From Colwellia sp. 1_MG-2023 (lineage in GTDB: Bacteria > Pseudomonadota > Gammaproteobacteria > Enterobacterales > Alteromonadaceae), in the NCBI RefSeq assembly GCF_030546755.1, contig NZ_JAUOPE010000014.1, positions 1 to 64,000 on the forward strand: 64,000 nucleotides of DNA, read 5' to 3'. This document shows positions 1 to 64,000 of the stretch, piece after piece (within the stretch, counting starts at the first letter, position 1; each line of letters opens with the position of its first letter). The notes beneath the pieces were generated by a model. That model did no database searches. It had not been told where the DNA came from and was given only the letters and a program-made list of their open reading frames with translations. A program made the position numbers and the translations under genes.

Positions 1-21
1 AAATGAAGTGTCGAAGGTTCA

Positions 22-91
22 CAAAATTGTCGGGAACAATTTTGCACGCGCTTGCGCGACCCGCAGGGTAGAGTACAGGATGTACGACATA
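22..91 (+). mobile_element. 70-bp palindromic element, copy 1
   Basis: This stretch is absent from the middle repeat unit and splits the tRNA-like T-loop exactly (TTCA before, AATCC after). It contains three hairpins: CAAAATTGT/ACAATTTTG around a 5-nt loop (22-44), CGCGC-TT-GCGCG (47-58) and GTAC-AGGAT-GTAC (73-85). It has no reading frame of note. It looks like a small non-coding palindromic repeat (REP/MITE-like). A one-base A duplication at the borders cannot be excluded. Confidence 0.65.
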
Positions 92-185
92 AATCCTTCA
101 CGACCGACCACTTTCTCAGACACCTAAATTTAAGTTTAATAACTTAGAATGAAAAGCCAAGGCTTTTAACGCTATACCCAAATGA

Positions 186-219
186 AGTGTCGAAGGTTCA
201 AATCCTTCACGACCGACCA
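186..219 (+). pseudogene. tRNA 3'-half remnant, uninterrupted copy
   Basis: The middle unit keeps a continuous variable-region/T-arm/acceptor 3' strand: GAAGG 192-196, loop TTCAAAT 197-203, CCTTC 204-208, ACGACCG 209-215, A 216 and CCA 217-219. The D-arm, anticodon arm and 5' acceptor strand are missing, so it cannot be a functional tRNA gene. The matching tails at 8-21 plus 92-110 and 297-309 plus 380-398 are interrupted by the 70-bp element. Confidence 0.6.
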
Positions 220-309
220 CTTTCTCAGACACCTAAATTTCAGTTTAATAACTTAGAATGAAAAGCCAAGGCTTTTAACGCTATATCAAAATGAAGTGTC
301 GAAGGTTCA

Positions 310-379
310 CAAAATTGTCGGGAACAATTTTGCACGCGCTTGCGCGACCCGCAGGGTAGAGTACAGGATGTACGACATA
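310..379 (+). mobile_element. 70-bp palindromic element, copy 2
   Basis: Identical by eye to the copy at 22-91 and inserted at the same T-loop position of the third tRNA-tail unit. Identical sequence and site suggest that either the whole inserted unit was duplicated, or the middle unit lost its copy. Confidence 0.65.
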
Positions 380-486
380 AATCCTTCACGACCGACCACT
401 TTTTAGTTCTTATTTTCTATTCTATATTAATATCAATTTTGACTTTACCTTGCTATTTGTAGGTACACATTTGCCCGTTATTCACG

Positions 487-492
487 TATAAT
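487..492 (+). promoter_or_regulatory. Candidate -10 box of nadA
   Basis: A perfect TATAAT lies 37 bases before the nadA start in the spacer left after the repeat array. No good -35 hexamer at 16-18 bp is visible, so this is only a plausible promoter element. Confidence 0.3.
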
Positions 493-528
493 TCCCGCGA
501 TTTTTCTTGGAGTTTAACAGAGTAAATA

Positions 529-1569
529 ATGGCGCAAAGCAATTTAGCGGTAGAATTCGAATTCACTTTCCCAGCAAAGCCTGCTCGTCTTACTGAAGAT
601 GAACAAGCACAATACAAAGCACGCATTAAACAATTACTCATTGAAAAAAATGCTGTTTTGATTGCTCATTATTATACTGATCCCATCATTCAAGCATTAG
701 CAGAAGAAACTGGTGGCTGTGTTGCCGATTCTTTAGAAATGGCACGCTTTGGTAATCAACATCCAGCACAAACTTTAATTATTGCTGGTGTTAAATTTAT
801 GGGCGAAACAGCCAAAGTTTTAACGCCGGAAAAAACGGTAGTAATGCCAACCTTAGAAGCGACTTGTTCATTAGATTTAGGTTGCCCGATAAAAGAATTT
901 AGCGAGTTTTGTGATCAACACCCTGATCGTACTGTGGTGGTTTATGCCAATACATCTACCGCTGTAAAAGCGAGAGCTGATTGGATTGTTACGTCTTCAT
1001 GTGCCCTTGAAATTGTTGAACACTTAGAAGAGCAAGGCGAGAAGATCCTTTGGGGACCAGACCGTCATTTAGGCAACTACATACAGAAGCAAACAGGTGC
1101 CGACATGATCATGTGGCAAGGGGCCTGTATTGTTCATGACGAATTTAAAACCAAAGCGCTAGAAGACATGAAAGCTCTGCATCCAGATGCTGCTATCTTA
1201 GTACATCCTGAATCACCTGCTGAAATAATTGAATTAGCTGATTCGGTTGGTTCAACCAGTCAATTAATTAAAGCCGCACAAGAGTTACCGAATAAAAAAT
1301 TTATCGTGGCAACTGATCGTGGCATATTTTACAAAATGCAGCAGTTATGTCCTGATAAAGAGTTTTTCGAAGCGCCTACGGCTGGTGAAGGAGCAACATG
1401 TCGCAGCTGTGCACATTGTCCTTGGATGGCGATGAATGGCTTAAAAGCGATTGAGGAAGCGCTTATTGACGCAAAAGGCAAAGAAGTGTTTGTTGATATG
1501 TCTTTACGTGAAGGTGCACTTAGATCGACAAATCGCATGTTAGAATTTTCAGCAAGTCTACGTAAATAA
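529..1569 (+). CDS. nadA: Quinolinate synthase A
   Basis: Condenses iminoaspartate (from NadB) with dihydroxyacetone phosphate to quinolinate, the committed step of de novo NAD synthesis in the cytosol. The 346-aa length matches the usual bacterial NadA. The three [4Fe-4S] ligand cysteines fall at C113 (in EATC), C200 (in QGAC) and C297 (in CRSCAHC), the same numbers as in the E. coli enzyme. Other family motifs are AHYYTDP near 46-52 and the HPE segment near 226-228. The ATG at 529 is preceded by GGAG at a somewhat long distance. It stands alone with its own short upstream region, and tRNA-Ser follows in the same direction. No sign of damage or transfer. Confidence 0.97.
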
Positions 1570-1596
1570 CAAATCTTTCTGAAAACGTTTAAATCT

Positions 1597-1653
1597 TAGG
1601 CAATTAAAAGACTTAGCTTTAGTTTTTATTGCTAAATCACTGAGTATTGCCTA
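1597..1653 (+). terminator. Long hairpin downstream of nadA
   Basis: TAGGCAAT (1597-1604) pairs with ATTGCCTA (1646-1653), with inner TTAGC/GCTAA pairing and a T-rich loop. It begins 28 bases after the nadA stop. It lacks a clean U-tract after the stem, so it may be a 3'-end stabilising structure rather than a strict intrinsic terminator. Confidence 0.35.
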
Positions 1654-1843
1654 ACATAGCGCAGCTTGTTAACGCTAAGCAATAAACGTGATAATTAACA
1701 CGCTAACATAATGAAAGGTTTTATAAAGGTGACCTTGACTGTTGAGAGCGAGTGGCTTCCAAGGTGAATATCACGCCTAGCGTGCTCAGCCAACTAACTT
1801 AAGTGAGAAGAACACTAAAAAACTCTTCAAAATAATTAATATA

Positions 1844-1931
1844 GGTGACGTGTCCGAGTGGCTGAAGGAGCACGCCTGGAAAGTGTGTAAAGGGCAACCT
1901 TTCGAGAGTTCGAATCTCTCCGTCACCGCCA
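1844..1931 (+). tRNA. tRNA-Ser (anticodon GGA)
   Basis: An 88-nt class II tRNA including encoded CCA. Acceptor strands GGTGACG and CGTCACC pair fully, with discriminator G. The D-arm region contains the class II TCCGAGTGGCTGAAGGAG block. The anticodon arm CACGCCTGGAAAGTGTG places GGA in the loop. There is a long variable arm and a T-arm GAGAG-TTCGAAT-CTCTC. It closely resembles enterobacterial tRNA-Ser(GGA). A worn copy of its last 23 bases plus two flanking bases occurs at 29918-29942, which raises the question of past integration here. Confidence 0.97.
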
Positions 1932-2195
1932 TTATTTTAATATAATCAATAGTTTGCAGGTTTTTTCGAGTCTAAACAACATCTATCCACACAATACCCA
2001 ACTACTGTCCAATAGCCTATCTGAAGAGTACTCATGTTAGTAATTATAATGTTTATTTATTCTGACATTAATTCAACTTGTGTTCTTGATTAAAAGATCT
2101 TATCAATTAAATGCATTTTCTGGCATTCGTATTAGCATGGTAAATACATATTTACCTATTGAAAAATAAAGTATGTCACCTTTATTTATGTAACA

Positions 2196-2867
2196 TTACC
2201 TAAATGAACGCTTTGATGATAAAAGTTGGATGCCAACGAGCATAAACCATGTCGCAATAGCTGCAACATAATATAAGGCATAGGGTTGTAGAGAAGGGTG
2301 GAGAATAAGAATACCAACGACCCCTATACATATACCCAAAATGGGGAGATATACGTTTTTTTTCTTAGCTCGAAATAGCAGATAATTTACTAAAATTAGC
2401 CACACATCTAAGCTCCATTCTGTGTATGTTCGTAAACGAATGAGTACTGAATAAATTTGTGTAGTTAACTCATTTCGTTTTGTAGCTTCTCCATAATACT
2501 GCGAAAGCAAAAAGACATTTGATAGTATTTCTATACTGCAAATAATGAATAAGTAACTTGCTGATAAATAGGCAACAAGAGACGTCAGGATAGTTAATAT
2601 ACTTGGTAGGCTACTATGCGGTTGTAACAATGCATGGTTTACGAATAATACACTAAGGCCAACAACACCGTAAACGGTGAAATACCAAAGATATAGTAAG
2701 TTGCCATATTCATCAATAACTTTAAGCCGTCCTGCAGGTAGTTGATTTAGATCTGGTGCAATATAGATGAGAGTATATAGTCCGATGATATAACATACTG
2801 AGCAAATGATTGCGGCAACTGCACCCATTTTACGAAGTGTGGGGTTATTGTTAGATACTAAATACAT
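2196..2867 (-). CDS. Membrane protein, paralogue of the one at 20306-20953
   Basis: A 223-aa integral membrane protein with about six hydrophobic segments (roughly 13-35, 57-80, 88-112, 153-168, 174-192, 198-216), no signal peptide and no enzymatic motif. It aligns along its whole length with the 215-aa protein at 20306-20953. Shared landmarks include an early GAVAAIICS/GAIAAMVCA segment, PDLNQ/PDFNQ, a WYFTVYGV/WYFVVYVV segment, an SLVAYL/SLVSYL segment, an E-W-x(3)-WLILVN/WVIFMN helix and an LHPSL/LYPPL turn. The family may be one of the DUF4386-like groups, but I cannot confirm this. It stands alone on the minus strand. No function is assigned. Confidence 0.75.
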   Translation of the reverse strand: MYLVSNNNPTLRKMGAVAAIICSVCYIIGLYTLIYIAPDLNQLPAGRLKVIDEYGNLLYLWYFTVYGVVGLSVLFVNHALLQPHSSLPSILTILTSLVAYLSASYLFIICSIEILSNVFLLSQYYGEATKRNELTTQIYSVLIRLRTYTEWSLDVWLILVNYLLFRAKKKNVYLPILGICIGVVGILILHPSLQPYALYYVAAIATWFMLVGIQLLSSKRSFR

Positions 2868-3091
2868 GATCTTTATATCCAGCCTCTAATGCTTGCCTGC
2901 ATTGAAGGTGTCACTATATTCATGAATATATTAATTATTACGTCGATGATTTAACTCGTTAATGAACGTGGACTGCTATAAAAGATATAAACTATAAGTA
3001 TATATAAGCCTTTGTTTATTGATATGCAAAAAAGGCTAAAATTTGAAATAAATTGTTTATTTCTTTAAAAAAGAGTTAATTTTATTCACTC

Positions 3092-3459
3092 ATGGTGATA
3101 AAAAAGCAGGATGTCAAAGTGTCTATTAACTTTGACAGCGTAGTTGGTTGGCTAAATATCGAACAGTCAGTGTTTGATTTGCATGATGAGATAATAGGAA
3201 TCGCTGTAAACCTCACTGCGGGAGTAGATTCGTGTATTGGTATTGAATGCTCAATTATTGCTCCTTATATAATACATATTACTGGAAATACTGTACTTCA
3301 TAGTGAAAACACAATTAACATTTCTCCTGGTAATAATCAGATCACTATACAAACAATGTACCTTCTGGCATTAAGCTATCATATAAACCTGAAAGCCTTT
3401 ATCAGCAATACCTTGTTGTTCTATCTATCCCACCTGAACTTATATCAATAAAGAAGTAG
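3092..3459 (+). pseudogene. Small unknown gene, probably frameshifted
   Basis: The open frame from 3092 runs to a stop at 3451 (119 aa), but its last 30 residues look like out-of-frame translation. Near 3350-3360 a different frame continues into a more protein-like tail (VPSGIKLSYKPESL, then a hydrophobic strand and SIPPELISIKK) ending at a stop at 3457-3459. A single-base indel around 3350 would restore one protein of about 120 residues rich in beta-strand pattern. No signal peptide and no known family recognised. A sequencing error would look the same. Confidence 0.4.
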
Positions 3460-3523
3460 TTACAATTTACCTTAATTTGACCATGTGAATGTTAAATTCC
3501 TTTTAATCAAAGGAGATAAAAAC

Positions 3524-4588
3524 ATGATAAAAAAAATTACTTATAGCTTCTTAGTTTTAATCATATCTATAGCTATTATTATTGGCTGGATTATTAGCTT
3601 ACTAGGAGATGAACTTTCAATAGATCATTCAAGGCAAAAGGCAAATCAAATTGATTACATTTCACAGGGTGTAACAGAGTCAAGAGGTAAGATTCTTGCC
3701 ATCGTAACAAGCACTAATACTATGGATAGTAATAAAAAAGAAATTGGATATGAATTAACTGAATTATCAAGAGCTTACTATGTTTTTCTAGCTAACGGTT
3801 TTAGTGTTGATGTTGCAAGCCCCCAAGGTGGAGAGGCTCCAATGATAAGGGATGACGATGATATGGGAGCTTTTGATTATGCATTTTTAAATGATTCAAA
3901 AGCTATGTCAAAAGTAAAAAAAACATTAAAAATTGATGATATTAAATTAGATCAATATTCAGGTGTGTACTTTGTTGGTGGGAAGGGAACAATGTTTGAC
4001 TTCCCTGAAAATAAACTCATACAACGAATTGTTAGACATTTTTGGGATCAAAATAAAACTATTTCAGCAGTGTGTCATGGCCCAGCGGCTTTAGTGAATG
4101 TAAAGTTAGATAATGGAGAATACTTAGTAAAAAATAAAAAAATTGCATCGTTTACCAATGAAGAAGAATTGTTCTTTATCCCGAATGCTGCGGACATTTT
4201 TCCATTTTTATTACAATCGAAACTTCAAGAGCAGGGAGCTAATTTTGTAAAAGGAGCAAGATATTTAAATAATGTTGTTGTAGACAATAAATTAATAACC
4301 GGTCAAAACCCATGGTCTGTGTGGGATTTAGCGGAAGAAACTATTAAAGCCTTAGGGTATGAACCTGTAGAGCGCCAACCTACAGCAGAAGAAAATAGCG
4401 TCCGTATTTTAAATACATACACCAATCAAGGTTATAGTGTTGCAAAAGCTCAACTTTTAGAAATATCGCACACTTTCAAACAAGAAATTAGTAAAACAAC
4501 AATAGCAACACATGCCTTGGTTGAGCTGATATCTTTTGAGTTCATTCGAACCGTTCAGCTATTAGCTTTACTGAATATATTAGGGTAA
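3524..4588 (+). CDS. Membrane-anchored DJ-1/PfpI-family protein
   Basis: A 354-aa protein with one N-terminal membrane segment (about residues 5-27), then a type 1 glutamine-amidotransferase-like/DJ-1 domain. The nucleophile-elbow cysteine is C184, followed by H185 in AVCHGPAAL. A conserved acidic residue is around E77 (GYELTE), and the SPQGGEAP turn is typical of the Hsp31-like subgroup. Family members are glyoxalases, chaperones or amidases. The start at 3524 is preferred because AAAGGAG precedes it; an upstream GTG at 3485 is possible. The last 75 residues extend beyond the core domain. It ends 4 bases before the next gene, so the two are probably co-transcribed. Confidence 0.8.
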   Translation: MIKKITYSFLVLIISIAIIIGWIISLLGDELSIDHSRQKANQIDYISQGVTESRGKILAIVTSTNTMDSNKKEIGYELTELSRAYYVFLANGFSVDVASPQGGEAPMIRDDDDMGAFDYAFLNDSKAMSKVKKTLKIDDIKLDQYSGVYFVGGKGTMFDFPENKLIQRIVRHFWDQNKTISAVCHGPAALVNVKLDNGEYLVKNKKIASFTNEEELFFIPNAADIFPFLLQSKLQEQGANFVKGARYLNNVVVDNKLITGQNPWSVWDLAEETIKALGYEPVERQPTAEENSVRILNTYTNQGYSVAKAQLLEISHTFKQEISKTTIATHALVELISFEFIRTVQLLALLNILG

Positions 4589-4592
4589 AAAC

Positions 4593-5834
4593 ATGAAATA
4601 TTATATAGCTATTATTTGTGTGCTTTTGATTACAGTCACATCATTAAATGGATGCTCGGTAGCCAATGTATTGCGAATGATGAGAGCCAATAACGATTTA
4701 GTTCCTAAGTGGCCTTCAAATAAAAAGCAGCAGATATTAGACGCTTTTTATATTGGAGAAAAACCTTATATTAAAGTTAAAGCAAATGACAATACCGAGT
4801 TATTATTTTTAATTGATACCGGAGCTTCATTTTCTATGGTGTTTGATACTGAAATAGGAAAAAGTGTAGCTAACAAAAAAGGTTTCGATTTATCCATTCA
4901 GGGCTGGGGTGACGGTGAAAACACACCAGCATACCAGACAGAGTTGAACTCATTAGATATTGGTGAAGTTACTTTTAATAACGTAAAGGTTGCCTATATT
5001 CCTATTTCCACAAGTCAATATTATTTGAATGATAAAGAAGCCATATTTGATGGTGTATTAGGCCATGATTTAATGAAACACTTTAGTTGGATCTTTGATA
5101 AAAAAGTGTCGAAGATCACAATATCATCAGAAGGATACAAGCCAAAATCAACAGACTCTGTTGTTCCTTTTGATGTGAGTTTTTCAAAGTTAAGCATACC
5201 TGCAATAGTTAAGTTCAATGAAACTGAATTTGTAGAAAAAAAAGTGATCATCGATACAGGTAGTCGTCATTACCTTAAGCTTAGTTCTGCATACCCTAGA
5301 AATAACGACATCACTTTACCTGAAACAAAAGTTAGGGCAGCTGATTTTGGTATGAGTGGTGTGGCGCTTCATGAAAGAATAACGCTTCCAAATATCCAAA
5401 TTGGTGATGCTATCTTCACAAATGTTAAAACTAACTTGATAAAAAGTGATGATGAAGATGATTGGTGGGTTATTGGTAGTGCTCTTATGAACCAATATGT
5501 AACGATTATTGATTATCATAATAATAACTTTGTTATTCAAGAGGACAAAGAAAAAACCTATGCAACTAAGTTTAACTTAGCAGGTCTTGATATAAGAAAG
5601 CTTACTAACGGTAACTTATTTGTGAGGTATGTATATCCAGATCTTCCTGCAAAAGCTAGTGGCTTAAAACAAGGTGATGAAATCGAATCAATTAATGGAA
5701 TTGACGCAAACTTTTTATCTGAAGAAGACTGGCTGACAATGGCTTCAAAGCCAGCTGCATTTAATATTTGCAAACTTAAATCTGATTGTAAAAAGTTTAA
5801 AACGAAGCACATTCAAGGCTACTCTGATTTTTAA
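4593..5834 (+). CDS. Retropepsin-like aspartyl protease lipoprotein with PDZ domain
   Basis: A 413-aa predicted lipoprotein: hydrophobic N-terminus with lipobox SLNG-C21. Two aspartyl-protease motifs occur in one chain, DTGAS at D75 and DTGSR at D221, as in a pepsin-like duplicated fold (Pfam-type gag-asp_proteas/Asp_protease_2). A C-terminal PDZ-like region (about 325-395) has the pattern VYPDLPAKASGLKQGD. Such proteins are thought to act as periplasmic or surface peptidases. It starts 4 bases after the DJ-1-like gene, and pairing of these two activities in one transcript is unusual. The second motif has Ser-Arg after DTG, so both halves may not be equally active. Confidence 0.8.
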   Translation: MKYYIAIICVLLITVTSLNGCSVANVLRMMRANNDLVPKWPSNKKQQILDAFYIGEKPYIKVKANDNTELLFLIDTGASFSMVFDTEIGKSVANKKGFDLSIQGWGDGENTPAYQTELNSLDIGEVTFNNVKVAYIPISTSQYYLNDKEAIFDGVLGHDLMKHFSWIFDKKVSKITISSEGYKPKSTDSVVPFDVSFSKLSIPAIVKFNETEFVEKKVIIDTGSRHYLKLSSAYPRNNDITLPETKVRAADFGMSGVALHERITLPNIQIGDAIFTNVKTNLIKSDDEDDWWVIGSALMNQYVTIIDYHNNNFVIQEDKEKTYATKFNLAGLDIRKLTNGNLFVRYVYPDLPAKASGLKQGDEIESINGIDANFLSEEDWLTMASKPAAFNICKLKSDCKKFKTKHIQGYSDF

Positions 5835-5963
5835 TAACACAAGTTCTGAGAAGTTAATATTGAATTACACTTTTTGTTAATTTTCTTAATCGAGCTATAA
5901 ATTAAAAGGTTATTTTGTAATTAACCTATTGGCTCAGTTGATTGCGACTATTTAATATAACTT

Positions 5964-6680
5964 ATGAAAACAATATATTTAGTTGATGGTGATGTAAAAT
6001 TATGTCACCAAATTAAACGGTTTTTAGAACCTTACAGGTATCAAGTTATTATGTGTCATGATGGCTCTTTGGCTGTTGATGAAATTCTCAAAAGACAGCC
6101 GGATATTGTGATCCTTGATTTAATACTTCCAAAAGTTGATGGTTTTGACGTTGGTCGTAAGTTAAGTGGTAAGTTCCAAGGAAAACTACTGGTACTCACC
6201 ACTAGTTGTGATGACATGGACCATGTTGCAGGAATTGAAATGGGGGCTGATGATTTCTATACGAAGCCCATTCACCCTCGTGTATTACTTGCTCGAATTA
6301 GAATGCTGTTGAGAAGAGCTAATAATGTGTCGAATAAGTTTAACCTAACAGATTTTAACTTAATGAAGTTTGGCGACCTTGAATTAAATTTTTCCTCGAG
6401 AAACGTTAAGTTAGCCGGCATGGATGTTCCACTAACAACAAGTGAGTACGACCTTTTAAATTATTTTGCCCAGAACGTAAATAAAGTGATTTCTAGAGAC
6501 AACTTACTAAACACTATCAGAGGTATAGATTACGATGGATTAGATAGATCAATTGATATCAAAATAGGTACGTTGAGAAAAAAGCTTGGTGACAACGGTA
6601 AAAGCCCGAAAGGCATTATTACTATAAGAAATAAAGGATATATGTTTGTTGGTGATGCTTGGGAAAATGCATTGCAATAG
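5964..6680 (+). CDS. Orphan OmpR-family response regulator
   Basis: 238 aa: receiver domain (about 3-115) with phospho-acceptor D52 in IVILDLILPK and a conserved lysine in TKPIHPR near 105, then a winged-helix DNA-binding domain (about 135-232) with typical TTSEYDLL and GYMFVGD segments. The acidic pocket reads VDGD, one acidic residue short of the usual pair, so magnesium binding may be altered. No histidine kinase gene is adjacent on either side. The upstream region has no strong ribosome-binding site. Confidence 0.9.
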   Translation: MKTIYLVDGDVKLCHQIKRFLEPYRYQVIMCHDGSLAVDEILKRQPDIVILDLILPKVDGFDVGRKLSGKFQGKLLVLTTSCDDMDHVAGIEMGADDFYTKPIHPRVLLARIRMLLRRANNVSNKFNLTDFNLMKFGDLELNFSSRNVKLAGMDVPLTTSEYDLLNYFAQNVNKVISRDNLLNTIRGIDYDGLDRSIDIKIGTLRKKLGDNGKSPKGIITIRNKGYMFVGDAWENALQ

Positions 6681-6733
6681 CGTGATTTGTAATAGTTCAG
6701 ATTAGATCTTATACATCATCTTGAAAATTTGAG

Positions 6734-7550
6734 AGTTACCCGTTTTTATTAAAAGTGTCGAATCTTTAATTTAAACAAAAAGAGGTAACTTTCATGTTAC
6801 ATACTCACAATCAATTAATTATTAAACACAAAGTAGGCTTGATTAATCTAGTCGAAGAATTAGGAAACGTTTCTAATGCATGCAAAGTTATGGGCTTATC
6901 GCAAGACATGTTTTACCGTTATCAAGAGCTTGTAGATGATGGTGGTATTGATGCCCTTATCAATAAAGATCGAAGAACACCCAATATAAAAAACCGAGTT
7001 GACAAAGCAACTGAAAAAACAGAGATGGAGTATGCTGTCGATCAACCAGCCCACGGTCAAACAAAACAAGTAACGAACTGCGTAAGCAAGGCGGCTTTGT
7101 CTAGGGTAGTGGTGTCCGCTTAATCTGGCTTCGCCATGACTTAGAAAATTTCAAGAAGCGACTTAAAGTCCTTGAAAAAAAGTAGCCAAAGATGACATTA
7201 TTCTAGCCAATGCTCAAGTTTCTGCACTTGAAAAGAAAAAGCATGATGATGAATCTTGTGGCGAAATAGAAACAGCTCCCCCTGATTATCTTGGTTCACA
7301 ATATACGTTTTATGTTGGTAACTTCATAGGTGTTGGTCGGTTTTACCAATAAACCTTCGTTGACACCTGCAGCAAAATGGCCTTTACAAAACTCTATACT
7401 ACCAAAACGCCGATCACAGTTGCAGATATGTTGAATGATAAACTCTTGCCGTACTCCTCTAGAAACATAAATTGATGGTAAACCGAATTAGGCTGAAAAG
7501 AATTTAGATCAAATCTAAGCTGACAAAACACCGTTAAACACCGGGTAACT
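6734..7550 (+). mobile_element. Decayed IS481-like insertion sequence
   Basis: Short inverted ends AGTTACCCG (6734-6742) and CGGGTAACT (7542-7550) bracket a broken transposase. Internal translations in changing frames match the IS481/IS3-type transposase style: an N-terminal helix-turn-helix, then GGFVSGSGVR, a SALEKKKHDDES segment, DYLGSQYTFYVGN and LYTTKTPITVADMLNDK. The DDE catalytic core beyond this is missing. The element is about 0.8 kb and cannot move on its own. Confidence 0.75.
6794..7480 (+). pseudogene. IS481-like transposase pseudogene
   Basis: The first open stretch (6794-7123, 109 aa) holds the N-terminal helix-turn-helix (VEELGNVSNACKVMGLSQDMFYRYQEL) and then leaves frame. The remaining protein continues in other frames to about 7480 with stops and indels, and the C-terminal half with the DDE motif is deleted. 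A ribosome-binding site (AAAGAGG) precedes the start, so a short N-terminal peptide could still be made. Confidence 0.75.
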
Positions 7551-7632
7551 GTCAGATCAGGCCTGAGCTACTACAAAAAATTCCATATGAGTTACTTTTC
7601 AGTGTAATTAGACATTGATCAAGTTAAGCCTC

Positions 7633-9006
7633 TTACCACCCTCGCTCACCACTATAAAAGGAGTTGTGTTTGACTATCTGGCTTTTTGAGCTTTCATCTA
7701 CTATTTCAAAACTGATATCATTTTTTTTATCGATTAACGGGTTATCAACCGATACGACAATAGAGATTGTTCTCAATTCGTGTGGAAACACCTCAACTTG
7801 AGATGCTCCGATAATTTTTGCACTGTCTAGTCCAGCTAATTCAATTTTATATTGTTTGCTTTGGCTCGACTTATTTCTAATTTTAATGATAAATGAGTTT
7901 TCTATTTTACCCTCTTGATTGACACGATAAAGTGCTTGTCGATCACGGATAATATTAACTTCAAAGTCTTGCCAAGTTTGCCCCCATACAATTATTGCCA
8001 TTAGAGTTATGGCAATAAAACTCCCATAGCCAGCATGTCGCTTCCAGCCATTGAACGGTGTTTGTTCACTGGTAAAGGCAATAAGCCCTTTCTGGTAATT
8101 AAATTTTTCCATGATCATATCACAGGCATCAACACACAAAGCACAATTGATGCATTCATACTGTAAACCATTTCGTATATCTATGCCGACAGGACAAACT
8201 TGCACGCATAAATTGCAGTTTACGCAATCTCCCATGTCCTCACGTTTTTCTTGTAAGCGCTTTCTTCTACCACGGTTTTCACCACGTTGCTGATCGTAGC
8301 TGACTAACTTGGTAGATTTATCAAACATTGCCGATTGAAAACGGGCATACGGACACATGTGCTGGCACATCTTTTCTCTGATCCAACCGGCGTTTATATA
8401 AGTACATACTGCAAAAAACAGTACCCAAGAAACAGTAAGTGACGATGATTGCATGGTAAAAAATGGCATATAAAGCTGTTCGACCGGAACAAAATAAGAA
8501 ATAAACACTAATGCGGTGAGCAGTGAAATTGCTGCCCAAATTAAGTGTTTTACCGACTTTTTGACTAACTTTTTGGCCGTAAATGGCTGGGAATCAAGCG
8601 ATTTACTATGACTATGGCTACCTTCAATTCTTCGTTCTACCCAATTAAATATAAGCATCCACACGGTTTGCGGGCAGGTAAAACCACACCAAACACGACC
8701 GAAAAGCTTGGTGATATAAAATAATAGAAATGCAGAAAACACGAAGATAAAACAAACAATTAATAAATCTTGTGGAAACAGAGTCAGTGCAAAAAAATGG
8801 AACTGTTGCTGCTGAAGATCGAAATATACCGCCTGCGAGCTGTTATATTTAATAAAAGGAACTAGCGCAAAAATAGCCATTAAGAAAAAATTCAAACTCC
8901 GCCGAATACGCTGAAATAATCCTTTTTGCTCTCGAATATAAATTTTATCGTTACTCGCGAGAGTTTTATAAATAAGATTTTCTTTTGATAAATATGACGA
9001 ATCCAC
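7633..9006 (-). CDS. ccoG: Cytochrome c oxidase accessory protein CcoG
   Basis: 457-aa membrane ferredoxin-like protein that helps copper delivery to the CuB centre of cbb3-type oxidase. It has several N-terminal membrane segments, FxCPQT in the first cytoplasmic turn (GFTCPQTVW), a second HMCPYARFQSAMFD motif, and two [4Fe-4S] motifs, CVNCNLCVQVCP and CINCALCVDACD. The C-terminal periplasmic part (about 370-457) matches the Ig-like FixG C-domain. The ccoNOPQ and ccoIS genes normally nearby are not in this window, so it is separated from its partners here. It diverges from the MocR-type regulator with 109 bp between starts. Confidence 0.95.
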   Translation of the reverse strand: MDSSYLSKENLIYKTLASNDKIYIREQKGLFQRIRRSLNFFLMAIFALVPFIKYNSSQAVYFDLQQQQFHFFALTLFPQDLLIVCFIFVFSAFLLFYITKLFGRVWCGFTCPQTVWMLIFNWVERRIEGSHSHSKSLDSQPFTAKKLVKKSVKHLIWAAISLLTALVFISYFVPVEQLYMPFFTMQSSSLTVSWVLFFAVCTYINAGWIREKMCQHMCPYARFQSAMFDKSTKLVSYDQQRGENRGRRKRLQEKREDMGDCVNCNLCVQVCPVGIDIRNGLQYECINCALCVDACDMIMEKFNYQKGLIAFTSEQTPFNGWKRHAGYGSFIAITLMAIIVWGQTWQDFEVNIIRDRQALYRVNQEGKIENSFIIKIRNKSSQSKQYKIELAGLDSAKIIGASQVEVFPHELRTISIVVSVDNPLIDKKNDISFEIVDESSKSQIVKHNSFYSGERGW

Positions 9007-9115
9007 AGGGCTGCTCCGATAAAGTGTTCACGGAGACAAGTTTAAATTGATAATCTGTGTTTTATAGATACAATAAAATAAATTAATATAGGTACAGATA
9101 GATTGTGATTAACGT

Positions 9116-10528
9116 ATGCAACAATTTAAATACCAGCAGCTTGCCAAAACGTTAAAATCTCAGATTGATGAAAACAACTGGCAAATAAACGAGAAACTTC
9201 CTTCAATTCGTGTACTGGCGAACAACTTTAATGTGTCAAAGATTTCCGTACAAAAAGCGCTGTACGTTTTAGAAGCGATGGATCTTATCTATGTAAAGCC
9301 AAAATCTGGCTATTACGTGGCAGCCCGTAAAAATATTCAACACATTAATCCGGAAATTCAAGGTATTAGCAAGCCAACCAAGGTTGATTTGCCGGAGGTG
9401 TTTTACGATATTATGGAACGGGGCGCCGCCTTTGATATAGCCCCACAACATTTAAATAACTCCCAGACACCAAGTCATTTATTATTGCTCAACAGACACA
9501 TTAATCGAGCATTAAGGCAAACGGTGCACGAAAATTCGCTGTATTATTCCGCGCCATCTGGAAGCCTGGCGTTGCGCCATCAAATTAGCAAACATTATCG
9601 AAAACGACGCGTCGATATTTCGGCAGATGACATTTGTATTACTTCGGGTTGCCAAAACAGTATATTTTTGGCGCTAACAACGATCTGTCAGGCTGGCGAT
9701 ATCGTGGCGATTGAGAGTCCGGCTTTTTATGGTGTATTGCAATTATTACAACAACTTAAATTAAAAGTTGTCGAGTTACCTAGCAGCTATACCCAAGGGG
9801 TAACGGCAGAGGCACTAAGAGCAGCTAGTAAACAGTGGCATATTAAAGCATGCGTGATAACAGCAAATTTTTCCACGCCAACAGGAGCACTGATTCCCTC
9901 ATTAGAAAAACAAGCGATTGTCACTGTTGCGAATGAAGAAAATATCACTTTAATTGAAGATGATATTTATGGTGATTTAAGCTTTCATTCAAATGTTGAA
10001 CCGCTTAAACGATATGACATGCAAGACAATGTCATTCTATGTAGCTCATTTTCAAAATCATTATCGCGCGACCTTCGTATTGGCTGGATAGTGACCAATA
10101 AACACTATAAAAAAATTGCCCAGATGAAATTGGTCTATCAATTGTCTAGCAGTCAGGCTATCCAACATGGACTCACTTCGTTTTTAGCAGAAGGACATTT
10201 TGAACGCCATCTTTATCAATATCGTAGAACCCTAGTAAAACAACGAGATCAATTAATTAAAGAAGTCACCAACCATTGGAACATACCAGTAAAATTTACT
10301 GTTCCCGAAGGCGGGCTGGCTATTTGGATGGAGTTACCCAAGGGGGTAGATACCTTTTCACTTTATAATAAGGCGATAGCTGAGGGTATAGTAATAACGC
10401 CGGGCCGACTATTTACTTCGGCTGATAAATTCTCTAATTACTTTCGGTTAAGTTTTGCGCACCCAACGCAGGGGCACAGATTAAAAGCATTAATCAGGCT
10501 CGCCGAATTAAGTAAGGAAAGCTACTAA
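9116..10528 (+). CDS. MocR-type GntR regulator with aminotransferase-like domain
   Basis: 470 aa: an N-terminal GntR winged helix (about 5-70, with INEKLPSIRVLANNFNVSK), a linker, then a fold-type I PLP aminotransferase-like domain (about 100-465). The PLP lysine lies in SFSKSLSRDLRIGW, and TSGCQNSIFLAL and VITANFSTPTG are typical of the domain. MocR proteins sense PLP or amino-acid adducts and control vitamin B6, GABA or amino-acid genes. Which target applies here is unclear. The divergent neighbour ccoG shares its upstream region and could be affected by its binding. Confidence 0.9.
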   Translation: MQQFKYQQLAKTLKSQIDENNWQINEKLPSIRVLANNFNVSKISVQKALYVLEAMDLIYVKPKSGYYVAARKNIQHINPEIQGISKPTKVDLPEVFYDIMERGAAFDIAPQHLNNSQTPSHLLLLNRHINRALRQTVHENSLYYSAPSGSLALRHQISKHYRKRRVDISADDICITSGCQNSIFLALTTICQAGDIVAIESPAFYGVLQLLQQLKLKVVELPSSYTQGVTAEALRAASKQWHIKACVITANFSTPTGALIPSLEKQAIVTVANEENITLIEDDIYGDLSFHSNVEPLKRYDMQDNVILCSSFSKSLSRDLRIGWIVTNKHYKKIAQMKLVYQLSSSQAIQHGLTSFLAEGHFERHLYQYRRTLVKQRDQLIKEVTNHWNIPVKFTVPEGGLAIWMELPKGVDTFSLYNKAIAEGIVITPGRLFTSADKFSNYFRLSFAHPTQGHRLKALIRLAELSKESY

Positions 10529-10710
10529 AAAGAAAAAGCTAATTTTTTAATGCTACAATTTAACCTGTTGAAAGTCCGCCACTGGCTATGATATTAACTA
10601 ATACAAGAAACACATAAATTTAATCTTTCTCTACTTTTAAATGTGAATTCATAGCTAACTCTACATCATATTCTTAAAATAAATAACTCGGCGCTGTCAG
10701 CATTGATTAG

Positions 10711-11436
10711 TTAATTATCATTCATGTTAGGCAAAAGAGCTGGTCGCTGGCCTTCTGAGTGAGGTGCAAAACTTGGATTACCCATATTATCTATGACTTT
10801 ATAACTTAAAGGCGAGGTTGCGAATTTCCAAGATGCATATCGGCCCATTTTACTCAGGTACTCAATCTCTCTTATTGAGTCCTCTTTTGCCTGATTAATA
10901 AAATCAGATGGAGATCCTTTTGTTATTCTTGGTTTTAATGTGTGTAAATTTTTATGATTTATACCCGTAGCTTTTTCATAATCATTAACGCTTTTTGCTA
11001 GGGCGTATTTTCTTCCTATTTTTGTCGTTTCTCTAATGAGTTCTTCATTTTCTTTAACCCATTGCTGCATTTTGACTTTATTACGGTGTATTTCATCTGT
11101 TGAAACGTTAGAACCCGGCGCATAGGCAGATTTTTTAGTTGATATTTTTACAAAACCTGCAGTATCTATTTTTACATTTAAGGAGTTTGTCTTATCCATT
11201 TTTTTTAGCTCTGCAATATATGTCTCAGCCACACTTAAAAACTTATTATAGTTTGAGATTTCATTTTCAATTACTGTTTTTGAATCTTCAACTATTTCTT
11301 TAAAAGCTCTATGACTAATACCAATCCAAGGATTTATCTGTTCACCAAATTTTGCCAGTAACTCAGGGGTTGCCATTGAAATACTATTGTTACCAAACTC
11401 TACTTCAGTAAATTCTGTAGATTTATTCTCAGACAT
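10711..11436 (-). CDS. Unknown soluble protein, possibly truncated at the N-terminus
   Basis: 241 aa, hydrophilic, charged and helix-rich, with no signal peptide and no family I recognise. Upstream, in the same frame, an ATG at 11568 (preceded by AAAGGCGAAAG) opens a 32-residue segment that stops at an in-frame TGA (11472-11470). Reading through that TGA joins it directly to the annotated start. So the gene may have begun at 11568 and been cut by a nonsense mutation, with translation now restarting at 11436. The segment before 11436 has no clear ribosome-binding site. It stands alone on the minus strand. Confidence 0.55.
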   Translation of the reverse strand: MSENKSTEFTEVEFGNNSISMATPELLAKFGEQINPWIGISHRAFKEIVEDSKTVIENEISNYNKFLSVAETYIAELKKMDKTNSLNVKIDTAGFVKISTKKSAYAPGSNVSTDEIHRNKVKMQQWVKENEELIRETTKIGRKYALAKSVNDYEKATGINHKNLHTLKPRITKGSPSDFINQAKEDSIREIEYLSKMGRYASWKFATSPLSYKVIDNMGNPSFAPHSEGQRPALLPNMNDN

Positions 11437-11889
11437 TAAAAATTTAGACTCATCTACAATAAACTCTTCTCATTGAAACTCATTTTTCTTTATTTCAGAA
11501 TCATTGTTATCTTTTACTTTTTGTTGTTGTGTATTTAAGTATGTACTTTTGGTGTTTCCAATTAACATAACTTTCGCCTTTGAGTGTTATAAAAATTTTT
11601 CACCCCGCATATTTCAATTTTGAAATACCGGCTAATCAAAACTGTTTTAGGATGTTGGTTATTAATACTTATATCAATATTTTTTCATTGTAATCAAGCA
11701 TTTATACAAACCCATACACGCATATACAAAATCATACATATACATGCAATCACCATACATACAAGGTCGACTAAATTCAGGATAATTAAGTCATATATTT
11801 CAATGTCGTTAAGAAGTTGAGGATTTGTAAAGAATGAAGCAACTAATGATTTTTAACTCAACAAATTTACTCTTCATAGGAAAGTAGCT
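11437..11889. other. Intergenic region with in-frame relic and low-complexity stretch
   Basis: Positions 11439-11568 on the minus strand hold the possible lost N-terminus of the gene at 10711-11436. The stretch 11700-11765 is rich in CATAC/TACA words. A plus-strand open frame of 66 codons (11620-11820) has no ribosome-binding site or homology signal and was not called. The 3' end holds the ribosome-binding site of the SDR gene. Confidence 0.5.
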
Positions 11890-12771
11890 GTGGAAAAAAG
11901 TAAAACAAATGTAACTGTAGTAGGTGCTACAGGCTATTTGGGTAAATACGTTGTTAGAGAATTAATTTCTCAAGGTTACAATACAACAGCATTGGTTAGG
12001 AGCTTTAATAAGATCAATGGCATTGAGTCGCTAAAGGTAAAAAAAGTAGATTTTCTGAATGTGGATACTTTAGCAGGAGTGTTAACTCAAACAGATGTAC
12101 TTATTTCGTGTTTAGGAATAACCCGACAGCAAGACGGTTTCAGTTACATGAATGTAGATTATCAGGCCAATTTGAATGTGCTTGAAGAAGCAAAAAAAGC
12201 AGGAGTAAAAAAAGTCATTTATGTGTCCGTGTATAAGGGAGAGCATTTCAAAAAAACAGCATTATGTGCAGCAAAAGAAAAGTTTGTTCAAGAAGTTAAA
12301 AAATCAGGTTTGGAATATTGCATTGTTAGGCCGACAGGTTTTTTCTCTGATATGGCTGACTTTTTTGATATGGCTTTAAAGGGAAAGGTGTATCTCTTTG
12401 GCGATGGTGGTTGTTCTATCAACCCTATTCATGGCTCTGATTTAGCAAAAGAAATGATAGAGCTTATTTCATTAGAAAAGGACTTATTCCAAGAGCTTAA
12501 TATAGGAGGCCCGGTTTCTTACACTCAGAAAGAGTTGGCTGAATTAGCGTTTAATGCTCTAAGAAAGCCAATAAAAATTGTATATATACCAAACTTTTTT
12601 AGGAGGCTTACTTTAATAGTTGGCAAGCTTTTCATACCTACAAAGATATTTGGTCCGATTGAATTCTTTCTATCTCTCATGTCTGCTGATATGAATGCAC
12701 CTTTGTATGGGCAAAAGGAAATAACATCATATTTTGATAAGTTGGCAAAGAAAGCGGGAACATTTAAATGA
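11890..12771 (+). CDS. Atypical SDR / NmrA-like NAD(P)-binding protein
   Basis: 293 aa with a Rossmann N-terminus, VVGATGYLGKYVV (a GxxGxxG variant), followed by an R-containing segment (LVRSF) that often contacts NADP. The classical YxxxK active site is not evident, as in regulatory or quinone/redox-sensing atypical SDRs (NmrA/HSCARG/Ycf39 type). The GTG start at 11890 is supported by ATAGGAAAG just upstream. It opens an operon: its TGA overlaps the ATG of the chemotaxis receptor by 4 bases. A redox-sensing or nucleotide-sugar-modifying role are both possible. Confidence 0.8.
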   Translation: MEKSKTNVTVVGATGYLGKYVVRELISQGYNTTALVRSFNKINGIESLKVKKVDFLNVDTLAGVLTQTDVLISCLGITRQQDGFSYMNVDYQANLNVLEEAKKAGVKKVIYVSVYKGEHFKKTALCAAKEKFVQEVKKSGLEYCIVRPTGFFSDMADFFDMALKGKVYLFGDGGCSINPIHGSDLAKEMIELISLEKDLFQELNIGGPVSYTQKELAELAFNALRKPIKIVYIPNFFRRLTLIVGKLFIPTKIFGPIEFFLSLMSADMNAPLYGQKEITSYFDKLAKKAGTFK

Positions 12772-14270
12772 GTAATATAGATGAAAATTACCCTTGGACC
12801 TATAAAGCAAATATCACGTTTAAGTGGGTTCTACTTGTTCAATTTGTTTATACCTTAGTACTCGCTTATGTTCAAAATGCATGGGATATGACTATAGCCT
12901 TAGGCGTGGTTATATTATTTTTGCCGTTAATCTATATCAAATATAAACCACATCACAAATTAACACGTCACACTATTGCTATAGCAATTATGTTGTTTAC
13001 AGCATTGCATATTCATCAAGTGCAAGGGTTGACGGAAATACATTTTGAACTATTTGCTGTGATGGCCGTACTTAGTTACTACAGGGATTGGACTGTGTTC
13101 CTCAGTGCAGCACTAACTATCGCTTTACATCATGTAGGCTTTTTTATTCTTCAATTTTATGGGCAACCCGTTTATATTTTTGAGGAAGACCATGTCACTG
13201 TTTCCATTTTATTAATACATGCAGCATTCGCTGTTGTTGAAGCGACGGTTTTAGCATTTATTGCAAGACAGAGTTTTATTGAAGCATTTTCTTCATTTGA
13301 AATTACAAACACCATTAGTCAACTGCTTAAAGATGAAAATAAAATATATTTAAATATGAGAGCAAAGAATACATATAACGGCGAAGACGTTAAAAGTTTC
13401 AATTTATTATTAAGAATGTTTTCTGAAACATTAAATGAAGTGAATAGAATGGGGGAGGGCGTCAAGTGTATTTCTTCTCAGGTCGGCGAAATGTCTACTG
13501 AAGCAGAAAAACTGAAACAGCAAAGTAATCTTGAAGTTGAGCAGATTACTGTTTCAATTGAAGAAATGAGTGCTTCAATTACTGATGTTGCCTCAAGAGC
13601 TAATAATTCAGCTGAAATTTCCAGTGACGCCATTTTAAAATCTAACTCGGCTAAAGAAGGTATTGTAAGTACTAGTCTATTTATCGCTCGTCTGGATGAA
13701 AAGTTAGATTCAACAAACCAAGACTTACAAAAACTAAATGAAGATTGTAATTACATAACATCAATGATGAATTCAATTTCTGCTATTGCAGAACAAACCA
13801 ATTTGTTAGCGCTAAATGCTGCAATAGAATCGGCTCGTGCCGGAGAGTATGGCCGAGGTTTTGCGATAGTGGCAGATGAAGTTAGACAGCTTGCCATGAA
13901 ATCTAAATTGAACGCTGAAAAAATATCAACAACAACCTCCAACCTTGTTGAAAGTGCGAGTAGATCTGTCATACAAATGGTTGAGTGTTTAGAGTTGCTG
14001 GATGAAGTTAAAGATGTTTCAAATATCGCTTGTTCGTTAATAGATCGCGCAAGTGAGAGTATTCAAACTTTAAATGATAATGTGATATCTGTAGCAACAA
14101 CAACAGAAGAGCAAGCGAATGTTAGCCAAATAATAAGTCAGTCAGCGTGTGAAATATATGAACTGTCAGCAAAAGAGATGCGGAATCTTGAAGGGGTAGT
14201 TTCACAAACGTCAGTGCTTACATCAAGTACTAATAAGCTCGATTTAGAATTAAATAAATTCGTTATATGA
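12768..14270 (+). CDS. Methyl-accepting chemotaxis protein with His-rich membrane sensor
   Basis: 500 aa. The first about 190 residues form five or six membrane helices with no large periplasmic domain. They carry histidine-containing motifs (HIHQVQGLTEIHF, YYRDW, LHHVGFF), which may hold a metal or haem ligand; this is inference. The cytoplasmic part is a classic MA signalling domain with hairpin tip EQTNLLALNAAIESARAGEYGRGFAIVADEVR (split here as two adjoining motifs around residues 345-370). There is no obvious HAMP domain. It overlaps both neighbours by ATGA junctions, so translation is coupled to the SDR before it and the thioredoxin-like gene after it. Confidence 0.92.
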   Translation: MSNIDENYPWTYKANITFKWVLLVQFVYTLVLAYVQNAWDMTIALGVVILFLPLIYIKYKPHHKLTRHTIAIAIMLFTALHIHQVQGLTEIHFELFAVMAVLSYYRDWTVFLSAALTIALHHVGFFILQFYGQPVYIFEEDHVTVSILLIHAAFAVVEATVLAFIARQSFIEAFSSFEITNTISQLLKDENKIYLNMRAKNTYNGEDVKSFNLLLRMFSETLNEVNRMGEGVKCISSQVGEMSTEAEKLKQQSNLEVEQITVSIEEMSASITDVASRANNSAEISSDAILKSNSAKEGIVSTSLFIARLDEKLDSTNQDLQKLNEDCNYITSMMNSISAIAEQTNLLALNAAIESARAGEYGRGFAIVADEVRQLAMKSKLNAEKISTTTSNLVESASRSVIQMVECLELLDEVKDVSNIACSLIDRASESIQTLNDNVISVATTTEEQANVSQIISQSACEIYELSAKEMRNLEGVVSQTSVLTSSTNKLDLELNKFVI

Positions 14271-14803
14271 GTAAAGCTTTAGATAAAGTCTGGCTACTAT
14301 TTTTTATGTGGTTAATTGCAGGTAGTACAGGCTTATATTACCTTAAATATGGCAAGTTACAGCTTTTTGATCCAGATGCAACCCTTGCCATAAATTCTTC
14401 ACAAATTAAGTTTGATAGAAAAGTTGAAGATTACTTTAAGAAAAACTTTGCTGTAACGAACAATGCAGTTTTTCACATTCAAAGCAGTAAATGTGGCTGC
14501 AATACTGTTACTTCAAGGCATATTATTGAGCTAAATGAACTGTTTTTAAAAAATGAATCTGTAATTCAATACCTGTCAGTTGAAGATTTTCCTGATATCA
14601 ATAAATTGATTCCTTCATCTCCATCAATTGTTATTTTTAACAGCCGTGGAGAACTTACCTATCTGGGACCATATTCGGCAGGTGCGTTTTGCTCTACAAG
14701 TAACAGTTTTGTAACTAGGTTTGCAAAAAAGAGTATTGAAGGTGCTTTTATGGGCGCATACGTAATACATGATGCGTATGGGTGCTACTGTTTAAATCAT
14801 TAA
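14267..14803 (+). CDS. DUF6436-like thioredoxin-fold membrane-anchored protein
   Basis: 178 aa with one N-terminal membrane anchor (about 8-27) and a periplasmic domain. The pattern SSKCGCNT near the start of the domain and IVIFNSRGELTYLGPYSAGAFCS near the end fits small thioredoxin-like DUF6436 proteins found in marine gammaproteobacteria. The C-terminal YGCYC holds a further cysteine pair. A disulfide or redox role is likely but unproven. Start overlaps the receptor gene by 4 bases (ATGA), and the MHYT gene begins 17 bases after its stop. Confidence 0.6.
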   Translation: MSKALDKVWLLFFMWLIAGSTGLYYLKYGKLQLFDPDATLAINSSQIKFDRKVEDYFKKNFAVTNNAVFHIQSSKCGCNTVTSRHIIELNELFLKNESVIQYLSVEDFPDINKLIPSSPSIVIFNSRGELTYLGPYSAGAFCSTSNSFVTRFAKKSIEGAFMGAYVIHDAYGCYCLNH

Positions 14804-14820
14804 AATAAAAATAAAATATT

Positions 14821-17001
14821 ATGATATCTTTGCCAATAAATAACACTGCAACTGACTTTCCTTCTTTTTTTAATGCGCAACTTCCACACGAAATAAGTAA
14901 TATAAATATAGTCGTTGTTGCCTTTTTTATAACTATGCTAGCTGCTAAAGCTTGCATAGACTCTTATTATTCAGTTATAAACTCTGAGCATGGTATTGTT
15001 AAAATAGTTCACTTATTTATCGCTGGGAGTTGTTTAGGAAGTGGCATTTGGTGCATGCACTTTTATGCAATGTTAGCGATGAAACTTCCAATACCCTATG
15101 ATTTTGATTTAGCTATTACCTCCTATACTCTTTTTGCCGTTATTTTCAGCTCAATAATCTCATTACATCTATTATCTTCGGATAAATTCGCTTTTAGGCT
15201 TGTCTCCCCATTTGTTTTAAGTTTGGGAATTATAGTTATGCACTATTTTGGGATGGAAGCGATATTAATTCGCGCTAGAATTATTTATCAGTATGACTAT
15301 TTTATTGCTTCCGTGATAGCGGCCTTATTGGCATCGTTTACTTTCTGTTTTTCATTATGTGTGTATTACTCGAAGAAAGGTAAAAGGAGCCAGCTTACAG
15401 CGATATTTATATGCATTACTGTCGCAACATCTGTTTTTATTACACATGAGTTAGGGATGTTGTCAGCCGTGTTTATTCCAGATAATAGTCTTGATAATGT
15501 TCAAAAAGAAGTATATTCACCCATATATTATGGTCTATTTATGGCATCTTCATTAATTATCTTTTTCTCATGTATAGCCATTTTTACCCAAAAACAACTA
15601 ATCAGCCATAATCGTCAAATCACTAAAGCGAAAATTTTATTGAAAGAGCTAAGAAGTTCAAGAGCAGAATTGAAATCACTTGCTTATTATGACCCATTGA
15701 CATCCCTTCCAAATAAAAGGTCTTTATTTCATTCTATTGATTATTGTATAAAAAATGCGGATAAAACAGATTCGAGTTTTTTCGTTTTATTCCTTGATAT
15801 CGATAACTTTAAAATTATTAACGACACATTGGGGCATAGCGTCGGTGACGAATTACTCTCAATCATTGCTGGTAGGTTAAAATTATTTGCAGTACTAGAG
15901 TCTGATATAAGTCGGTTTGGCGGTGATGAGTTTGTGCTGCTTATTCATGATCCTATCAGCACACTATCACACACGATTGAGAAGATATTATTTTCTATTA
16001 AGCAGCCGATAATATTGTGTGGTTGTGCATACCGAACATCAACTAGTATTGGTGCCTGTATTTACCCACAAGATGGAAGTAATGTTGAAGAATTGCTTTT
16101 AAGTGCAGACTTAGCTTTGTTTCGGGCAAAAACTCAAGGAAAGAATCAGTTTTCTTTTTTTGATAAGTCATTAAAAGAAGAGCTTGAACATAAGGTTTTT
16201 TTAAAGGAGCACCTCGAAAAGGCAATAGATGAAGGTAAAGTTCAACTTTACTATCAACCTATTATTGATGCAAAAACGGGAATAATTGTAAAGCTAGAAG
16301 CTTTATGCCGATGGAATCTTAATGGTAGTTTCGTTTCCCCTGATACATTCATTAATATTGCAGAACAGTTCAATTTAATGAATAAATTGGGTCGTTATAT
16401 TATCGAATTAGCAATTAAAGATTTCAGTATAATCTATGAAAGCTATAATCAAAATATTAGGATGGCGATTAATTTGTCACCCAATCAACTTACAGATGAA
16501 AACTTGGTTGTATTTATTAGTAGTATACTGACAAAATATAATTTACCAGGGGAACTCATCTCATTAGAAATAACCGAAAGTAGCATTGCAAGAAACATGG
16601 AACTTGCAATTTATCAACTAAATGAGCTTAAAAAGCTAGGCGTCAATGTGTCTATTGATGACTTTGGTACTGGCTACTCATCTTTGAGTCACTTGCAAAA
16701 ATTGCCTATAGATACACTAAAAATAGATCGGTCTTTCATCACTCCTCTGCCTGATAGTCCTGATGCTTGCATAATTGTTGAAACAATTATGGTTTTAGCA
16801 AACAAACTAAAGTTAGAAGTAGTTGTTGAAGGAGTCGAGCATGAAAAGCAGTTTAACTTTTTTCATCCATATAAAGAGCTATTGATTCAGGGATATTACT
16901 TTTACAAACCTATGCCACTTAACGAGGTGATTTTGAAGACTAATATATTCAAATCAAATCCGTATATTGATAAGCCAAAACCTGCTCTTACGTTAAGTTA
17001 A
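14821..17001 (+). CDS. MHYT-GGDEF-EAL c-di-GMP protein
   Basis: 726 aa. The N-terminal MHYT sensor has seven predicted helices (about 25-260) and the hallmark repeats WCMHFYAM, IVMHYFGM and THELGM, thought to bind a metal and sense a small gas or oxygen. A GGDEF domain (about 285-450) has intact SRFGGDEFVLL; an EAL domain (about 465-710) has intact KLEALCRW, IDDFGTGYSS and LKIDRSF. Both synthesis and breakdown of c-di-GMP are therefore possible. It ends the operon begun at 11890. The upstream ribosome-binding site is weak (A/T-rich), so coupling to the preceding gene may matter. Confidence 0.95.
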   Translation: MISLPINNTATDFPSFFNAQLPHEISNINIVVVAFFITMLAAKACIDSYYSVINSEHGIVKIVHLFIAGSCLGSGIWCMHFYAMLAMKLPIPYDFDLAITSYTLFAVIFSSIISLHLLSSDKFAFRLVSPFVLSLGIIVMHYFGMEAILIRARIIYQYDYFIASVIAALLASFTFCFSLCVYYSKKGKRSQLTAIFICITVATSVFITHELGMLSAVFIPDNSLDNVQKEVYSPIYYGLFMASSLIIFFSCIAIFTQKQLISHNRQITKAKILLKELRSSRAELKSLAYYDPLTSLPNKRSLFHSIDYCIKNADKTDSSFFVLFLDIDNFKIINDTLGHSVGDELLSIIAGRLKLFAVLESDISRFGGDEFVLLIHDPISTLSHTIEKILFSIKQPIILCGCAYRTSTSIGACIYPQDGSNVEELLLSADLALFRAKTQGKNQFSFFDKSLKEELEHKVFLKEHLEKAIDEGKVQLYYQPIIDAKTGIIVKLEALCRWNLNGSFVSPDTFINIAEQFNLMNKLGRYIIELAIKDFSIIYESYNQNIRMAINLSPNQLTDENLVVFISSILTKYNLPGELISLEITESSIARNMELAIYQLNELKKLGVNVSIDDFGTGYSSLSHLQKLPIDTLKIDRSFITPLPDSPDACIIVETIMVLANKLKLEVVVEGVEHEKQFNFFHPYKELLIQGYYFYKPMPLNEVILKTNIFKSNPYIDKPKPALTLS

Positions 17002-17526
17002 TATAAAATCATAAAATATGTTTGTAGTTTCTTATCAAGTGGTGTGAATATACTTAAAATCATAAAGATACTTGTCGAATAGTTAAATAACTTAGCCAGC
17101 ATTGCTATTAAACATGGTCTAAAACAAATGTTTCTAACAACCCGCGTATACTTCTATTATCTTTGAATACAATGATTGCAGTATTTCACCATTAGAGTGC
17201 GAATGTGTACTTTCAACTTTATATCGACACTACACTTTAAGCTCGAAGAAAAAAGGCAGTTTGGGAATAGGGTTGTGTTTTGTATGAATAGTTATTGAGA
17301 AACATAATGGCAATAACTGTTAAATAGGCAGAGTTAGGCGGTGCTCGCTCTACCTTGTCATTCAACAATTATCAGTTTTAAAAAATTCTCAGGTATTAGT
17401 AAAGAGTTTTTGGCTGAAAATATGAGGAAGTTCAGTTAAAAATAGTTAAATTTATCACTACTGCGTTTTGTGTTACTACAATATGAACCTCACATTTAAA
17501 ATGTTATTTTTATTAAATATAATGAC
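17002..17526. other. Non-coding stretch
   Basis: 525 bp between the ends of two convergent genes. I see no convincing reading frame, tRNA or clear terminator hairpin. The composition is AT-rich with scattered stops in all frames. It may hold worn remnants, as much of this part of the window does. Confidence 0.5.
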
Positions 17527-19002
17527 TTAACGATTGGAAAGTAACTCAAAAGCAGCTTCTAGCATTAAATCCATTTGAGCTATTCGTTCTGATTGGACAA
17601 AAGCAGGGAGCTCTATATCAACACTTATTCCTTGCCCCTCTAGCCAAGTACCCTCGGATGTTAAATAGTATTCATTTGATAGACCAAACTTTAGACCTGA
17701 TGGAAGCCTTTTTTCTAACACATCTGAAAATTCACCTTGGGTTGTTTCCCCCATCAAAGTGACATGCGGTAAATTTTTCATTGTCATAGTGAATACTTCA
17801 GCAGCACTTAACGTGCTGGCACTAGTCAATAAAACAATAGGGTTTACGTATTGAAAGTCGCCTCGCGGTGATATATGCACTTCTTGTAATGGTGTTCTTG
17901 CACTTCCTAAACGCGCTTGCTTTTGATAAGCGAATATTTCCTGATCTGTAAACCTGCTTGCAATCGCCAATGAAATAAAATCATGACCGCCAAAGTTGCG
18001 GCGAATATCAATAATTAACCCATTAGTGTATTGCAAATCATTTAGTGCCTCCTCAAGTGACGCTTCTAATACTGATAATTCCTGTTCATCATCATCTCCA
18101 TTTGTAAACCCTGCCATGCCAGCTATTTGCAAATAACCAATGCCATCAAGTTGAAACCACATTAAATTTTCATTGCCACTAATAGTAATGTCTGATTCAT
18201 TACGAGCATAGTTTACAATAATTTGATTTATCAGATCATTTTGTTCAATTATATAGTCAATCGCAGCCTGCTCTTGAGTTGAGTTTGTTATTTTATCAAT
18301 TTCATTAAGCTCAAGAAATTCATTTAGAAATAAACTAGTATAATAAGGTTTGTTGGGATAGCTGATCTCTAATTCATCTCCTAAACCAGTATGACCATCC
18401 TTTAATGGTTTAATCATCTCAACTAAGGCTTGGATTAACGTTATCTCAGTAGGCTCTTGTGCTAATAATTGTTGAGCCGAAATATACATATCTTCCCAAT
18501 CTAGTTGCTGTAACTCAATTGAAACAGATAGCTCTTTAAATGTTTGATAAAAATAAGAAAGATCTCGCTCATAGTTTTCACTATAATCGTTATTTCCCAC
18601 CTGTGGCATAAACCCTTGTTCACAAGCTATTGGCACTGACAGCTCTTTGTTGTATATCATTCCAGGAGCGTAAATACCATTAGCACCGTATCCAAGCTTT
18701 TGCTCTAGTTCTGAATCGTTATTTTGCAGTGCTAAAGCTGCAGCTATCTCAACTTCCTCTAATTCATTTAGTACTTGATCAATGAAACAATAGTCATTTG
18801 TATAATCAAATAAAGTAATTTGGCTATCCTTTATTATTAAACCTTTGCCATAGGCAGGTGATATCCAAGTTCCTTGATACTTTTCTAGAATCGAATCACC
18901 TTGTATAGGAGCTCCTTGAGCATCTGAAGAACGAGACGAACCACCACAAGCGCTAAGAATTAGAGACAATGTCCCAATAACTAAATAATTTCTAATTTTC
19001 AC
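17527..19002 (-). CDS. S41-family peptidase lipoprotein
   Basis: 491 aa predicted lipoprotein: lipobox ILSAC at C19 followed by GGSS. The S41 (tail-specific protease) fold is seen from GLIIDIRRNFGGHD (about 325-338), and the catalytic serine probably lies in TSASTLSAAEVF (about 385). A later GETTQGEF segment matches the end of the domain. A long N-terminal region (about 30-200) precedes it. It may degrade or sense damaged periplasmic or surface peptides. It is followed on the same strand, 41 bases upstream, by the DUF2846-like lipoprotein, with which it may be co-transcribed. Confidence 0.85.
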   Translation of the reverse strand: MKIRNYLVIGTLSLILSACGGSSRSSDAQGAPIQGDSILEKYQGTWISPAYGKGLIIKDSQITLFDYTNDYCFIDQVLNELEEVEIAAALALQNNDSELEQKLGYGANGIYAPGMIYNKELSVPIACEQGFMPQVGNNDYSENYERDLSYFYQTFKELSVSIELQQLDWEDMYISAQQLLAQEPTEITLIQALVEMIKPLKDGHTGLGDELEISYPNKPYYTSLFLNEFLELNEIDKITNSTQEQAAIDYIIEQNDLINQIIVNYARNESDITISGNENLMWFQLDGIGYLQIAGMAGFTNGDDDEQELSVLEASLEEALNDLQYTNGLIIDIRRNFGGHDFISLAIASRFTDQEIFAYQKQARLGSARTPLQEVHISPRGDFQYVNPIVLLTSASTLSAAEVFTMTMKNLPHVTLMGETTQGEFSDVLEKRLPSGLKFGLSNEYYLTSEGTWLEGQGISVDIELPAFVQSERIAQMDLMLEAAFELLSNR

Positions 19003-19043
19003 AGTTTACCCTTTCTATTCAGTTGATTAATTACAAATAAGCT

Positions 19044-19442
19044 TTAGCTCATATTTTCGTTAGGACATGGAATGCTTGTTAACTGATATCCAGGTACAAG
19101 CCAATTGATTAAGATGATGTTTTCAGGGTTCACTTCCACACTAACGCAATAGCGCTGATTTGGTTTGATCTCTAACGGAAGTTCATTAGCTACATCCACC
19201 TTGCTTTTCACATTTAAGTCTATAAAACCAACTGGTACTTTAGTGGTCACTTGATCGCCAGTAGAAAGCGTATAGTAATATTTTCCGTTCCATCCGATAT
19301 AGGTATCAGAAACACTGCCTTGCAACTGGTTTGTTCGATAAAAAGTTACTTGAGCAAATTGACCATTGGGTTCTTGTTGTTTAGTAATAGTTGTACAGCC
19401 ACTAGCAAATAAAAACGTTAGTAGAAAAACTAGTTTTTTCAT
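19044..19442 (-). CDS. DUF2846-like small lipoprotein
   Basis: 132 aa with a signal ending in a lipobox (FASGC, C16). The rest fits the DUF2846 pattern of a small beta-rich domain: AQVTFYRTN near the start of the mature part, an IGWNGKYYYTLSTGD turn, VPVGFIDLNVKS, and a YCVSVEV strand near the end. Function of the family is unknown. Transcribed ahead of the S41 peptidase gene, probably as one unit. Confidence 0.75.
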   Translation of the reverse strand: MKKLVFLLTFLFASGCTTITKQQEPNGQFAQVTFYRTNQLQGSVSDTYIGWNGKYYYTLSTGDQVTTKVPVGFIDLNVKSKVDVANELPLEIKPNQRYCVSVEVNPENIILINWLVPGYQLTSIPCPNENMS

Positions 19443-19629
19443 TTTGAATCCACACTAAAGATTAATTATGATTTGAGCAGTCGGTTTTAGTAATTAAAGG
19501 GTATGTGATCTAGGGTAAAATTGGGGTGAAATCAAAATGAGTGTTAGTTAATTTTTTCACAGGGGAATCCATTCACTGTGTTTGCGTTTGGTGATTATCT
19601 TGTATGCAAATCGTTGACTTCCACCAAAC

Positions 19630-20120
19630 CTATTTCTGCTTTTTTACAAAGAAGTGCTTTGCCTTTTGATATAAATTCAGTTGCTCAGCAGTGATGACTT
19701 TAGCTGGCTTTTTCTGCCATGCGTAATAAGCACTGCGGCTGACTTTCATCACTTTGCAGGGGGTAGTCACAGGAAACACTGTAGGTAACTGCTTAATCGT
19801 TCTAAAGGTTACTTGGTTTCCATTAGCAGTAGGGTGCTTATAGGTTTAAGTAATCATCGCAAGGCTTTTTTAACCGTTGATTGTCACTTTTTAACTGTTT
19901 CACGAGTTATCTAATTCTTGAATACGTATTTGATCTGGTGTTATGCATTATGTTTGGAGGAATACCATGTTGTTCTTATCTGTACTGAGTCTCCCGACGT
20001 TGAATTGATGATATTCAAACATCTATTATGGCAGTTGCATCTTTATGCTAATAAAAGTGACTAAAAACTATTTCTACGCATTCACGTTTAAATTCGGTTG
20101 ATAATTTTTTCTTTGGTATT
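19630..20120 (-). mobile_element. Decayed IS3-family insertion sequence
   Basis: On the minus strand, an orfA-like start near 20119 (initiation codon now ATA) reads PKKKLSTEFKRECVEIVFSH, then breaks. Further pieces such as VKQLKSDNQRLKKP (coiled-coil leucine-zipper part of orfA) and, at 19790-19630, an orfB-like N-terminus (VMKVSRSAYYAWQKKPAK) follow in shifted frames with stops. The DDE part of orfB is absent. The rest of 19443-20305 holds no gene that I can support. Confidence 0.7.
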
Positions 20121-20305
20121 TTGAACTCGATATTTAAACTAATAAAACCTCCAATGTACTAACTAGTTAAATTCTACCTTTACAACAGTTAAATATCTCG
20201 AAGAAATATAGTACGCTTATGAAAGTTTGTAGCAAGTTTTAGTGGCTTAGTTTTGAATACACGGTTTAATACTGAGTTCAGCTCAGGATATACAAAGGAT
20301 AGGAG

Positions 20306-20953
20306 ATGACAAAAGAACGCCAAGGTGCAATTGCTGCAATGGTTTGTGCTTTGTGCTTTATTATTGGCCTAGCAGTGGTTCTCCTTATTGTACCTGACTT
20401 TAATCAAAATGCTGAACAGCGTTTAGTTGTCTTTATGAAGCACAAGTTACTCATGCAAGTGTGGTATTTTGTTGTGTACGTTGTTTTCGGTGTTTCATTA
20501 CTGGCTCTGAGTCGTTCGTTATTAGCACAGCGAACAGGTGAACATAGTTTTCTAGAACAAATGTCTTCGTTAGTTAGTTACTTATGGGCTTGCTACATTT
20601 TGGCATGTGGCTTAATTGCTATATTGTCGATTGAGTTTATATTTACCAATAATAGCAACGGAACTAACAATATTTCAGAGGCGTGGCGGCAAATTTATAA
20701 TGTTCAGATGGGGCTTGGCGAGGGTGTTGAGTGGGTTGGAGCCATTTGGGTTATTTTCATGAATAGTTGTTTGCACTATCAAAATAGATTTCCAAAATCA
20801 TTGATAATTATGGGCTTTATTATTGCGGCTATCGGAATGTTAACACTGTACCCTCCTTTAGCCGAAATAGGCGCGATCTTTGGTTTACTTCAAATATTTT
20901 GGTTTTTAGCGATAAGCATTTTGCTATTACGCAAGGATACTCAAAACATCTAA
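20306..20953 (+). CDS. Membrane protein, paralogue of the one at 2196-2867
   Basis: 215-aa integral membrane protein with about six hydrophobic helices and no catalytic motif. It is collinear with the minus-strand protein at 2196-2867 (see the shared landmarks listed there: GAIAAMVCA, PDFNQ, WYFVVYVV, SLVSYL, EWVGAIWVI). GGAG precedes the start at a good distance (GATAGGAGATG). It lies between an IS3 remnant and a convergent two-component system, 15 bases from the kinase stop. Function unknown. Confidence 0.8.
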   Translation: MTKERQGAIAAMVCALCFIIGLAVVLLIVPDFNQNAEQRLVVFMKHKLLMQVWYFVVYVVFGVSLLALSRSLLAQRTGEHSFLEQMSSLVSYLWACYILACGLIAILSIEFIFTNNSNGTNNISEAWRQIYNVQMGLGEGVEWVGAIWVIFMNSCLHYQNRFPKSLIIMGFIIAAIGMLTLYPPLAEIGAIFGLLQIFWFLAISILLLRKDTQNI

Positions 20954-20967
20954 ATTCGTTAGTCTGC

Positions 20968-22188
20968 TCAGTTATTTTCTATTAACGGTGTGAGTATAAC
21001 CTTATATGAGTCAATGGATTGCTCTATTTCAATACCCCAGTTCATTTCTTCAGCAATACGTGTTACTAAGTATTGGCCATGGCCTAGTCCTTGATAATAA
21101 GGACGGGCTTTATCTTTGGTAATACTGTTTTCAAAAATTATGGCATTATCTTGTGAGTAGACAACCATGCTGCCGCCTGCGCCGTGATAAAAGCCGTTGT
21201 TGACTAAGTTTTGGCAAAGCAGGCTTATTAAGTAAGGGTTGCCAACAACTTCTAATTTTAAGCTGAGGTCAATATTTACATCGAAAACGAGCTGAGGATA
21301 ACTGTTATAGATAGATAATATGGTCTTCTCTATGATAGGTAAAATAAGACAAGGCTCAAATATTAAATTCTCTTGTCTGGCGAGTGCTAGTAGTACTTCA
21401 ACCGTTTGTTCTAATTCCTGAGATGCTTGCTGCAATATATCTGCTTGACTTTTGTCGATGGGTTTATGATTACTCAATGACAAGGTGTTTTTTATCAGTG
21501 TAATGGGCGTTCTTAATTCATGGCTAACATCGCGCGTGAAGTTTTGTTCCCGCTTAAGTACCTGTTCTAGTTCATTAAATGCTTCTTCAAAAGATCTCGA
21601 TAAAGTGCCAATTTCGTCACTTCTGTTACGACCATAAAGCTCAGCGTGAGCAGATTGCTTCTTTTCAACGATGCTTTCAGTAAGTCTTTGTATAGGTAAA
21701 GATAAAAGCTTTGCCAAGTACCAAGAGCTAAGGAAGGTGAGCAAAATAACACCAGCAACTATGCTGTATAAAAACAACATCATATAATCGGTAACATTAG
21801 TCACGCTATCAAGGGTGTTTTTGTTGATGACGAGCCAAATTGGCATCAAAGGTGTGAGTTCATGTCTTAAAACTAAATATGGCTCAATATTTAGTAGCGC
21901 ACCGTTATAATTTATAAGTGAACTCGCCTGGTCTGGCAGTATAGCAAGTAATTCTTCTTCATTTTGGTAGATCTTAATAATCGAACTATCAATGATTTTT
22001 ATTTCACCGCTAATGATATGTGCTTGCTCGATTTTGACTGCTTCAGAGACCAGAATTTGATGAAAAGTATTTTCCTTCGTTTGCTCAACAAGTAGTAATG
22101 AAAATTGAATAAAAAACAAACAAACTACGGTTGATAGGACCGAAAATGCAATCAGGAGACGACTGTTTAGTTTTCTTAATTTAATCAT
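20968..22188 (-). CDS. Sensor histidine kinase
   Basis: 406 aa inner-membrane kinase: helix at about 10-35, a periplasmic sensor of about 95 residues, second helix at about 136-160, HAMP region (about 160-210), HisKA with H223 in DVSHELRTPIT, and a HATPase domain with QNLVNNG and GLGHGQYL. The middle D-x-G box is weak, but the N and G boxes are clear. The periplasmic part matches no named sensor that I recognise. Its start overlaps the end of the regulator gene by 8 bases, so the pair is one operon with the regulator first. Confidence 0.93.
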   Translation of the reverse strand: MIKLRKLNSRLLIAFSVLSTVVCLFFIQFSLLLVEQTKENTFHQILVSEAVKIEQAHIISGEIKIIDSSIIKIYQNEEELLAILPDQASSLINYNGALLNIEPYLVLRHELTPLMPIWLVINKNTLDSVTNVTDYMMLFLYSIVAGVILLTFLSSWYLAKLLSLPIQRLTESIVEKKQSAHAELYGRNRSDEIGTLSRSFEEAFNELEQVLKREQNFTRDVSHELRTPITLIKNTLSLSNHKPIDKSQADILQQASQELEQTVEVLLALARQENLIFEPCLILPIIEKTILSIYNSYPQLVFDVNIDLSLKLEVVGNPYLISLLCQNLVNNGFYHGAGGSMVVYSQDNAIIFENSITKDKARPYYQGLGHGQYLVTRIAEEMNWGIEIEQSIDSYKVILTPLIENN

Positions 22189-22870
22189 CTAAACCCTTTA
22201 ATTGATATCCGATATTACTGATAGTACATAAAATATTCCTCATACCGACTTCATCAAAGGACTTTCTGAGAGTATATATGTGAGATTTAAGTGCATTGCT
22301 TTCCGGTGGTTCGTCTCCCCACACTTGATCTATAATGTCAGAACGACTGACTGGGTAAGGATATTCGCTTGCTAACTTTTTCAATATAATAAAGCCAACT
22401 TTAGTCAGTTTTATTTTTTGATCATGCCAGGTTGCTTGATGAGCTCTGCTATCTATTGATAATTGGCCGCAATTAATGATGTGCTCTTCATGAAGTTGAG
22501 TGCGGCGAGATAAAGCATCACATCGTAAAGCAAGCTCCCTTAAGTCGAATGGTTTGGTAACGTAGTCATCAGCCCCTAAGTTAAAACCTTTGTGCTTATC
22601 TTCAAAAGAGTCTCTTGCTGTCAGCATTAAGATAGGAAGGTTTATGTTAGCCTCTTGTTTTATCGCTTTACAAACACTTAGGCCATCAATATCAGGTAGG
22701 TTTAAATCTAAGATTATGACATCGAAATTTAAACTTACCGCTAGTTCTATTCCCATTTTTCCAGTAGATGCATAATCAACAGTCCATCCATGACCTTCAA
22801 GGAAGCTAACAATTTGCTTCGCAATAGCTTGATTATCTTCAATTAATAAAGCGGTCATTTTGTTCTTCAT
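22181..22870 (-). CDS. OmpR-family response regulator
   Basis: 229 aa: receiver with phospho-acceptor D55 in VIILDLNLPD, acidic pair at IEDN and lysine in TKPFD near 105, then a winged-helix effector domain (about 130-225) ending in GYQLKG. It is a PhoP/QseB-type regulator and pairs with the kinase that overlaps it downstream. The 460-bp region upstream is shared with the divergent serine hydrolase gene at 23331, a reasonable candidate target (inference from position only). Confidence 0.93.
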   Translation of the reverse strand: MKNKMTALLIEDNQAIAKQIVSFLEGHGWTVDYASTGKMGIELAVSLNFDVIILDLNLPDIDGLSVCKAIKQEANINLPILMLTARDSFEDKHKGFNLGADDYVTKPFDLRELALRCDALSRRTQLHEEHIINCGQLSIDSRAHQATWHDQKIKLTKVGFIILKKLASEYPYPVSRSDIIDQVWGDEPPESNALKSHIYTLRKSFDEVGMRNILCTISNIGYQLKGLDD

Positions 22871-23330
22871 GGATCATCCTTTCTTTTTAAGATTGAGGCC
22901 AATATAACCATTATGAGGTGATTTAACGGTGAAGAAGTATAAGTATTTACCATAAAGTTTTTTTTCTTCAAAATAAAGCAATTGCATACCATTTCGATTT
23001 TACTTTAGCCGATTGGTCCTTTCATCATTTAAAACATATTGCTAATTTGGGTCGAAAAATCGTTTAGGAATGGTCGTTTATCAAAAGCAGATTCGTTGAA
23101 GTTATCTAAGTATTTCTAAAGTTGAATGACAAATTTATCCGCGAGGTGGTATTCAATATTGTCGTTTACTTTTCTGCATTGAGTGTTCAATCTCTAAAAG
23201 TCATGTGATTTCACCTTTGTTTGACCTTTAACCTGAAATACTAGCCCCTAAATGTTGGCGAGAGCAAGTTAATCAAGTCTTAACTTCTCGTTTACGTGCT
23301 TTTTCATAAATAGATATAAAGGATTTTAAC
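22871..23330. promoter_or_regulatory. Divergent upstream region of regulator and serine hydrolase genes
   Basis: 460 bp with no supported gene. It must contain the promoters of the two-component operon (leftward) and of the serine hydrolase (rightward). I found no clear direct-repeat operator by eye. A ribosome-binding site (AAAGGA) lies just before 23331. Confidence 0.4.
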
Positions 23331-24512
23331 ATGACGACTAATAACTTCTTAAAAATTAAATTATTGTTGCCGTTGGTGAGCGTTGCAATACTTTCAGCTT
23401 GTGGTGGTTCGGGATCAAGCTCAAATGCTAGCACTACTCCACAACCAACTCCTATAGTACAAGACTTTGATTACCAAAAGCTTCTTGATGAAGCTATCAA
23501 CAGTGATGTACCGGGTATTATTTTATCAATTGATGGGCCTGAAACTACGTTTTTAGGGGCGGCTGGATTAGCGGATACAGAAACGCAGGAAAGTATGCAA
23601 ACTTACCATGCTATGCCGGCTGGTAGTGCGGGTAAAAAAGCGACTGCGCTTTTAGTTGCGCTATTACATCAAGATAACCTGTTAGACATTGATAACACGA
23701 TTGATACTTGGTTACCTGAATCATTAATCTCTCAAATTGAATACAGTGAACAAATGACGTTACGTCAACTGCTAAACCATACTTCAGGTGTTTACGATTA
23801 CCTAGATGATCGCACTTCAGATGAGTGGTTTGAAACTGGCTTTACTGATGTTGAAACGCTCAAAACGGATGCTTATGCATTGCAGTTTGCGTTAAATCGT
23901 CCGGCATACTTCAAACCTGGAGAGGGGTTTAACTATTCGAATACGGGTTACTTATTAGCAGGTTTAATTTTAGATGAAGTACTTGGTGAACATCATCATA
24001 TAGCAATGCGAAATCGTATCATTGAGCCACTAGGACTTAACGACACTTTCTATCTTGGTCATGAGAAAAGTTTAGGTGACATCATTTCTGGCTATGTAAA
24101 TGATGACGGTGAAATTATTAATACTAAACCATTTTATGAAAACGTGGGGGTAGCAGATGCACCACTTGCAACGACAGTAACAGACTTATCTACGCTTATA
24201 AGAGCAATCATGACTGACGATACAATTGTAAATGACGACATTCGAGAATTATTGCTAGGTGAAGATAGCGTTAACTTAGTGGATGCAACGAGTCAGTTTT
24301 ATGTTGGTTTAGGTATGTTTAAAAACATATCTGGCGATTTCACCTTATACCACCATGGTGGTGAAGAAGCAGGATATAAAACATCAAATATATATATTCA
24401 AGAAATAGACACGACAGTGACAACCTTCTTTAATTGCAATGGACATGTTGAATGTATGGAGCAAACCGATGAGTTGGTTCAAGTCGTATTAAATTCTCTA
24501 CTTGAAGAATAA
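23331..24512 (+). CDS. Serine hydrolase lipoprotein (class C beta-lactamase-like)
   Basis: 393 aa predicted lipoprotein: lipobox ILSAC at C24 followed by a GGSGSSS linker. The beta-lactamase/D-aminopeptidase (S12) fold is shown by SAGK (S99, K102), YSN (202-204) and a HHGG triad near 347 in place of KTG. Members act on D-peptides, peptidoglycan stems or esters, so the name does not imply resistance. Preceded by AAAGGA. Genes downstream on the same strand are a second serine hydrolase and an S41 peptidase. Confidence 0.88.
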   Translation: MTTNNFLKIKLLLPLVSVAILSACGGSGSSSNASTTPQPTPIVQDFDYQKLLDEAINSDVPGIILSIDGPETTFLGAAGLADTETQESMQTYHAMPAGSAGKKATALLVALLHQDNLLDIDNTIDTWLPESLISQIEYSEQMTLRQLLNHTSGVYDYLDDRTSDEWFETGFTDVETLKTDAYALQFALNRPAYFKPGEGFNYSNTGYLLAGLILDEVLGEHHHIAMRNRIIEPLGLNDTFYLGHEKSLGDIISGYVNDDGEIINTKPFYENVGVADAPLATTVTDLSTLIRAIMTDDTIVNDDIRELLLGEDSVNLVDATSQFYVGLGMFKNISGDFTLYHHGGEEAGYKTSNIYIQEIDTTVTTFFNCNGHVECMEQTDELVQVVLNSLLEE

Positions 24513-24709
24513 AGATATCGATAAACAAATTAGAATTTCGATTGGTAATTAGAATAGTGTTGGCAATTTCTGCCAAATAAATATGCCAAGGAAGGCGATT
24601 ATGCGCTTGATACAGATACTCGTGACGAGAAAATGAAAATGAGAAAAGGTATTACAGGTTGTGTGCTTTGCACACTTTCAAACCATACATAAATTGCGGG
24701 AGATAATGT

Positions 24710-25867
24710 ATGAACGCTTTTATTACTCTTGTTTTTGGTCTCCTATTTACACTATCTATTGAAGCGAGTGGCTGGAGATCTCTTCAAGATGAAATACAAA
24801 CGCTTTTTACTGAAACAATGGCAAATTCAAACATTCGCAGTGCAACATGGGCAGTATATTCGCCTTCAAAGCATATTGATTTTAGCTTTGCAACTGGAGC
24901 GTTAGAAAGCAGCGATAAGGTATCTAAAGCTAGTTCGTTTTATGTTGCAAGTATTGGTAAAACATTTACGGCAACGGCTATTGCCATGCTATACGAGCAA
25001 GGTCGTTTAAACCTAAGCGATAAAATAAGCAAATATTTACCTGATGAAGTTGTCAGTGGAATACATTTCTTTCAAGGCAAAGATTATTCTCATGAAATAA
25101 CTATTGCGCACCTTCTGCAACATACATCAGGACTTCCCGACTACTTTGAGGGAAAAACTATCGATGGCAGTGCTAATGCGATGGCCTTATTGTTTTCAAA
25201 TACAGAAAAGCTTTGGACGCCAAAGGAGATATTGAATATAGCAAAACAGCGAATGAAGCCACTTTTTAAACCAGGAACAGGTTATCGATATAGTGATACA
25301 GGCTATATTTTACTAGGTTTGATAATAGAACGTGTGAGTGGAATGCACTTGCATGATTTTTTTAAGCAAGAGATTTTTATGCCTCTTAACATGAGTCATA
25401 CATACATGCATTTGCGCGCTAAGCCTATTTTACCAACATCTAGAATGACTAACATTTATGTTGATAACGTGGAAATATCGACATTCAAAAGCTTAAGTTT
25501 AGATTGGGCCGGAGGAGGGTTAGTGTCTACCGCTAAAGATCTCAATAGGTTTCAACTAGCGCTTTACGGGAATAATTTTCTCAGTCAAAACACTTTAAAC
25601 AAAATGCAAGTATGGGTTCCAGAAAGCAAAGGTATTTATTATGGTTTTGGCTTACGAAAAGTACTTATAAGTGAACGATTTTCTTCAGGACCAGACTTAT
25701 CCATTATTGGTCACACAGGAAGCACATCTTCGTTTATGTTTTATTGCCCTCGTTTAGATGTCTACCTGGCAGGCACATTCAACCAAACTAGCCAAGTTAA
25801 ACAGTCAATTTTGGCACCAATTAAAATATTATCTTACATACAAAGGAGCGTCGAAAATGAAAAGTAA
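24710..25867 (+). CDS. Secreted serine hydrolase (S12 family)
   Basis: 385 aa with a cleavable signal peptide (about 1-20). S12 motifs: SIGK (S81, K84), YSD (194-196, Asp where Asn is usual) and a GHTG motif near 330 in place of KTG. It is related in fold to the preceding lipoprotein but is not a lipoprotein. Its end overlaps the start of the S41 peptidase gene by 11 bases, so the two are translationally coupled. Confidence 0.88.
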   Translation: MNAFITLVFGLLFTLSIEASGWRSLQDEIQTLFTETMANSNIRSATWAVYSPSKHIDFSFATGALESSDKVSKASSFYVASIGKTFTATAIAMLYEQGRLNLSDKISKYLPDEVVSGIHFFQGKDYSHEITIAHLLQHTSGLPDYFEGKTIDGSANAMALLFSNTEKLWTPKEILNIAKQRMKPLFKPGTGYRYSDTGYILLGLIIERVSGMHLHDFFKQEIFMPLNMSHTYMHLRAKPILPTSRMTNIYVDNVEISTFKSLSLDWAGGGLVSTAKDLNRFQLALYGNNFLSQNTLNKMQVWVPESKGIYYGFGLRKVLISERFSSGPDLSIIGHTGSTSSFMFYCPRLDVYLAGTFNQTSQVKQSILAPIKILSYIQRSVENEK

Positions 25868-27101
25868 ATTCATAATTGGTTTAGTTTTTATATCAAGTAT
25901 TGCTTTCGCACAGAACACGCGAAAGGAGCAATGGCAGTCTGATTTGGCTCTCTACCAACAAGCATTAGAAAGTAATCATATTGATTTATATCATCAAATC
26001 GATAAACCAAGCTTTGAGAGCAAACTCAATACTATTAGTGAATCAATCGAGGAATTGTCGGATTGGGAAGTTGCTTTAAAACTTATGCGACTGACGCGAA
26101 AAATTGGTGATGGACATACTGCTGTTTCTTTCGCAAATTGGCAAACACCAACATTTCCAATATCGGTAAAAAAAATCAGTAACAAATGGCGCGTCGTGAA
26201 AGTATCAACAGATAAAAAGGAATTATTGGGGGCGAGATTAGAAAGTATAGATGGAATAAACATCGATGAGATAGAGAGAAAGCTTTCTAATGTAGCTCAA
26301 TATGTTGAAAACTCTCACTCTGAAGTGGTTCGCATTGGTAACTATATGCCTATTAGTGAGCTACTTTACGCGTTGAAAATTACTCAGTCTTCTCAAGAAG
26401 CGGTCTTTGGGTTGGTAACAGCCGAAGGTAAAAAGCTTAGTTTAACATTGAAAGCTTTACTTAATAGTGAAATAGCTCAGCAGCGATTCGAACACTTAAG
26501 CATTCACAGTTCAGCGGTTGAAAAACCTAAAAATACTGACTTTGATTACCTATGGTATACAAACATTGAAGATACGAAAGCAACTTACATTCGTTTTGAT
26601 AATTATCCTAGTTTCGAAGAGATGGTGGGTTTTGTTGAAAAATTAATTGAGTTTACAACGCAAAATCAAAGTCAACAATTAATCATTGATTTACGAAACA
26701 ATGGCGGAGGAGACCTATATATTGGCTTGGTGTTAGCGAACGCCTTAAACCTTGTTGATAGCATAGATTGGAAAAATGGGGTGTATGTACTTACAAGTGG
26801 GGTAACTTTCTCTGCGGGGGCAAGTAACGCCGCACTTTTCCGTCAGTTACTTAATGCACAAGTGGTAGGTACGCCAACGGGTTCAAACCCAACTGGCTAT
26901 CAAGACATGGGGGAATTTGTTTTGCCAAATTCTAAGCTGCGTATTACCTATTCAAAACGATTGTTCCGAATTCAAGAAGTGATAACTGAAGGAGTACAAC
27001 CAGATAAACTGATAAAACATGATTGGGAAAGTTACTCATTAGGCGTAGATAATGTGCTAAATGAAGTGATCGAGAAACTTACCCAGCCGCACGAATCATA
27101 G
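25857..27101 (+). CDS. Secreted S41-family peptidase
   Basis: 414 aa from the ATG at 25857, chosen because it follows AAAGGAGCG and gives a proper signal peptide (MKSKFIIGLVFISSIAFAQ); a longer frame open from 25758 lacks these. S41 domain: LIIDLRNNGGGDL (about 277-290) and a serine-bearing TSGVTFSAGASNAA segment (about 318-330). An N-terminal helical domain (about 20-100) matches the usual two-domain plan of the S41B group. Coupled to the S12 serine hydrolase before it. Confidence 0.87.
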   Translation: MKSKFIIGLVFISSIAFAQNTRKEQWQSDLALYQQALESNHIDLYHQIDKPSFESKLNTISESIEELSDWEVALKLMRLTRKIGDGHTAVSFANWQTPTFPISVKKISNKWRVVKVSTDKKELLGARLESIDGINIDEIERKLSNVAQYVENSHSEVVRIGNYMPISELLYALKITQSSQEAVFGLVTAEGKKLSLTLKALLNSEIAQQRFEHLSIHSSAVEKPKNTDFDYLWYTNIEDTKATYIRFDNYPSFEEMVGFVEKLIEFTTQNQSQQLIIDLRNNGGGDLYIGLVLANALNLVDSIDWKNGVYVLTSGVTFSAGASNAALFRQLLNAQVVGTPTGSNPTGYQDMGEFVLPNSKLRITYSKRLFRIQEVITEGVQPDKLIKHDWESYSLGVDNVLNEVIEKLTQPHES

Positions 27102-27191
27102 TAACTAGCATATGGCAAAGGCTACAAAAAAAGTATCAAGTATTTTAACTCAATTATTGAGTACTATTACCCACATGGAGAATTTAGAAAT

Positions 27192-27710
27192 ATGATTAGA
27201 AAATTAGCTTTTATCCCCCTTTTATCGATTATGATAGGTGCACATGCCGATGAAAATACATTTATTAAACCGGTGCAGTTTTCTTTTGGTAGTACATTAG
27301 AGGAAGTTAGGGGGGAAATAGATAAAGAATGTTTATCCATTGAAATTCAAAATATAACCCCTATCACTGCCCCGTTAGCTAAAACGTCACAAACTCAAAT
27401 TAATTGCTCAGGCTTTATGTATGGCGGACAGGCAAGAAATGTTGAATTAGTCTTTCAAGACGATCAGTTAGATATCGTATGGATCTTATTTCCAAAAGAA
27501 GAAAAGCAAACATTTATATCGAGTTTTAAAACATTGTATGGTGAGCCAACGATGGAGATCGATTATGGTGCTATTTTCCTTCAAGCAAATGCAGCGATTC
27601 GAAATGAACCCTCTGAAGTATTATTTGCATCCAATCGTCAAGTTAAGGTGATGATGAGTATACTAAAACAACAATTAGCAAAACCTGAAAGTAGTCAGTT
27701 GTTGCCCTAA
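27192..27710 (+). CDS. Secreted protein of unknown function
   Basis: 172 aa with a clear signal peptide (cleavage near AHA-DE, residue 19). The mature part is about 150 residues with a possible disulfide (two cysteines near 52 and 76) and mixed alpha/beta pattern; it matches no family I recognise. It begins 90 bases after the S41 peptidase gene on the same strand and may belong to that cluster. A plausible ribosome-binding site (CATGGAG) lies about 13 bases upstream of the start. Confidence 0.7.
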   Translation: MIRKLAFIPLLSIMIGAHADENTFIKPVQFSFGSTLEEVRGEIDKECLSIEIQNITPITAPLAKTSQTQINCSGFMYGGQARNVELVFQDDQLDIVWILFPKEEKQTFISSFKTLYGEPTMEIDYGAIFLQANAAIRNEPSEVLFASNRQVKVMMSILKQQLAKPESSQLLP

Positions 27711-27740
27711 TGAAGCGCTATATGTCTAGTAAAAATATAA

Positions 27741-27899
27741 TTTTGTATTGGTATTAAACGATTAGCGCCCATAAGAGATTATGCGGTAAAGACGTTGTCT
27801 ACATATCGGAATATTGATATTGCTCGCTTTAGGGATTTAATCAACAAAGTGATTCAGATACTGAAAGGCATTATCGATTTCTACAAATCAACAATTTAA
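27741..27899 (+). pseudogene. Short coding remnant
   Basis: A 52-codon stretch without a start codon that reads like protein: RDYAVKTLSTYRN, then IARFRDLINKVIQILKGII, then a stop at 27897-27899. The upstream in-frame stop is at 27738-27740. It looks like the C-terminal end of a lost gene; the parent family is not recognised. Confidence 0.3.
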
Positions 27900-27956
27900 A
27901 CACTAATTTTGGTTGTTCAGTTTTTACTAAGTAAATAATATCTTCTGACTTAATTA

Positions 27957-27997
27957 CGCTTTGGCGATAAATCAATTTTTGATTTAACGCCAAAGCG
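27957..27997. terminator. Bidirectional hairpin between convergent genes
   Basis: CGCTTTGGCG (27957-27966) pairs perfectly with CGCCAAAGCG (27988-27997). The inner TAAATCA/TGATTTA pairing lengthens the stem past one mismatch. It sits between the end of the 27192 gene and the end of the minus-strand gene at 28061. It lacks a strong T-tract on either strand. Confidence 0.45.
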
Positions 27998-28027
27998 CAT
28001 AGAAAAATGCATTATTTATCGAAAGGA

Positions 28028-28053
28028 AAAGCGAACCTATTTATGTTCGCTTT
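28028..28053 (-). terminator. Intrinsic terminator of the 28061-28648 gene
   Basis: AAAGCGAAC (28028-28036) pairs with GTTCGCTTT (28045-28053). On the minus strand the stem begins 8 bases after the gene's stop and is followed by TTTTCCTTTC. Confidence 0.6.
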
Positions 28054-28060
28054 CATGTGC

Positions 28061-28648
28061 CTAGAAAGCGTATCGTAAAAATAAACTGAGTGCATCAGAG
28101 TCAGAATATTTAACGTACTCAGTACCTAGAGATAGTTTACCAAAAGCATAGTTACCACCAAGGTGATAGGCTTTTTGATTTGGGGCATCTTTTGTGTTTT
28201 GAACTTCCAATCCAGCGTATAAGTTTATATCTTGAGCAACAGTGTAATGAATAAAGCCACTACCACCGTAATAGTCAACATCAAAACCAGTGTGGCCATT
28301 GTTATTGCTTAATTTAGCCTCAATGTTACCGTAGTTTGCACGTACATCGAAATGTATATGTTCAGAAAACGGGATGATGTAACCCAAACTTGCACTCCAG
28401 CGGTTTTCTTCGAGCTTAATACCATCTTTTGTATCATTAAGATCGCGGTAGCGGAGTTCACCAAACACGTTTTGCCAACGTTTGCTAGTACGCACTTCAA
28501 AACCAGTTAACCCAAATTGGTCGATATCTGAGTATTCCGATTTGACGATTCCATGTGCTTGCAAAAAGTCATAATCTTGCGAAGCATTAGCTGAAAGCCC
28601 ACCTAAAGATAACGCAATGATTGAGAGAGTTGACGCTATAGATTTCAT
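28061..28648 (-). CDS. Small outer-membrane beta-barrel protein
   Basis: 195 aa with a signal peptide (about 1-22). The mature chain alternates polar and hydrophobic residues in strands and ends in phenylalanine (LFLRYAF), the signature of outer-membrane barrels. About eight strands would fit. It matches the look of small barrel proteins of Alteromonadales with no known role. It is a single gene with its own terminator. Confidence 0.75.
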   Translation of the reverse strand: MKSIASTLSIIALSLGGLSANASQDYDFLQAHGIVKSEYSDIDQFGLTGFEVRTSKRWQNVFGELRYRDLNDTKDGIKLEENRWSASLGYIIPFSEHIHFDVRANYGNIEAKLSNNNGHTGFDVDYYGGSGFIHYTVAQDINLYAGLEVQNTKDAPNQKAYHLGGNYAFGKLSLGTEYVKYSDSDALSLFLRYAF

Positions 28649-28909
28649 ATTCTTCCTTTAAATTTGTTTATTAAGTAAAGTGAAGGTAAAGATATCAAGC
28701 TGAAAGTGAACAAAAGGTGAATAATATTAGTCAATATAAAAAATACTAAGTAATTATTACTTTGCTATTAGCAGTAAAGAGGTAAGGCTTGAACGGGGTT
28801 AAGAAAAAGTGCAACATTTTACCTTTATTTGACCGTCATAGAGATACATTTGTACACCTTCAAGATTTATTGATAGTTAATTTATCAATTTGTATCAAAT
28901 GGATTTTCT

Positions 28910-29335
28910 ATGAAAAAAACACTATTTATTTTAGCTTTAATTCCGTTTATATCTACTGCTGGCGAGTATGAAACTACGATTGGAATAGGCCATCAATACG
29001 GTGGCATTATTGGAGCTCAACTAGGTTACAAAACAACATCCACCAAATACTATGCGGCAATTGGTGCTGTAGGTTTTGCATTGGGCGCCCAAACTACATT
29101 TAGCGATGAAAAAAAACATACATACGGCTTTGTGGTTGGCAAAGAAAGTATTCAGGCCGAAGACGGTTTTATGTTTTTGACTTATGATTACCATCATAAC
29201 GGATTTGAAAATAATGGTTTTGTCATGGGGGCTGGTTTTGGTTTTACTAGAGCTGATGAATATCATTGGTTCGCCGATAGAGGAGAAATTGAAACTACAC
29301 CATTTATTACGTTAAACTTTGGATATAAATTTTAA
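28910..29335 (+). CDS. Small outer-membrane protein, beta-rich
   Basis: 141 aa with a signal peptide (about 1-17, STAGEYE at the cleavage region). Glycine-rich alternating strands (GIGHQYGGIIGAQLGY, GFVMGAGFGFTRAD) and a C-terminal FGYKF point to a small barrel. It is not clearly homologous to the barrel at 28061. Divergent from it, with 261 bp between the starts. Confidence 0.65.
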   Translation: MKKTLFILALIPFISTAGEYETTIGIGHQYGGIIGAQLGYKTTSTKYYAAIGAVGFALGAQTTFSDEKKHTYGFVVGKESIQAEDGFMFLTYDYHHNGFENNGFVMGAGFGFTRADEYHWFADRGEIETTPFITLNFGYKF

Positions 29336-30004
29336 ATCAGTTTTATAGATTGTAAAAATTGAAAACTGTAATAAACAATAAATCACCGGTGAACCCAACT
29401 ATGTTAGAAACTGCTTGAATCTGTGGGTGGTTTCTAACATTAATCCGTTGTCTTGCTTTCAAGTGAATAAACTTAAATCACTTTAATAACAATGAATTAA
29501 GTTTATTATGTAAATTAGCTTATCTTTTGGGTCGGGGCACGTTTTTCCAAATATCTGTAATAATCAAAAGTAACGTTTTTTACAGCGATAAGGTGCAATT
29601 TAAATTCTTGTAACTCGCTTTGGGGGGCGAAAGTGAGTTAGTAGTAAGACCCTAATTCATCAAGAATTAAGCTTATCAAGTTCAACACTTACTATTTAAT
29701 TCAGATAATTTATAGAGTAAGGCGGGTATTCTCGACAGGAACATAAGAGGCAGTTCGAGTTTATGAAATTCTGTCTAGCTATCTAAATTAATATCAATTC
29801 ATATTTGGTTCATCACTGGATCATTTTCAGCGTAAAACTGTCCTTTTTAGTTTTAGACTGAAAATTAAATATCTTGAAATTATGGACTATTTGCGACAGT
29901 ACCATCCTCGCATGGCATTCGAATCTCTCCTTCACGGCCATTCTTTTTATTGATATCCCATACACCACGCTTTTGTTTTAAAAGTATTTAAAGCGGTAAA
30001 GTGT
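29336..30004. other. Intergenic region with tRNA-Ser remnant
   Basis: 669 bp with no supported protein gene. It contains an imperfect inverted repeat (29821-29838 with 29850-29867, about 16 of 18 paired), which may be a terminator or IS end, and the tRNA-Ser 3'-end remnant described separately. Confidence 0.5.
29918..29942 (+). repeat. Degenerate copy of the tRNA-Ser 3' end (possible att remnant)
   Basis: These 25 bases match the tRNA-Ser 3' end plus two flanking bases at 1909-1933 with two mismatches. The first 13 bases (TTCGAATCTCTCC) are identical. Only the 3' T-arm and acceptor strand are present, the usual shape of an attachment-site copy left by integration into a tRNA gene. No integrase lies beside either copy. 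Confidence 0.5.
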
Positions 30005-31201
30005 TTATATCAATGCTAACGATTCCGTTAAATCAGCTATTAAATCTTCTACATTTTCTAAACCAATTGATATGCGCATATCATTCAATGAAATGGCCAT
30101 TTTTTTGAACTGTTCAGGATTTTGTTCTTTCAAGCCACTTATTGCAGGCGCATAAATTAAACTTTCGTGTCCTCCCCAGCTTACGCCGATTTGAAATAAG
30201 TTAAGTCCATTAAAGAAGGTTTTAATTTGTGTTAAATCTGTAGTTTTCAGTTGAAAGCTCATCAAACCACTAAAACCTGACATTTGTTGTTTTGCTAATT
30301 TATATTGAGGAAAACTTGTTAAACCTGGGTAATTTACTTTGGCAACTTTAGGATGACGCTCTAAAAATTGTGCGATTTTTAAGGCACTTTTTTGATGACG
30401 TTCCATACGTAAATCTAATGTTCGTAAACTTCTTAACAGAAACCATGCTTCCATTGGTGCCATTTTTGCTCCTAGAAGCTCATATTCTCGAACATGAATT
30501 GCATTGATTAATTTTTCACTGCCGATCAATATGCCAGAAACAATATCACTATGTCCGCCAAGATATTTTGAACAAGAGTGAATTTCTAAATCGATTCCTA
30601 GATTTAATGGTTTTTGGAACAAGGGCGTTGCCCAAGTATTATCTATCGCCGTGGCAATATCATGTTGTTTCGCTAAGGCAGATATTTTCGCTAAATCTTG
30701 TAGTGAGAACACCACAGAAGATGGGCTTTCTAAATAGATTAGTTTGGTATTGGGTTTTATTTTTGCAGCAATTTCGTCAATATCAGTACCACTGACATAA
30801 CTCACTTCAATATTCATTTTAGGAATTAAAAAATCATTAATTAAACTGATTGAAGGACCATAAATATTATTTAAGGTAATAATATGATCGTTTGCTGATA
30901 AAAAGTGCAACATGCCGGCAGAAACGGCAGCCATACCAGAAGCTAGTAATTTCGCTTTTTCTCCGTGGGCTAATGTGGCTATTTTTTCTTCTACTAATGC
31001 AACGGTCGGGTTTTTTCCTCGTGTATAAATAGCATTATTAATTTTGTCATTAAAAGCCGTTTCAATAGCTTCCCAGTTTTCAAAGGTAAATAATGAGTTT
31101 TGATAGATTGGGGAGATAACCGCGCCATAAGGATCACTTATTTTAGTTGCGGTGGTTTTATCACAATTCATTAATGTTTGATGGTGATATTTATTTTCCA
31201 T
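30005..31201 (-). CDS. Cys/Met-metabolism PLP enzyme, probably a methionine gamma-lyase type
   Basis: 398 aa from the ATG at 31201 (AAGGA upstream); a longer frame from 31243 lacks a ribosome-binding site. Fold-type I trans-sulfuration family: YTRGKNPT near the N-terminus, the ASGMAAVSA glycine-rich turn, DNTWATP and the PLP lysine in EIHSCSKYLGGHSD. Members are cystathionine gamma-synthases, beta- or gamma-lyases and methionine gamma-lyases; motifs alone do not settle which. It overlaps the end of the NhaC/MetT-type transporter gene by 11 bases, favouring breakdown of an imported sulfur amino acid. Confidence 0.85.
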   Translation of the reverse strand: MENKYHHQTLMNCDKTTATKISDPYGAVISPIYQNSLFTFENWEAIETAFNDKINNAIYTRGKNPTVALVEEKIATLAHGEKAKLLASGMAAVSAGMLHFLSANDHIITLNNIYGPSISLINDFLIPKMNIEVSYVSGTDIDEIAAKIKPNTKLIYLESPSSVVFSLQDLAKISALAKQHDIATAIDNTWATPLFQKPLNLGIDLEIHSCSKYLGGHSDIVSGILIGSEKLINAIHVREYELLGAKMAPMEAWFLLRSLRTLDLRMERHQKSALKIAQFLERHPKVAKVNYPGLTSFPQYKLAKQQMSGFSGLMSFQLKTTDLTQIKTFFNGLNLFQIGVSWGGHESLIYAPAISGLKEQNPEQFKKMAISLNDMRISIGLENVEDLIADLTESLALI

Positions 31202-32672
31202 GAACAGTTGTTTCCTTAAACCATGCGATACCCAAGAAGGCAAAAATAAATGCCAACGGAATATTTATTAAAGATAATAATTGCCAATGCCAATACTCTT
31301 GAACTGAAATACCTAAGGTCGCGTAAATAAATACTGCCGTTGTACTCCAGGGGATCAGACTTTCGATCATAGTGCCGGTATCTTCTAAAGAACGCGAAAG
31401 TACTTTTCTAGATATGTTAAATTGGTCATATTTATGGCTAAACGCTTCACCGACGATAAAACTGTTTGCATATTGACTAGAGGTCATCGAGTTTGTAATA
31501 GCAGAAGCAAATAAAGAGGTAACCACTAAAGAAGAAGAGCGTTTAATACGTGAGAGCAAGCGATTGATAATTGTTGGTATCGCATTTATACAGTCGATGG
31601 AGCCGACATAAATAAAAACTAAAATGGTAATAATAATAGGTTCATTTAAGGCGTATAAGCCGCCACGATTAAATAATACGCCAATATGCGGCGGTAATGC
31701 GGCAAGCTTATTAGGATCTGCCATGGAAATGTCAAATCCTTTGTAGATGGTTTGAATGATATCATTAACACTAAATGCTTGTAGTATAAAGGCTAATAAG
31801 CATGCGCAAATAGAGGATAAAACTAGTACTGGCAGCGGTGGTTTATGTTTTATTGAGCCTATTAAAATAATCATAGGTGGTAATAAAAGTAACCAATGAA
31901 AAGAGAATAGTGCTGATATTCCCTGTAAAGTTTGCGATAAGATGTCAATACTTGGGGCGGAAGTAATGTCATTGCTCGCGGAATTCGTTAATGCTACTAA
32001 ATCTAGTTGTGCTGGATAGATAAAATCAAGGATAAAAAAACTTAACCCTGCCAACATTGCGGAAGGGAGTGTGGTAAACATCATCGAATGGATATGCTGA
32101 TATAAATCAACGTTGACCACCATTGCGGCAATATTTGTGGTATCGGATAATGGTGACATTTTATCACCAAAATATGCGCCGCCAACTATTGCTCCTGTTA
32201 CTATCGCTAAATCTGCGTTGATGACATTCGCAACCGTTATCAAAACTAAACCTATCGTGGCAATCGAACCCCAAGACGTTCCTGTGCATAAAGAGAAAAA
32301 TATCGGCGCGATAAAGGCGATAAAGTAGATATGATCAACAGAAATTATTTTTAATGCGTAGTAAATTAACATGGGAATCGTGCCAGAAATAATCCAACTA
32401 CCAATTAATAAACCAATTGCAAATAACAATAAGAGTGTCGGGATAGCTTGGCTAAGTTTGGCCGCGATTGCCTGTTGTATTTCAATCCAACTAAATCCTA
32501 AAATAAATAACTGGTTAATCGCAACAATAGCCGCACATAAAAATACAATTTCTAACGGCAACGCAGGCTGATTTAAAAACAGCGGGCGGATCACTAAACC
32601 ATACAATACCGGGATCAGCAGGGCAGCCGCTGCTATTAGTGCTTGTGTAAATTTATTGTGCTTTACATTCAT
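31191..32672 (-). CDS. NhaC-superfamily transporter (MetT-like)
   Basis: 493 aa with about 11-12 membrane helices and the NhaC signature near the C-terminus (SLEDTGTMIESLIPWST). A central ALNEPIIITILVF segment and FGDKMSPLSDTTN near 170 (a family hallmark) are present. NhaC-type proteins exchange sodium or protons; a subgroup named MetT is predicted to import methionine in related bacteria. Its coupling to a Cys/Met-family lyase supports an amino-acid transport role here (inference). It is first in a two-gene operon on the minus strand. Confidence 0.85.
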   Translation of the reverse strand: MNVKHNKFTQALIAAAALLIPVLYGLVIRPLFLNQPALPLEIVFLCAAIVAINQLFILGFSWIEIQQAIAAKLSQAIPTLLLLFAIGLLIGSWIISGTIPMLIYYALKIISVDHIYFIAFIAPIFFSLCTGTSWGSIATIGLVLITVANVINADLAIVTGAIVGGAYFGDKMSPLSDTTNIAAMVVNVDLYQHIHSMMFTTLPSAMLAGLSFFILDFIYPAQLDLVALTNSASNDITSAPSIDILSQTLQGISALFSFHWLLLLPPMIILIGSIKHKPPLPVLVLSSICACLLAFILQAFSVNDIIQTIYKGFDISMADPNKLAALPPHIGVLFNRGGLYALNEPIIITILVFIYVGSIDCINAIPTIINRLLSRIKRSSSLVVTSLFASAITNSMTSSQYANSFIVGEAFSHKYDQFNISRKVLSRSLEDTGTMIESLIPWSTTAVFIYATLGISVQEYWHWQLLSLINIPLAFIFAFLGIAWFKETTVHGK

Positions 32673-32753
32673 TCATCACCATATGGTTTCATTTCTGTTA
32701 TTCAAATGTCGCGATTACTTGTTTGCTTAACTTTATTCATTTAACTAGCTCAT

Positions 32754-34712
32754 TTAATCTTGTTTAGTTAAACGAGCAACCCAGCCACCATTAGGGGCGA
32801 GTTTGATTTTGATTTTACTCTTGCTATTTACGAGTTGAGTTTTGGTTTGATAATCACTGGCAAAGGTATCGGCATTAATTCCGTCTGCAAAACTTTCCAT
32901 TTGGTAATCACTATGGCTTAAGAAAGAAAGGGTGATGGAAAATTCTCGTTCTTGACCATTTCCCATAACGCCAATAAACCATTCATCGTTTAATCGTCTA
33001 GCGATAATAATATGATCGGACAGCTTTGCTGAGAGTACGCTTGTTTCATCCCAAACAGTTGGTATTTTACTAATAAAGTTTGTTGTTTCGTGTTCTTTTA
33101 AATAATTAGATGGACTGTCGGCTAACATTTGTAACGGTGATTCAAAAATGACATACATCGCCATTTGATGCACTCGAGTGGTTTTACTCATTGGGCGATT
33201 AAAGATTATTCGAAAATTCTCTGGCTGACTATTTATCATTGCTCCTGGAGTATAGTCCATAGGACCGGCTAACTGTCGAATAAAAGGCAAAGTCAGGTTG
33301 TGCTCTGCCGTGATGTAATCAGCCCATTTATTGTGCTCTAATCCTCTTACCCCTTCACGGGTAATAACATTAGGAAAAGTTCTTCTTAAACCGGCAGGTT
33401 TATATGAACCATGAAAATTAACCAGTAATTTATGTTTCGCTGCTTTTTCAGCTACTTTCCAATAATATTGCACCATAGTTTGATCATCACGCTGCATAAA
33501 ATCGACTTTTATGCCTGCAGCACCCCATTTAGCAAATTCGTCCAGGGCATGGTCTAAGTTATTTTCTAAGGTTTTCCAAATTACCCATAAAATTACTTCC
33601 ACGTTTTTTGTCTTACCGTAGGCAATAATTTCTTTGACATCAATTTCATTTTTTATATTTAACACATCGTCTAAGTGATGCCAGCCTTCATCTAAGATGA
33701 TATATTCAAGGCCATATTTGGCCGCAAAATCAATATAGTATTTGTAGGTTTGAGTATTTATTCCGGCCTTAAAATTAACGTTATATAGATTATTAGCGTT
33801 CCACCAATCCCAAGCGACTTTACCTGGCTTTATCCATGAGGGGTCTATCGCTAGTTCATCAGCTAATAAATAAGAGAGTTGATTGGTTAGTAAATCAGCA
33901 TCATTTTGTCCAACCGCAAAAACACGCCAAGGAAAATCTCGACCATTTTTTAACTGACTTTTCGCTAAATAATTGGCACGTGAAATAATTTTTTCGTTAC
34001 GATCTGAGCCTTTTTTAGGTTCACTTTGTAAAACGCTTTTCGGAAAAGTGCCATGTAAAGCGTTATCGTTAGATCCTTTAATCCACATGCCTGGGTAATC
34101 GCGTAAAGCGGTTTCTGTAAATACGACTTTCGCAATCTCAGCATCAACTAATAGTGGTAAACTAGCAAATTGTTCATCACTTATGTCTTGCAATTGTTTG
34201 GGTAAATATAAGCGTTCGTTATGGGAGATAAAGCTTGTTTCTTCAGGAAATAAAACCTGGTGGTTTTTTGCAAAATTCACTGCTACAACTTCATTGGTCA
34301 CTTCTATAACCCCTGATTTTGTTGTCGAGAAACGATAAGCTAAACCTTGATTATATAATCGGAAAGTGATGCTTTTTTTATCGTTTAACCTTAAAACTAT
34401 TTCATTATAGTGTTCAGTAATCTTTTGCGATTTTTGCTTTACGTGTGGTGTTAACACACGGTTGACGGTATTTCTATCAAGACTGACAACCGCTAACTTA
34501 GTGGTGAGATCATCATTTCTAAAATTAAGTTCAGCAAATGAATCGTTAATAATAGGGGTTTTATTTAATGACAGTGAATAGGATATTTTTTGTTTGATAT
34601 TTACGATTAACGCTAATTTACCATCGGGTGAACTTAACTGATAACTGTCGGCATGGGCAAACCCCATGAAAAAGCACACCGTAACAAGCATGCGTTGAAG
34701 CGCAGTGAACAT
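32754..34712 (-). CDS. Glycoside hydrolase family 97 enzyme
   Basis: 652 aa secreted enzyme (signal about 1-21). GH97 layout: N-terminal beta-sandwich (about 22-270), a TIM-barrel (about 275-545) and a C-terminal beta domain. Seen motifs: LDEGWHH, GIKVDFMQRDDQ and VITREGVRGLEHNKW. The aspartate in KVDF corresponds to the nucleophile of the retaining alpha-galactosidase-type GH97, rather than the inverting alpha-glucosidase type that uses glutamates; this assignment is inference. It probably releases alpha-linked sugar in the periplasm. Neighbours suggest one glycan-use locus with the genes at 34787, 36969 and 38171. Confidence 0.9.
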   Translation of the reverse strand: MFTALQRMLVTVCFFMGFAHADSYQLSSPDGKLALIVNIKQKISYSLSLNKTPIINDSFAELNFRNDDLTTKLAVVSLDRNTVNRVLTPHVKQKSQKITEHYNEIVLRLNDKKSITFRLYNQGLAYRFSTTKSGVIEVTNEVVAVNFAKNHQVLFPEETSFISHNERLYLPKQLQDISDEQFASLPLLVDAEIAKVVFTETALRDYPGMWIKGSNDNALHGTFPKSVLQSEPKKGSDRNEKIISRANYLAKSQLKNGRDFPWRVFAVGQNDADLLTNQLSYLLADELAIDPSWIKPGKVAWDWWNANNLYNVNFKAGINTQTYKYYIDFAAKYGLEYIILDEGWHHLDDVLNIKNEIDVKEIIAYGKTKNVEVILWVIWKTLENNLDHALDEFAKWGAAGIKVDFMQRDDQTMVQYYWKVAEKAAKHKLLVNFHGSYKPAGLRRTFPNVITREGVRGLEHNKWADYITAEHNLTLPFIRQLAGPMDYTPGAMINSQPENFRIIFNRPMSKTTRVHQMAMYVIFESPLQMLADSPSNYLKEHETTNFISKIPTVWDETSVLSAKLSDHIIIARRLNDEWFIGVMGNGQEREFSITLSFLSHSDYQMESFADGINADTFASDYQTKTQLVNSKSKIKIKLAPNGGWVARLTKQD

Positions 34713-34786
34713 AGTATTATTACCTGAAAATCAAAGGGTGAGTAAAATCACCCTTTATTGTTGGACGAAACAAAAATAGTTAAACA

Positions 34787-36880
34787 TTAAAAACTATATG
34801 TTATTGGCGATAAGCCATCCCACTTAATTTCTTTTGTGTGACCATTATCTTGATTAATTGAGATAATAAATTTATCTTCTGAGCGTTGAACGCAAACATC
34901 AAAGTTTTCGTCAAATGCTCTAATGTTGTTTAAACACATATTATTCCAACCACTTGGTAGGTAAGGTGCTAAATTAAAGCGTTTGAAACCTGTAGGTTCA
35001 ATACCAAAAATGCCTTCCGTTACAACCCGCGCATATAATGAACTTTCTGCCGATAAATGCCGTTGATTTCCTTCTGGCCAAGCTTCTACTGCATAAGGCA
35101 CATGTTCACCTAATAAACGCTTGCGCGAATAATATTTAAAATAACGCATTGCAGTATCGGTTTCTTGGGCAGAAAAAATACCTCTGAAAGCATACAAGGT
35201 TGCCCGATCCCAAAATGTTTTATTGCCTGCTTCACTATAGATGCCGTCGGCACTCCAAAGTTTATCAGACAATAAAGCATCTAATGTGCCTTGTTTACGG
35301 TCGAAAATTCCAAAGGTTAATGGCAAGGCAATCCATGCTCTAAGTTTGTCATTTCCCTCATAATATTGATAAGTGTCATAACCTTGTACATTGGCACCGA
35401 AATAACCTTCAATATCGCTACGCAATGCTAACGCTCGTTGTTGATAATCTTCTGCAATAGCATTACGACCCAGTTCAATATTTAAATGAGCAGATGAAAT
35501 TAATGCGCCATAAGTCAGCATATTTGTACTTAAATTAACATCACCTGATGGAAAACGACCTTCTAATTCATCACTATCCGAAGCAATAACGCCATCTTTG
35601 GTTTGTTTGTTAAAGCTATAAGTAATGCACCAGTCAATGAGGGGTAACAGTTCTTTAGCTTGAGCTTTATCTGCTTTGGCTAAGGCATACCGGCTAGCGC
35701 CATAAGCGATCATTGCACAATCACCACGATCGCCGGCACCATCCCAAATATCATCGCCTTCAGCAATAATGGATGAAGGGATCCATTTTCCTTCATCGTT
35801 CATGAAGCGTGCAAAATGTCTGAAGCTATTTATCGCTGATTCATTACCCGTATCATCTCCTAAAAAGGGGAAAAAAGGATTGATATATTCGGCTTGGTCA
35901 TTCGCCCAAATTGCCGCGTAATAACGGCCGCCTCCAGGAGCGTGCATTAACCCGCCTTTTGTTCTAAAAATACTTTCGGCTGAGCGTAGTTTGGCAAAAT
36001 CGAACATCTTATTGATAATAGGATCGGGCGTAATCAGCTGAAGATTTTCTTGTAAACTGGCGACATATAACTGACGTTTTACAATTTCTTGTGTGCCATT
36101 AAATTCATTGGGTTGTCCTGATTTAGTGGCAACATATTGCACGGTAATATTGACAGATTCAGCTTTTGCTAATTCTACTTTCGTTACACCATCGCTTTTA
36201 GCGGTAATAGTATAAACACCATATACACCTTTATCGGCAGCTGTTTTTACCGAGTAATTCAGTGTTTTACTATCTATCGTAATAGGTTTGTTGCCGTGAT
36301 TAATTAATTGTAATTGTTCGATCATCACAGGCTTCGTCGTGCTAGGCGATAAGATGCGTGTTAACGTAACTTCTTGCCCAATATCACTTGTTAAAGTAAG
36401 CACACCATCAAATTTTACTTGCTTTAGTTGTTCTTGCTCGATGATTTGACCATTAATCGCAATAGTGGGTGATATAGCGAGAGGAAAATCATGAATTAAA
36501 CTTGCATGTGTGTCATTAGGAATGGTGCGAAGCATCGGCCAAACTAATTTACGGTTTAGTGATAAATTACCGTGCTCATCACTTCCATAATAAATAATTG
36601 CCGAGATTTGCTCGCCGCTAAACTCTAAGTGGTCTTCATGACTATCTTTGACTTGCCAGTGAATTGCATTTTCAGATAGCTGCCAACGATCCGCTAAGGT
36701 ATTAGCTAAACTTTCTAGTGACTTTTGTGCACTTTCTTTAGTAGCTGTGCTTTCCGCTGTTTGTTCACCACTAGAACAAGCTGCCAGTAATGAAAAAGAT
36801 GTGATTAATATTATAAGTCTTAACAAATCAAATACCTCAAAGTTGATTGCACAGAATGCAGATTGGTTATATTGAAGCAC
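34787..36880 (-). CDS. Six-hairpin glycosidase-like lipoprotein
   Basis: 697 aa in the longest frame. A lipobox LLAAC is preceded by a hydrophobic stretch. A better start may be the TTG at about 36826, with GAGG 12 bases upstream, giving a compact signal (LLRLIILITSFSLLAAC). The N-terminal half is a beta-sandwich; the rest has the (alpha/alpha)6 toroid pattern (WANDQAEYINPFFP, ASDSDELEGRFPSGDVN, FWDRATLYAFRG), as in GH families 63, 78 or 15-like enzymes. The exact family is uncertain. It stands between GH97 and the AraC regulator, all facing left. Confidence 0.75.
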   Translation of the reverse strand: MLQYNQSAFCAINFEVFDLLRLIILITSFSLLAACSSGEQTAESTATKESAQKSLESLANTLADRWQLSENAIHWQVKDSHEDHLEFSGEQISAIIYYGSDEHGNLSLNRKLVWPMLRTIPNDTHASLIHDFPLAISPTIAINGQIIEQEQLKQVKFDGVLTLTSDIGQEVTLTRILSPSTTKPVMIEQLQLINHGNKPITIDSKTLNYSVKTAADKGVYGVYTITAKSDGVTKVELAKAESVNITVQYVATKSGQPNEFNGTQEIVKRQLYVASLQENLQLITPDPIINKMFDFAKLRSAESIFRTKGGLMHAPGGGRYYAAIWANDQAEYINPFFPFLGDDTGNESAINSFRHFARFMNDEGKWIPSSIIAEGDDIWDGAGDRGDCAMIAYGASRYALAKADKAQAKELLPLIDWCITYSFNKQTKDGVIASDSDELEGRFPSGDVNLSTNMLTYGALISSAHLNIELGRNAIAEDYQQRALALRSDIEGYFGANVQGYDTYQYYEGNDKLRAWIALPLTFGIFDRKQGTLDALLSDKLWSADGIYSEAGNKTFWDRATLYAFRGIFSAQETDTAMRYFKYYSRKRLLGEHVPYAVEAWPEGNQRHLSAESSLYARVVTEGIFGIEPTGFKRFNLAPYLPSGWNNMCLNNIRAFDENFDVCVQRSEDKFIISINQDNGHTKEIKWDGLSPITYSF

Positions 36881-36968
36881 TTACTTGTTAAAAAAACTTA
36901 CTATAAATAAACAATAAACTCCTAAAAAACACTTTTTATTGGTGCGATAATTTATTTTATTTCACTGA

Positions 36969-37865
36969 TTAGGCACTGAGCTTAGCGTTAAAAGCATTTT
37001 GCCTAAACTGTAACGGTGTCATATTAAATTCTCGATGAAAAATATCATAAAAACGACTTACAGAGCCAAAGCCAGCTTCTAACGCTATATTTAATACTGC
37101 TTTATTCGTATCAATTAATAAGGCTTGCGCATGCTGTAAACGTAATTTGTTAGTGTATTGTTTTATCGATATTTTCATCACTTGATTAAATAACTTCATC
37201 GCATAATTTGGATGCAAGCCCGTATGTTGTGCAACATTCTCTATGGTGATTTTTTGATCGTAATTGTCCGCTATAAATTTTAAAATCGTGTGTATATGAG
37301 GTAAACCACTGACTAACGATTTTCGATCTAATTTTTTATCATTATTTGAAAGATTAAATAAACTGTATGTTTCAAGCGACATTCGCCGAATTCTGTTTCG
37401 AATTTCATCAACTACTTGTAATTTTAGTGATTCTTGGTTTTTCGATAGGTCATTCTCCCACATAAATGTTAGTGGGTGATCGGTTGGGTGTAGTCGATCA
37501 GCAACTAATACCTCACCGTTAAGAATCTCATCAATAAATTTATTCGGTAACTTCCAGGATAAAAAGGCTTGTAGTGGAATATAAATATTTACCATTTCAC
37601 CTACTCCTTTAGAAGCAATCATTTGATGAGGAATTGAAGCCCAGAAAATGATCATTCTTCCTTCCGGGACACTGATTTTCTTACCATTGATTAAATAGTC
37701 TGCTGAGCAATTAAATAAATAATTAATTTCAATATGGCCATGCCAATGGCTATATTCCATTATCTCAGGCTTATGCCTTTGAAAGCCAAAATTATGCTCT
37801 TGTCCTTGTATTTCTAGAGGACTATTTTCATTAAATACAATTCTATTTACCCAATCATTCATCAT
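36969..37865 (-). CDS. AraC-family regulator
   Basis: 298 aa: N-terminal cupin-like ligand domain (about 20-150, with HWHGHIEINYLF and IPEGRMIIFWASIPHQM-type strands) and C-terminal double helix-turn-helix (about 190-292; VAQHTGLHPNYAMKLF and IALEAGFGSVSRFYDIF). Similar regulators sense sugars and activate glycan-use operons. It faces away from the TonB receptor gene with about 305 bp between starts, a suitable place for control of both directions. Confidence 0.92.
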   Translation of the reverse strand: MMNDWVNRIVFNENSPLEIQGQEHNFGFQRHKPEIMEYSHWHGHIEINYLFNCSADYLINGKKISVPEGRMIIFWASIPHQMIASKGVGEMVNIYIPLQAFLSWKLPNKFIDEILNGEVLVADRLHPTDHPLTFMWENDLSKNQESLKLQVVDEIRNRIRRMSLETYSLFNLSNNDKKLDRKSLVSGLPHIHTILKFIADNYDQKITIENVAQHTGLHPNYAMKLFNQVMKISIKQYTNKLRLQHAQALLIDTNKAVLNIALEAGFGSVSRFYDIFHREFNMTPLQFRQNAFNAKLSA

Positions 37866-38170
37866 TATTTCCTTCTTTATAGCATGATTGAAATTACGTT
37901 AAATTTTCTATAAAAACAAACCAAATACTAGATTATGGGAATTAAATGTATATTTTCAGGATGATTGCTTTGAAGCCACTATTCATAAAGTAAATGGCAA
38001 TTTATGGTGAAGTAAAGATTATTAAATAATAAGAACTAGCACTTTTTTAGGAAGCTAAGCAAATTCAACTAGCGCTATATATTAACCAGCAAATATTCCA
38101 AATATAACTTTATTTGCCTTGATGCTAACAAAATAACAATACAATGCTGACAAATATAGGACTAGAAAAC

Positions 38171-40951
38171 ATGAAACCTAAATACCTTGCATATGCGATA
38201 AGTGCAGCTTTAGCTACTTCGGCTACAGCCTTTGCGACAGAAAAAGATACAAGTACAGAAGAAGAAATTGAAGTCATTCAAGTCACGGGCGTATTAAGTA
38301 GTTTAAAAGAAGCCCAAGAAATTAAAAAAATGTCAAATAATGTGATTGATGTGCTTGTTGCTGAAGATATTGGTAAATTTCCTGACTCAAATGTTGCAGA
38401 AGCGATGCAACGTATACCAGGGGTAAGTGTTTCTCGTGTTCATGGGGAAGGGCAGAAAGTGACCATTCGCGGATTAACCGGAGACTACAATGTAACCACG
38501 CTTAATGGACGTAAAATCGCTTCTGAAACCGTAGGTCGTGATTTTAATTATGACTTAATCGCCTCTGAACTTATCGGCGGTATTCAAGTGAACAAAACTC
38601 AAGCGGCACATCTTTCAGAAGGCGGCATAGGTGCGATAATTAATATTGAAACGCTCAAGCCATTAGATATTGGCAGCACCATAGCAGGCTCTGTAGAGGG
38701 CTATTATAATGAACGTTCTGAGCAAACAAGCCCACAAGCTTCTTTTCTGATCAGTGATACCTTTGCTAATGAAGAGTTCGGTGTGTTGTTTACGATGAAT
38801 CACACAGAGTCAAAAACACGATTCGATAGCCATTCAGCTCAATGGGGTTGGGGTGAATGGAGTATGAATGATCTTGTTCCAGGGTCAGATCCTGAAGAAA
38901 CTGTACGTTTTCCCAATTGGCCAAATATCACCGTTAGTACTGACGACCGCCAGCGAACAGGTGGTACGTTAGGGCTTCAATGGCGGCCAACCGCTGATCT
39001 TGACATTAATTTCGATGCGCTTTACACCAAGTATGAAATTGTCTCTACCGGCCATATGATTTCCTTAGCGCTCTTTGAAGGAACCAACCGCGATAATATT
39101 CAAAATATAACGATAGGCGAAAATGGCTTAGGCAATAGTATTACAATTGGTGAGCCTGGAAATATGGACTCTCCTGCTATTGCTGAATTATTAGAAGATC
39201 AACACCCAAGAGAAAGTGATACTTATCAACTAGGGATAAATGTTAATTACGTATTTGATAATTTTAACTTTAATTTTGATGCCGCTTACTCAGAAGCCGA
39301 AGATGCATCTGCAGAGGAAAGTTGGATTGTCGTTCGAACGGCAATCGATACATTAACCATGAATTGGGATAACGGCGAGCAAGTTCCCGATATTACTTTT
39401 GGTGACACGGTACTTGATGAACATATCGATTATGGTGCTTGGTATACACGTTTACAGGGCGATAAAGTAAAAGACAAAACTGCTCGATTAGTTTTTGACG
39501 GCAGCTATGAGCCTAATGAAAGTATTATTTCGCAAATATTATTTGGTACTGGTTATAACATGCAAGATAAAGGTAAAACCTTTTGGAATCAAAAAAATGC
39601 AAGTGCCTATACATCTGATGATTTTAGCATCATAGATGCCCCCGCCAGTGAAATGATCACGATTAATGGCAACCCTATGTGGGGACCTTTACCTGCTTCA
39701 GCATTAAACCCAAGCTCTTTCAGTAATTTTATGGGAGGCTCTGGCGCTAATTTACCTGATTCATGGGCAGGTATAAATATTGATGGCTTGTTTGATTATT
39801 ACCGTTCACTTGATAATGAAGCTTTCGAAGAATATCTTGTGCCTCGTCCATCATTAGAAGGGGGGAATACCTATGGGGTAAAAGAAGAAACCATTCACGC
39901 TTATGTTGAAGTGATTATTGAAGATGAAATGTTTGGCTTGCCTTATATGCTTGATTTAGGTTTACGTTATATTCAAACGGATGTTGAGTCATGGGGCTAT
40001 TCGCAAAACCCAGCAAATATTGCTTTTGATGCAAATGGTGTTATTACCGAAGCACATAAAGCAACCGGTTATGTAGAGTTCAATGGTGATTATGATAAGT
40101 TATTACCAAGCATGAACTTTAAAATTTCATTAACCGATGAAGTGGTATTTCGAGTTGCTTTATCTGAAGCAATGTCCCGTCCTCCATTAACTAATTTATC
40201 GCCAGTAACATCGATTTGGCAAGACGAAACTACGCTTAAAAATGGTTTATATCAGAATGATCCAGGGTTAGAGCCTTACTATGCGGAACAGTTTGATACG
40301 GCGATTGAATGGTATTATAGCGATTCGGGAACATTAAATTTTGCGACATTTTATAAAGAGTTGCATGGTTTTGTCGATTATCAACCAAGCCAACAAACCA
40401 TAGCAGGGCAATCGTTTGAAGTTACTAGTCCTTATAATGATGATGAAAATTCTTCGCGAATTCGTGGCTATGAAATTAATTGGTTGCAAACCTTTGATGA
40501 ATTTCTTCCTGAGTCTTTTGCAGGCTTTGGAGTTTCAGCCAACTATACTTTTAATAACTCAACATCAGGGCAATATGATGCTGATAATAATGAATTACCT
40601 TTTAAAGGGTTATCAGAACATCAATATAATATTGTCGCTTTCTATGAAAAACACGGTTTAATGGTGAATCTTGCCTATAATTATCGTTCAGAATACAGTT
40701 TAGGCACCGTATGGAGCCCTAAAATGCCAAGCTGGGCGGAAGCTGCGGTAGAAACTTTAGAAGTTGATGAATGGGGTGCACTTGATTTAAGTGCAAGCTA
40801 CGAAATTAATGAAAATGTTAGTATTACTTTTGATGGGAATAACCTGTTAGATCCTGATTTTGTTCAATATATCGATGGTGATAAAGGGTTTGTTGATTAC
40901 ATTTCTAGTTGGGGACGTAGTTATCGTGCTGGCATTCGAGTTAAATTTTAA
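38171..40951 (+). CDS. TonB-dependent receptor (proteobacterial type)
   Basis: 926 aa from the ATG at 38171 (AGGACTAG upstream, and a normal signal peptide AISAALATSATAFA); an ATG at 38144 is also in frame. Plug domain motifs EVIQVTGV, EDIGKFPDSNVAEAMQRIPGVS and the VTIRGL segment fit the TonB-Xanth-Caul group (TIGR01782 type), associated with uptake of glycans and other large ligands. The C-terminus ends in phenylalanine (RVKF) after GWGRSYRAG-type strands, as expected of the last barrel strand. With GH97, a glycosidase-like lipoprotein and AraC it forms a polysaccharide-use locus. Confidence 0.93.
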   Translation: MKPKYLAYAISAALATSATAFATEKDTSTEEEIEVIQVTGVLSSLKEAQEIKKMSNNVIDVLVAEDIGKFPDSNVAEAMQRIPGVSVSRVHGEGQKVTIRGLTGDYNVTTLNGRKIASETVGRDFNYDLIASELIGGIQVNKTQAAHLSEGGIGAIINIETLKPLDIGSTIAGSVEGYYNERSEQTSPQASFLISDTFANEEFGVLFTMNHTESKTRFDSHSAQWGWGEWSMNDLVPGSDPEETVRFPNWPNITVSTDDRQRTGGTLGLQWRPTADLDINFDALYTKYEIVSTGHMISLALFEGTNRDNIQNITIGENGLGNSITIGEPGNMDSPAIAELLEDQHPRESDTYQLGINVNYVFDNFNFNFDAAYSEAEDASAEESWIVVRTAIDTLTMNWDNGEQVPDITFGDTVLDEHIDYGAWYTRLQGDKVKDKTARLVFDGSYEPNESIISQILFGTGYNMQDKGKTFWNQKNASAYTSDDFSIIDAPASEMITINGNPMWGPLPASALNPSSFSNFMGGSGANLPDSWAGINIDGLFDYYRSLDNEAFEEYLVPRPSLEGGNTYGVKEETIHAYVEVIIEDEMFGLPYMLDLGLRYIQTDVESWGYSQNPANIAFDANGVITEAHKATGYVEFNGDYDKLLPSMNFKISLTDEVVFRVALSEAMSRPPLTNLSPVTSIWQDETTLKNGLYQNDPGLEPYYAEQFDTAIEWYYSDSGTLNFATFYKELHGFVDYQPSQQTIAGQSFEVTSPYNDDENSSRIRGYEINWLQTFDEFLPESFAGFGVSANYTFNNSTSGQYDADNNELPFKGLSEHQYNIVAFYEKHGLMVNLAYNYRSEYSLGTVWSPKMPSWAEAAVETLEVDEWGALDLSASYEINENVSITFDGNNLLDPDFVQYIDGDKGFVDYISSWGRSYRAGIRVKF

Positions 40952-41000
40952 GTTCTTTCATGCATTTTAATTTACAGGGATTATTTATCCGTATATCGTT

Positions 41001-41030
41001 GCCCACAATATAAATTGTGGGCTTTTTATT
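41001..41030 (+). terminator. Intrinsic terminator of the TonB receptor gene
   Basis: GCCCACAAT (41001-41009) pairs with ATTGTGGGC (41014-41022), followed by TTTTTATT. It lies 50 bases after the stop. Confidence 0.85.
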
Positions 41031-41084
41031 AGGTAAAATTTAACCAATGTAGCCATGTTTAACTGTTTAAACACCGTTAAAAAG

Positions 41085-41687
41085 CTACTTAGTAATTGAC
41101 GCTAATTCTAGTGTGACTTGGTCAATACCATATTTGGCGATTCTTCCTTTAAATTCGGCTTGTTTACTGCTTAATAACGAAATGCCTTCGACGATTAAAT
41201 CGTAGGCTTTCCATTGACCTGTCTTTTTATTTTTACGCATTTGAAAAGTCAGGTGAATATCAGGTTTGTTGTTATCGACAATTCTTGCATTAACAGATGC
41301 CATTTTATCTGAACTTTTTACATTGCCTTTTTCATATATAACCTTTTGATTATTATATTGATTTAAAGCTGAAGCATACGTTCTTATTAAATAATGGCGC
41401 ATCGATTGGGTAAACTTCTGTCGCTGTTCTTTTGTTGAACTTTTTAAGTGCTTACCTAATATTTTAAACGAGGCATATTTATAATCCACCGAAGGGATTA
41501 ACTCTTGTTCAACAATTTCACGCATTAATTCTGGAAACTTTTTTAATTCTTGCTGGCTACTCGCAATGCGACCAAATAACCGGTCACCGACCGATTTAAT
41601 TTCTTGATAGGGCGATAATGGTAATTGATTAGCTGCTTGTAGATTGAAAGCTAAAAATAGAATTAGTAGAGCCGTAAATTTTTTCAC
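41085..41687 (-). CDS. MlaC/Ttg2D-like phospholipid-binding protein
   Basis: 200 aa with a signal peptide (about 1-18). It fits the MlaC/Ttg2D family of periplasmic lipid carriers: the early EIKSVGDRLFGRI segment, FRE-type helix (ELMREIVEQELIPSVDYKYASFKILG), and a final KAYDLIVEGISLL. The rest of the Mla machinery (MlaA, B, D, E, F) is not nearby, so it is solitary. It is preceded by a palindrome matching one upstream of the TetR regulator gene, a strong hint that TetR controls it. Confidence 0.85.
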   Translation of the reverse strand: MKKFTALLILFLAFNLQAANQLPLSPYQEIKSVGDRLFGRIASSQQELKKFPELMREIVEQELIPSVDYKYASFKILGKHLKSSTKEQRQKFTQSMRHYLIRTYASALNQYNNQKVIYEKGNVKSSDKMASVNARIVDNNKPDIHLTFQMRKNKKTGQWKAYDLIVEGISLLSSKQAEFKGRIAKYGIDQVTLELASITK

Positions 41688-41734
41688 AGGATGACCTTCG
41701 AAATAGCAAAGAGTTAATATGAGGTATTCTACAT

Positions 41735-41748
41735 ACCGACCACTCGGT
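41735..41748. promoter_or_regulatory. TetR-type operator before the MlaC-like gene
   Basis: ACCGA-CCAC-TCGGT is an inverted repeat centred about 54 bases before the MlaC-like start (minus strand). The extended 18 bases from 41735 match the site at 42457-42474 at 14 positions. The form resembles known TetR/AcrR-family operators. Confidence 0.5.
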
Positions 41749-41837
41749 CTGTAAATGTTTTTTTAATATTTAATTGCTACTTTATTATTCGTAAATAGCA
41801 TATCAATGAGATGATGGGAGAATAAGATTGATTGATT

Positions 41838-42422
41838 TTACTTTTTTAATTGCCTGATGTAGCGGCAAAGCTCGGCATTAACTTTACTCGATAGTTCTTT
41901 ATTTTTTGCACTTTTACTCAAGCTTGTGGAACCATGAAAGCAAGAAACAATGAAATACGCCACTTGGTTGAAATCGAGTTCATCTCTTAATTGGCTTGCA
42001 ACACGTTGTAGGTTAACGGCAATTAAATGATTGAGTTGTTGTTGCATATTGAGAATTCTTAAACGGAAACCTTCATCGATACCTGACATTTCTTGGCAAA
42101 GGTTATTGAGAGGGCAGCCACAAATGACTTCGTCACAGCTCATTTCATTCGACATGTTTTCAAAGAAGTCGCACAGGCTTTCAATGGGATCATCTGTTTC
42201 AACTGCTGGTGCCCACATCGATAAAAACATCGGCGTGTATATTTCTTCAAATACGGCATAACCTAATTCCATTTTATTTTCGAAATGGTGATATAAACAG
42301 CCTTTAGAAATATTACAGCGTTTTAGGATGATAGAAAGACTGGTAGCGGTGAATCCATTGTGATGGATTTCATCGGCACTAACTTCTAATATTTTTTGAC
42401 GTGTTTGTTCTGCATCTCTCAT
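41838..42422 (-). CDS. TetR-family regulator
   Basis: 194 aa from the ATG at 42422, chosen because GAGG lies 8 bases upstream; a TTG at 42461 is in frame but overlaps the putative operator. N-terminal helix-turn-helix (about 10-55; TATSLSIILKRCNISKGCLYHHF) and a C-terminal ligand domain with CGCPLNNLCQEMS, seen in the TetR subgroup that includes AcuR/NemR-like proteins (cysteine-rich). The two operator-like palindromes suggest control of itself and of the MlaC-like gene. Confidence 0.9.
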   Translation of the reverse strand: MRDAEQTRQKILEVSADEIHHNGFTATSLSIILKRCNISKGCLYHHFENKMELGYAVFEEIYTPMFLSMWAPAVETDDPIESLCDFFENMSNEMSCDEVICGCPLNNLCQEMSGIDEGFRLRILNMQQQLNHLIAVNLQRVASQLRDELDFNQVAYFIVSCFHGSTSLSKSAKNKELSSKVNAELCRYIRQLKK

Positions 42423-42456
42423 ATCGAAAACCTCATCATTCGATAAAAACATTCTA

Positions 42457-42474
42457 ACCAACCAAGCGGTTTGT
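42457..42474. promoter_or_regulatory. Operator-like site before the TetR gene
   Basis: ACCAACCAAGCGGTTTGT matches the site before the MlaC-like gene (41735-41752) at 14 of 18 positions. It lies 35 bases upstream of the preferred TetR start. Its own dyad symmetry is weaker, so binding may be weaker too. Confidence 0.4.
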
Positions 42475-42491
42475 TACTAGCGTTATTTTAC

Positions 42492-42605
42492 TTATTTGTA
42501 CAAGTGTTCTGAAAATTGCAATAGAAAGCTAGTTATTTGCTTAATAAATTCAGGACGCTTTTCATAAGCAATTTTGCTAATACTCAGTTGGTCAATAAGC
42601 ATCAT
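42492..42605 (-). CDS. Possible small ORF or gene remnant
   Basis: 37 codons from the ATG at 42605, hydrophilic and helical (MLIDQLSISKIAYEKRPEFI..., then a hydrophobic helix SFLLQF). Upstream the same frame stays open a few codons to a TGA. No ribosome-binding site is clear, so it could be a remnant of a larger gene lost between TetR and the 787-aa gene. Confidence 0.25.
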   Translation of the reverse strand: MMLIDQLSISKIAYEKRPEFIKQITSFLLQFSEHLYK

Positions 42606-42717
42606 TAGCTGTCTATAGCTTCAATCGCCTAGATAGTTCATCCATCATCCATCATCTCTGCATTTTTTATATGCTCAAGAGTTAGCTTTTTTTATTACGT
42701 TACTTTAATTACTCATT

Positions 42718-45081
42718 TCAGTTTTCAGAAGGTGTGATTTCGATATATTTATTCTTCGTACTTTTTGGTTTTATGTAAATCTGCTTATCAAGGTTAAGCC
42801 TTTCGAAGTGTTTTCGTAATGCGCCTTGAAATTGACTATCAATTTTACCTAGTTCATCCCAATAGATATAATCTTGTCCTTCATTGTTGAAATAGCTAAG
42901 AAAAGTGCCATAGTGCTTTTCCAAGTGTTCAAGGGGGGTTTTTATTTCTGGCGTTTTTTTATATTTTGGAAGAGCCTCTAAACCACACCAAGCTTTATTA
43001 ATATAATCAAGAACTTTTAATCTCTTGCTAAAAGTAAGTTTAAGTGCAAATTCTCTTAATTCTTCTTCTGGTTGATATGAATATGTGCGGTTATTTTCAT
43101 AACACCATTCTTCTTTTAGTTTTTCAAACGCAAGCTTTTGAGCAAGCCCCAATTCCATAGAGTCTATGAATGCCTTAGTTATAAAGGCATATGGATTGAT
43201 CGTTGAATCAATGCCAATATTAAAAAATAGTCTTTGTTTTATTGTTGTACTTAATTTTAATAATTGTTCTTCTATTGCTTTAGTCACTGCTTTTTCAGCA
43301 TTTTCTCGGTTTGCGTAATATGGATCGCCTATTGAAGCATCAAAGAAAATAGAATTTTGAGAAGAGGTAATATTAAAGCCTATGTTTGCAAATTTTAGAT
43401 TTGCGTTTATTAGGTCATCCGTTGGAGTTAACATGACTTTGAAAAATGGAAACAAGTAGCACAGTCCTTCTAGCTCATAATTTATGAGATTAGTGACTTC
43501 AAAAATTTGCTCATTACTTTGCTCTTCCTGCCTTGAGTTGAACAAGCTAAGAATTGCATTTTGTATTATGTGTTTAATTTGATCTAGATAAGCCTGCCAA
43601 TAGTTTTTTCGAAGATTAGACTTTATTTCTTTAGATAAGAATTGAGTTAGATAAAAAGCGTGATCCCAAATTCCTGAATCGAGATCTGATTCGTTTCCAT
43701 CTTCCACTTGTAAGATGTGACTCGCAGTCATTGGAACTTTTCCGGAGATAAAAATGGGGAAAGTTATTAAAGCTAAGGATGTTTTTTCTCGGTCATCGGT
43801 GCCAGGAGATAAACCTTCAAAAATGTAATGTTGTATAACTAACTGAAGTAAGCCTATTGAACATCTGTCAGAGTCATTTAATGAGTAATTTTGAAAAGGA
43901 GAAGCGTCTGAAAATGGATATCTAATGTGTATTAAACCAGTCGAAAGAACCGGATCTGCAAAGCTTCTAGCATTATTACTTGTATCTTTTAGATAAAGGT
44001 CTAGTAAGTTTTTAACTCCACCATCAGGGAAGCCATTTAATATTTCACCGGTATCAGGGTGTACCGTGTGTTTATCGCATAATATATCTAAAAATAATTT
44101 GTCATATTTTTGCGCAAATTCTTTTGTATCTTTGCTGCTTAAATCAGGGTAGCTCTTGATTTTATTTAATGGAAAAAATGAGGCTCCTTTGTTCTTAAAC
44201 CCTTGCCTAAAGTGAATTAGATAACTACGTAAATCTCGAAATTGTTCGTCACTTGCAACGATTCTAGTGTCGAAAGGATAACCTTTAAACGCTTGGTGAG
44301 TTTGGTTACCAATAGTTCTAGGCTTTGACTTAGGTCCTTTTATTTGTTTTTGGTAAAAAACAATGTTTGGTAAGTTTGATATCGATTTACTTTCGTTGAG
44401 CTTTTTAACTTTTTTAGAAAAATTTCTTACTTTTTCAGAATATGCTGACTTTAGAATGTTTTGATTTATCTTTGCTAGCTGACCTTCACTGAATGTGACA
44501 TTTGTCTCCGTGTTGTATTGGGGATAGTCACTGATTATAGAATTGAAGTGCTGTTCAATTCCTTCATGGACAGATCTGCTAAACTCATCGGAAATTCCTT
44601 TGATCTGAGTGTTGTGAAATGTGAAGTAAGTGAAAAATATATTGATTAACTCTCGGATCCTTTCTGTACTTTCTCTGAGATTACCGCCTTGAATAGGACT
44701 AACATGGATGAACTGTAGCTCTTTTGTTTTCTTCGATTGATAAATCTGAAAGACAATAAGTTCATATTCGCAAATGCTATTGGGTAAAGCGAAAATAGCA
44801 AAGGCGGTGCCTGATTTCTCAGCCAGTTTACTCGCTTCTTTATTCAATTGTTTACCGTGTTGGTCACTGTCTATATATGTTTTTATTTCTCCCTTCTTTT
44901 TGTTATGAATTGCGAATGTGAGCGGATGCTGACATAAGATCATTATCTTATTTAACAATTCGACAGGGTGAATGTTCTGATTTTCTTTCCTGAGAAAAAA
45001 TTCTTGGATAAATGAAGAAATCACAAGATCAACACGCCTTCTAAGTTCTTCATAGTTATCGTGTCCTAAAGTATTAGACAT
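42718..45081 (-). CDS. Large soluble protein of unknown function
   Basis: 787 aa, no signal peptide, no membrane helix, no P-loop or other catalytic motif that I can see. Helix-rich regions alternate with mixed ones: an N-terminal helical part (about 1-60), a possible alpha/beta sensor-like part (about 60-170, FAIFALPNSICEYELIVF), a basic stretch near 230-260 (KKVKKLNESKS), and a long helical C-terminus. It stands alone, with 130 bases to the gene at 45320 read the opposite way, and its AT-rich codon choice looks like that of accessory genes. I do not recognise it; a defence or signalling role is speculation. Confidence 0.75.
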   Translation of the reverse strand: MSNTLGHDNYEELRRRVDLVISSFIQEFFLRKENQNIHPVELLNKIMILCQHPLTFAIHNKKKGEIKTYIDSDQHGKQLNKEASKLAEKSGTAFAIFALPNSICEYELIVFQIYQSKKTKELQFIHVSPIQGGNLRESTERIRELINIFFTYFTFHNTQIKGISDEFSRSVHEGIEQHFNSIISDYPQYNTETNVTFSEGQLAKINQNILKSAYSEKVRNFSKKVKKLNESKSISNLPNIVFYQKQIKGPKSKPRTIGNQTHQAFKGYPFDTRIVASDEQFRDLRSYLIHFRQGFKNKGASFFPLNKIKSYPDLSSKDTKEFAQKYDKLFLDILCDKHTVHPDTGEILNGFPDGGVKNLLDLYLKDTSNNARSFADPVLSTGLIHIRYPFSDASPFQNYSLNDSDRCSIGLLQLVIQHYIFEGLSPGTDDREKTSLALITFPIFISGKVPMTASHILQVEDGNESDLDSGIWDHAFYLTQFLSKEIKSNLRKNYWQAYLDQIKHIIQNAILSLFNSRQEEQSNEQIFEVTNLINYELEGLCYLFPFFKVMLTPTDDLINANLKFANIGFNITSSQNSIFFDASIGDPYYANRENAEKAVTKAIEEQLLKLSTTIKQRLFFNIGIDSTINPYAFITKAFIDSMELGLAQKLAFEKLKEEWCYENNRTYSYQPEEELREFALKLTFSKRLKVLDYINKAWCGLEALPKYKKTPEIKTPLEHLEKHYGTFLSYFNNEGQDYIYWDELGKIDSQFQGALRKHFERLNLDKQIYIKPKSTKNKYIEITPSEN

Positions 45082-45319
45082 AAAGCACCTTTAAGTAATT
45101 GAATTAAATCGATTTATATTTATCTTTGTTGTATTTCTCTTAAGTTTTATTTCTGTCCATAAAAATTAAATTTATTGATGTTATTTATAATTTTTCTAGT
45201 ACTTATCTATATTGTCTTTATTTTATAGGACATGTCAAAAAAAGGTGGAAATAGTTTTCTGGTTACCTTTTACTGAAGATAACAGCGATGTTGCTGTGAA
45301 CCAAAAGAAGGTATTTACT

Positions 45320-45709
45320 ATGAAAATTATACAAGGCGTGCTTTTAGCTGTTTTGACTGCTCATGGTGCAGTTGCCTCAGAGATAAAAGGTAATACTAAA
45401 CTTGAAACAAATATCGATGGTAATTTTATTACTTCCAATATTGGCACAGGATTAAAGTCTACCAATACAATATCTACTATTTCTGACAGTAAAATCAAAG
45501 GAAATACTACCTTAAATACAAATATTGATGGCAATTATGTCCATTCAAATATTGGAACAGGCATAAAAAGTGATGTCACTTTAGCGTCAATTAAGGATAG
45601 CAACATCAAAGGAAATACAAAGGCTACAGTCAATATAGATGGTAATTTAGTTGTTTCTAATATTGGCACTGGCATTAGCTCTAAGGTACATATTTCTACC
45701 ATAGATTAA
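45320..45709 (+). CDS. Small secreted repeat protein (candidate fibre subunit)
   Basis: 129 aa from the ATG at 45320 (AAGAAGG upstream), with a signal peptide (MKIIQGVLLAVLTAHGAVAS). A frame open from 45212 is not preferred. The mature part is nearly all three repeats of 37 residues with shared words KGNT, NIDGN and SNIGTG. Length, small size, high Asn/Gly/Thr/Ser and few charges resemble curlin-like or other amyloid-forming subunits, though it is not a curlin by strict pattern. Next, after a hairpin, come a small secreted Cys protein and a CsgG-like protein. Function is inferred from this set. Confidence 0.75.
   Translation: MKIIQGVLLAVLTAHGAVASEIKGNTKLETNIDGNFITSNIGTGLKSTNTISTISDSKIKGNTTLNTNIDGNYVHSNIGTGIKSDVTLASIKDSNIKGNTKATVNIDGNLVVSNIGTGISSKVHISTID
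45386..45706 (+). repeat. Three 111-bp in-gene repeats
   Basis: Copies begin at 45386, 45497 and 45608, spaced exactly 111 bp (37 codons). The third is cut short by the stop codon (99 bp). The copies differ at many third-codon positions but keep the same protein pattern, so they are under protein-level selection rather than recent DNA duplicates. Confidence 0.9.
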
Positions 45710-45718
45710 TTATAAATT

Positions 45719-45745
45719 GGCGCTTGAATCCTCAAGCGCCTTTGA
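45719..45745 (+). terminator. Hairpin between the repeat gene and the next gene
   Basis: GGCGCTTGA (45719-45727) pairs with TCAAGCGCC (45732-45740), followed by TTTGAATTTT. It lies 10 bases after the stop. The weak U-tract suggests partial termination or RNA-end protection, which would yield more of the repeat protein than of the two downstream products. Confidence 0.55.
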
Positions 45746-45760
45746 ATTTTGGAGCTTGAC

Positions 45761-46051
45761 ATGAAACATTTGATTATTTTTTCACTTGCACTCGTACTCA
45801 CTTCAGCTTCAGTAGCCATAGAGGCAAAGGAGGTAATCAAACAAAAATCTAAAATTGACGCTAAGTTAGCAAGAATCAAGGCAAAAATGAGCGTTAAATC
45901 TAAAGGTATTCGAAAAAATAAGGAACTAATTGGGAAGAGATCTAAGGATGGAACTTGCAATGTGAATGTTGGTAGCCAAGAAAATAATGGTATTGCTGTT
46001 AACACTCAAATAAATATGGTCGCAAGAGATGTCATCGTAATTTGTGAATAA
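45761..46051 (+). CDS. Small secreted protein with a C-terminal Cys domain (HfaA-like?)
   Basis: 96 aa from the ATG at 45761, chosen for the GGAG before it and the signal peptide (about 1-21). A basic, charged stretch (about 22-65) leads to a C-terminal domain DGTCNVNVGSQENN, then VARDVIVIC, with two cysteines that could pair. The layout resembles holdfast-anchor HfaA-type proteins, but this is by pattern only. It lies between the repeat gene and the CsgG-like gene (14 bases before the latter). Confidence 0.6.
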   Translation: MKHLIIFSLALVLTSASVAIEAKEVIKQKSKIDAKLARIKAKMSVKSKGIRKNKELIGKRSKDGTCNVNVGSQENNGIAVNTQINMVARDVIVICE

Positions 46052-46065
46052 GAACGGGGTGGTTT

Positions 46066-47172
46066 ATGAATGTTAGTCAGTTTGCTGTTTTATTGTGTTT
46101 GTTCTTAGTGTTTTGTCCTGTTTCTGGTTTTACAAATGAAAGGAGCTTTAATAACTATATTCCTAAATCACATGTGTATTTAATTAATTCCATTAATAAA
46201 CAAGTAGCATGTGCTAATGAAGCATTAAAGAGTGCAAACATTACTCAAACTAAAAACATAGCCGTTGGGCTATTACAAAATAGTTCTAACAACGACAATG
46301 TTCCAAATGGATTAACAGGTATATTTACATCAGCATTATTTGAGATAACTCAAGAAAGTAAAGTACAGGTTGTCAATATGGGCTTTTTCTTGCCGAATCA
46401 CTTAACTTACACAACGCAAGCAGCACAGAAAAGCAATTGGGATAACATTGTAATAGGTCAGACTTCAGGGTTTGATAAAGGGATTGCCGGTAAAGGCCGA
46501 ACTGGGGGCTTATTTAGTAAATATTTTGGGTTAGGTATTGCGGATTTATCAAACCAAAGCTTATTACAAATGGATTTTCTGTTATTAGACAAGCAAGGTA
46601 TAGTTGTTGCTTCAGCTTCAATGGCAACCATTCTTGAATACCTCGATAACAGTACAGATAGTGAAATTACTGATGAAAATAGTGGTTTTTATTTTTCTTG
46701 GTCAGATGATGTAGGTGAGAGTATAACGTTAGCCCAAAGAATAATTAGTAGTCAAGCAGCGCTTATTTTTTTAGAGAAAATTACGGAGTTGAATTTAAAA
46801 TGTGAGACTAAACATGTGTTCCCTAATTCGAGAAAGCACAATCTATACGAAAATGCTGCAATTGAAACCATTGAGGTATCTTATGATCAAGCATTTTTCC
46901 CTAAAAAGAGTAAACGATTCTATTTTCCAAGAAGCTATCGCTCGTCTTTAGTTTGTAGCAAAAAAGTAGGTTACAACTGTAGTTTCAAATTTAAGCGAAA
47001 ATTAAATAAAGAAATTTTAGTTTATGTTGAGGACGCTTTTATCAACGCCTTTCATGATGACGCTAGGGTAGATGTTTCATGTAAAGCATATAAGGGAGAA
47101 CTGAGTTGTTTTGCTACAGGCCAACTTACTTCGTTTAGTGAGCGAAAGTTTAAGAAAAACTTATATGGCTAA
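46066..47172 (+). CDS. CsgG-like secretion protein, non-lipidated
   Basis: 368 aa with a signal peptide (about 1-22) but no lipobox (the residue before the cysteine is F). The region about 40-245 follows the CsgG/HfaB plan: an IAVGLLQNSS strand, a helix with IFTSALFEI, an IGQTSGFD strand, a GG-rich turn, a LLQMDFLLLD strand, VVASASM, and a QRIISSQAALIFLEKI helix. CsgG forms the outer-membrane channel for curli export. A basic, cysteine-bearing C-terminal extension (about 250-368) is not typical. Absence of a lipid anchor is odd, so a diverged role is possible. It closes the three-gene unit. Confidence 0.55.
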   Translation: MNVSQFAVLLCLFLVFCPVSGFTNERSFNNYIPKSHVYLINSINKQVACANEALKSANITQTKNIAVGLLQNSSNNDNVPNGLTGIFTSALFEITQESKVQVVNMGFFLPNHLTYTTQAAQKSNWDNIVIGQTSGFDKGIAGKGRTGGLFSKYFGLGIADLSNQSLLQMDFLLLDKQGIVVASASMATILEYLDNSTDSEITDENSGFYFSWSDDVGESITLAQRIISSQAALIFLEKITELNLKCETKHVFPNSRKHNLYENAAIETIEVSYDQAFFPKKSKRFYFPRSYRSSLVCSKKVGYNCSFKFKRKLNKEILVYVEDAFINAFHDDARVDVSCKAYKGELSCFATGQLTSFSERKFKKNLYG

Positions 47173-47359
47173 TTATGTGCTGCACTATATATTTACTGAT
47201 TAAGCCAGTAATCAAGGAGAACAAGTCTGAGCTAGTACAGATAGAGGTATGTACGATAACTTGTTGAGGCTTAGCTGTATATCTGTTGTTATTAATTGTT
47301 TTGCTGAGAAAAAACACATGACATAATTAAATATATGTCATGTGCTTAAATTACTTTTA

Positions 47360-48670
47360 TCAGAGTGTTTGTAGTTGAGCAAGCTTACCAATTGGCGCAT
47401 CAAGAGAATCTGGTGGAATGGTAAACCATTGCGGGCCTTTTGCTGTCATATACAAACAATCTTCAAGTCTCACGCCAAACTTCTCAGGTAGATAAATGCC
47501 TGGTTCATTAGAAAAACACATGCCTTTTGCTAATTTAGTTTGTTCGCCGTGAACAAAGTTGATCCCTTCATGGCCTTTCATGCCTATGCCATGACCTGTT
47601 CTATGTGATAAACCGGGTAATTTATAATCAGGCCCTAAACCTAAAGATTCATAATATTGTCGAACAGCATCATCAACTAAACCTGCAGATGTGCCAAGTT
47701 GGGCTGTTTCAAATGCAATGCTTTGTCCTTTTCTTACCGTTTGCCATATTTTCTTTTGTTCTGCGTTTGCCTCACCAAAAACAAAGGTTCTACTGATATC
47801 TGATTGATAACCATGAACACTACAGCCACAATCCATGAGGACAACCGAACCTTCGGTTAATGTTTGTTTTTGTTTAGTACCATGAGGGTAAGCGCTGGCT
47901 TGGTTAAATAATGCCATATTCCAAATTCCACTGCCGCCCAAGCTTGCTTGTGCAGTTTGCATTAACGCTTTAACATCCGCTTGGGTCATGCCTAGTTCAA
48001 GATGCTTCCAAACGTGAGCATAAGCGGCAAGCGTGATTTCATTCGCTTTGTGCATTAATTGCAGTTCATGATCACTTTTGATCATTCGACAACCACGAGT
48101 AATCGCATCTGCACTCACATCTTTCATGGCGGGTAATAACGACATAACACCTTGTAAAACAAAATATCTCACTGAATGCTCAAAAGCGACATTACCCGTT
48201 TTTATCTTTCTATCGGTAAGAATTTGTTTGACGCGTTCAAATGGACTTTCGTGTTCTTGCCATACTCGTACGTCGTCACCAACGGCTAAAGTTTCACGAA
48301 TACTAGGTTCTTCAAAAAATGGGCAAACAACGGCGATATCACCTACTTGTGGGATCACTAAGGCGGTAAGACGTTCGCTTCGCCACCACTGAATACCGGC
48401 AAAATAGTCCATCGTTGCCCCAGGCTCTATAACCATTGCGGAGATATTATGCTCTTTCATTAACTGTTGTGCTTTTTTGATACGCGTTAAACGCTCTTTA
48501 ACAGTAATAGGGGAAACAGAGCCCGTAATATTGGATAGCGTTTTATTTGAATTTTCACTACTAGCTTGACTGGTTGTGCTGAAAGGGGAAGCGGTTACTA
48601 CGTTTCCTATTGATAGGGTGGAAATTGCCGCTGTGCTTAGCTTGAGAAACTTTCTTTTACTTATTGTCAT
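47360..48670 (-). CDS. Secreted M24 metallopeptidase (aminopeptidase P-like)
   Basis: 436 aa. The N-terminus (SKRKFLKLSTAAIS) looks like a Tat-type signal with KR in place of RR. An N-terminal domain (about 60-190) precedes a pita-bread catalytic domain: MDCGCSVHGYQSDISRTF carries the metal-binding aspartates, the SHRTGHGIGMKGHEG segment the histidine, and FSNEPGIYLPEKFGVRLEDCL the glutamates. This is a creatinase/aminopeptidase-P or Xaa-Pro dipeptidase type enzyme. It diverges from the gamma-glutamyltransferase gene; both would break down extracellular peptides. Confidence 0.9.
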   Translation of the reverse strand: MTISKRKFLKLSTAAISTLSIGNVVTASPFSTTSQASSENSNKTLSNITGSVSPITVKERLTRIKKAQQLMKEHNISAMVIEPGATMDYFAGIQWWRSERLTALVIPQVGDIAVVCPFFEEPSIRETLAVGDDVRVWQEHESPFERVKQILTDRKIKTGNVAFEHSVRYFVLQGVMSLLPAMKDVSADAITRGCRMIKSDHELQLMHKANEITLAAYAHVWKHLELGMTQADVKALMQTAQASLGGSGIWNMALFNQASAYPHGTKQKQTLTEGSVVLMDCGCSVHGYQSDISRTFVFGEANAEQKKIWQTVRKGQSIAFETAQLGTSAGLVDDAVRQYYESLGLGPDYKLPGLSHRTGHGIGMKGHEGINFVHGEQTKLAKGMCFSNEPGIYLPEKFGVRLEDCLYMTAKGPQWFTIPPDSLDAPIGKLAQLQTL

Positions 48671-48910
48671 TTTGTCTTCCTAGCATTGATTTTTATCTGA
48701 CTAATATTGCTTACGCTATAATTTTTCTTACGGTTCATCAAGCTATTATCCGATGAAAGCCACTATTTATAAGATGAAGCCGCTTTACATAATATCGAGA
48801 GATTTATAAGGTAAATTGATAGGGTAAAAATTTACTGCATACTTAACTTATACCTTAACTTAACCCTTTAAGTTTATAGCTTGAATTTAAACAAACAGGT
48901 GAACTAACTA

Positions 48911-50662
48911 ATGAGAAAACGCACAATAAATAAAACAATAACACGGGTACTTTTCTCCCTCTCAATTTGTAGCTTGCTCCCGATAGCAAATGTTATGGCG
49001 AATGCTGATAGAGTCACCGGAAAAACGTTTGCAACTCGTTCTGAGGTGATTGCTCAACATGGTATGGTGGCGACGAGTCAGCCCTTGGCGAGTCAAATTG
49101 GTATCGATGTGTTAAAGAAAGGTGGTAATGCTATTGATGCTGCAATTGCTGCGAACGCCGCGTTAGGCTTAATGGAGCCTACCGGTAACGGTATTGGTGG
49201 TGACTTATATGCAATTGTTTGGCATGCAAAATCTCAAAAACTTTATGGTCTAAATGCTAGTGGTCGCTCTCCTAAGTTATTAAGTTTAAAACAGTTAAAG
49301 TCAGAAATTAACGCGCTTGATAGAGATACTATTCCTCCTTACGGCGTATTGCCTATTTCAGTGCCTGGCACCGTTGATGGCTGGTTTGAACTGCATAATA
49401 AATTTGGTCAAATGCCAATGAAGGATATCTTAAAGCCAGCGATTGATTATGCGAATAACGGTTTTCCTGTGTCAGAGTTAATCGCACATTATTGGCGTTT
49501 AAGTGTGCCTCGTTTATCTCCCCAAGTTGGTAGTTTTAGCAAAACATTCACCATAGATGGTGAAGCGCCTAGAAAAGGGCAAATATTTAAAAACCCTGAA
49601 CTTGCTAATACGTTGTCAATGATTGCCGAGCAGGGCAGAGATGCCTTTTATCAAGGTGATATTGCTAAAAGTATTGATACCTTTATGAAAGCCAATGGTG
49701 GCTATTTACGTTTTGATGATTTTGCTTCACACACCTCAACTTGGGTAGAACCTGTTTCAACGAATTATCGTGGATATGATGTTTTTGAATTACCCCCGAA
49801 TGGTCAAGGTATTGCTGCGCTACAAATGTTAAATATTTTAGAGCTTTATGATTTACCTGCTATGGGTTTTTTAACGCCTGAAACTTTACATGTGATGACC
49901 GAAGCTAAAAAGCTCGTCTTTGAAGATAGAGCTAAATTTTATGCCGATCCTGATTTTGTTGATATTCCGCTTAAAGGCTTAATTAACAAAGAATACGCTA
50001 TTGAACGTAATAAACTCATTAGTAGCAAAGCGGCTAAGCGCGTTGATGCTGGCAACCCTGCTATGTATCAAGGAGACACTATCTATTTAACCACAGCTGA
50101 TAGTGAAGGCAATATGGTTTCTTTGATCCAAAGTAATTATCGCGGAATGGGATCTGGTGTTGTGGTGCCAGGCTTAGGTTTTGTTTTTCAAGACAGAGGG
50201 CAGTTATTTTCGCTAGATGAAAATCATGCCAATGTTTATGCCCCGAATAAACGCCCGTTTCATACAATTATCCCTGCGTTCGTGATGAAAGACGACAAAC
50301 CCTTTATTAGTTTTGGTTTAATGGGAGGGGCAATGCAGCCTCAAGGACATGTGCAAATTATCACTAATATTGTTGATTTTGGCATGAACTTACAAGAAGC
50401 TGGAGATGCAACTCGCTGGCAACATTATGGTTCGACTGAGCCTACCCAGCTTAACGGCGATCAATTGACTAGTCGTGGTGAATTAATGATCGAGTCAGAT
50501 ATCCCTTATCAAACCATTCGTGCTTTAATGGATAAAGGCCATAAAATTGGTTTTGACCGCGGCGGTTATGGTGGATATCAAGCTATAATGTGGGATGAAA
50601 AAGAAAAAGTGTATTATGGGGCATCAGAGTCTCGTAAAGACGGACAAGCAATCGGCTATTAA
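48911..50662 (+). CDS. ggt: Gamma-glutamyltransferase
   Basis: 583 aa periplasmic enzyme (signal about 1-30) that removes gamma-glutamyl groups from glutathione and similar peptides. It is made as a precursor that cuts itself before the nucleophile threonine, here T390 in QGDTIYLTTADSEGN, giving large and small subunits. Further motifs: GGNAIDAAIAANAALGLMEP near the N-terminus and GMGSGVVVPGLGF in the small subunit. Length is normal for the family. The M24 peptidase gene is divergent, and the two may share upstream control. A strong terminator follows. Confidence 0.95.
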   Translation: MRKRTINKTITRVLFSLSICSLLPIANVMANADRVTGKTFATRSEVIAQHGMVATSQPLASQIGIDVLKKGGNAIDAAIAANAALGLMEPTGNGIGGDLYAIVWHAKSQKLYGLNASGRSPKLLSLKQLKSEINALDRDTIPPYGVLPISVPGTVDGWFELHNKFGQMPMKDILKPAIDYANNGFPVSELIAHYWRLSVPRLSPQVGSFSKTFTIDGEAPRKGQIFKNPELANTLSMIAEQGRDAFYQGDIAKSIDTFMKANGGYLRFDDFASHTSTWVEPVSTNYRGYDVFELPPNGQGIAALQMLNILELYDLPAMGFLTPETLHVMTEAKKLVFEDRAKFYADPDFVDIPLKGLINKEYAIERNKLISSKAAKRVDAGNPAMYQGDTIYLTTADSEGNMVSLIQSNYRGMGSGVVVPGLGFVFQDRGQLFSLDENHANVYAPNKRPFHTIIPAFVMKDDKPFISFGLMGGAMQPQGHVQIITNIVDFGMNLQEAGDATRWQHYGSTEPTQLNGDQLTSRGELMIESDIPYQTIRALMDKGHKIGFDRGGYGGYQAIMWDEKEKVYYGASESRKDGQAIGY

Positions 50663-50694
50663 TATTCTTTTAATTTTTCCTTTTCTTCATTTAT

Positions 50695-50730
50695 CACACC
50701 TAAACAATTTATTGTTTAGGTGTGTTTTTA
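50695..50730 (+). terminator. Intrinsic terminator of ggt
   Basis: A 14-bp stem, CACACCTAAACAAT (50695-50708) with ATTGTTTAGGTGTG (50711-50724), then TTTTTA. It lies about 33 bases after the ggt stop. Confidence 0.9.
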
Positions 50731-50743
50731 TGCATTAATTAAC

Positions 50744-50995
50744 ATGGCTAAACCGAATAAAAAAGGCCCAACTCGCACCGTCGATGTTTTCTGTCGGGAA
50801 TGTAAAACCTTACTGTATAAATATCGAAAAGGCGGAAAGGGAACCTTAGTGAAATGTTTCAAAGAACGTATTGTCACTGATTATACTGACAGAGTTTGCC
50901 ATTGTCCTCATTGCCAACAATTATTTGCCAGAGAGGTAATGATTCGTGGGGTTGGCGCATATAAAATCATCGGCGGTAAAGTTTTTATCAAGTAA
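50744..50995 (+). CDS. Small zinc-ribbon protein
   Basis: 83 aa from the ATG at 50744; an in-frame start at 50720 falls inside the terminator and is not preferred. Two cysteine pairs, CREC and CHCPHC, fit a zinc ribbon, and the rest is basic (KYRKGGKGTLVKC). It may bind nucleic acid. It lies just after the ggt terminator, so it needs its own promoter or depends on read-through. No named family. Confidence 0.65.
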   Translation: MAKPNKKGPTRTVDVFCRECKTLLYKYRKGGKGTLVKCFKERIVTDYTDRVCHCPHCQQLFAREVMIRGVGAYKIIGGKVFIK

Positions 50996-51194
50996 TAAAT
51001 TAGTTTTTTATCTAAATTTATATTAAATTAGCTTCTATTGTACTGTCTTGTCAGTGAATAACTGACGGAAAATCTTTAATGTTTTTCAATATTCTTGTTT
51101 AGAGGCTGTATGTTATAATGAAAGTTTTCATGGTTGACTAGTTACATAGTTTTAATTTAAGTCGTTTAAAATTAAAAATTAGACAGGGTTTCGA

Positions 51195-52505
51195 ATGAAT
51201 ATATATGGTTTAGTAACCACCGCTCTTATCCCTTTTTCACTTGTTATTCAGGCGAATAATTACAATGAGAAAGATTTACTCAATAAGTTAAAAACAGAAG
51301 TAGATAAGAAAAATTATGCAAATGTTCTGTCACTCGCTAAAACTTATCAAGATGATTATTTAGGCGATCCTGAATTTGACTTTTTTTTAGGTATTGCTGC
51401 TTTAGAAAGTAATCAAGTAGATGTCAGTGTTTTTGCTTTTGAACGTGTGGTAGCCAATAAGCCAAACTGGCTAGATGCAAAACTCTATTTGACTAAAGCG
51501 TATTATCAATCTTCAAATTATCAAGCCGCATTAGAACAATGTAAGAGCATATTATCACGCCCAAATATTCCCACTAATTTACAAAAACTAACGCGTGATT
51601 TATGTACGAGCACCGAAAATAAATTAACTCAGCAAGCCAGTCGTATCAAACATCAATTATCGGCCAATATTGGTTACGATGGCAATATTAATGCAGGGAC
51701 AAGTGAAGAAAGAATTTTTCTTCCGTTTTTAAATGATTATGTAAATTTAGATGAAAATAGCCGCGAATTAAGTGATGAATATCTAAAGTTAAATTATCAA
51801 TTACAAAGTACAACCGCCTTAACTCAAACTTCAAAGATTAATATTAATACACAAATTAATGCGCAACAATTTGCCAATGAAACTGATTATAATCGGTTAA
51901 CCGCTCAAGTTGGCGTGCAATATATTCAATCATTTGATGCTTTTGATTTTAATATTGGAGGTCAGATTACGCCACTTTGGTTTGATGGTGAATATTATCG
52001 TCTTCAATCTTCGGTATTAACTGGTGTGCAAGCGAAATTATCTGATAGTTGGATGCTGGGTGGTCGATTAATGCTGAGAAAAACCAGTAATCAGCAGCAA
52101 GAGTTATTAGATACCGACGATTATTCGGTTGGTCTTACAAGTCATTATTATCATAGCAATTCTCGTTATTCAGTGAGTATAGAGAGGCTTGAAGAAGACG
52201 GTAAGGTTGATAGTAATAGTCGAACTATTGATATGATTTCATTAAGCAGTTTATGGTTATTAAATTCGCAATGGCTAGCGTCAATGAATGTGAGTTATCA
52301 AAGACAAGAATATCGAGGTCAACATCCTTATTACTTAGCACAACGAGAAGATGATGTATGGTTAGCGTCATCTTTTTTACAATATCAAATGTCAAAAACT
52401 TTTTCGTATCGGTTATCTGTCAATGTGCAGGATAAAAACAGTAACTTAGATTTGTTTTCTTATCGACGTTCAGACATAAATTTGTCAGCAACGATGAGTT
52501 TCTAG
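51195..52505 (+). CDS. Slam-like TPR/beta-barrel outer-membrane protein
   Basis: 436 aa: signal peptide (about 1-20), TPR-type helical repeats (about 25-150; FFLGIAALESNQVDVSVFAFERVV, then AKLYLTKAYYQSSNYQAAL) and a C-terminal barrel of about 270 residues with strand patterns such as SANIGYDGNINAG, ending in F (LSATMSF). This is the plan of the surface-lipoprotein assembly modifier (Slam, DUF560) family, which moves specific lipoproteins to the outer surface. A large lipoprotein gene lies two genes downstream, a likely client. Spacing to the next gene is 10 bases. Confidence 0.65.
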   Translation: MNIYGLVTTALIPFSLVIQANNYNEKDLLNKLKTEVDKKNYANVLSLAKTYQDDYLGDPEFDFFLGIAALESNQVDVSVFAFERVVANKPNWLDAKLYLTKAYYQSSNYQAALEQCKSILSRPNIPTNLQKLTRDLCTSTENKLTQQASRIKHQLSANIGYDGNINAGTSEERIFLPFLNDYVNLDENSRELSDEYLKLNYQLQSTTALTQTSKININTQINAQQFANETDYNRLTAQVGVQYIQSFDAFDFNIGGQITPLWFDGEYYRLQSSVLTGVQAKLSDSWMLGGRLMLRKTSNQQQELLDTDDYSVGLTSHYYHSNSRYSVSIERLEEDGKVDSNSRTIDMISLSSLWLLNSQWLASMNVSYQRQEYRGQHPYYLAQREDDVWLASSFLQYQMSKTFSYRLSVNVQDKNSNLDLFSYRRSDINLSATMSF

Positions 52506-52515
52506 GGGAGTGAAT

Positions 52516-53700
52516 ATGTTTAAAAGTAATATGAATCAAACCAAGGTAATCCAGCCCAAGGTGGCTATGGCAGAAAAAATAACATCTATGCTGTTAATCG
52601 CGCTGATTTTCAGTGCAGTATCACCTAGTTACGCAAGTGTTGCAGGCAAAACTATTCTTGCTAAAGGAGAAGTACTCGCGATCGAAAATGGCACCGATGC
52701 TCGCGCCCTTAAACGTCGTTCAGAAATCTTTGATGTTGATGAAATTACCACAGGTAAATTAAGTAAAGCTCAGTTTAATATGACAGATGGCGGTTTACTT
52801 ACCTTGAAAGAGAACACAAAAGTGTTGATCAGCAGTTACCATTACGATGATAAAACGGAACAAGGTTCAGCAACACTCGAGTTAGTTAACGGTGGTTTGC
52901 GCTCGATCAGTGGTTTAATTAAAGCAAAAGGTGGTGACTATCAAGTAAAAACTCCGGTTGGAAGTATTGGTATTCGCGGTACACATTTTGTGGTTGAAGT
53001 GGTTGATGAAAAAGTATTTTTTGGTGTTTATAGCGGTAATATTGACGTGAATTTAACCGGGAGTGATCAAGTTTTATCGCTTGGTGAAACGGAAGATTTT
53101 GCTTTCGCATCTGTTGATTTATCCGGCCAAGTAACGACACTAACTCAAGCGCCAGTCGTTTTATCAAAAGGTTTTGTTAGCGATGAAGTAGAAGCGATTA
53201 GTGAAAATTCAGCACAAAGCGAAGAACAAGCTTCGCTCGTTGAAACAGAAGAGGTTGCCAATATTGATTTTGATGCTTCAGTGTATCAAGAGGAAACATT
53301 ACAAGCGATTAGTGATGAGTCTATTGCTGATTTAATTAGTCAACGCAGTGGCTCGGTGACTTTTGATCAAGTTATTGAAAGCTCGATAAATTCATCTGTT
53401 GGCGATACCAGTGGCTTTCAAATGAATATGACGATTGATTTTGATAATGCCTCAGTACCTGGTGGGACGTTAAGTTTTAATGATGCTCAAGGTGAATGGT
53501 TAGCGACGTTTTCTGGTTTGATTAATATTGACCAACTTTCGTTAGGGATTAATTATGCTTCACATGGCAATAACAAAGCGCATGGTAGTATTTCCGCTGC
53601 CTTTTCAAATGGACTTGAAGAAGTATTAGGGAATTTCAATTTATCTGAAATTGATGATGCTAGTGTCAACGCTGATGGCACGTTTAAGATAAAACCATAA
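52516..53700 (+). CDS. FecR-domain periplasmic protein
   Basis: 394 aa from the ATG at 52516, directly after AGGGGAG. The signal is long (hydrophobic MLLIALIFSAV near residues 27-38, SYASVAG cleavage region). A FecR domain (about 45-175) has the TPVGSIGIRGTHFVVEV segment, typical of stand-alone periplasmic FecR proteins. The C-terminal part has an acidic region (about 200-280) and a small beta-rich domain at the end. Such FecR proteins often sit beside outer-membrane exporters and CHASE2 proteins, as here, and may bind cell-surface polymers. Confidence 0.8.
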   Translation: MFKSNMNQTKVIQPKVAMAEKITSMLLIALIFSAVSPSYASVAGKTILAKGEVLAIENGTDARALKRRSEIFDVDEITTGKLSKAQFNMTDGGLLTLKENTKVLISSYHYDDKTEQGSATLELVNGGLRSISGLIKAKGGDYQVKTPVGSIGIRGTHFVVEVVDEKVFFGVYSGNIDVNLTGSDQVLSLGETEDFAFASVDLSGQVTTLTQAPVVLSKGFVSDEVEAISENSAQSEEQASLVETEEVANIDFDASVYQEETLQAISDESIADLISQRSGSVTFDQVIESSINSSVGDTSGFQMNMTIDFDNASVPGGTLSFNDAQGEWLATFSGLINIDQLSLGINYASHGNNKAHGSISAAFSNGLEEVLGNFNLSEIDDASVNADGTFKIKP

Positions 53701-53758
53701 ATATGAATATTCAATTACGATTTTATCGTTTGATTGGAGCTGAAAAAGAGGTAGCTTT

Positions 53759-56700
53759 ATGCGTACATTAAGTATCATTACCCTTACATCTTTAGTTTGT
53801 TTAGTAGGCTGTGGTGGCTCGTCTGAAACCGCGCAAGAAAATAACATTCAACCTGAAACACCGGTAACAGTAGCACCTGACGAATCACTAAATACCGTGT
53901 CATTAGCTGGTATGTCAGGACAGGACAAACCGATAAAACAACAAGTAGAAGGACGAGCGTTAACTAAAAGTGCAGTCGTAAAAACTAGCTTTGCAAATGC
54001 TCAAGGTAGCATTAGAAGTGCTTCGGGCTCGGCGTCTGTTATCGGAAACTTAACATTAGGGGTCACCGCTCAAGATCCAGACGGCATCACGCAACTTTCT
54101 TTGTATTTACCTAAAATCAATCGTTCATTTACTTTATGTACTGATACTTGTATTGAAAACTCAGAAATTACTGTAACAGGCTTAAATCCTCAACTTTCCG
54201 GTGAACAATCGGGAGAGTTGCGAGTTGAATTAATAGTCAAGGATAGTCAAAACAATGAAACGTTAGCCGATACACTGAGCGTTAATTGGCAACCTATTAT
54301 TATTCCATCGTTAAGTGCTGTTAGAGAAAATGGAAATATTTCATTAACTTGGGGACAAGCTAATTCCGCTCAACGTTATAATATTTATGTAGCGACTGAC
54401 GCAGACCTTAATCGAGAAAATGTGCTTGATTTAGCTAATGGTGTACAGTTTTTGTCACAAACGGCGACTAATATTCAAATTACTGATCAAGACGATACTA
54501 AGCCATATTATGTGATCATTACTGCGATTAATAGTGGTGGTGAAAGTGGCATGACGTCACCTTTAGTCATTCCTAGCAATGTGGTTGAAGTGAACTTACC
54601 CCCAATTGCAAGGGCAGACGTATATCAATTAAATGAAGATCAAGATTTTTCAGAAAATTTGTTAATTAACGATGAAGATCCTGAAGGAAGTGAACTAACA
54701 GCCGAAATTTCAACGCAACCAAGTAATGGTTCATTGCAATTAGCAGACTCAGGAGTGTTTACTTATACCCCTAGAGACAATTTTTTTGGTAATGATTCGT
54801 TTCGTTATATGATTATTGATGATCAAGGCCTAGAAAGTGAGGCCTTAGTTACGTTAACGATTAATCCCGTTAATGATCTTCCTGTTGCCGTTAATGATGT
54901 TTATACCTTATCAGCAAATAATAATATTTCTGTAAGTAGCCCAGGTGTTTTAAGTAACGATAGTGATATTGATGGTGACAATTTAGCCGTTGAAAGTGTG
55001 CTGATCACAGAGCCAGAGTTTGGTGGTCTTAATCTTAATGTTGATGGTAGTTTTACTTACGTCGCTCATAGCGACTTTGATCTTAATGATAGTTTTGTTT
55101 ATCAAGTATCTGATGGACAAGAAGGTACACATACCGCAACAGTCACTATTTTATCATCTGCTGAATTTGCATCGCCAGTGGCACAGAATGATAGTTACCA
55201 AACCAATGAAGATATTACACTGGTTGTTGATACCACAGCGAATGGCATATTAGGCAATGATACAGAGCCAAATGGTTTCGAGTTTGAATTAGACGAAGTA
55301 CTAATTTCAGAGCCACAACATGGACAATTAAACTTATCGTTAGATGGCACTTTTACTTATATTCCTGATAATAATTATGTGGGAATAGATCAGTTTCATT
55401 ATCAAATAACCAGCGCCACAACTAAAACAGCGCAAGCAACGGTAACTATTAATATTTTATCGCAACCTGATGCGCCGATTGCCAGTGAAGATGTTTACCA
55501 ACTTGAGGAAGACAGCGCTTTAAATATCAGCGCAGAACAAGGTTTATTAGCCAATGACTCGGATCCAGATGGTGGCGTAATTACCGTTGAGCCCATCGCA
55601 ATTCATTTGCCGAGTAACGGGGCGGTGATACTTCACCAAGATGGTAGTTTTGAATATACCCCAATAGCTAACTTTCACGGGGTGGATACTTTTACCTATC
55701 AAATTATTAACGAAAGTCAGTTAACGAGTCAGGCTCAAGTGACCTTAACAGTTAGTGCTAAAAATGACGCGCCTATCGCGGTGGATGATTTTGCTTCTAC
55801 AGAACAAGGGACATCAGTCACTATTGATGTATTAGCCAATGATTTGGATTTAGAAAATGGTCAATTGACTATTGAAAGCGCTTCTGTTGATATCGGTAGT
55901 GTTTCTATCGTCGATAAAAAGTTAGTGTTTCAACCTCAAGATGATTACTCAGGTGTTGCGAACATTACTTACACCATTGCTGATCCTGAAGGGTTAACCG
56001 CAACAGCAAATGTCTTAGTTACGGTAAATACGACGATTGTCATAAACCATGATCCTATCGCCGTGAATGATAGTTTTAATTTAAACGAAGATTCCCAATT
56101 GGATGGCTTATCAGTGTTAGCAAATGATACTGATGAAGATAATGATACCTTAACGTTACAAACAACACCCGTAAGTGAAGTGAGTCATGGATATTTGTCA
56201 TTATTTTCTGATGGTACTTTTACCTATATTCCTGAAAGTAACTTTAATGGTGAAGATAGTTTTACTTATAGTATTAGTGATGGACAAGGGGGCTTTGATC
56301 AAGCGAGTGTTAGCCTGAAAATTAATGCGATTAATGACTTGCCCGTTGCTGTTGATGACAACATCCAAGTCAATGAAAATGATAAGTTAGAAAATTTTAA
56401 TGTCTTACTAAACGATACAGATATTGATAATGACACCTTATCTCTTACTACCACACCAATTTCAGACGTTGAAAATGGCAGTTTAATTTTAAACAATAAT
56501 GGTGAGATAACCTATAAACCAACGCCTACCGTTAACGGTAAAGATAGCTTTGTTTATGAAGTTAATGATGGTCAAGGTGGCATGGCAAAAGCAAACGTTA
56601 ATATCACTATTATTTCCACTAATATTGCCCCCATCGCCAGTAATGATAGTTTCGTGATTGATGAGAATAAGATCCTTAAAGGCGAGTCAGTTTTAGAAAA

Positions 56701-57217
56701 TGACAAAGATGAAGATGGAGATATATTAACCGTTATAACTACGCCTATAACCGATGTTTCAAGTGGTAGCTTAGACTTAAGTACTGACGGTACATTTGTT
56801 TATACTCCGAAGTTGAACTTTGACGGTACAGATCGCTTCACGTATCAAATTCAAGATCCTGAAGGCGCAACTTCACAAGCAACAGTGTCAATCAGTGTAC
56901 TAAACAGCATTGAACCTCCTGTGGCTATTGATGATAGCTATACCGTCGTGAGCCTTTTAGGTACTGGCAGTTCTTCAGGTAATGTATTAGAAAATGATTT
57001 TGTTCCTGAAAATGGTTATTTGGTTGTCAATGAAACGCCAGTAACCAATGTAAAATATGGCGAACTTACCAAACTTGATAAAAGTGGTTACTTTGAATAC
57101 AAGCCTAATTTCGGGTTTTTAGGCACAGATAGTTTTGTTTATGAGGTTTATGATAGTAATAACCCAAGTGCTGGTACATCAACGGCAACAGTAACTTTTG
57201 TTGTTGTATCCTTGTAA
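53759..57217 (+). CDS. Giant tandem-95 repeat lipoprotein
   Basis: 1152 aa lipoprotein: lipobox LVGC at C18, then GGSS. After a linker come a beta-domain with one cysteine pair (about 90-175), a fibronectin-III-like domain (about 180-285) and nine tandem-95/cadherin-like repeats starting at words such as ARADVYQL, AVNDVYTL, AQNDSYQT, ASEDVYQL, AVDDFAST, AVNDSFNL, AVDDNIQV, ASNDSFVI and AIDDSYTV. Each repeat has the NDxDxDGD calcium-type and FTYxP motifs (the fifth and ninth deviate). This is the usual build of a long calcium-bound adhesin. A lipid-anchored form next to a Slam-like gene suggests surface display. Confidence 0.85.
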   Translation: MRTLSIITLTSLVCLVGCGGSSETAQENNIQPETPVTVAPDESLNTVSLAGMSGQDKPIKQQVEGRALTKSAVVKTSFANAQGSIRSASGSASVIGNLTLGVTAQDPDGITQLSLYLPKINRSFTLCTDTCIENSEITVTGLNPQLSGEQSGELRVELIVKDSQNNETLADTLSVNWQPIIIPSLSAVRENGNISLTWGQANSAQRYNIYVATDADLNRENVLDLANGVQFLSQTATNIQITDQDDTKPYYVIITAINSGGESGMTSPLVIPSNVVEVNLPPIARADVYQLNEDQDFSENLLINDEDPEGSELTAEISTQPSNGSLQLADSGVFTYTPRDNFFGNDSFRYMIIDDQGLESEALVTLTINPVNDLPVAVNDVYTLSANNNISVSSPGVLSNDSDIDGDNLAVESVLITEPEFGGLNLNVDGSFTYVAHSDFDLNDSFVYQVSDGQEGTHTATVTILSSAEFASPVAQNDSYQTNEDITLVVDTTANGILGNDTEPNGFEFELDEVLISEPQHGQLNLSLDGTFTYIPDNNYVGIDQFHYQITSATTKTAQATVTINILSQPDAPIASEDVYQLEEDSALNISAEQGLLANDSDPDGGVITVEPIAIHLPSNGAVILHQDGSFEYTPIANFHGVDTFTYQIINESQLTSQAQVTLTVSAKNDAPIAVDDFASTEQGTSVTIDVLANDLDLENGQLTIESASVDIGSVSIVDKKLVFQPQDDYSGVANITYTIADPEGLTATANVLVTVNTTIVINHDPIAVNDSFNLNEDSQLDGLSVLANDTDEDNDTLTLQTTPVSEVSHGYLSLFSDGTFTYIPESNFNGEDSFTYSISDGQGGFDQASVSLKINAINDLPVAVDDNIQVNENDKLENFNVLLNDTDIDNDTLSLTTTPISDVENGSLILNNNGEITYKPTPTVNGKDSFVYEVNDGQGGMAKANVNITIISTNIAPIASNDSFVIDENKILKGESVLENDKDEDGDILTVITTPITDVSSGSLDLSTDGTFVYTPKLNFDGTDRFTYQIQDPEGATSQATVSISVLNSIEPPVAIDDSYTVVSLLGTGSSSGNVLENDFVPENGYLVVNETPVTNVKYGELTKLDKSGYFEYKPNFGFLGTDSFVYEVYDSNNPSAGTSTATVTFVVVSL

Positions 57218-57272
57218 TATTTTTGGATAACGTAATTGAGCAACGATATAGGTATCTAGTCGAAGGAATGGT

Positions 57273-58115
57273 ATGAATATTACTTTTTATGGCGTTAGAG
57301 GATCTACACCTGTATCAGGTGAAGACTTTATCATTTTAGGAGGACATACGTCTTGCGTTTATGTTTGCTCAGAAAAAGGTGACTCACTCATTTTAGATTC
57401 TGGTACTGGTATAGTGGCTTTAGGTAAAAAGTTAATGAAAACCTCTGATGATATCAATATTTTGTTAACTCATAATCATTGGGATCATATTCAAGGTTTT
57501 CCATACTTTTTACCTATTTATCAAAAAGATCGTGCTATATCTATTGTTGCAGGTAATGTCGATTTTGATGATAAAGATGCTATTCTCACTCAAATGTCTG
57601 GCTCTACTCATCCGGTAAAGTATCAAGATTTACCTTCAAATATTCAATTAAACACAGAACTTTCAAAACAAAAATCATTTTCGCTAGCATCATTTGAAAT
57701 CACTACTCAGCCGTTATCTCACCCTGATGGCGGAACTGCTTATTGTTTATATGCTGATAATCAGAAAGTGGCCTATGTTACCGATAATGAACTTTCGCCC
57801 ATTAAACCGGCGATTACAAGCTGGCAAGCGTGGCTAGAATTTATCGAGCAAGCGGATGTACTTATTCACGATGCGCAATACCTTGAAACAGATATGCCAT
57901 TAAAACAAGGGTGGGGACATAGTACGGTTGAACAAGTCATTGAATTGGCGCTGCAAGCAAAAGTAAAACGTCTTTACTTTATCAGTCATGATCCAGAGAG
58001 AAGTGATCAAGAGTTAATCACACTTGAAGCAACACTTCGAGCACAATATCAAGATCAATTAGTGATAGAATTTGCTCGTGAAGGCACTCAAGTTGAGTTA
58101 TCCAATATTTTATGA
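57273..58115 (+). CDS. Metallo-beta-lactamase-fold hydrolase
   Basis: 280 aa, cytosolic. The metal motif THNHWDHIQG (HxHxDH) and later HPDGG, TDNE, IHDAQY and FISHDPERSD give the normal set of metal ligands. Closest in feel to the PhnP/ribonuclease-Z-like or phosphodiesterase side of the family. Its end overlaps the CHASE2-cyclase gene start by ATGA, so the two are co-made; a cyclic-nucleotide phosphodiesterase role would fit but is inference. Confidence 0.85.
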   Translation: MNITFYGVRGSTPVSGEDFIILGGHTSCVYVCSEKGDSLILDSGTGIVALGKKLMKTSDDINILLTHNHWDHIQGFPYFLPIYQKDRAISIVAGNVDFDDKDAILTQMSGSTHPVKYQDLPSNIQLNTELSKQKSFSLASFEITTQPLSHPDGGTAYCLYADNQKVAYVTDNELSPIKPAITSWQAWLEFIEQADVLIHDAQYLETDMPLKQGWGHSTVEQVIELALQAKVKRLYFISHDPERSDQELITLEATLRAQYQDQLVIEFAREGTQVELSNIL

Positions 58116-60364
58116 TTGCCAATAAGGGATATAAGCATTTTCTAAACGGACTAATTATTACTCTCATCGTGATCAGTTTAGGCTTTATTGCTGTAAAAGA
58201 TGTGCAAGAGTTTTTTCAACGAATTGAAGGTATTTTATACGATATTAGACTACTGGCTACTTTGCCTGAGACACCGCGCAAGTTTGATGAAAATGTCATT
58301 ATTATTGATATCGATGAAAAGAGTTTAGCTGAGCAGGGTCGCTATCCATGGAGCCGCAGTAAAATTAGTCAGTTAGTTGATAATTTAATGGCTAGTGGCG
58401 TAGTGGTTGTTGCGTTCGATATTGTTTTTCCTGAACCAGAAGATAATCCTGTTGATCTTATTATTGCGAATAATCACGATTTAAATTCTCCCTTTGTTGA
58501 AAAAATCACTTCTTTAAAACCCAGTGTCGATGCCGATTTAAAGCTTTCAAACGCAATAACTAATGCAGAAGTTGTGCTTGGTATGATGTTTGATGATGAA
58601 AAAACAACAAACTCACCGGATATAACAGACTCGCAGGATATTGAACAAACTGAAAACTTATCGAGTAACATTGTTTGGGAGTTTCCGAAAAATGCAGTCA
58701 GTGATATTGCTCAATTTAATAAAGTGTTAAAAAATATTGATGTACTAAACAAAAATGCTTCTGGCTCAGGCTTTATTAATTCTGTGCCCGAAAGTGATGG
58801 CTTTATTCGTAAAGCTTCCTTAGTGATTCAATACCAAGGTAAATTATATCCATCACTCGCACTAGAGGCGGCTAGGGTGTATACCTTAAGTGATCAAATC
58901 AACACTGAAAGTGAGTTGAACAATAATCATTATTGGCTGCAATCGTTGAGTTTCGGTGAGCATAAAATCCCAACCAATGAAAAAGGCCAAATACTGATCC
59001 CCTTTAAAGGGGCTCAAAAGAGTTTTACTTATATTTCAGCTACTGACGTTATTGAAAATCGTGTACCAACTGAAAAACTTGAAGGCGCGGTAGCGTTTAT
59101 CGGTACATCGGCGATAGGTCTGGCTGATCTTAGAGCAACTTCGGTTGGTATCCAGTATCCTGGAGTTGAAGTGCATGCCAATGTTTTTGAAGGGTTAATG
59201 CACCCTGAAATTATTCCCGTTGAGCCAGATACCACTTTAGCTATCCAATTTATATTGTTGTTTATCACTGGCTTAGTATTATCATTTTTAATGAATAACC
59301 AAGGGCCAATGCGCATTTTTTATATTTGCTTTGCCGCGTTATTTACGCATTTGGCATTGAATTGGTCATTATGGTTCTTTTTTAAAGTTAGTTTACCGCA
59401 ATCTCAAATACTGCTTATTATTATTTGGTTAACTTTATATTTTGGTAGCGTTGGTTTTTTTCTTGAAAACTATCGTCGTAAACATATTAAAGGGGTGTTT
59501 GATCAATATGTTCCACCTGCCTATATTGATAAGTTATTAGCAACCGGAAAGGGCATTTCATTAACGCCAGAGCGTCGTGTTATGTCAGTTTTATTTGCTG
59601 ATATTCGAGACTTTACTCAATTATCAGAAAATTTTAGTCCTGATGAGCTCAGTGAATTTATTAACGAATACCTTTCTGAAAACACCCGAATTATTTTTGA
59701 AAAACAAGGTACTATTGATAAATATGTTGGCGATATGGTGATGGCTTTTTGGAATGCTCCGCTTGATGATGAACAACATGAAGTACATGCTGTGGATACC
59801 GCACTGGCGATGATAGCTACTACACAAGCCATGTCTAAGAAGTTTAAAACACGTGGTTGGCCAGCCATAAATATTGGCGTTGGCGTTAGTACTGGTGACA
59901 TGATAGTAGGCGATATGGGTTCTACTTACAGAAAAGCCTATACTGTATTAGGTGATGAGGTTAATTTAGGTTCTCGAATAGAGTCATTAACCAAATTTTA
60001 TGGGGTTAGCATTTTAATTTCTGAGCAAACCTATCAGGCTGTAGTTAAGCAAGGTATGCTGTGCCGACAGGTTGATACAATCAGAGTAAAAGGTAAACAA
60101 AAACCGACGACTATTTATGAACCTATCGGTGCGAAAGAACAACAAAGTAAAGAAATGTGTTTAACTGTCGAAAAACATCACGAAGGCATTCAAGCATATT
60201 TGGCCCAAGAATGGGACACAGCAATAAATATATTTACCGAGCTACAAAATCAACGACTGTTATCAAGCAAATTATATGATATTTATATCAATAGGATTGC
60301 AGAATTGAAGCAAAGTACTTTGAACAATGAGTGGGATGGCACCTATAGCCATCTAACGAAATAG
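58112..60364 (+). CDS. CHASE2-domain class III adenylyl/guanylyl cyclase
   Basis: 750 aa: an N-terminal helix (about 12-30), an extracytoplasmic CHASE2 sensor (about 45-385; VIIDIDEKSLAEQGRYPWSR is the family hallmark), three membrane helices (about 370-455) and a cytoplasmic class III cyclase domain (about 490-680). Catalytic metal aspartates lie in FADIRDFT and KYVGDMVMAFW, and the arginine in NLGSRIE is present. Substrate is probably ATP. A C-terminal tail (about 690-750) follows. Overlaps the MBL gene by 4 bases and leads into the HD-GYP gene after 10 bases. Confidence 0.93.
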   Translation: MIANKGYKHFLNGLIITLIVISLGFIAVKDVQEFFQRIEGILYDIRLLATLPETPRKFDENVIIIDIDEKSLAEQGRYPWSRSKISQLVDNLMASGVVVVAFDIVFPEPEDNPVDLIIANNHDLNSPFVEKITSLKPSVDADLKLSNAITNAEVVLGMMFDDEKTTNSPDITDSQDIEQTENLSSNIVWEFPKNAVSDIAQFNKVLKNIDVLNKNASGSGFINSVPESDGFIRKASLVIQYQGKLYPSLALEAARVYTLSDQINTESELNNNHYWLQSLSFGEHKIPTNEKGQILIPFKGAQKSFTYISATDVIENRVPTEKLEGAVAFIGTSAIGLADLRATSVGIQYPGVEVHANVFEGLMHPEIIPVEPDTTLAIQFILLFITGLVLSFLMNNQGPMRIFYICFAALFTHLALNWSLWFFFKVSLPQSQILLIIIWLTLYFGSVGFFLENYRRKHIKGVFDQYVPPAYIDKLLATGKGISLTPERRVMSVLFADIRDFTQLSENFSPDELSEFINEYLSENTRIIFEKQGTIDKYVGDMVMAFWNAPLDDEQHEVHAVDTALAMIATTQAMSKKFKTRGWPAINIGVGVSTGDMIVGDMGSTYRKAYTVLGDEVNLGSRIESLTKFYGVSILISEQTYQAVVKQGMLCRQVDTIRVKGKQKPTTIYEPIGAKEQQSKEMCLTVEKHHEGIQAYLAQEWDTAINIFTELQNQRLLSSKLYDIYINRIAELKQSTLNNEWDGTYSHLTK

Positions 60365-60374
60365 CGAGTTATTC

Positions 60375-61997
60375 ATGATAAAGAAGAATCAATATCAATC
60401 AGCCCATGAACAGTTAGTTGATATTTGTGTACAACTTAATGGCGAAAAAGATACACATTTGCTGCTTGAGAAAATTTTATTAGCAGCTATTGATGTGTCT
60501 AATGCTGATGCGGGTACTATTTATCTAGTTAATGGTAATGAAACATTAGAGTTTCAAACGGTGATAAATAACACGCTAGGATTACATTTAGGCGGTAGTT
60601 CTAATAATCCTGTCAATTTTGCTGGTATCCCGTTAATGATAGATGGTAAGCCCAATTCTTCCGCTATGGTGGTCAATGCAGTAACTAGTGGTAAGGTTAT
60701 TAATATTGCCGACGTGTACGATACCTTACCGTTTGATTTTAGTGCTGCAAGAAAAATGGATAAAGAAACTGGCTATCGCACTCAATCGATGCTGACGTTT
60801 CCATTAAAAGACCATGCCAATGAAATTGTTGGTGTTATTCAGTTAATTAACGCACAAAATGAAGATGGTATCGTGCCATTTTCAGAAGAGATTGAACACC
60901 AATGCCTTTCATTTGCTTCGGTTGGCGCGATTGCCTTAACAAATAAATCATTAGTAGAAAATCTAGAAGATCTCTTCCAATCCTTTATCCAAACGCTTGC
61001 CAGAGTCATTGATGAAAAATCGCCACATACTGGGGAGCATTGTAAACGAGTTCCTGAATTAACCTTAATGTTTGCTAAAGCCGTACATGAAGAAACCGTA
61101 GGTCCACTGGCATCGGTAAGGTTTTCTGAAAATGAAATGTATCAGCTTGGTATTGCGGGCTGGCTTCATGATTGTGGAAAAGTGGCGACACCCGATCATG
61201 TCATTGATAAATCAACGAAACTGCAGGCGATATTTGATCGAATTGATTATGTTTTGGCAAAGCTTGAAATTGTTAGCCGTGACATTGATATCAAATATCA
61301 ACAACAAATGATTACTGCTTTGAAAGAAGGTAATGCTGAGCTATTAAAGGCATTAGAACAAGCACAAACCTCAGAGCAAGAACAACTTAATAGTGATCGA
61401 GAATTTTTACAGAGGGTCAACATTGGCGGCGAATTTTTACACGATGAAGATGAAGCGCGGATTTTAACAATTGCAAAGCAATATAATATTCGTATTAACG
61501 GCGTTCTACAGCCGTTATTAACTGAAGATGAAAGTTATAATTTGCGTATTAAACGTGGCACATTAAATACCGAAGAACGTTTAGTTATTCAACGACATAT
61601 GGATGTAACCCTTGATATTTTAGAAGGCTTGCCATTTCCAAAACATATGCAAAATGTTGCTGAATATGCACTAGGTCATCATGAAACCATGGATGGCAAA
61701 GGTTACCCTAGAGGTTTAACCAAAGAGCAATTATCGGTTCCGGCAAGAATAATGGCGTTAGCCGATATCTTTGAGGCACTTTCTTCAGCAGATAGACCTT
61801 ATAAGAAAGCGAAACAAGTGAGCGAATGTTTAACTATTATGGGAAATATGGTGAAAAGAAATTGTTTAGATCCTGATTTATTCGATATCTTTGTTCATTC
61901 AAAAGTGTATGAAACCTATATCAATAAGTTTTCATCTCCTGAGCAAATAGATGACTTTGATCTTGCTGATATTCCTGGCTTAAGTCGTTTAGAATAA
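60375..61997 (+). CDS. GAF / HD-GYP domain protein
   Basis: 540 aa cytosolic: GAF ligand domain (about 20-195), then an HD-type phosphohydrolase with HTGEHCKRV (about 222-230), AGWLHDCGKVA (HD pair near 262-265), a long helical insert (about 290-400), HHETMDGKGYPRGL and ADIFEAL near the end. The HHE-x-DGKGYP motif marks an HD-GYP protein, a class that degrades c-di-GMP (some act on cGAMP). With the cyclase just upstream, cAMP and c-di-GMP pathways may be linked through one operon. A terminator follows after 107 bases. Confidence 0.92.
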   Translation: MIKKNQYQSAHEQLVDICVQLNGEKDTHLLLEKILLAAIDVSNADAGTIYLVNGNETLEFQTVINNTLGLHLGGSSNNPVNFAGIPLMIDGKPNSSAMVVNAVTSGKVINIADVYDTLPFDFSAARKMDKETGYRTQSMLTFPLKDHANEIVGVIQLINAQNEDGIVPFSEEIEHQCLSFASVGAIALTNKSLVENLEDLFQSFIQTLARVIDEKSPHTGEHCKRVPELTLMFAKAVHEETVGPLASVRFSENEMYQLGIAGWLHDCGKVATPDHVIDKSTKLQAIFDRIDYVLAKLEIVSRDIDIKYQQQMITALKEGNAELLKALEQAQTSEQEQLNSDREFLQRVNIGGEFLHDEDEARILTIAKQYNIRINGVLQPLLTEDESYNLRIKRGTLNTEERLVIQRHMDVTLDILEGLPFPKHMQNVAEYALGHHETMDGKGYPRGLTKEQLSVPARIMALADIFEALSSADRPYKKAKQVSECLTIMGNMVKRNCLDPDLFDIFVHSKVYETYINKFSSPEQIDDFDLADIPGLSRLE

Positions 61998-62055
61998 CTG
62001 TCTATCTGTAAGTGGAAGTGTAACTGTAACTGCTTGATAAATTAATTTAGATTCA

Positions 62056-62090
62056 GTTCTTAGGTCTCAGGTCTCAGTTCTGAGTTCTGA
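62056..62090 (+). repeat. Five heptanucleotide tandem repeats
   Basis: Five 7-base units in line: GTTCTTA, GGTCTCA, GGTCTCA, GTTCTGA, GTTCTGA. It sits between the HD-GYP stop and its terminator. The units are partly self-complementary (CTCAG with CTGAG). Confidence 0.7.
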
Positions 62091-62104
62091 GTTTAAGTGA
62101 ATCA

Positions 62105-62135
62105 AAAAATGCCAGTAACTTTACTGGCATTTTTA
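62105..62135 (+). terminator. Intrinsic terminator after the HD-GYP gene
   Basis: ATGCCAGTAA (62109-62118) pairs with TTACTGGCAT (62121-62130), flanked by an A-tract before and TTTTAT after. It closes the operon that includes the cyclase and HD-GYP genes. Confidence 0.9.
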
Positions 62136-62334
62136 TGGTTTTATCGATTTAACAATCAGTTAGCTATTTTTTGTTGCTAAGGCCCAATATGCATCGCATC
62201 GCCTGCGTTAACGCCAATGGTTTTATTAATCTCATCAAACGAATAATTCGTTAATGAATGTTGGTTTGTGATATGCTTTTGCAATTAAAAATTTGTATTA
62301 AAAACACAACGTTAATAAAGTAAAAGATTACTCA

Positions 62335-63570
62335 ATGTTTCATCCTGTTAGTTTTTTTATTGGTCTTCGTTATAGTAGAAGCAGAAATCCTTCTGGTTTC
62401 GTTTCCTTTATTACCTTTTTTTCAATTATTGGTATTTTACTTGGCGTTGCAGCACTTATCACGGTTGTTTCGGTGATGAATGGTTTTGAAGGCGAACTTA
62501 AAAAACGAATTTTAGGTATAGTGCCCCATGTTATTGTTAGTGATAAACAAGATAATCAGCCCATTAAGCAATGGCAAACCGTTAAACAGCAACTGTCAAT
62601 CCTTCCTCATGTTGAACGTGTCACCCCTATTATTGAAAATGAAGCGTTAGTTTTATCGAATAGCACATTACAAGGTGTGAAAGTACAAGGTGTTTTTCCT
62701 AAGCAAGAAAATCAAAACCTTGTTAGTCAAAGTATGATTACTGGCGATTTTTTATCGTTAGAAAAATCCCCTTATTCTGTGGTAATTGGTCAAGCTTTAG
62801 CGCGTAAGTTAGGCGTAGTTTTTGGCGATAAAATAAGGGTTGTTTTACCGAATAAAACCACGTTTACTCCCATGGGGCGCATTCCTGTGCAACGCACCTT
62901 TACTGTAGTTGGCTTGTTTAATATCGGCTCACAAGTGGATGATAGTGTGGTATATGTCCATGGCCGTGATTTGGCGAAATTATTACGAAAGAAAGCTGAT
63001 GAAATCAGCCAGTTAAGGTTATATTTAGATGATGCGTTTCGGGCGAAACAAGTGGTCAATAATATTCCCCCTTCGTTAAGTCAGTTTAATTTCACAATCT
63101 GGAATGAGAGCCAAGGGGTGTTATTTTCTGCCGTTAAAATGGAGAAAAATATGATGTGGTTGATGTTAAGTTTAATCATCGCTGTGGCTGCATTTAATAT
63201 TGTTTCTGCGTTAGTGATGGTGGTCATTGATAAACAAGGTGAAATTGCAATATTACAAACCTTTGGCATGAACAGAGCTGGCATCGTCAAAATATTTATC
63301 AGTCAAGGGGTTATCAATGGAGTCTGGGGTGTTGCCTTAGGTACGATAGCGGGAGTCTTCATCACCTTGAATTTAAATACCTTACTATCGTTTCTAGATA
63401 TGAATGTGTTAGGGGCGGGGTATACTTCACAAGCATTACCCGTAGATTTACAAGTTAATCATGTCATTATTATTGCTTGTTCAGCATTGTTAATGAGTTT
63501 TTTAGCGACTTTATATCCGGCGTTTCGAGCGTCAAATACTCAACCTGCCGAGGTACTTCGTAATGAGTAA
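62335..63570 (+). CDS. lolC: Lipoprotein-releasing ABC transporter permease (LolC/LolE family)
   Basis: 411 aa inner-membrane permease with one N-terminal helix (about 22-45), a periplasmic domain (about 46-265) and three C-terminal helices (about 270-295, 315-345, 375-398), the FtsX/MacB type plan. The N-terminal FIGLRYSRSRNPSGFVSFITFFSIIGI is typical of LolC. It extracts outer-membrane-bound lipoproteins for LolA. lolD overlaps its end by 8 bases. The lipoproteins in this window, including the giant surface one, would use this route first. Confidence 0.93.
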   Translation: MFHPVSFFIGLRYSRSRNPSGFVSFITFFSIIGILLGVAALITVVSVMNGFEGELKKRILGIVPHVIVSDKQDNQPIKQWQTVKQQLSILPHVERVTPIIENEALVLSNSTLQGVKVQGVFPKQENQNLVSQSMITGDFLSLEKSPYSVVIGQALARKLGVVFGDKIRVVLPNKTTFTPMGRIPVQRTFTVVGLFNIGSQVDDSVVYVHGRDLAKLLRKKADEISQLRLYLDDAFRAKQVVNNIPPSLSQFNFTIWNESQGVLFSAVKMEKNMMWLMLSLIIAVAAFNIVSALVMVVIDKQGEIAILQTFGMNRAGIVKIFISQGVINGVWGVALGTIAGVFITLNLNTLLSFLDMNVLGAGYTSQALPVDLQVNHVIIIACSALLMSFLATLYPAFRASNTQPAEVLRNE

Positions 63571-64000
63571 TGGTTTACATTGTAATCAATTAAGAAAATC
63601 CTATTTCCAAGGGAAAGTAGAAACACCTGTTTTACATGGTCTTGATTTAACGGTTAAAAAAGGTGAATTACTGGCAATTGTAGGCAGTTCAGGTTGTGGT
63701 AAAAGTACCTTTTTACATTTAGCGGGAGGTTTAGATACTCCTACCTCTGGTGAGGTATTTATTAATGATATTAATATTCACCAGCTTTCGGATAAAGAAA
63801 AAGCGGCTTTTCGCAATCAGCATATTGGCTTTATTTATCAGTTTCATCATTTAATGATGGAGTTTTCTGCCCTTGAAAATGTCGCTATGCCTTTATTAAT
63901 TAGAGGAGATAGTGTTAAAACCGCACAAGCTTTAGCGAACACTATGTTGGAAAAAGTTGGCTTGGCGCATCGTAGTCATCATCGTCCTGCTGAATTATCT
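63563..64000 (+). CDS. lolD: Lipoprotein-releasing ABC transporter ATPase LolD (partial)
   Basis: Only the first 146 codons are inside the window; the gene runs off the right edge. Walker A GSSGCGKST (residues about 42-50) is present, and the Q-loop region FIYQFHHLM follows, which fits LolD. The ATG overlaps the lolC stop by 8 bases, so translation is coupled. The signature and Walker B motifs lie outside. Confidence 0.93.
   Translation, partial: MSNGLHCNQLRKSYFQGKVETPVLHGLDLTVKKGELLAIVGSSGCGKSTFLHLAGGLDTPTSGEVFINDINIHQLSDKEKAAFRNQHIGFIYQFHHLMMEFSALENVAMPLLIRGDSVKTAQALANTMLEKVGLAHRSHHRPAELS

Follow-up and report, generated by a model that had tools for sequence, protein, structure and literature searches.

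On balance, a three-gene unit in Colwellia sp. 1_MG-2023 is best explained as a compact, rare export system of the CsgG type that would serve its own class of solenoid subunit, and its product is a candidate surface fibre. The unit lies at positions 45320–47172 of the 64,000-nucleotide stretch of DNA that was analysed, here called the window. The first-pass annotation had proposed a minimal curli- or holdfast-like fibre system at this place. Its observation as a whole was confirmed and its interpretation as a whole was partly supported.

The unit, its relatives and its genomic setting

The list of open reading frames places three genes on the forward strand, forming one unit as described earlier. 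The first (45320..45709, +) encodes a secreted repeat protein of 129 aa with signal-peptide-like residues ~1–19, three 37-residue repeats and a single Gln overall. The second (45761..46051, +) encodes a small secreted two-Cys protein of 96 aa, whose family matches in Pfam and NCBIfam were at chance level only. The third (46066..47172, +) encodes a putative CsgG-superfamily protein of 368 aa, which has a signal-peptide-like segment, no lipobox and no match in Pfam or NCBIfam. A hydropathy scan revealed an N-terminal hydrophobic segment of the signal-peptide type in all three products.

The hairpin that the first-pass annotation had reported after the repeat gene is present between that gene and the small gene (45719..45740, +). 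It is G+C-rich (9 bp with 6 G-C pairs) and appeared terminator-like in a scan that found three such sites in the region, compared to a mean of 1.0 (sd 1.1) in shuffles. A 9-bp hairpin occupies the equivalent position in Pseudoalteromonas caenipelagi (L007) and in L003 and is missing from the distant L034, and is kept in three of the four loci folded (z-scores of the folded stretch −2.2 for the window, −2.7 for L007, −3.6 for L003 and +0.5 for L034). No run of U comes after the L007 hairpin, and a terminator role is therefore not established. A hairpin after the first gene would hold the subunit mRNA in excess.

A search of 295 family genomes with the 368-aa protein gave six matches. Three were full-length (the window genome, P. 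caenipelagi (G018) and G029), all with the same three-gene order. The match in G238 was limited to the last ~105 residues, and a reverse search from G238 returned 4 of the 295 genomes, namely G238 and the same three. The G238 locus (L034) encodes a secreted protein of 198 aa, a small protein of 123 aa and a CsgG-like protein of 384 aa, in that order, and its secreted and small proteins had no clear sequence likeness to their window counterparts. The gene order is kept in four loci, of which three are close. The matches in G138 and G189 lay in ORFs that were unrelated by reading. A profile search at the level of the order returned 2 of 394. With a profile of the repeats, 3 of 246 family genomes gave strong matches (E 1e-36 or better), all of them next to a CsgG-like gene, and four others of the 246 gave weak ones (E 0.001–0.009); three of the weak loci were judged unrelated by reading and the fourth, L085, is a 47-codon frame with a stop. 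A plasmid or phage origin was rejected, as neither plasmids nor phages gave a match and viral contigs yielded no confirmed relative. Since few genomes matched and no plasmid, phage or viral contig held a confirmed relative, the unit is rare among the sequences searched.

The DNA alignment between the window and the congener G034 runs as far as 42480 and resumes at 47385 (window positions). Inside this interval (42481..47384; counterpart region L078 in G034) the content differs, G034 having a response regulator and a histidine kinase (named by reading) instead of the unit and a 787-aa gene. On the basis of this single congener, the collinear flanks with other content between them indicate that the unit occupies an exchangeable slot. 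The slot is flanked by an aminopeptidase-like gene and a TetR-like gene. The 787-aa gene (42718..45081, −) is divergent to the unit. Two of 196 family genomes contain it, the window's own and P. caenipelagi, and in the latter it has the same place (L007 1655–4027) and 62% identity. No family could be assigned to its product, for which nothing above chance was returned by Pfam, NCBIfam, PADLOC or PHROGs. Genes other than the 787-aa gene lie upstream of the unit in G029, and in G238 a STAND/TPR protein of 968 aa (L034 3944–6850), divergent to the unit, is encoded in the corresponding position.

This setting raises the alternative that the unit and the 787-aa gene are cargo of an exchangeable conflict island, engaged in defence or antagonism, with the repeat protein as effector. 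The exchangeability of the slot, the recurrence of the 787-aa neighbour in P. caenipelagi and the STAND/TPR protein of G238 are consistent with it. However, PADLOC matched none of four window proteins and gave weak matches for G238 proteins only, the repeat protein had just two weak PHROG matches (E ~0.02), and the genes upstream of the unit are different in G029. We consider this alternative highly improbable.

The host genome had no PF03783 match at E ≤ 1e-5, and no CsgF (PF10614) or curlin-repeat (PF07012) match at E ≤ 0.001. In the congener G076 and in genome G006, a large Asn-rich repeat protein (800 and 712 aa), a CsgG-family protein and a small protein bearing the CsgF-like sequence FNNPTFGGNP are encoded in a row (L042 4238–7892 and L043 764–4144, one locus being in the window's genus); here the likeness of the repeats and that of FNNPTFGGNP to CsgF were judged by reading. 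Elsewhere in the window, reading identified a secreted protein of FecR type and, after it, a cadherin/Ig-like repeat lipoprotein of 1152 aa (52510–57217), possibly a surface system. An S41-peptidase-like lipoprotein (17527–19002) resembles, also by reading, one near the G238 unit (L034 11095–12594), which is probably coincidence.

The repeat protein

The window repeat protein has 63% self-identity at an offset of 37 residues, a value equalled by none of 2000 shuffles, in agreement with the secreted protein of three 37-residue repeats first noted. The P. caenipelagi protein has 62% at the same offset (0/2000 shuffles as good), while only two repeats, also 37 residues long, occur in the G029 protein, with 38% self-identity (0/2000). 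The secreted protein of G238 has no significant period, its best offset of 34 being matched by 87 of 2000 shuffles. By composition, Thr, Asn, Ser and Gly are abundant in the repeats.

Structure prediction of the repeats, which the first-pass annotation had proposed as a check, yielded a β-solenoid. The AlphaFold2 model, built from a two-row alignment, has a pLDDT of 94.1 and a pTM of 0.79 and contains nine strands, three per repeat, with 2–3 residues between the strands within a repeat. The predicted solenoid fold of the repeat protein is well supported. A Foldseek search of the model against the PDB gave a sole match at E ≤ 0.001, the FapC amyloid 9u4u (E 3.9e-4, prob 0.94). The global superposition of the two was poor (TM 0.23, rmsd 17.6), and because of these scores we take the FapC match to suggest a local solenoid pattern in common, not common ancestry. 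VIA-align of the model gave a Z of 3.9 for the CsgA fibril and 2.7 for FapC.

Several ice-binding β-solenoids were among the weaker Foldseek matches (E 0.15 or worse), and two were listed by VIA. They bear on a second reading, in which the repeat protein is exported by a CsgG-like pore and acts as a short, non-polymerising surface solenoid, as an adhesin cap or with an ice-binding-like face, and forms no amyloid fibre. The Thr/Asn/Ser/Gly-rich repeats with corners of 2–3 residues between the strands of a repeat would suit such a protein, as would its length of only three turns (two in G029). Against this, the ice-binding matches have E values of at least 0.15 compared to 3.9e-4 for FapC, and a CsgG-family partner together with a hairpin favouring subunit excess fits a polymer. 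A non-polymerising surface solenoid is rather unlikely in our estimate, and a fibre subunit is the preferred reading.

The repeats had been described as unlike those of known curlins, and on this point the motif scan, a profile test and the AlphaFold2 solenoid model agree. No QX10Q or QXGX2N curlin motif was found in the window, P. caenipelagi and G029 proteins; the G238 secreted protein holds one QX10Q. A curlin origin was rejected in the profile comparison with eight E. coli curlin repeats, in which 14 of 100 shuffles were as good. A Fap origin was also rejected. Three FapC repeats had given a weak hint (P 0.019, 3/150 shuffles) in a test in which both G029 repeats were two residues off register; this was gone with 28 FapB/C repeats from six genomes, with the register right, where 131 of 200 shuffles scored as well. 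The G029 repeats alone against the same 28 gave a score reached by 40 of 200 shuffles. Solved structures sought by sequence gave nothing or chance-level matches. By sequence, the subunit fits neither curlin nor FapB/C.

The CsgG-like protein and its small partner

Family searches with PF03783 matched neither the 368-aa protein nor its homologues in L034, L003 and L007. We compared a 3-row alignment of the family to 25 proteins of the CsgG superfamily (E. coli CsgG and 24 others retrieved with PF03783, L045 being left out) using hhalign. The score was 48.2 (prob 84, P 7.1e-6, 118 columns), which none of 300 column shuffles reached (maximum 23.4), and six unrelated decoy alignments scored at most 16.3. 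The aligned region, residues 59–187 (46240..46626, +), includes GGLFSKYFGLG. A 26-protein panel including L045 gave a P of 1.5e-7; we prefer the 25-protein panel because L045 was found with the unit's own profile. L045 is a PF03783 protein (Pfam E 3.8e-31) and was the sole out-of-family match of the family profile in 303 genomes of the class, at an E of 9.4e-4 that applies per genome, with ~0.3 such chance matches expected over the 303. Adding the divergent G238 protein to the alignment lowered the score to 41.2 (P 9.2e-5, prob 59). As a single sequence, the 368-aa protein scored 35.2 on the 26-protein panel, and one unrelated window ORF of 36 scored exceeded this with 37.3 over 20 columns.

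Against 11 CsgG proteins, hhalign picked one stretch (P 0.0012, prob 20), in which GGLFSKYFGLG of the 368-aa protein is aligned with GGFGAEYFGIG of L008, a CsgG protein. The YFGIG motif of true CsgG is the stretch adjoining the membrane hairpin. The alignment with 12 true CsgG alone was weak (P 0.001), and the other PF03783 proteins (L019–L031, L045) outscored true CsgG as a match for the 368-aa protein. Together, the profile–profile comparison and the profile match to a PF03783 protein bear out the distant kinship to CsgG put forward in the first-pass annotation, and membership of the 368-aa protein in the CsgG superfamily, as a remote member, is well supported at the level of sequence profiles.

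The lack of a lipid anchor was likewise upheld, with a lipobox-like site in none of four family members compared to 11 of 12 CsgG. Such a site is present in 12 of the 14 other CsgG-superfamily proteins of the panel (L019–L031, L045), from which the 368-aa protein also differs in that its partner is a repeat protein and its C-terminus is Cys-rich. This C-terminal extension (residues 282–368; 46909..47169, +) exceeds the length of E. coli CsgG and carries Cys 297, 305, 339 and 348. It is net-positive, consistent with the basic, Cys-bearing tail first described, and three of its Cys columns are invariant across four sequences. Comparison of the Cys-rich C-terminus with CsgF and CsgE gave no signal (16/60 and 24/60 shuffles as good, respectively). 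In E. coli CsgG the constriction loop contains Tyr66, Asn70 and Phe71, according to an excerpt of PMC7304575. The corresponding region seems several residues shorter in the 368-aa protein, in a part where the alignment is uncertain, and this is a lead only.

The AlphaFold2 model of the 368-aa protein was poor (pLDDT 43) and unusable for fold assignment, and the pore can therefore only be inferred. The protein might instead be a periplasmic member of the CsgG superfamily that forms no pore, the three proteins together making an envelope complex. The absent lipid anchor, the poor model, the better alignment with the wider superfamily panel than with true CsgG, and the position of the panel protein L045 between genes that by reading are unlike a fibre operon all point in this direction. 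On the other hand, the stretch aligned with true CsgG is the YFGIG motif beside the membrane hairpin, and none of the strong matches to the repeat protein in the 246 family genomes lacked a CsgG-like gene. We regard an envelope complex without a pore as quite improbable and favour an export channel.

The product of the second gene is small, secreted and Cys-bearing as had been noted, and its C66 and C95 are kept in all three aligned homologues. The HfaA-like shape that was also ascribed to it gained no support, since neither HfaA nor HfaD appeared by name in the NCBIfam scan. Kinship to CsgF was rejected (against three CsgF, 10/100 shuffles as good), and comparison with the single sequence of E. 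coli CsgE was equalled by 7 of 60 shuffles.

Proposed mechanism and comparison with known systems

The following account of export, of fibre formation and of what the small protein and the C-terminal domain might do is what we infer from these data. Judging from their N-termini, all three proteins would enter the periplasm by Sec. The 368-aa protein, whose homology to CsgG is supported, would oligomerise in the outer membrane and form a pore via CsgG-like hairpins. The repeat protein would cross unfolded and fold outside into the confidently predicted three-turn β-solenoid, and end-to-end stacking of the solenoids may then produce a surface fibre. From its position in the unit, the small protein, presumably disulfide-bonded, might nucleate the fibre, anchor it or serve the pore, like CsgF and CsgB in curli. 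More speculatively, the Cys-rich domain at the C-terminus may take the place of CsgE in gating the periplasmic side.

Like curli (CsgA/B with CsgEFG), the unit combines a CsgG-superfamily protein with a secreted repeat protein of predicted β-solenoid fold and includes a small secreted accessory gene. It differs in its 37-residue, three-strand repeats, which lack QX10Q and QXGX2N in the three close proteins, and in an exporter that lacks a lipobox and has an additional Cys-rich C-terminus; CsgE, CsgF, CsgC and CsgH were not named among the four proteins scanned with Pfam and NCBIfam. With Fap (FapA–F, subunit FapC), its top Foldseek match, the unit shares three Asn-rich repeats of ~37–39 residues. 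In contrast to the five short strands of a FapC layer, as given in an excerpt of PMC12392863, the predicted layer here has three. The repeat protein also has no long linkers and no FapB/C profile match, and the unit has a CsgG-like third gene, with no FapF noticed by reading among the window ORFs. The Caulobacter holdfast anchor HfaABD similarly pairs a CsgG-like protein with secreted partners (PMC6707917, in excerpt), whereas here neither HfaA nor HfaD was named by NCBIfam and no holdfast genes were noticed by reading in the window.

A bolder formulation is that the unit represents a third exported-amyloid architecture, swappable between genomes, in which a linker-free solenoid of three turns with three strands per turn is served by a self-contained CsgG-superfamily channel whose disulfide-bonded C-terminal domain replaces CsgE and the lipid anchor. 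We put this forward as tentative and open to doubt.

In published surveys, as their excerpts describe them, curli are recognised from curlin repeats in the vicinity of csg genes, and Fap from repeats of the FapBC type (PMC3521004, PMC10192328, PMC12822426). In the literature on CsgG-like proteins, holdfast and new amyloid families, the titles and abstract openings of the matches listed mention no such unit, preprints and most subscription journals lying outside this scope. On the surveys' terms as excerpted, a unit whose repeats are of another kind and whose CsgG relative is missed by Pfam would escape them (PMC12822426, PMC3521004, PMC10192328). If fibres do form, CsgG-type export would not be bound to curlin sequences, and three short genes would suffice for a whole system. 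Such a system could then help to define the minimal requirements of a CsgG channel, and could possibly be used for the display of solenoid materials.
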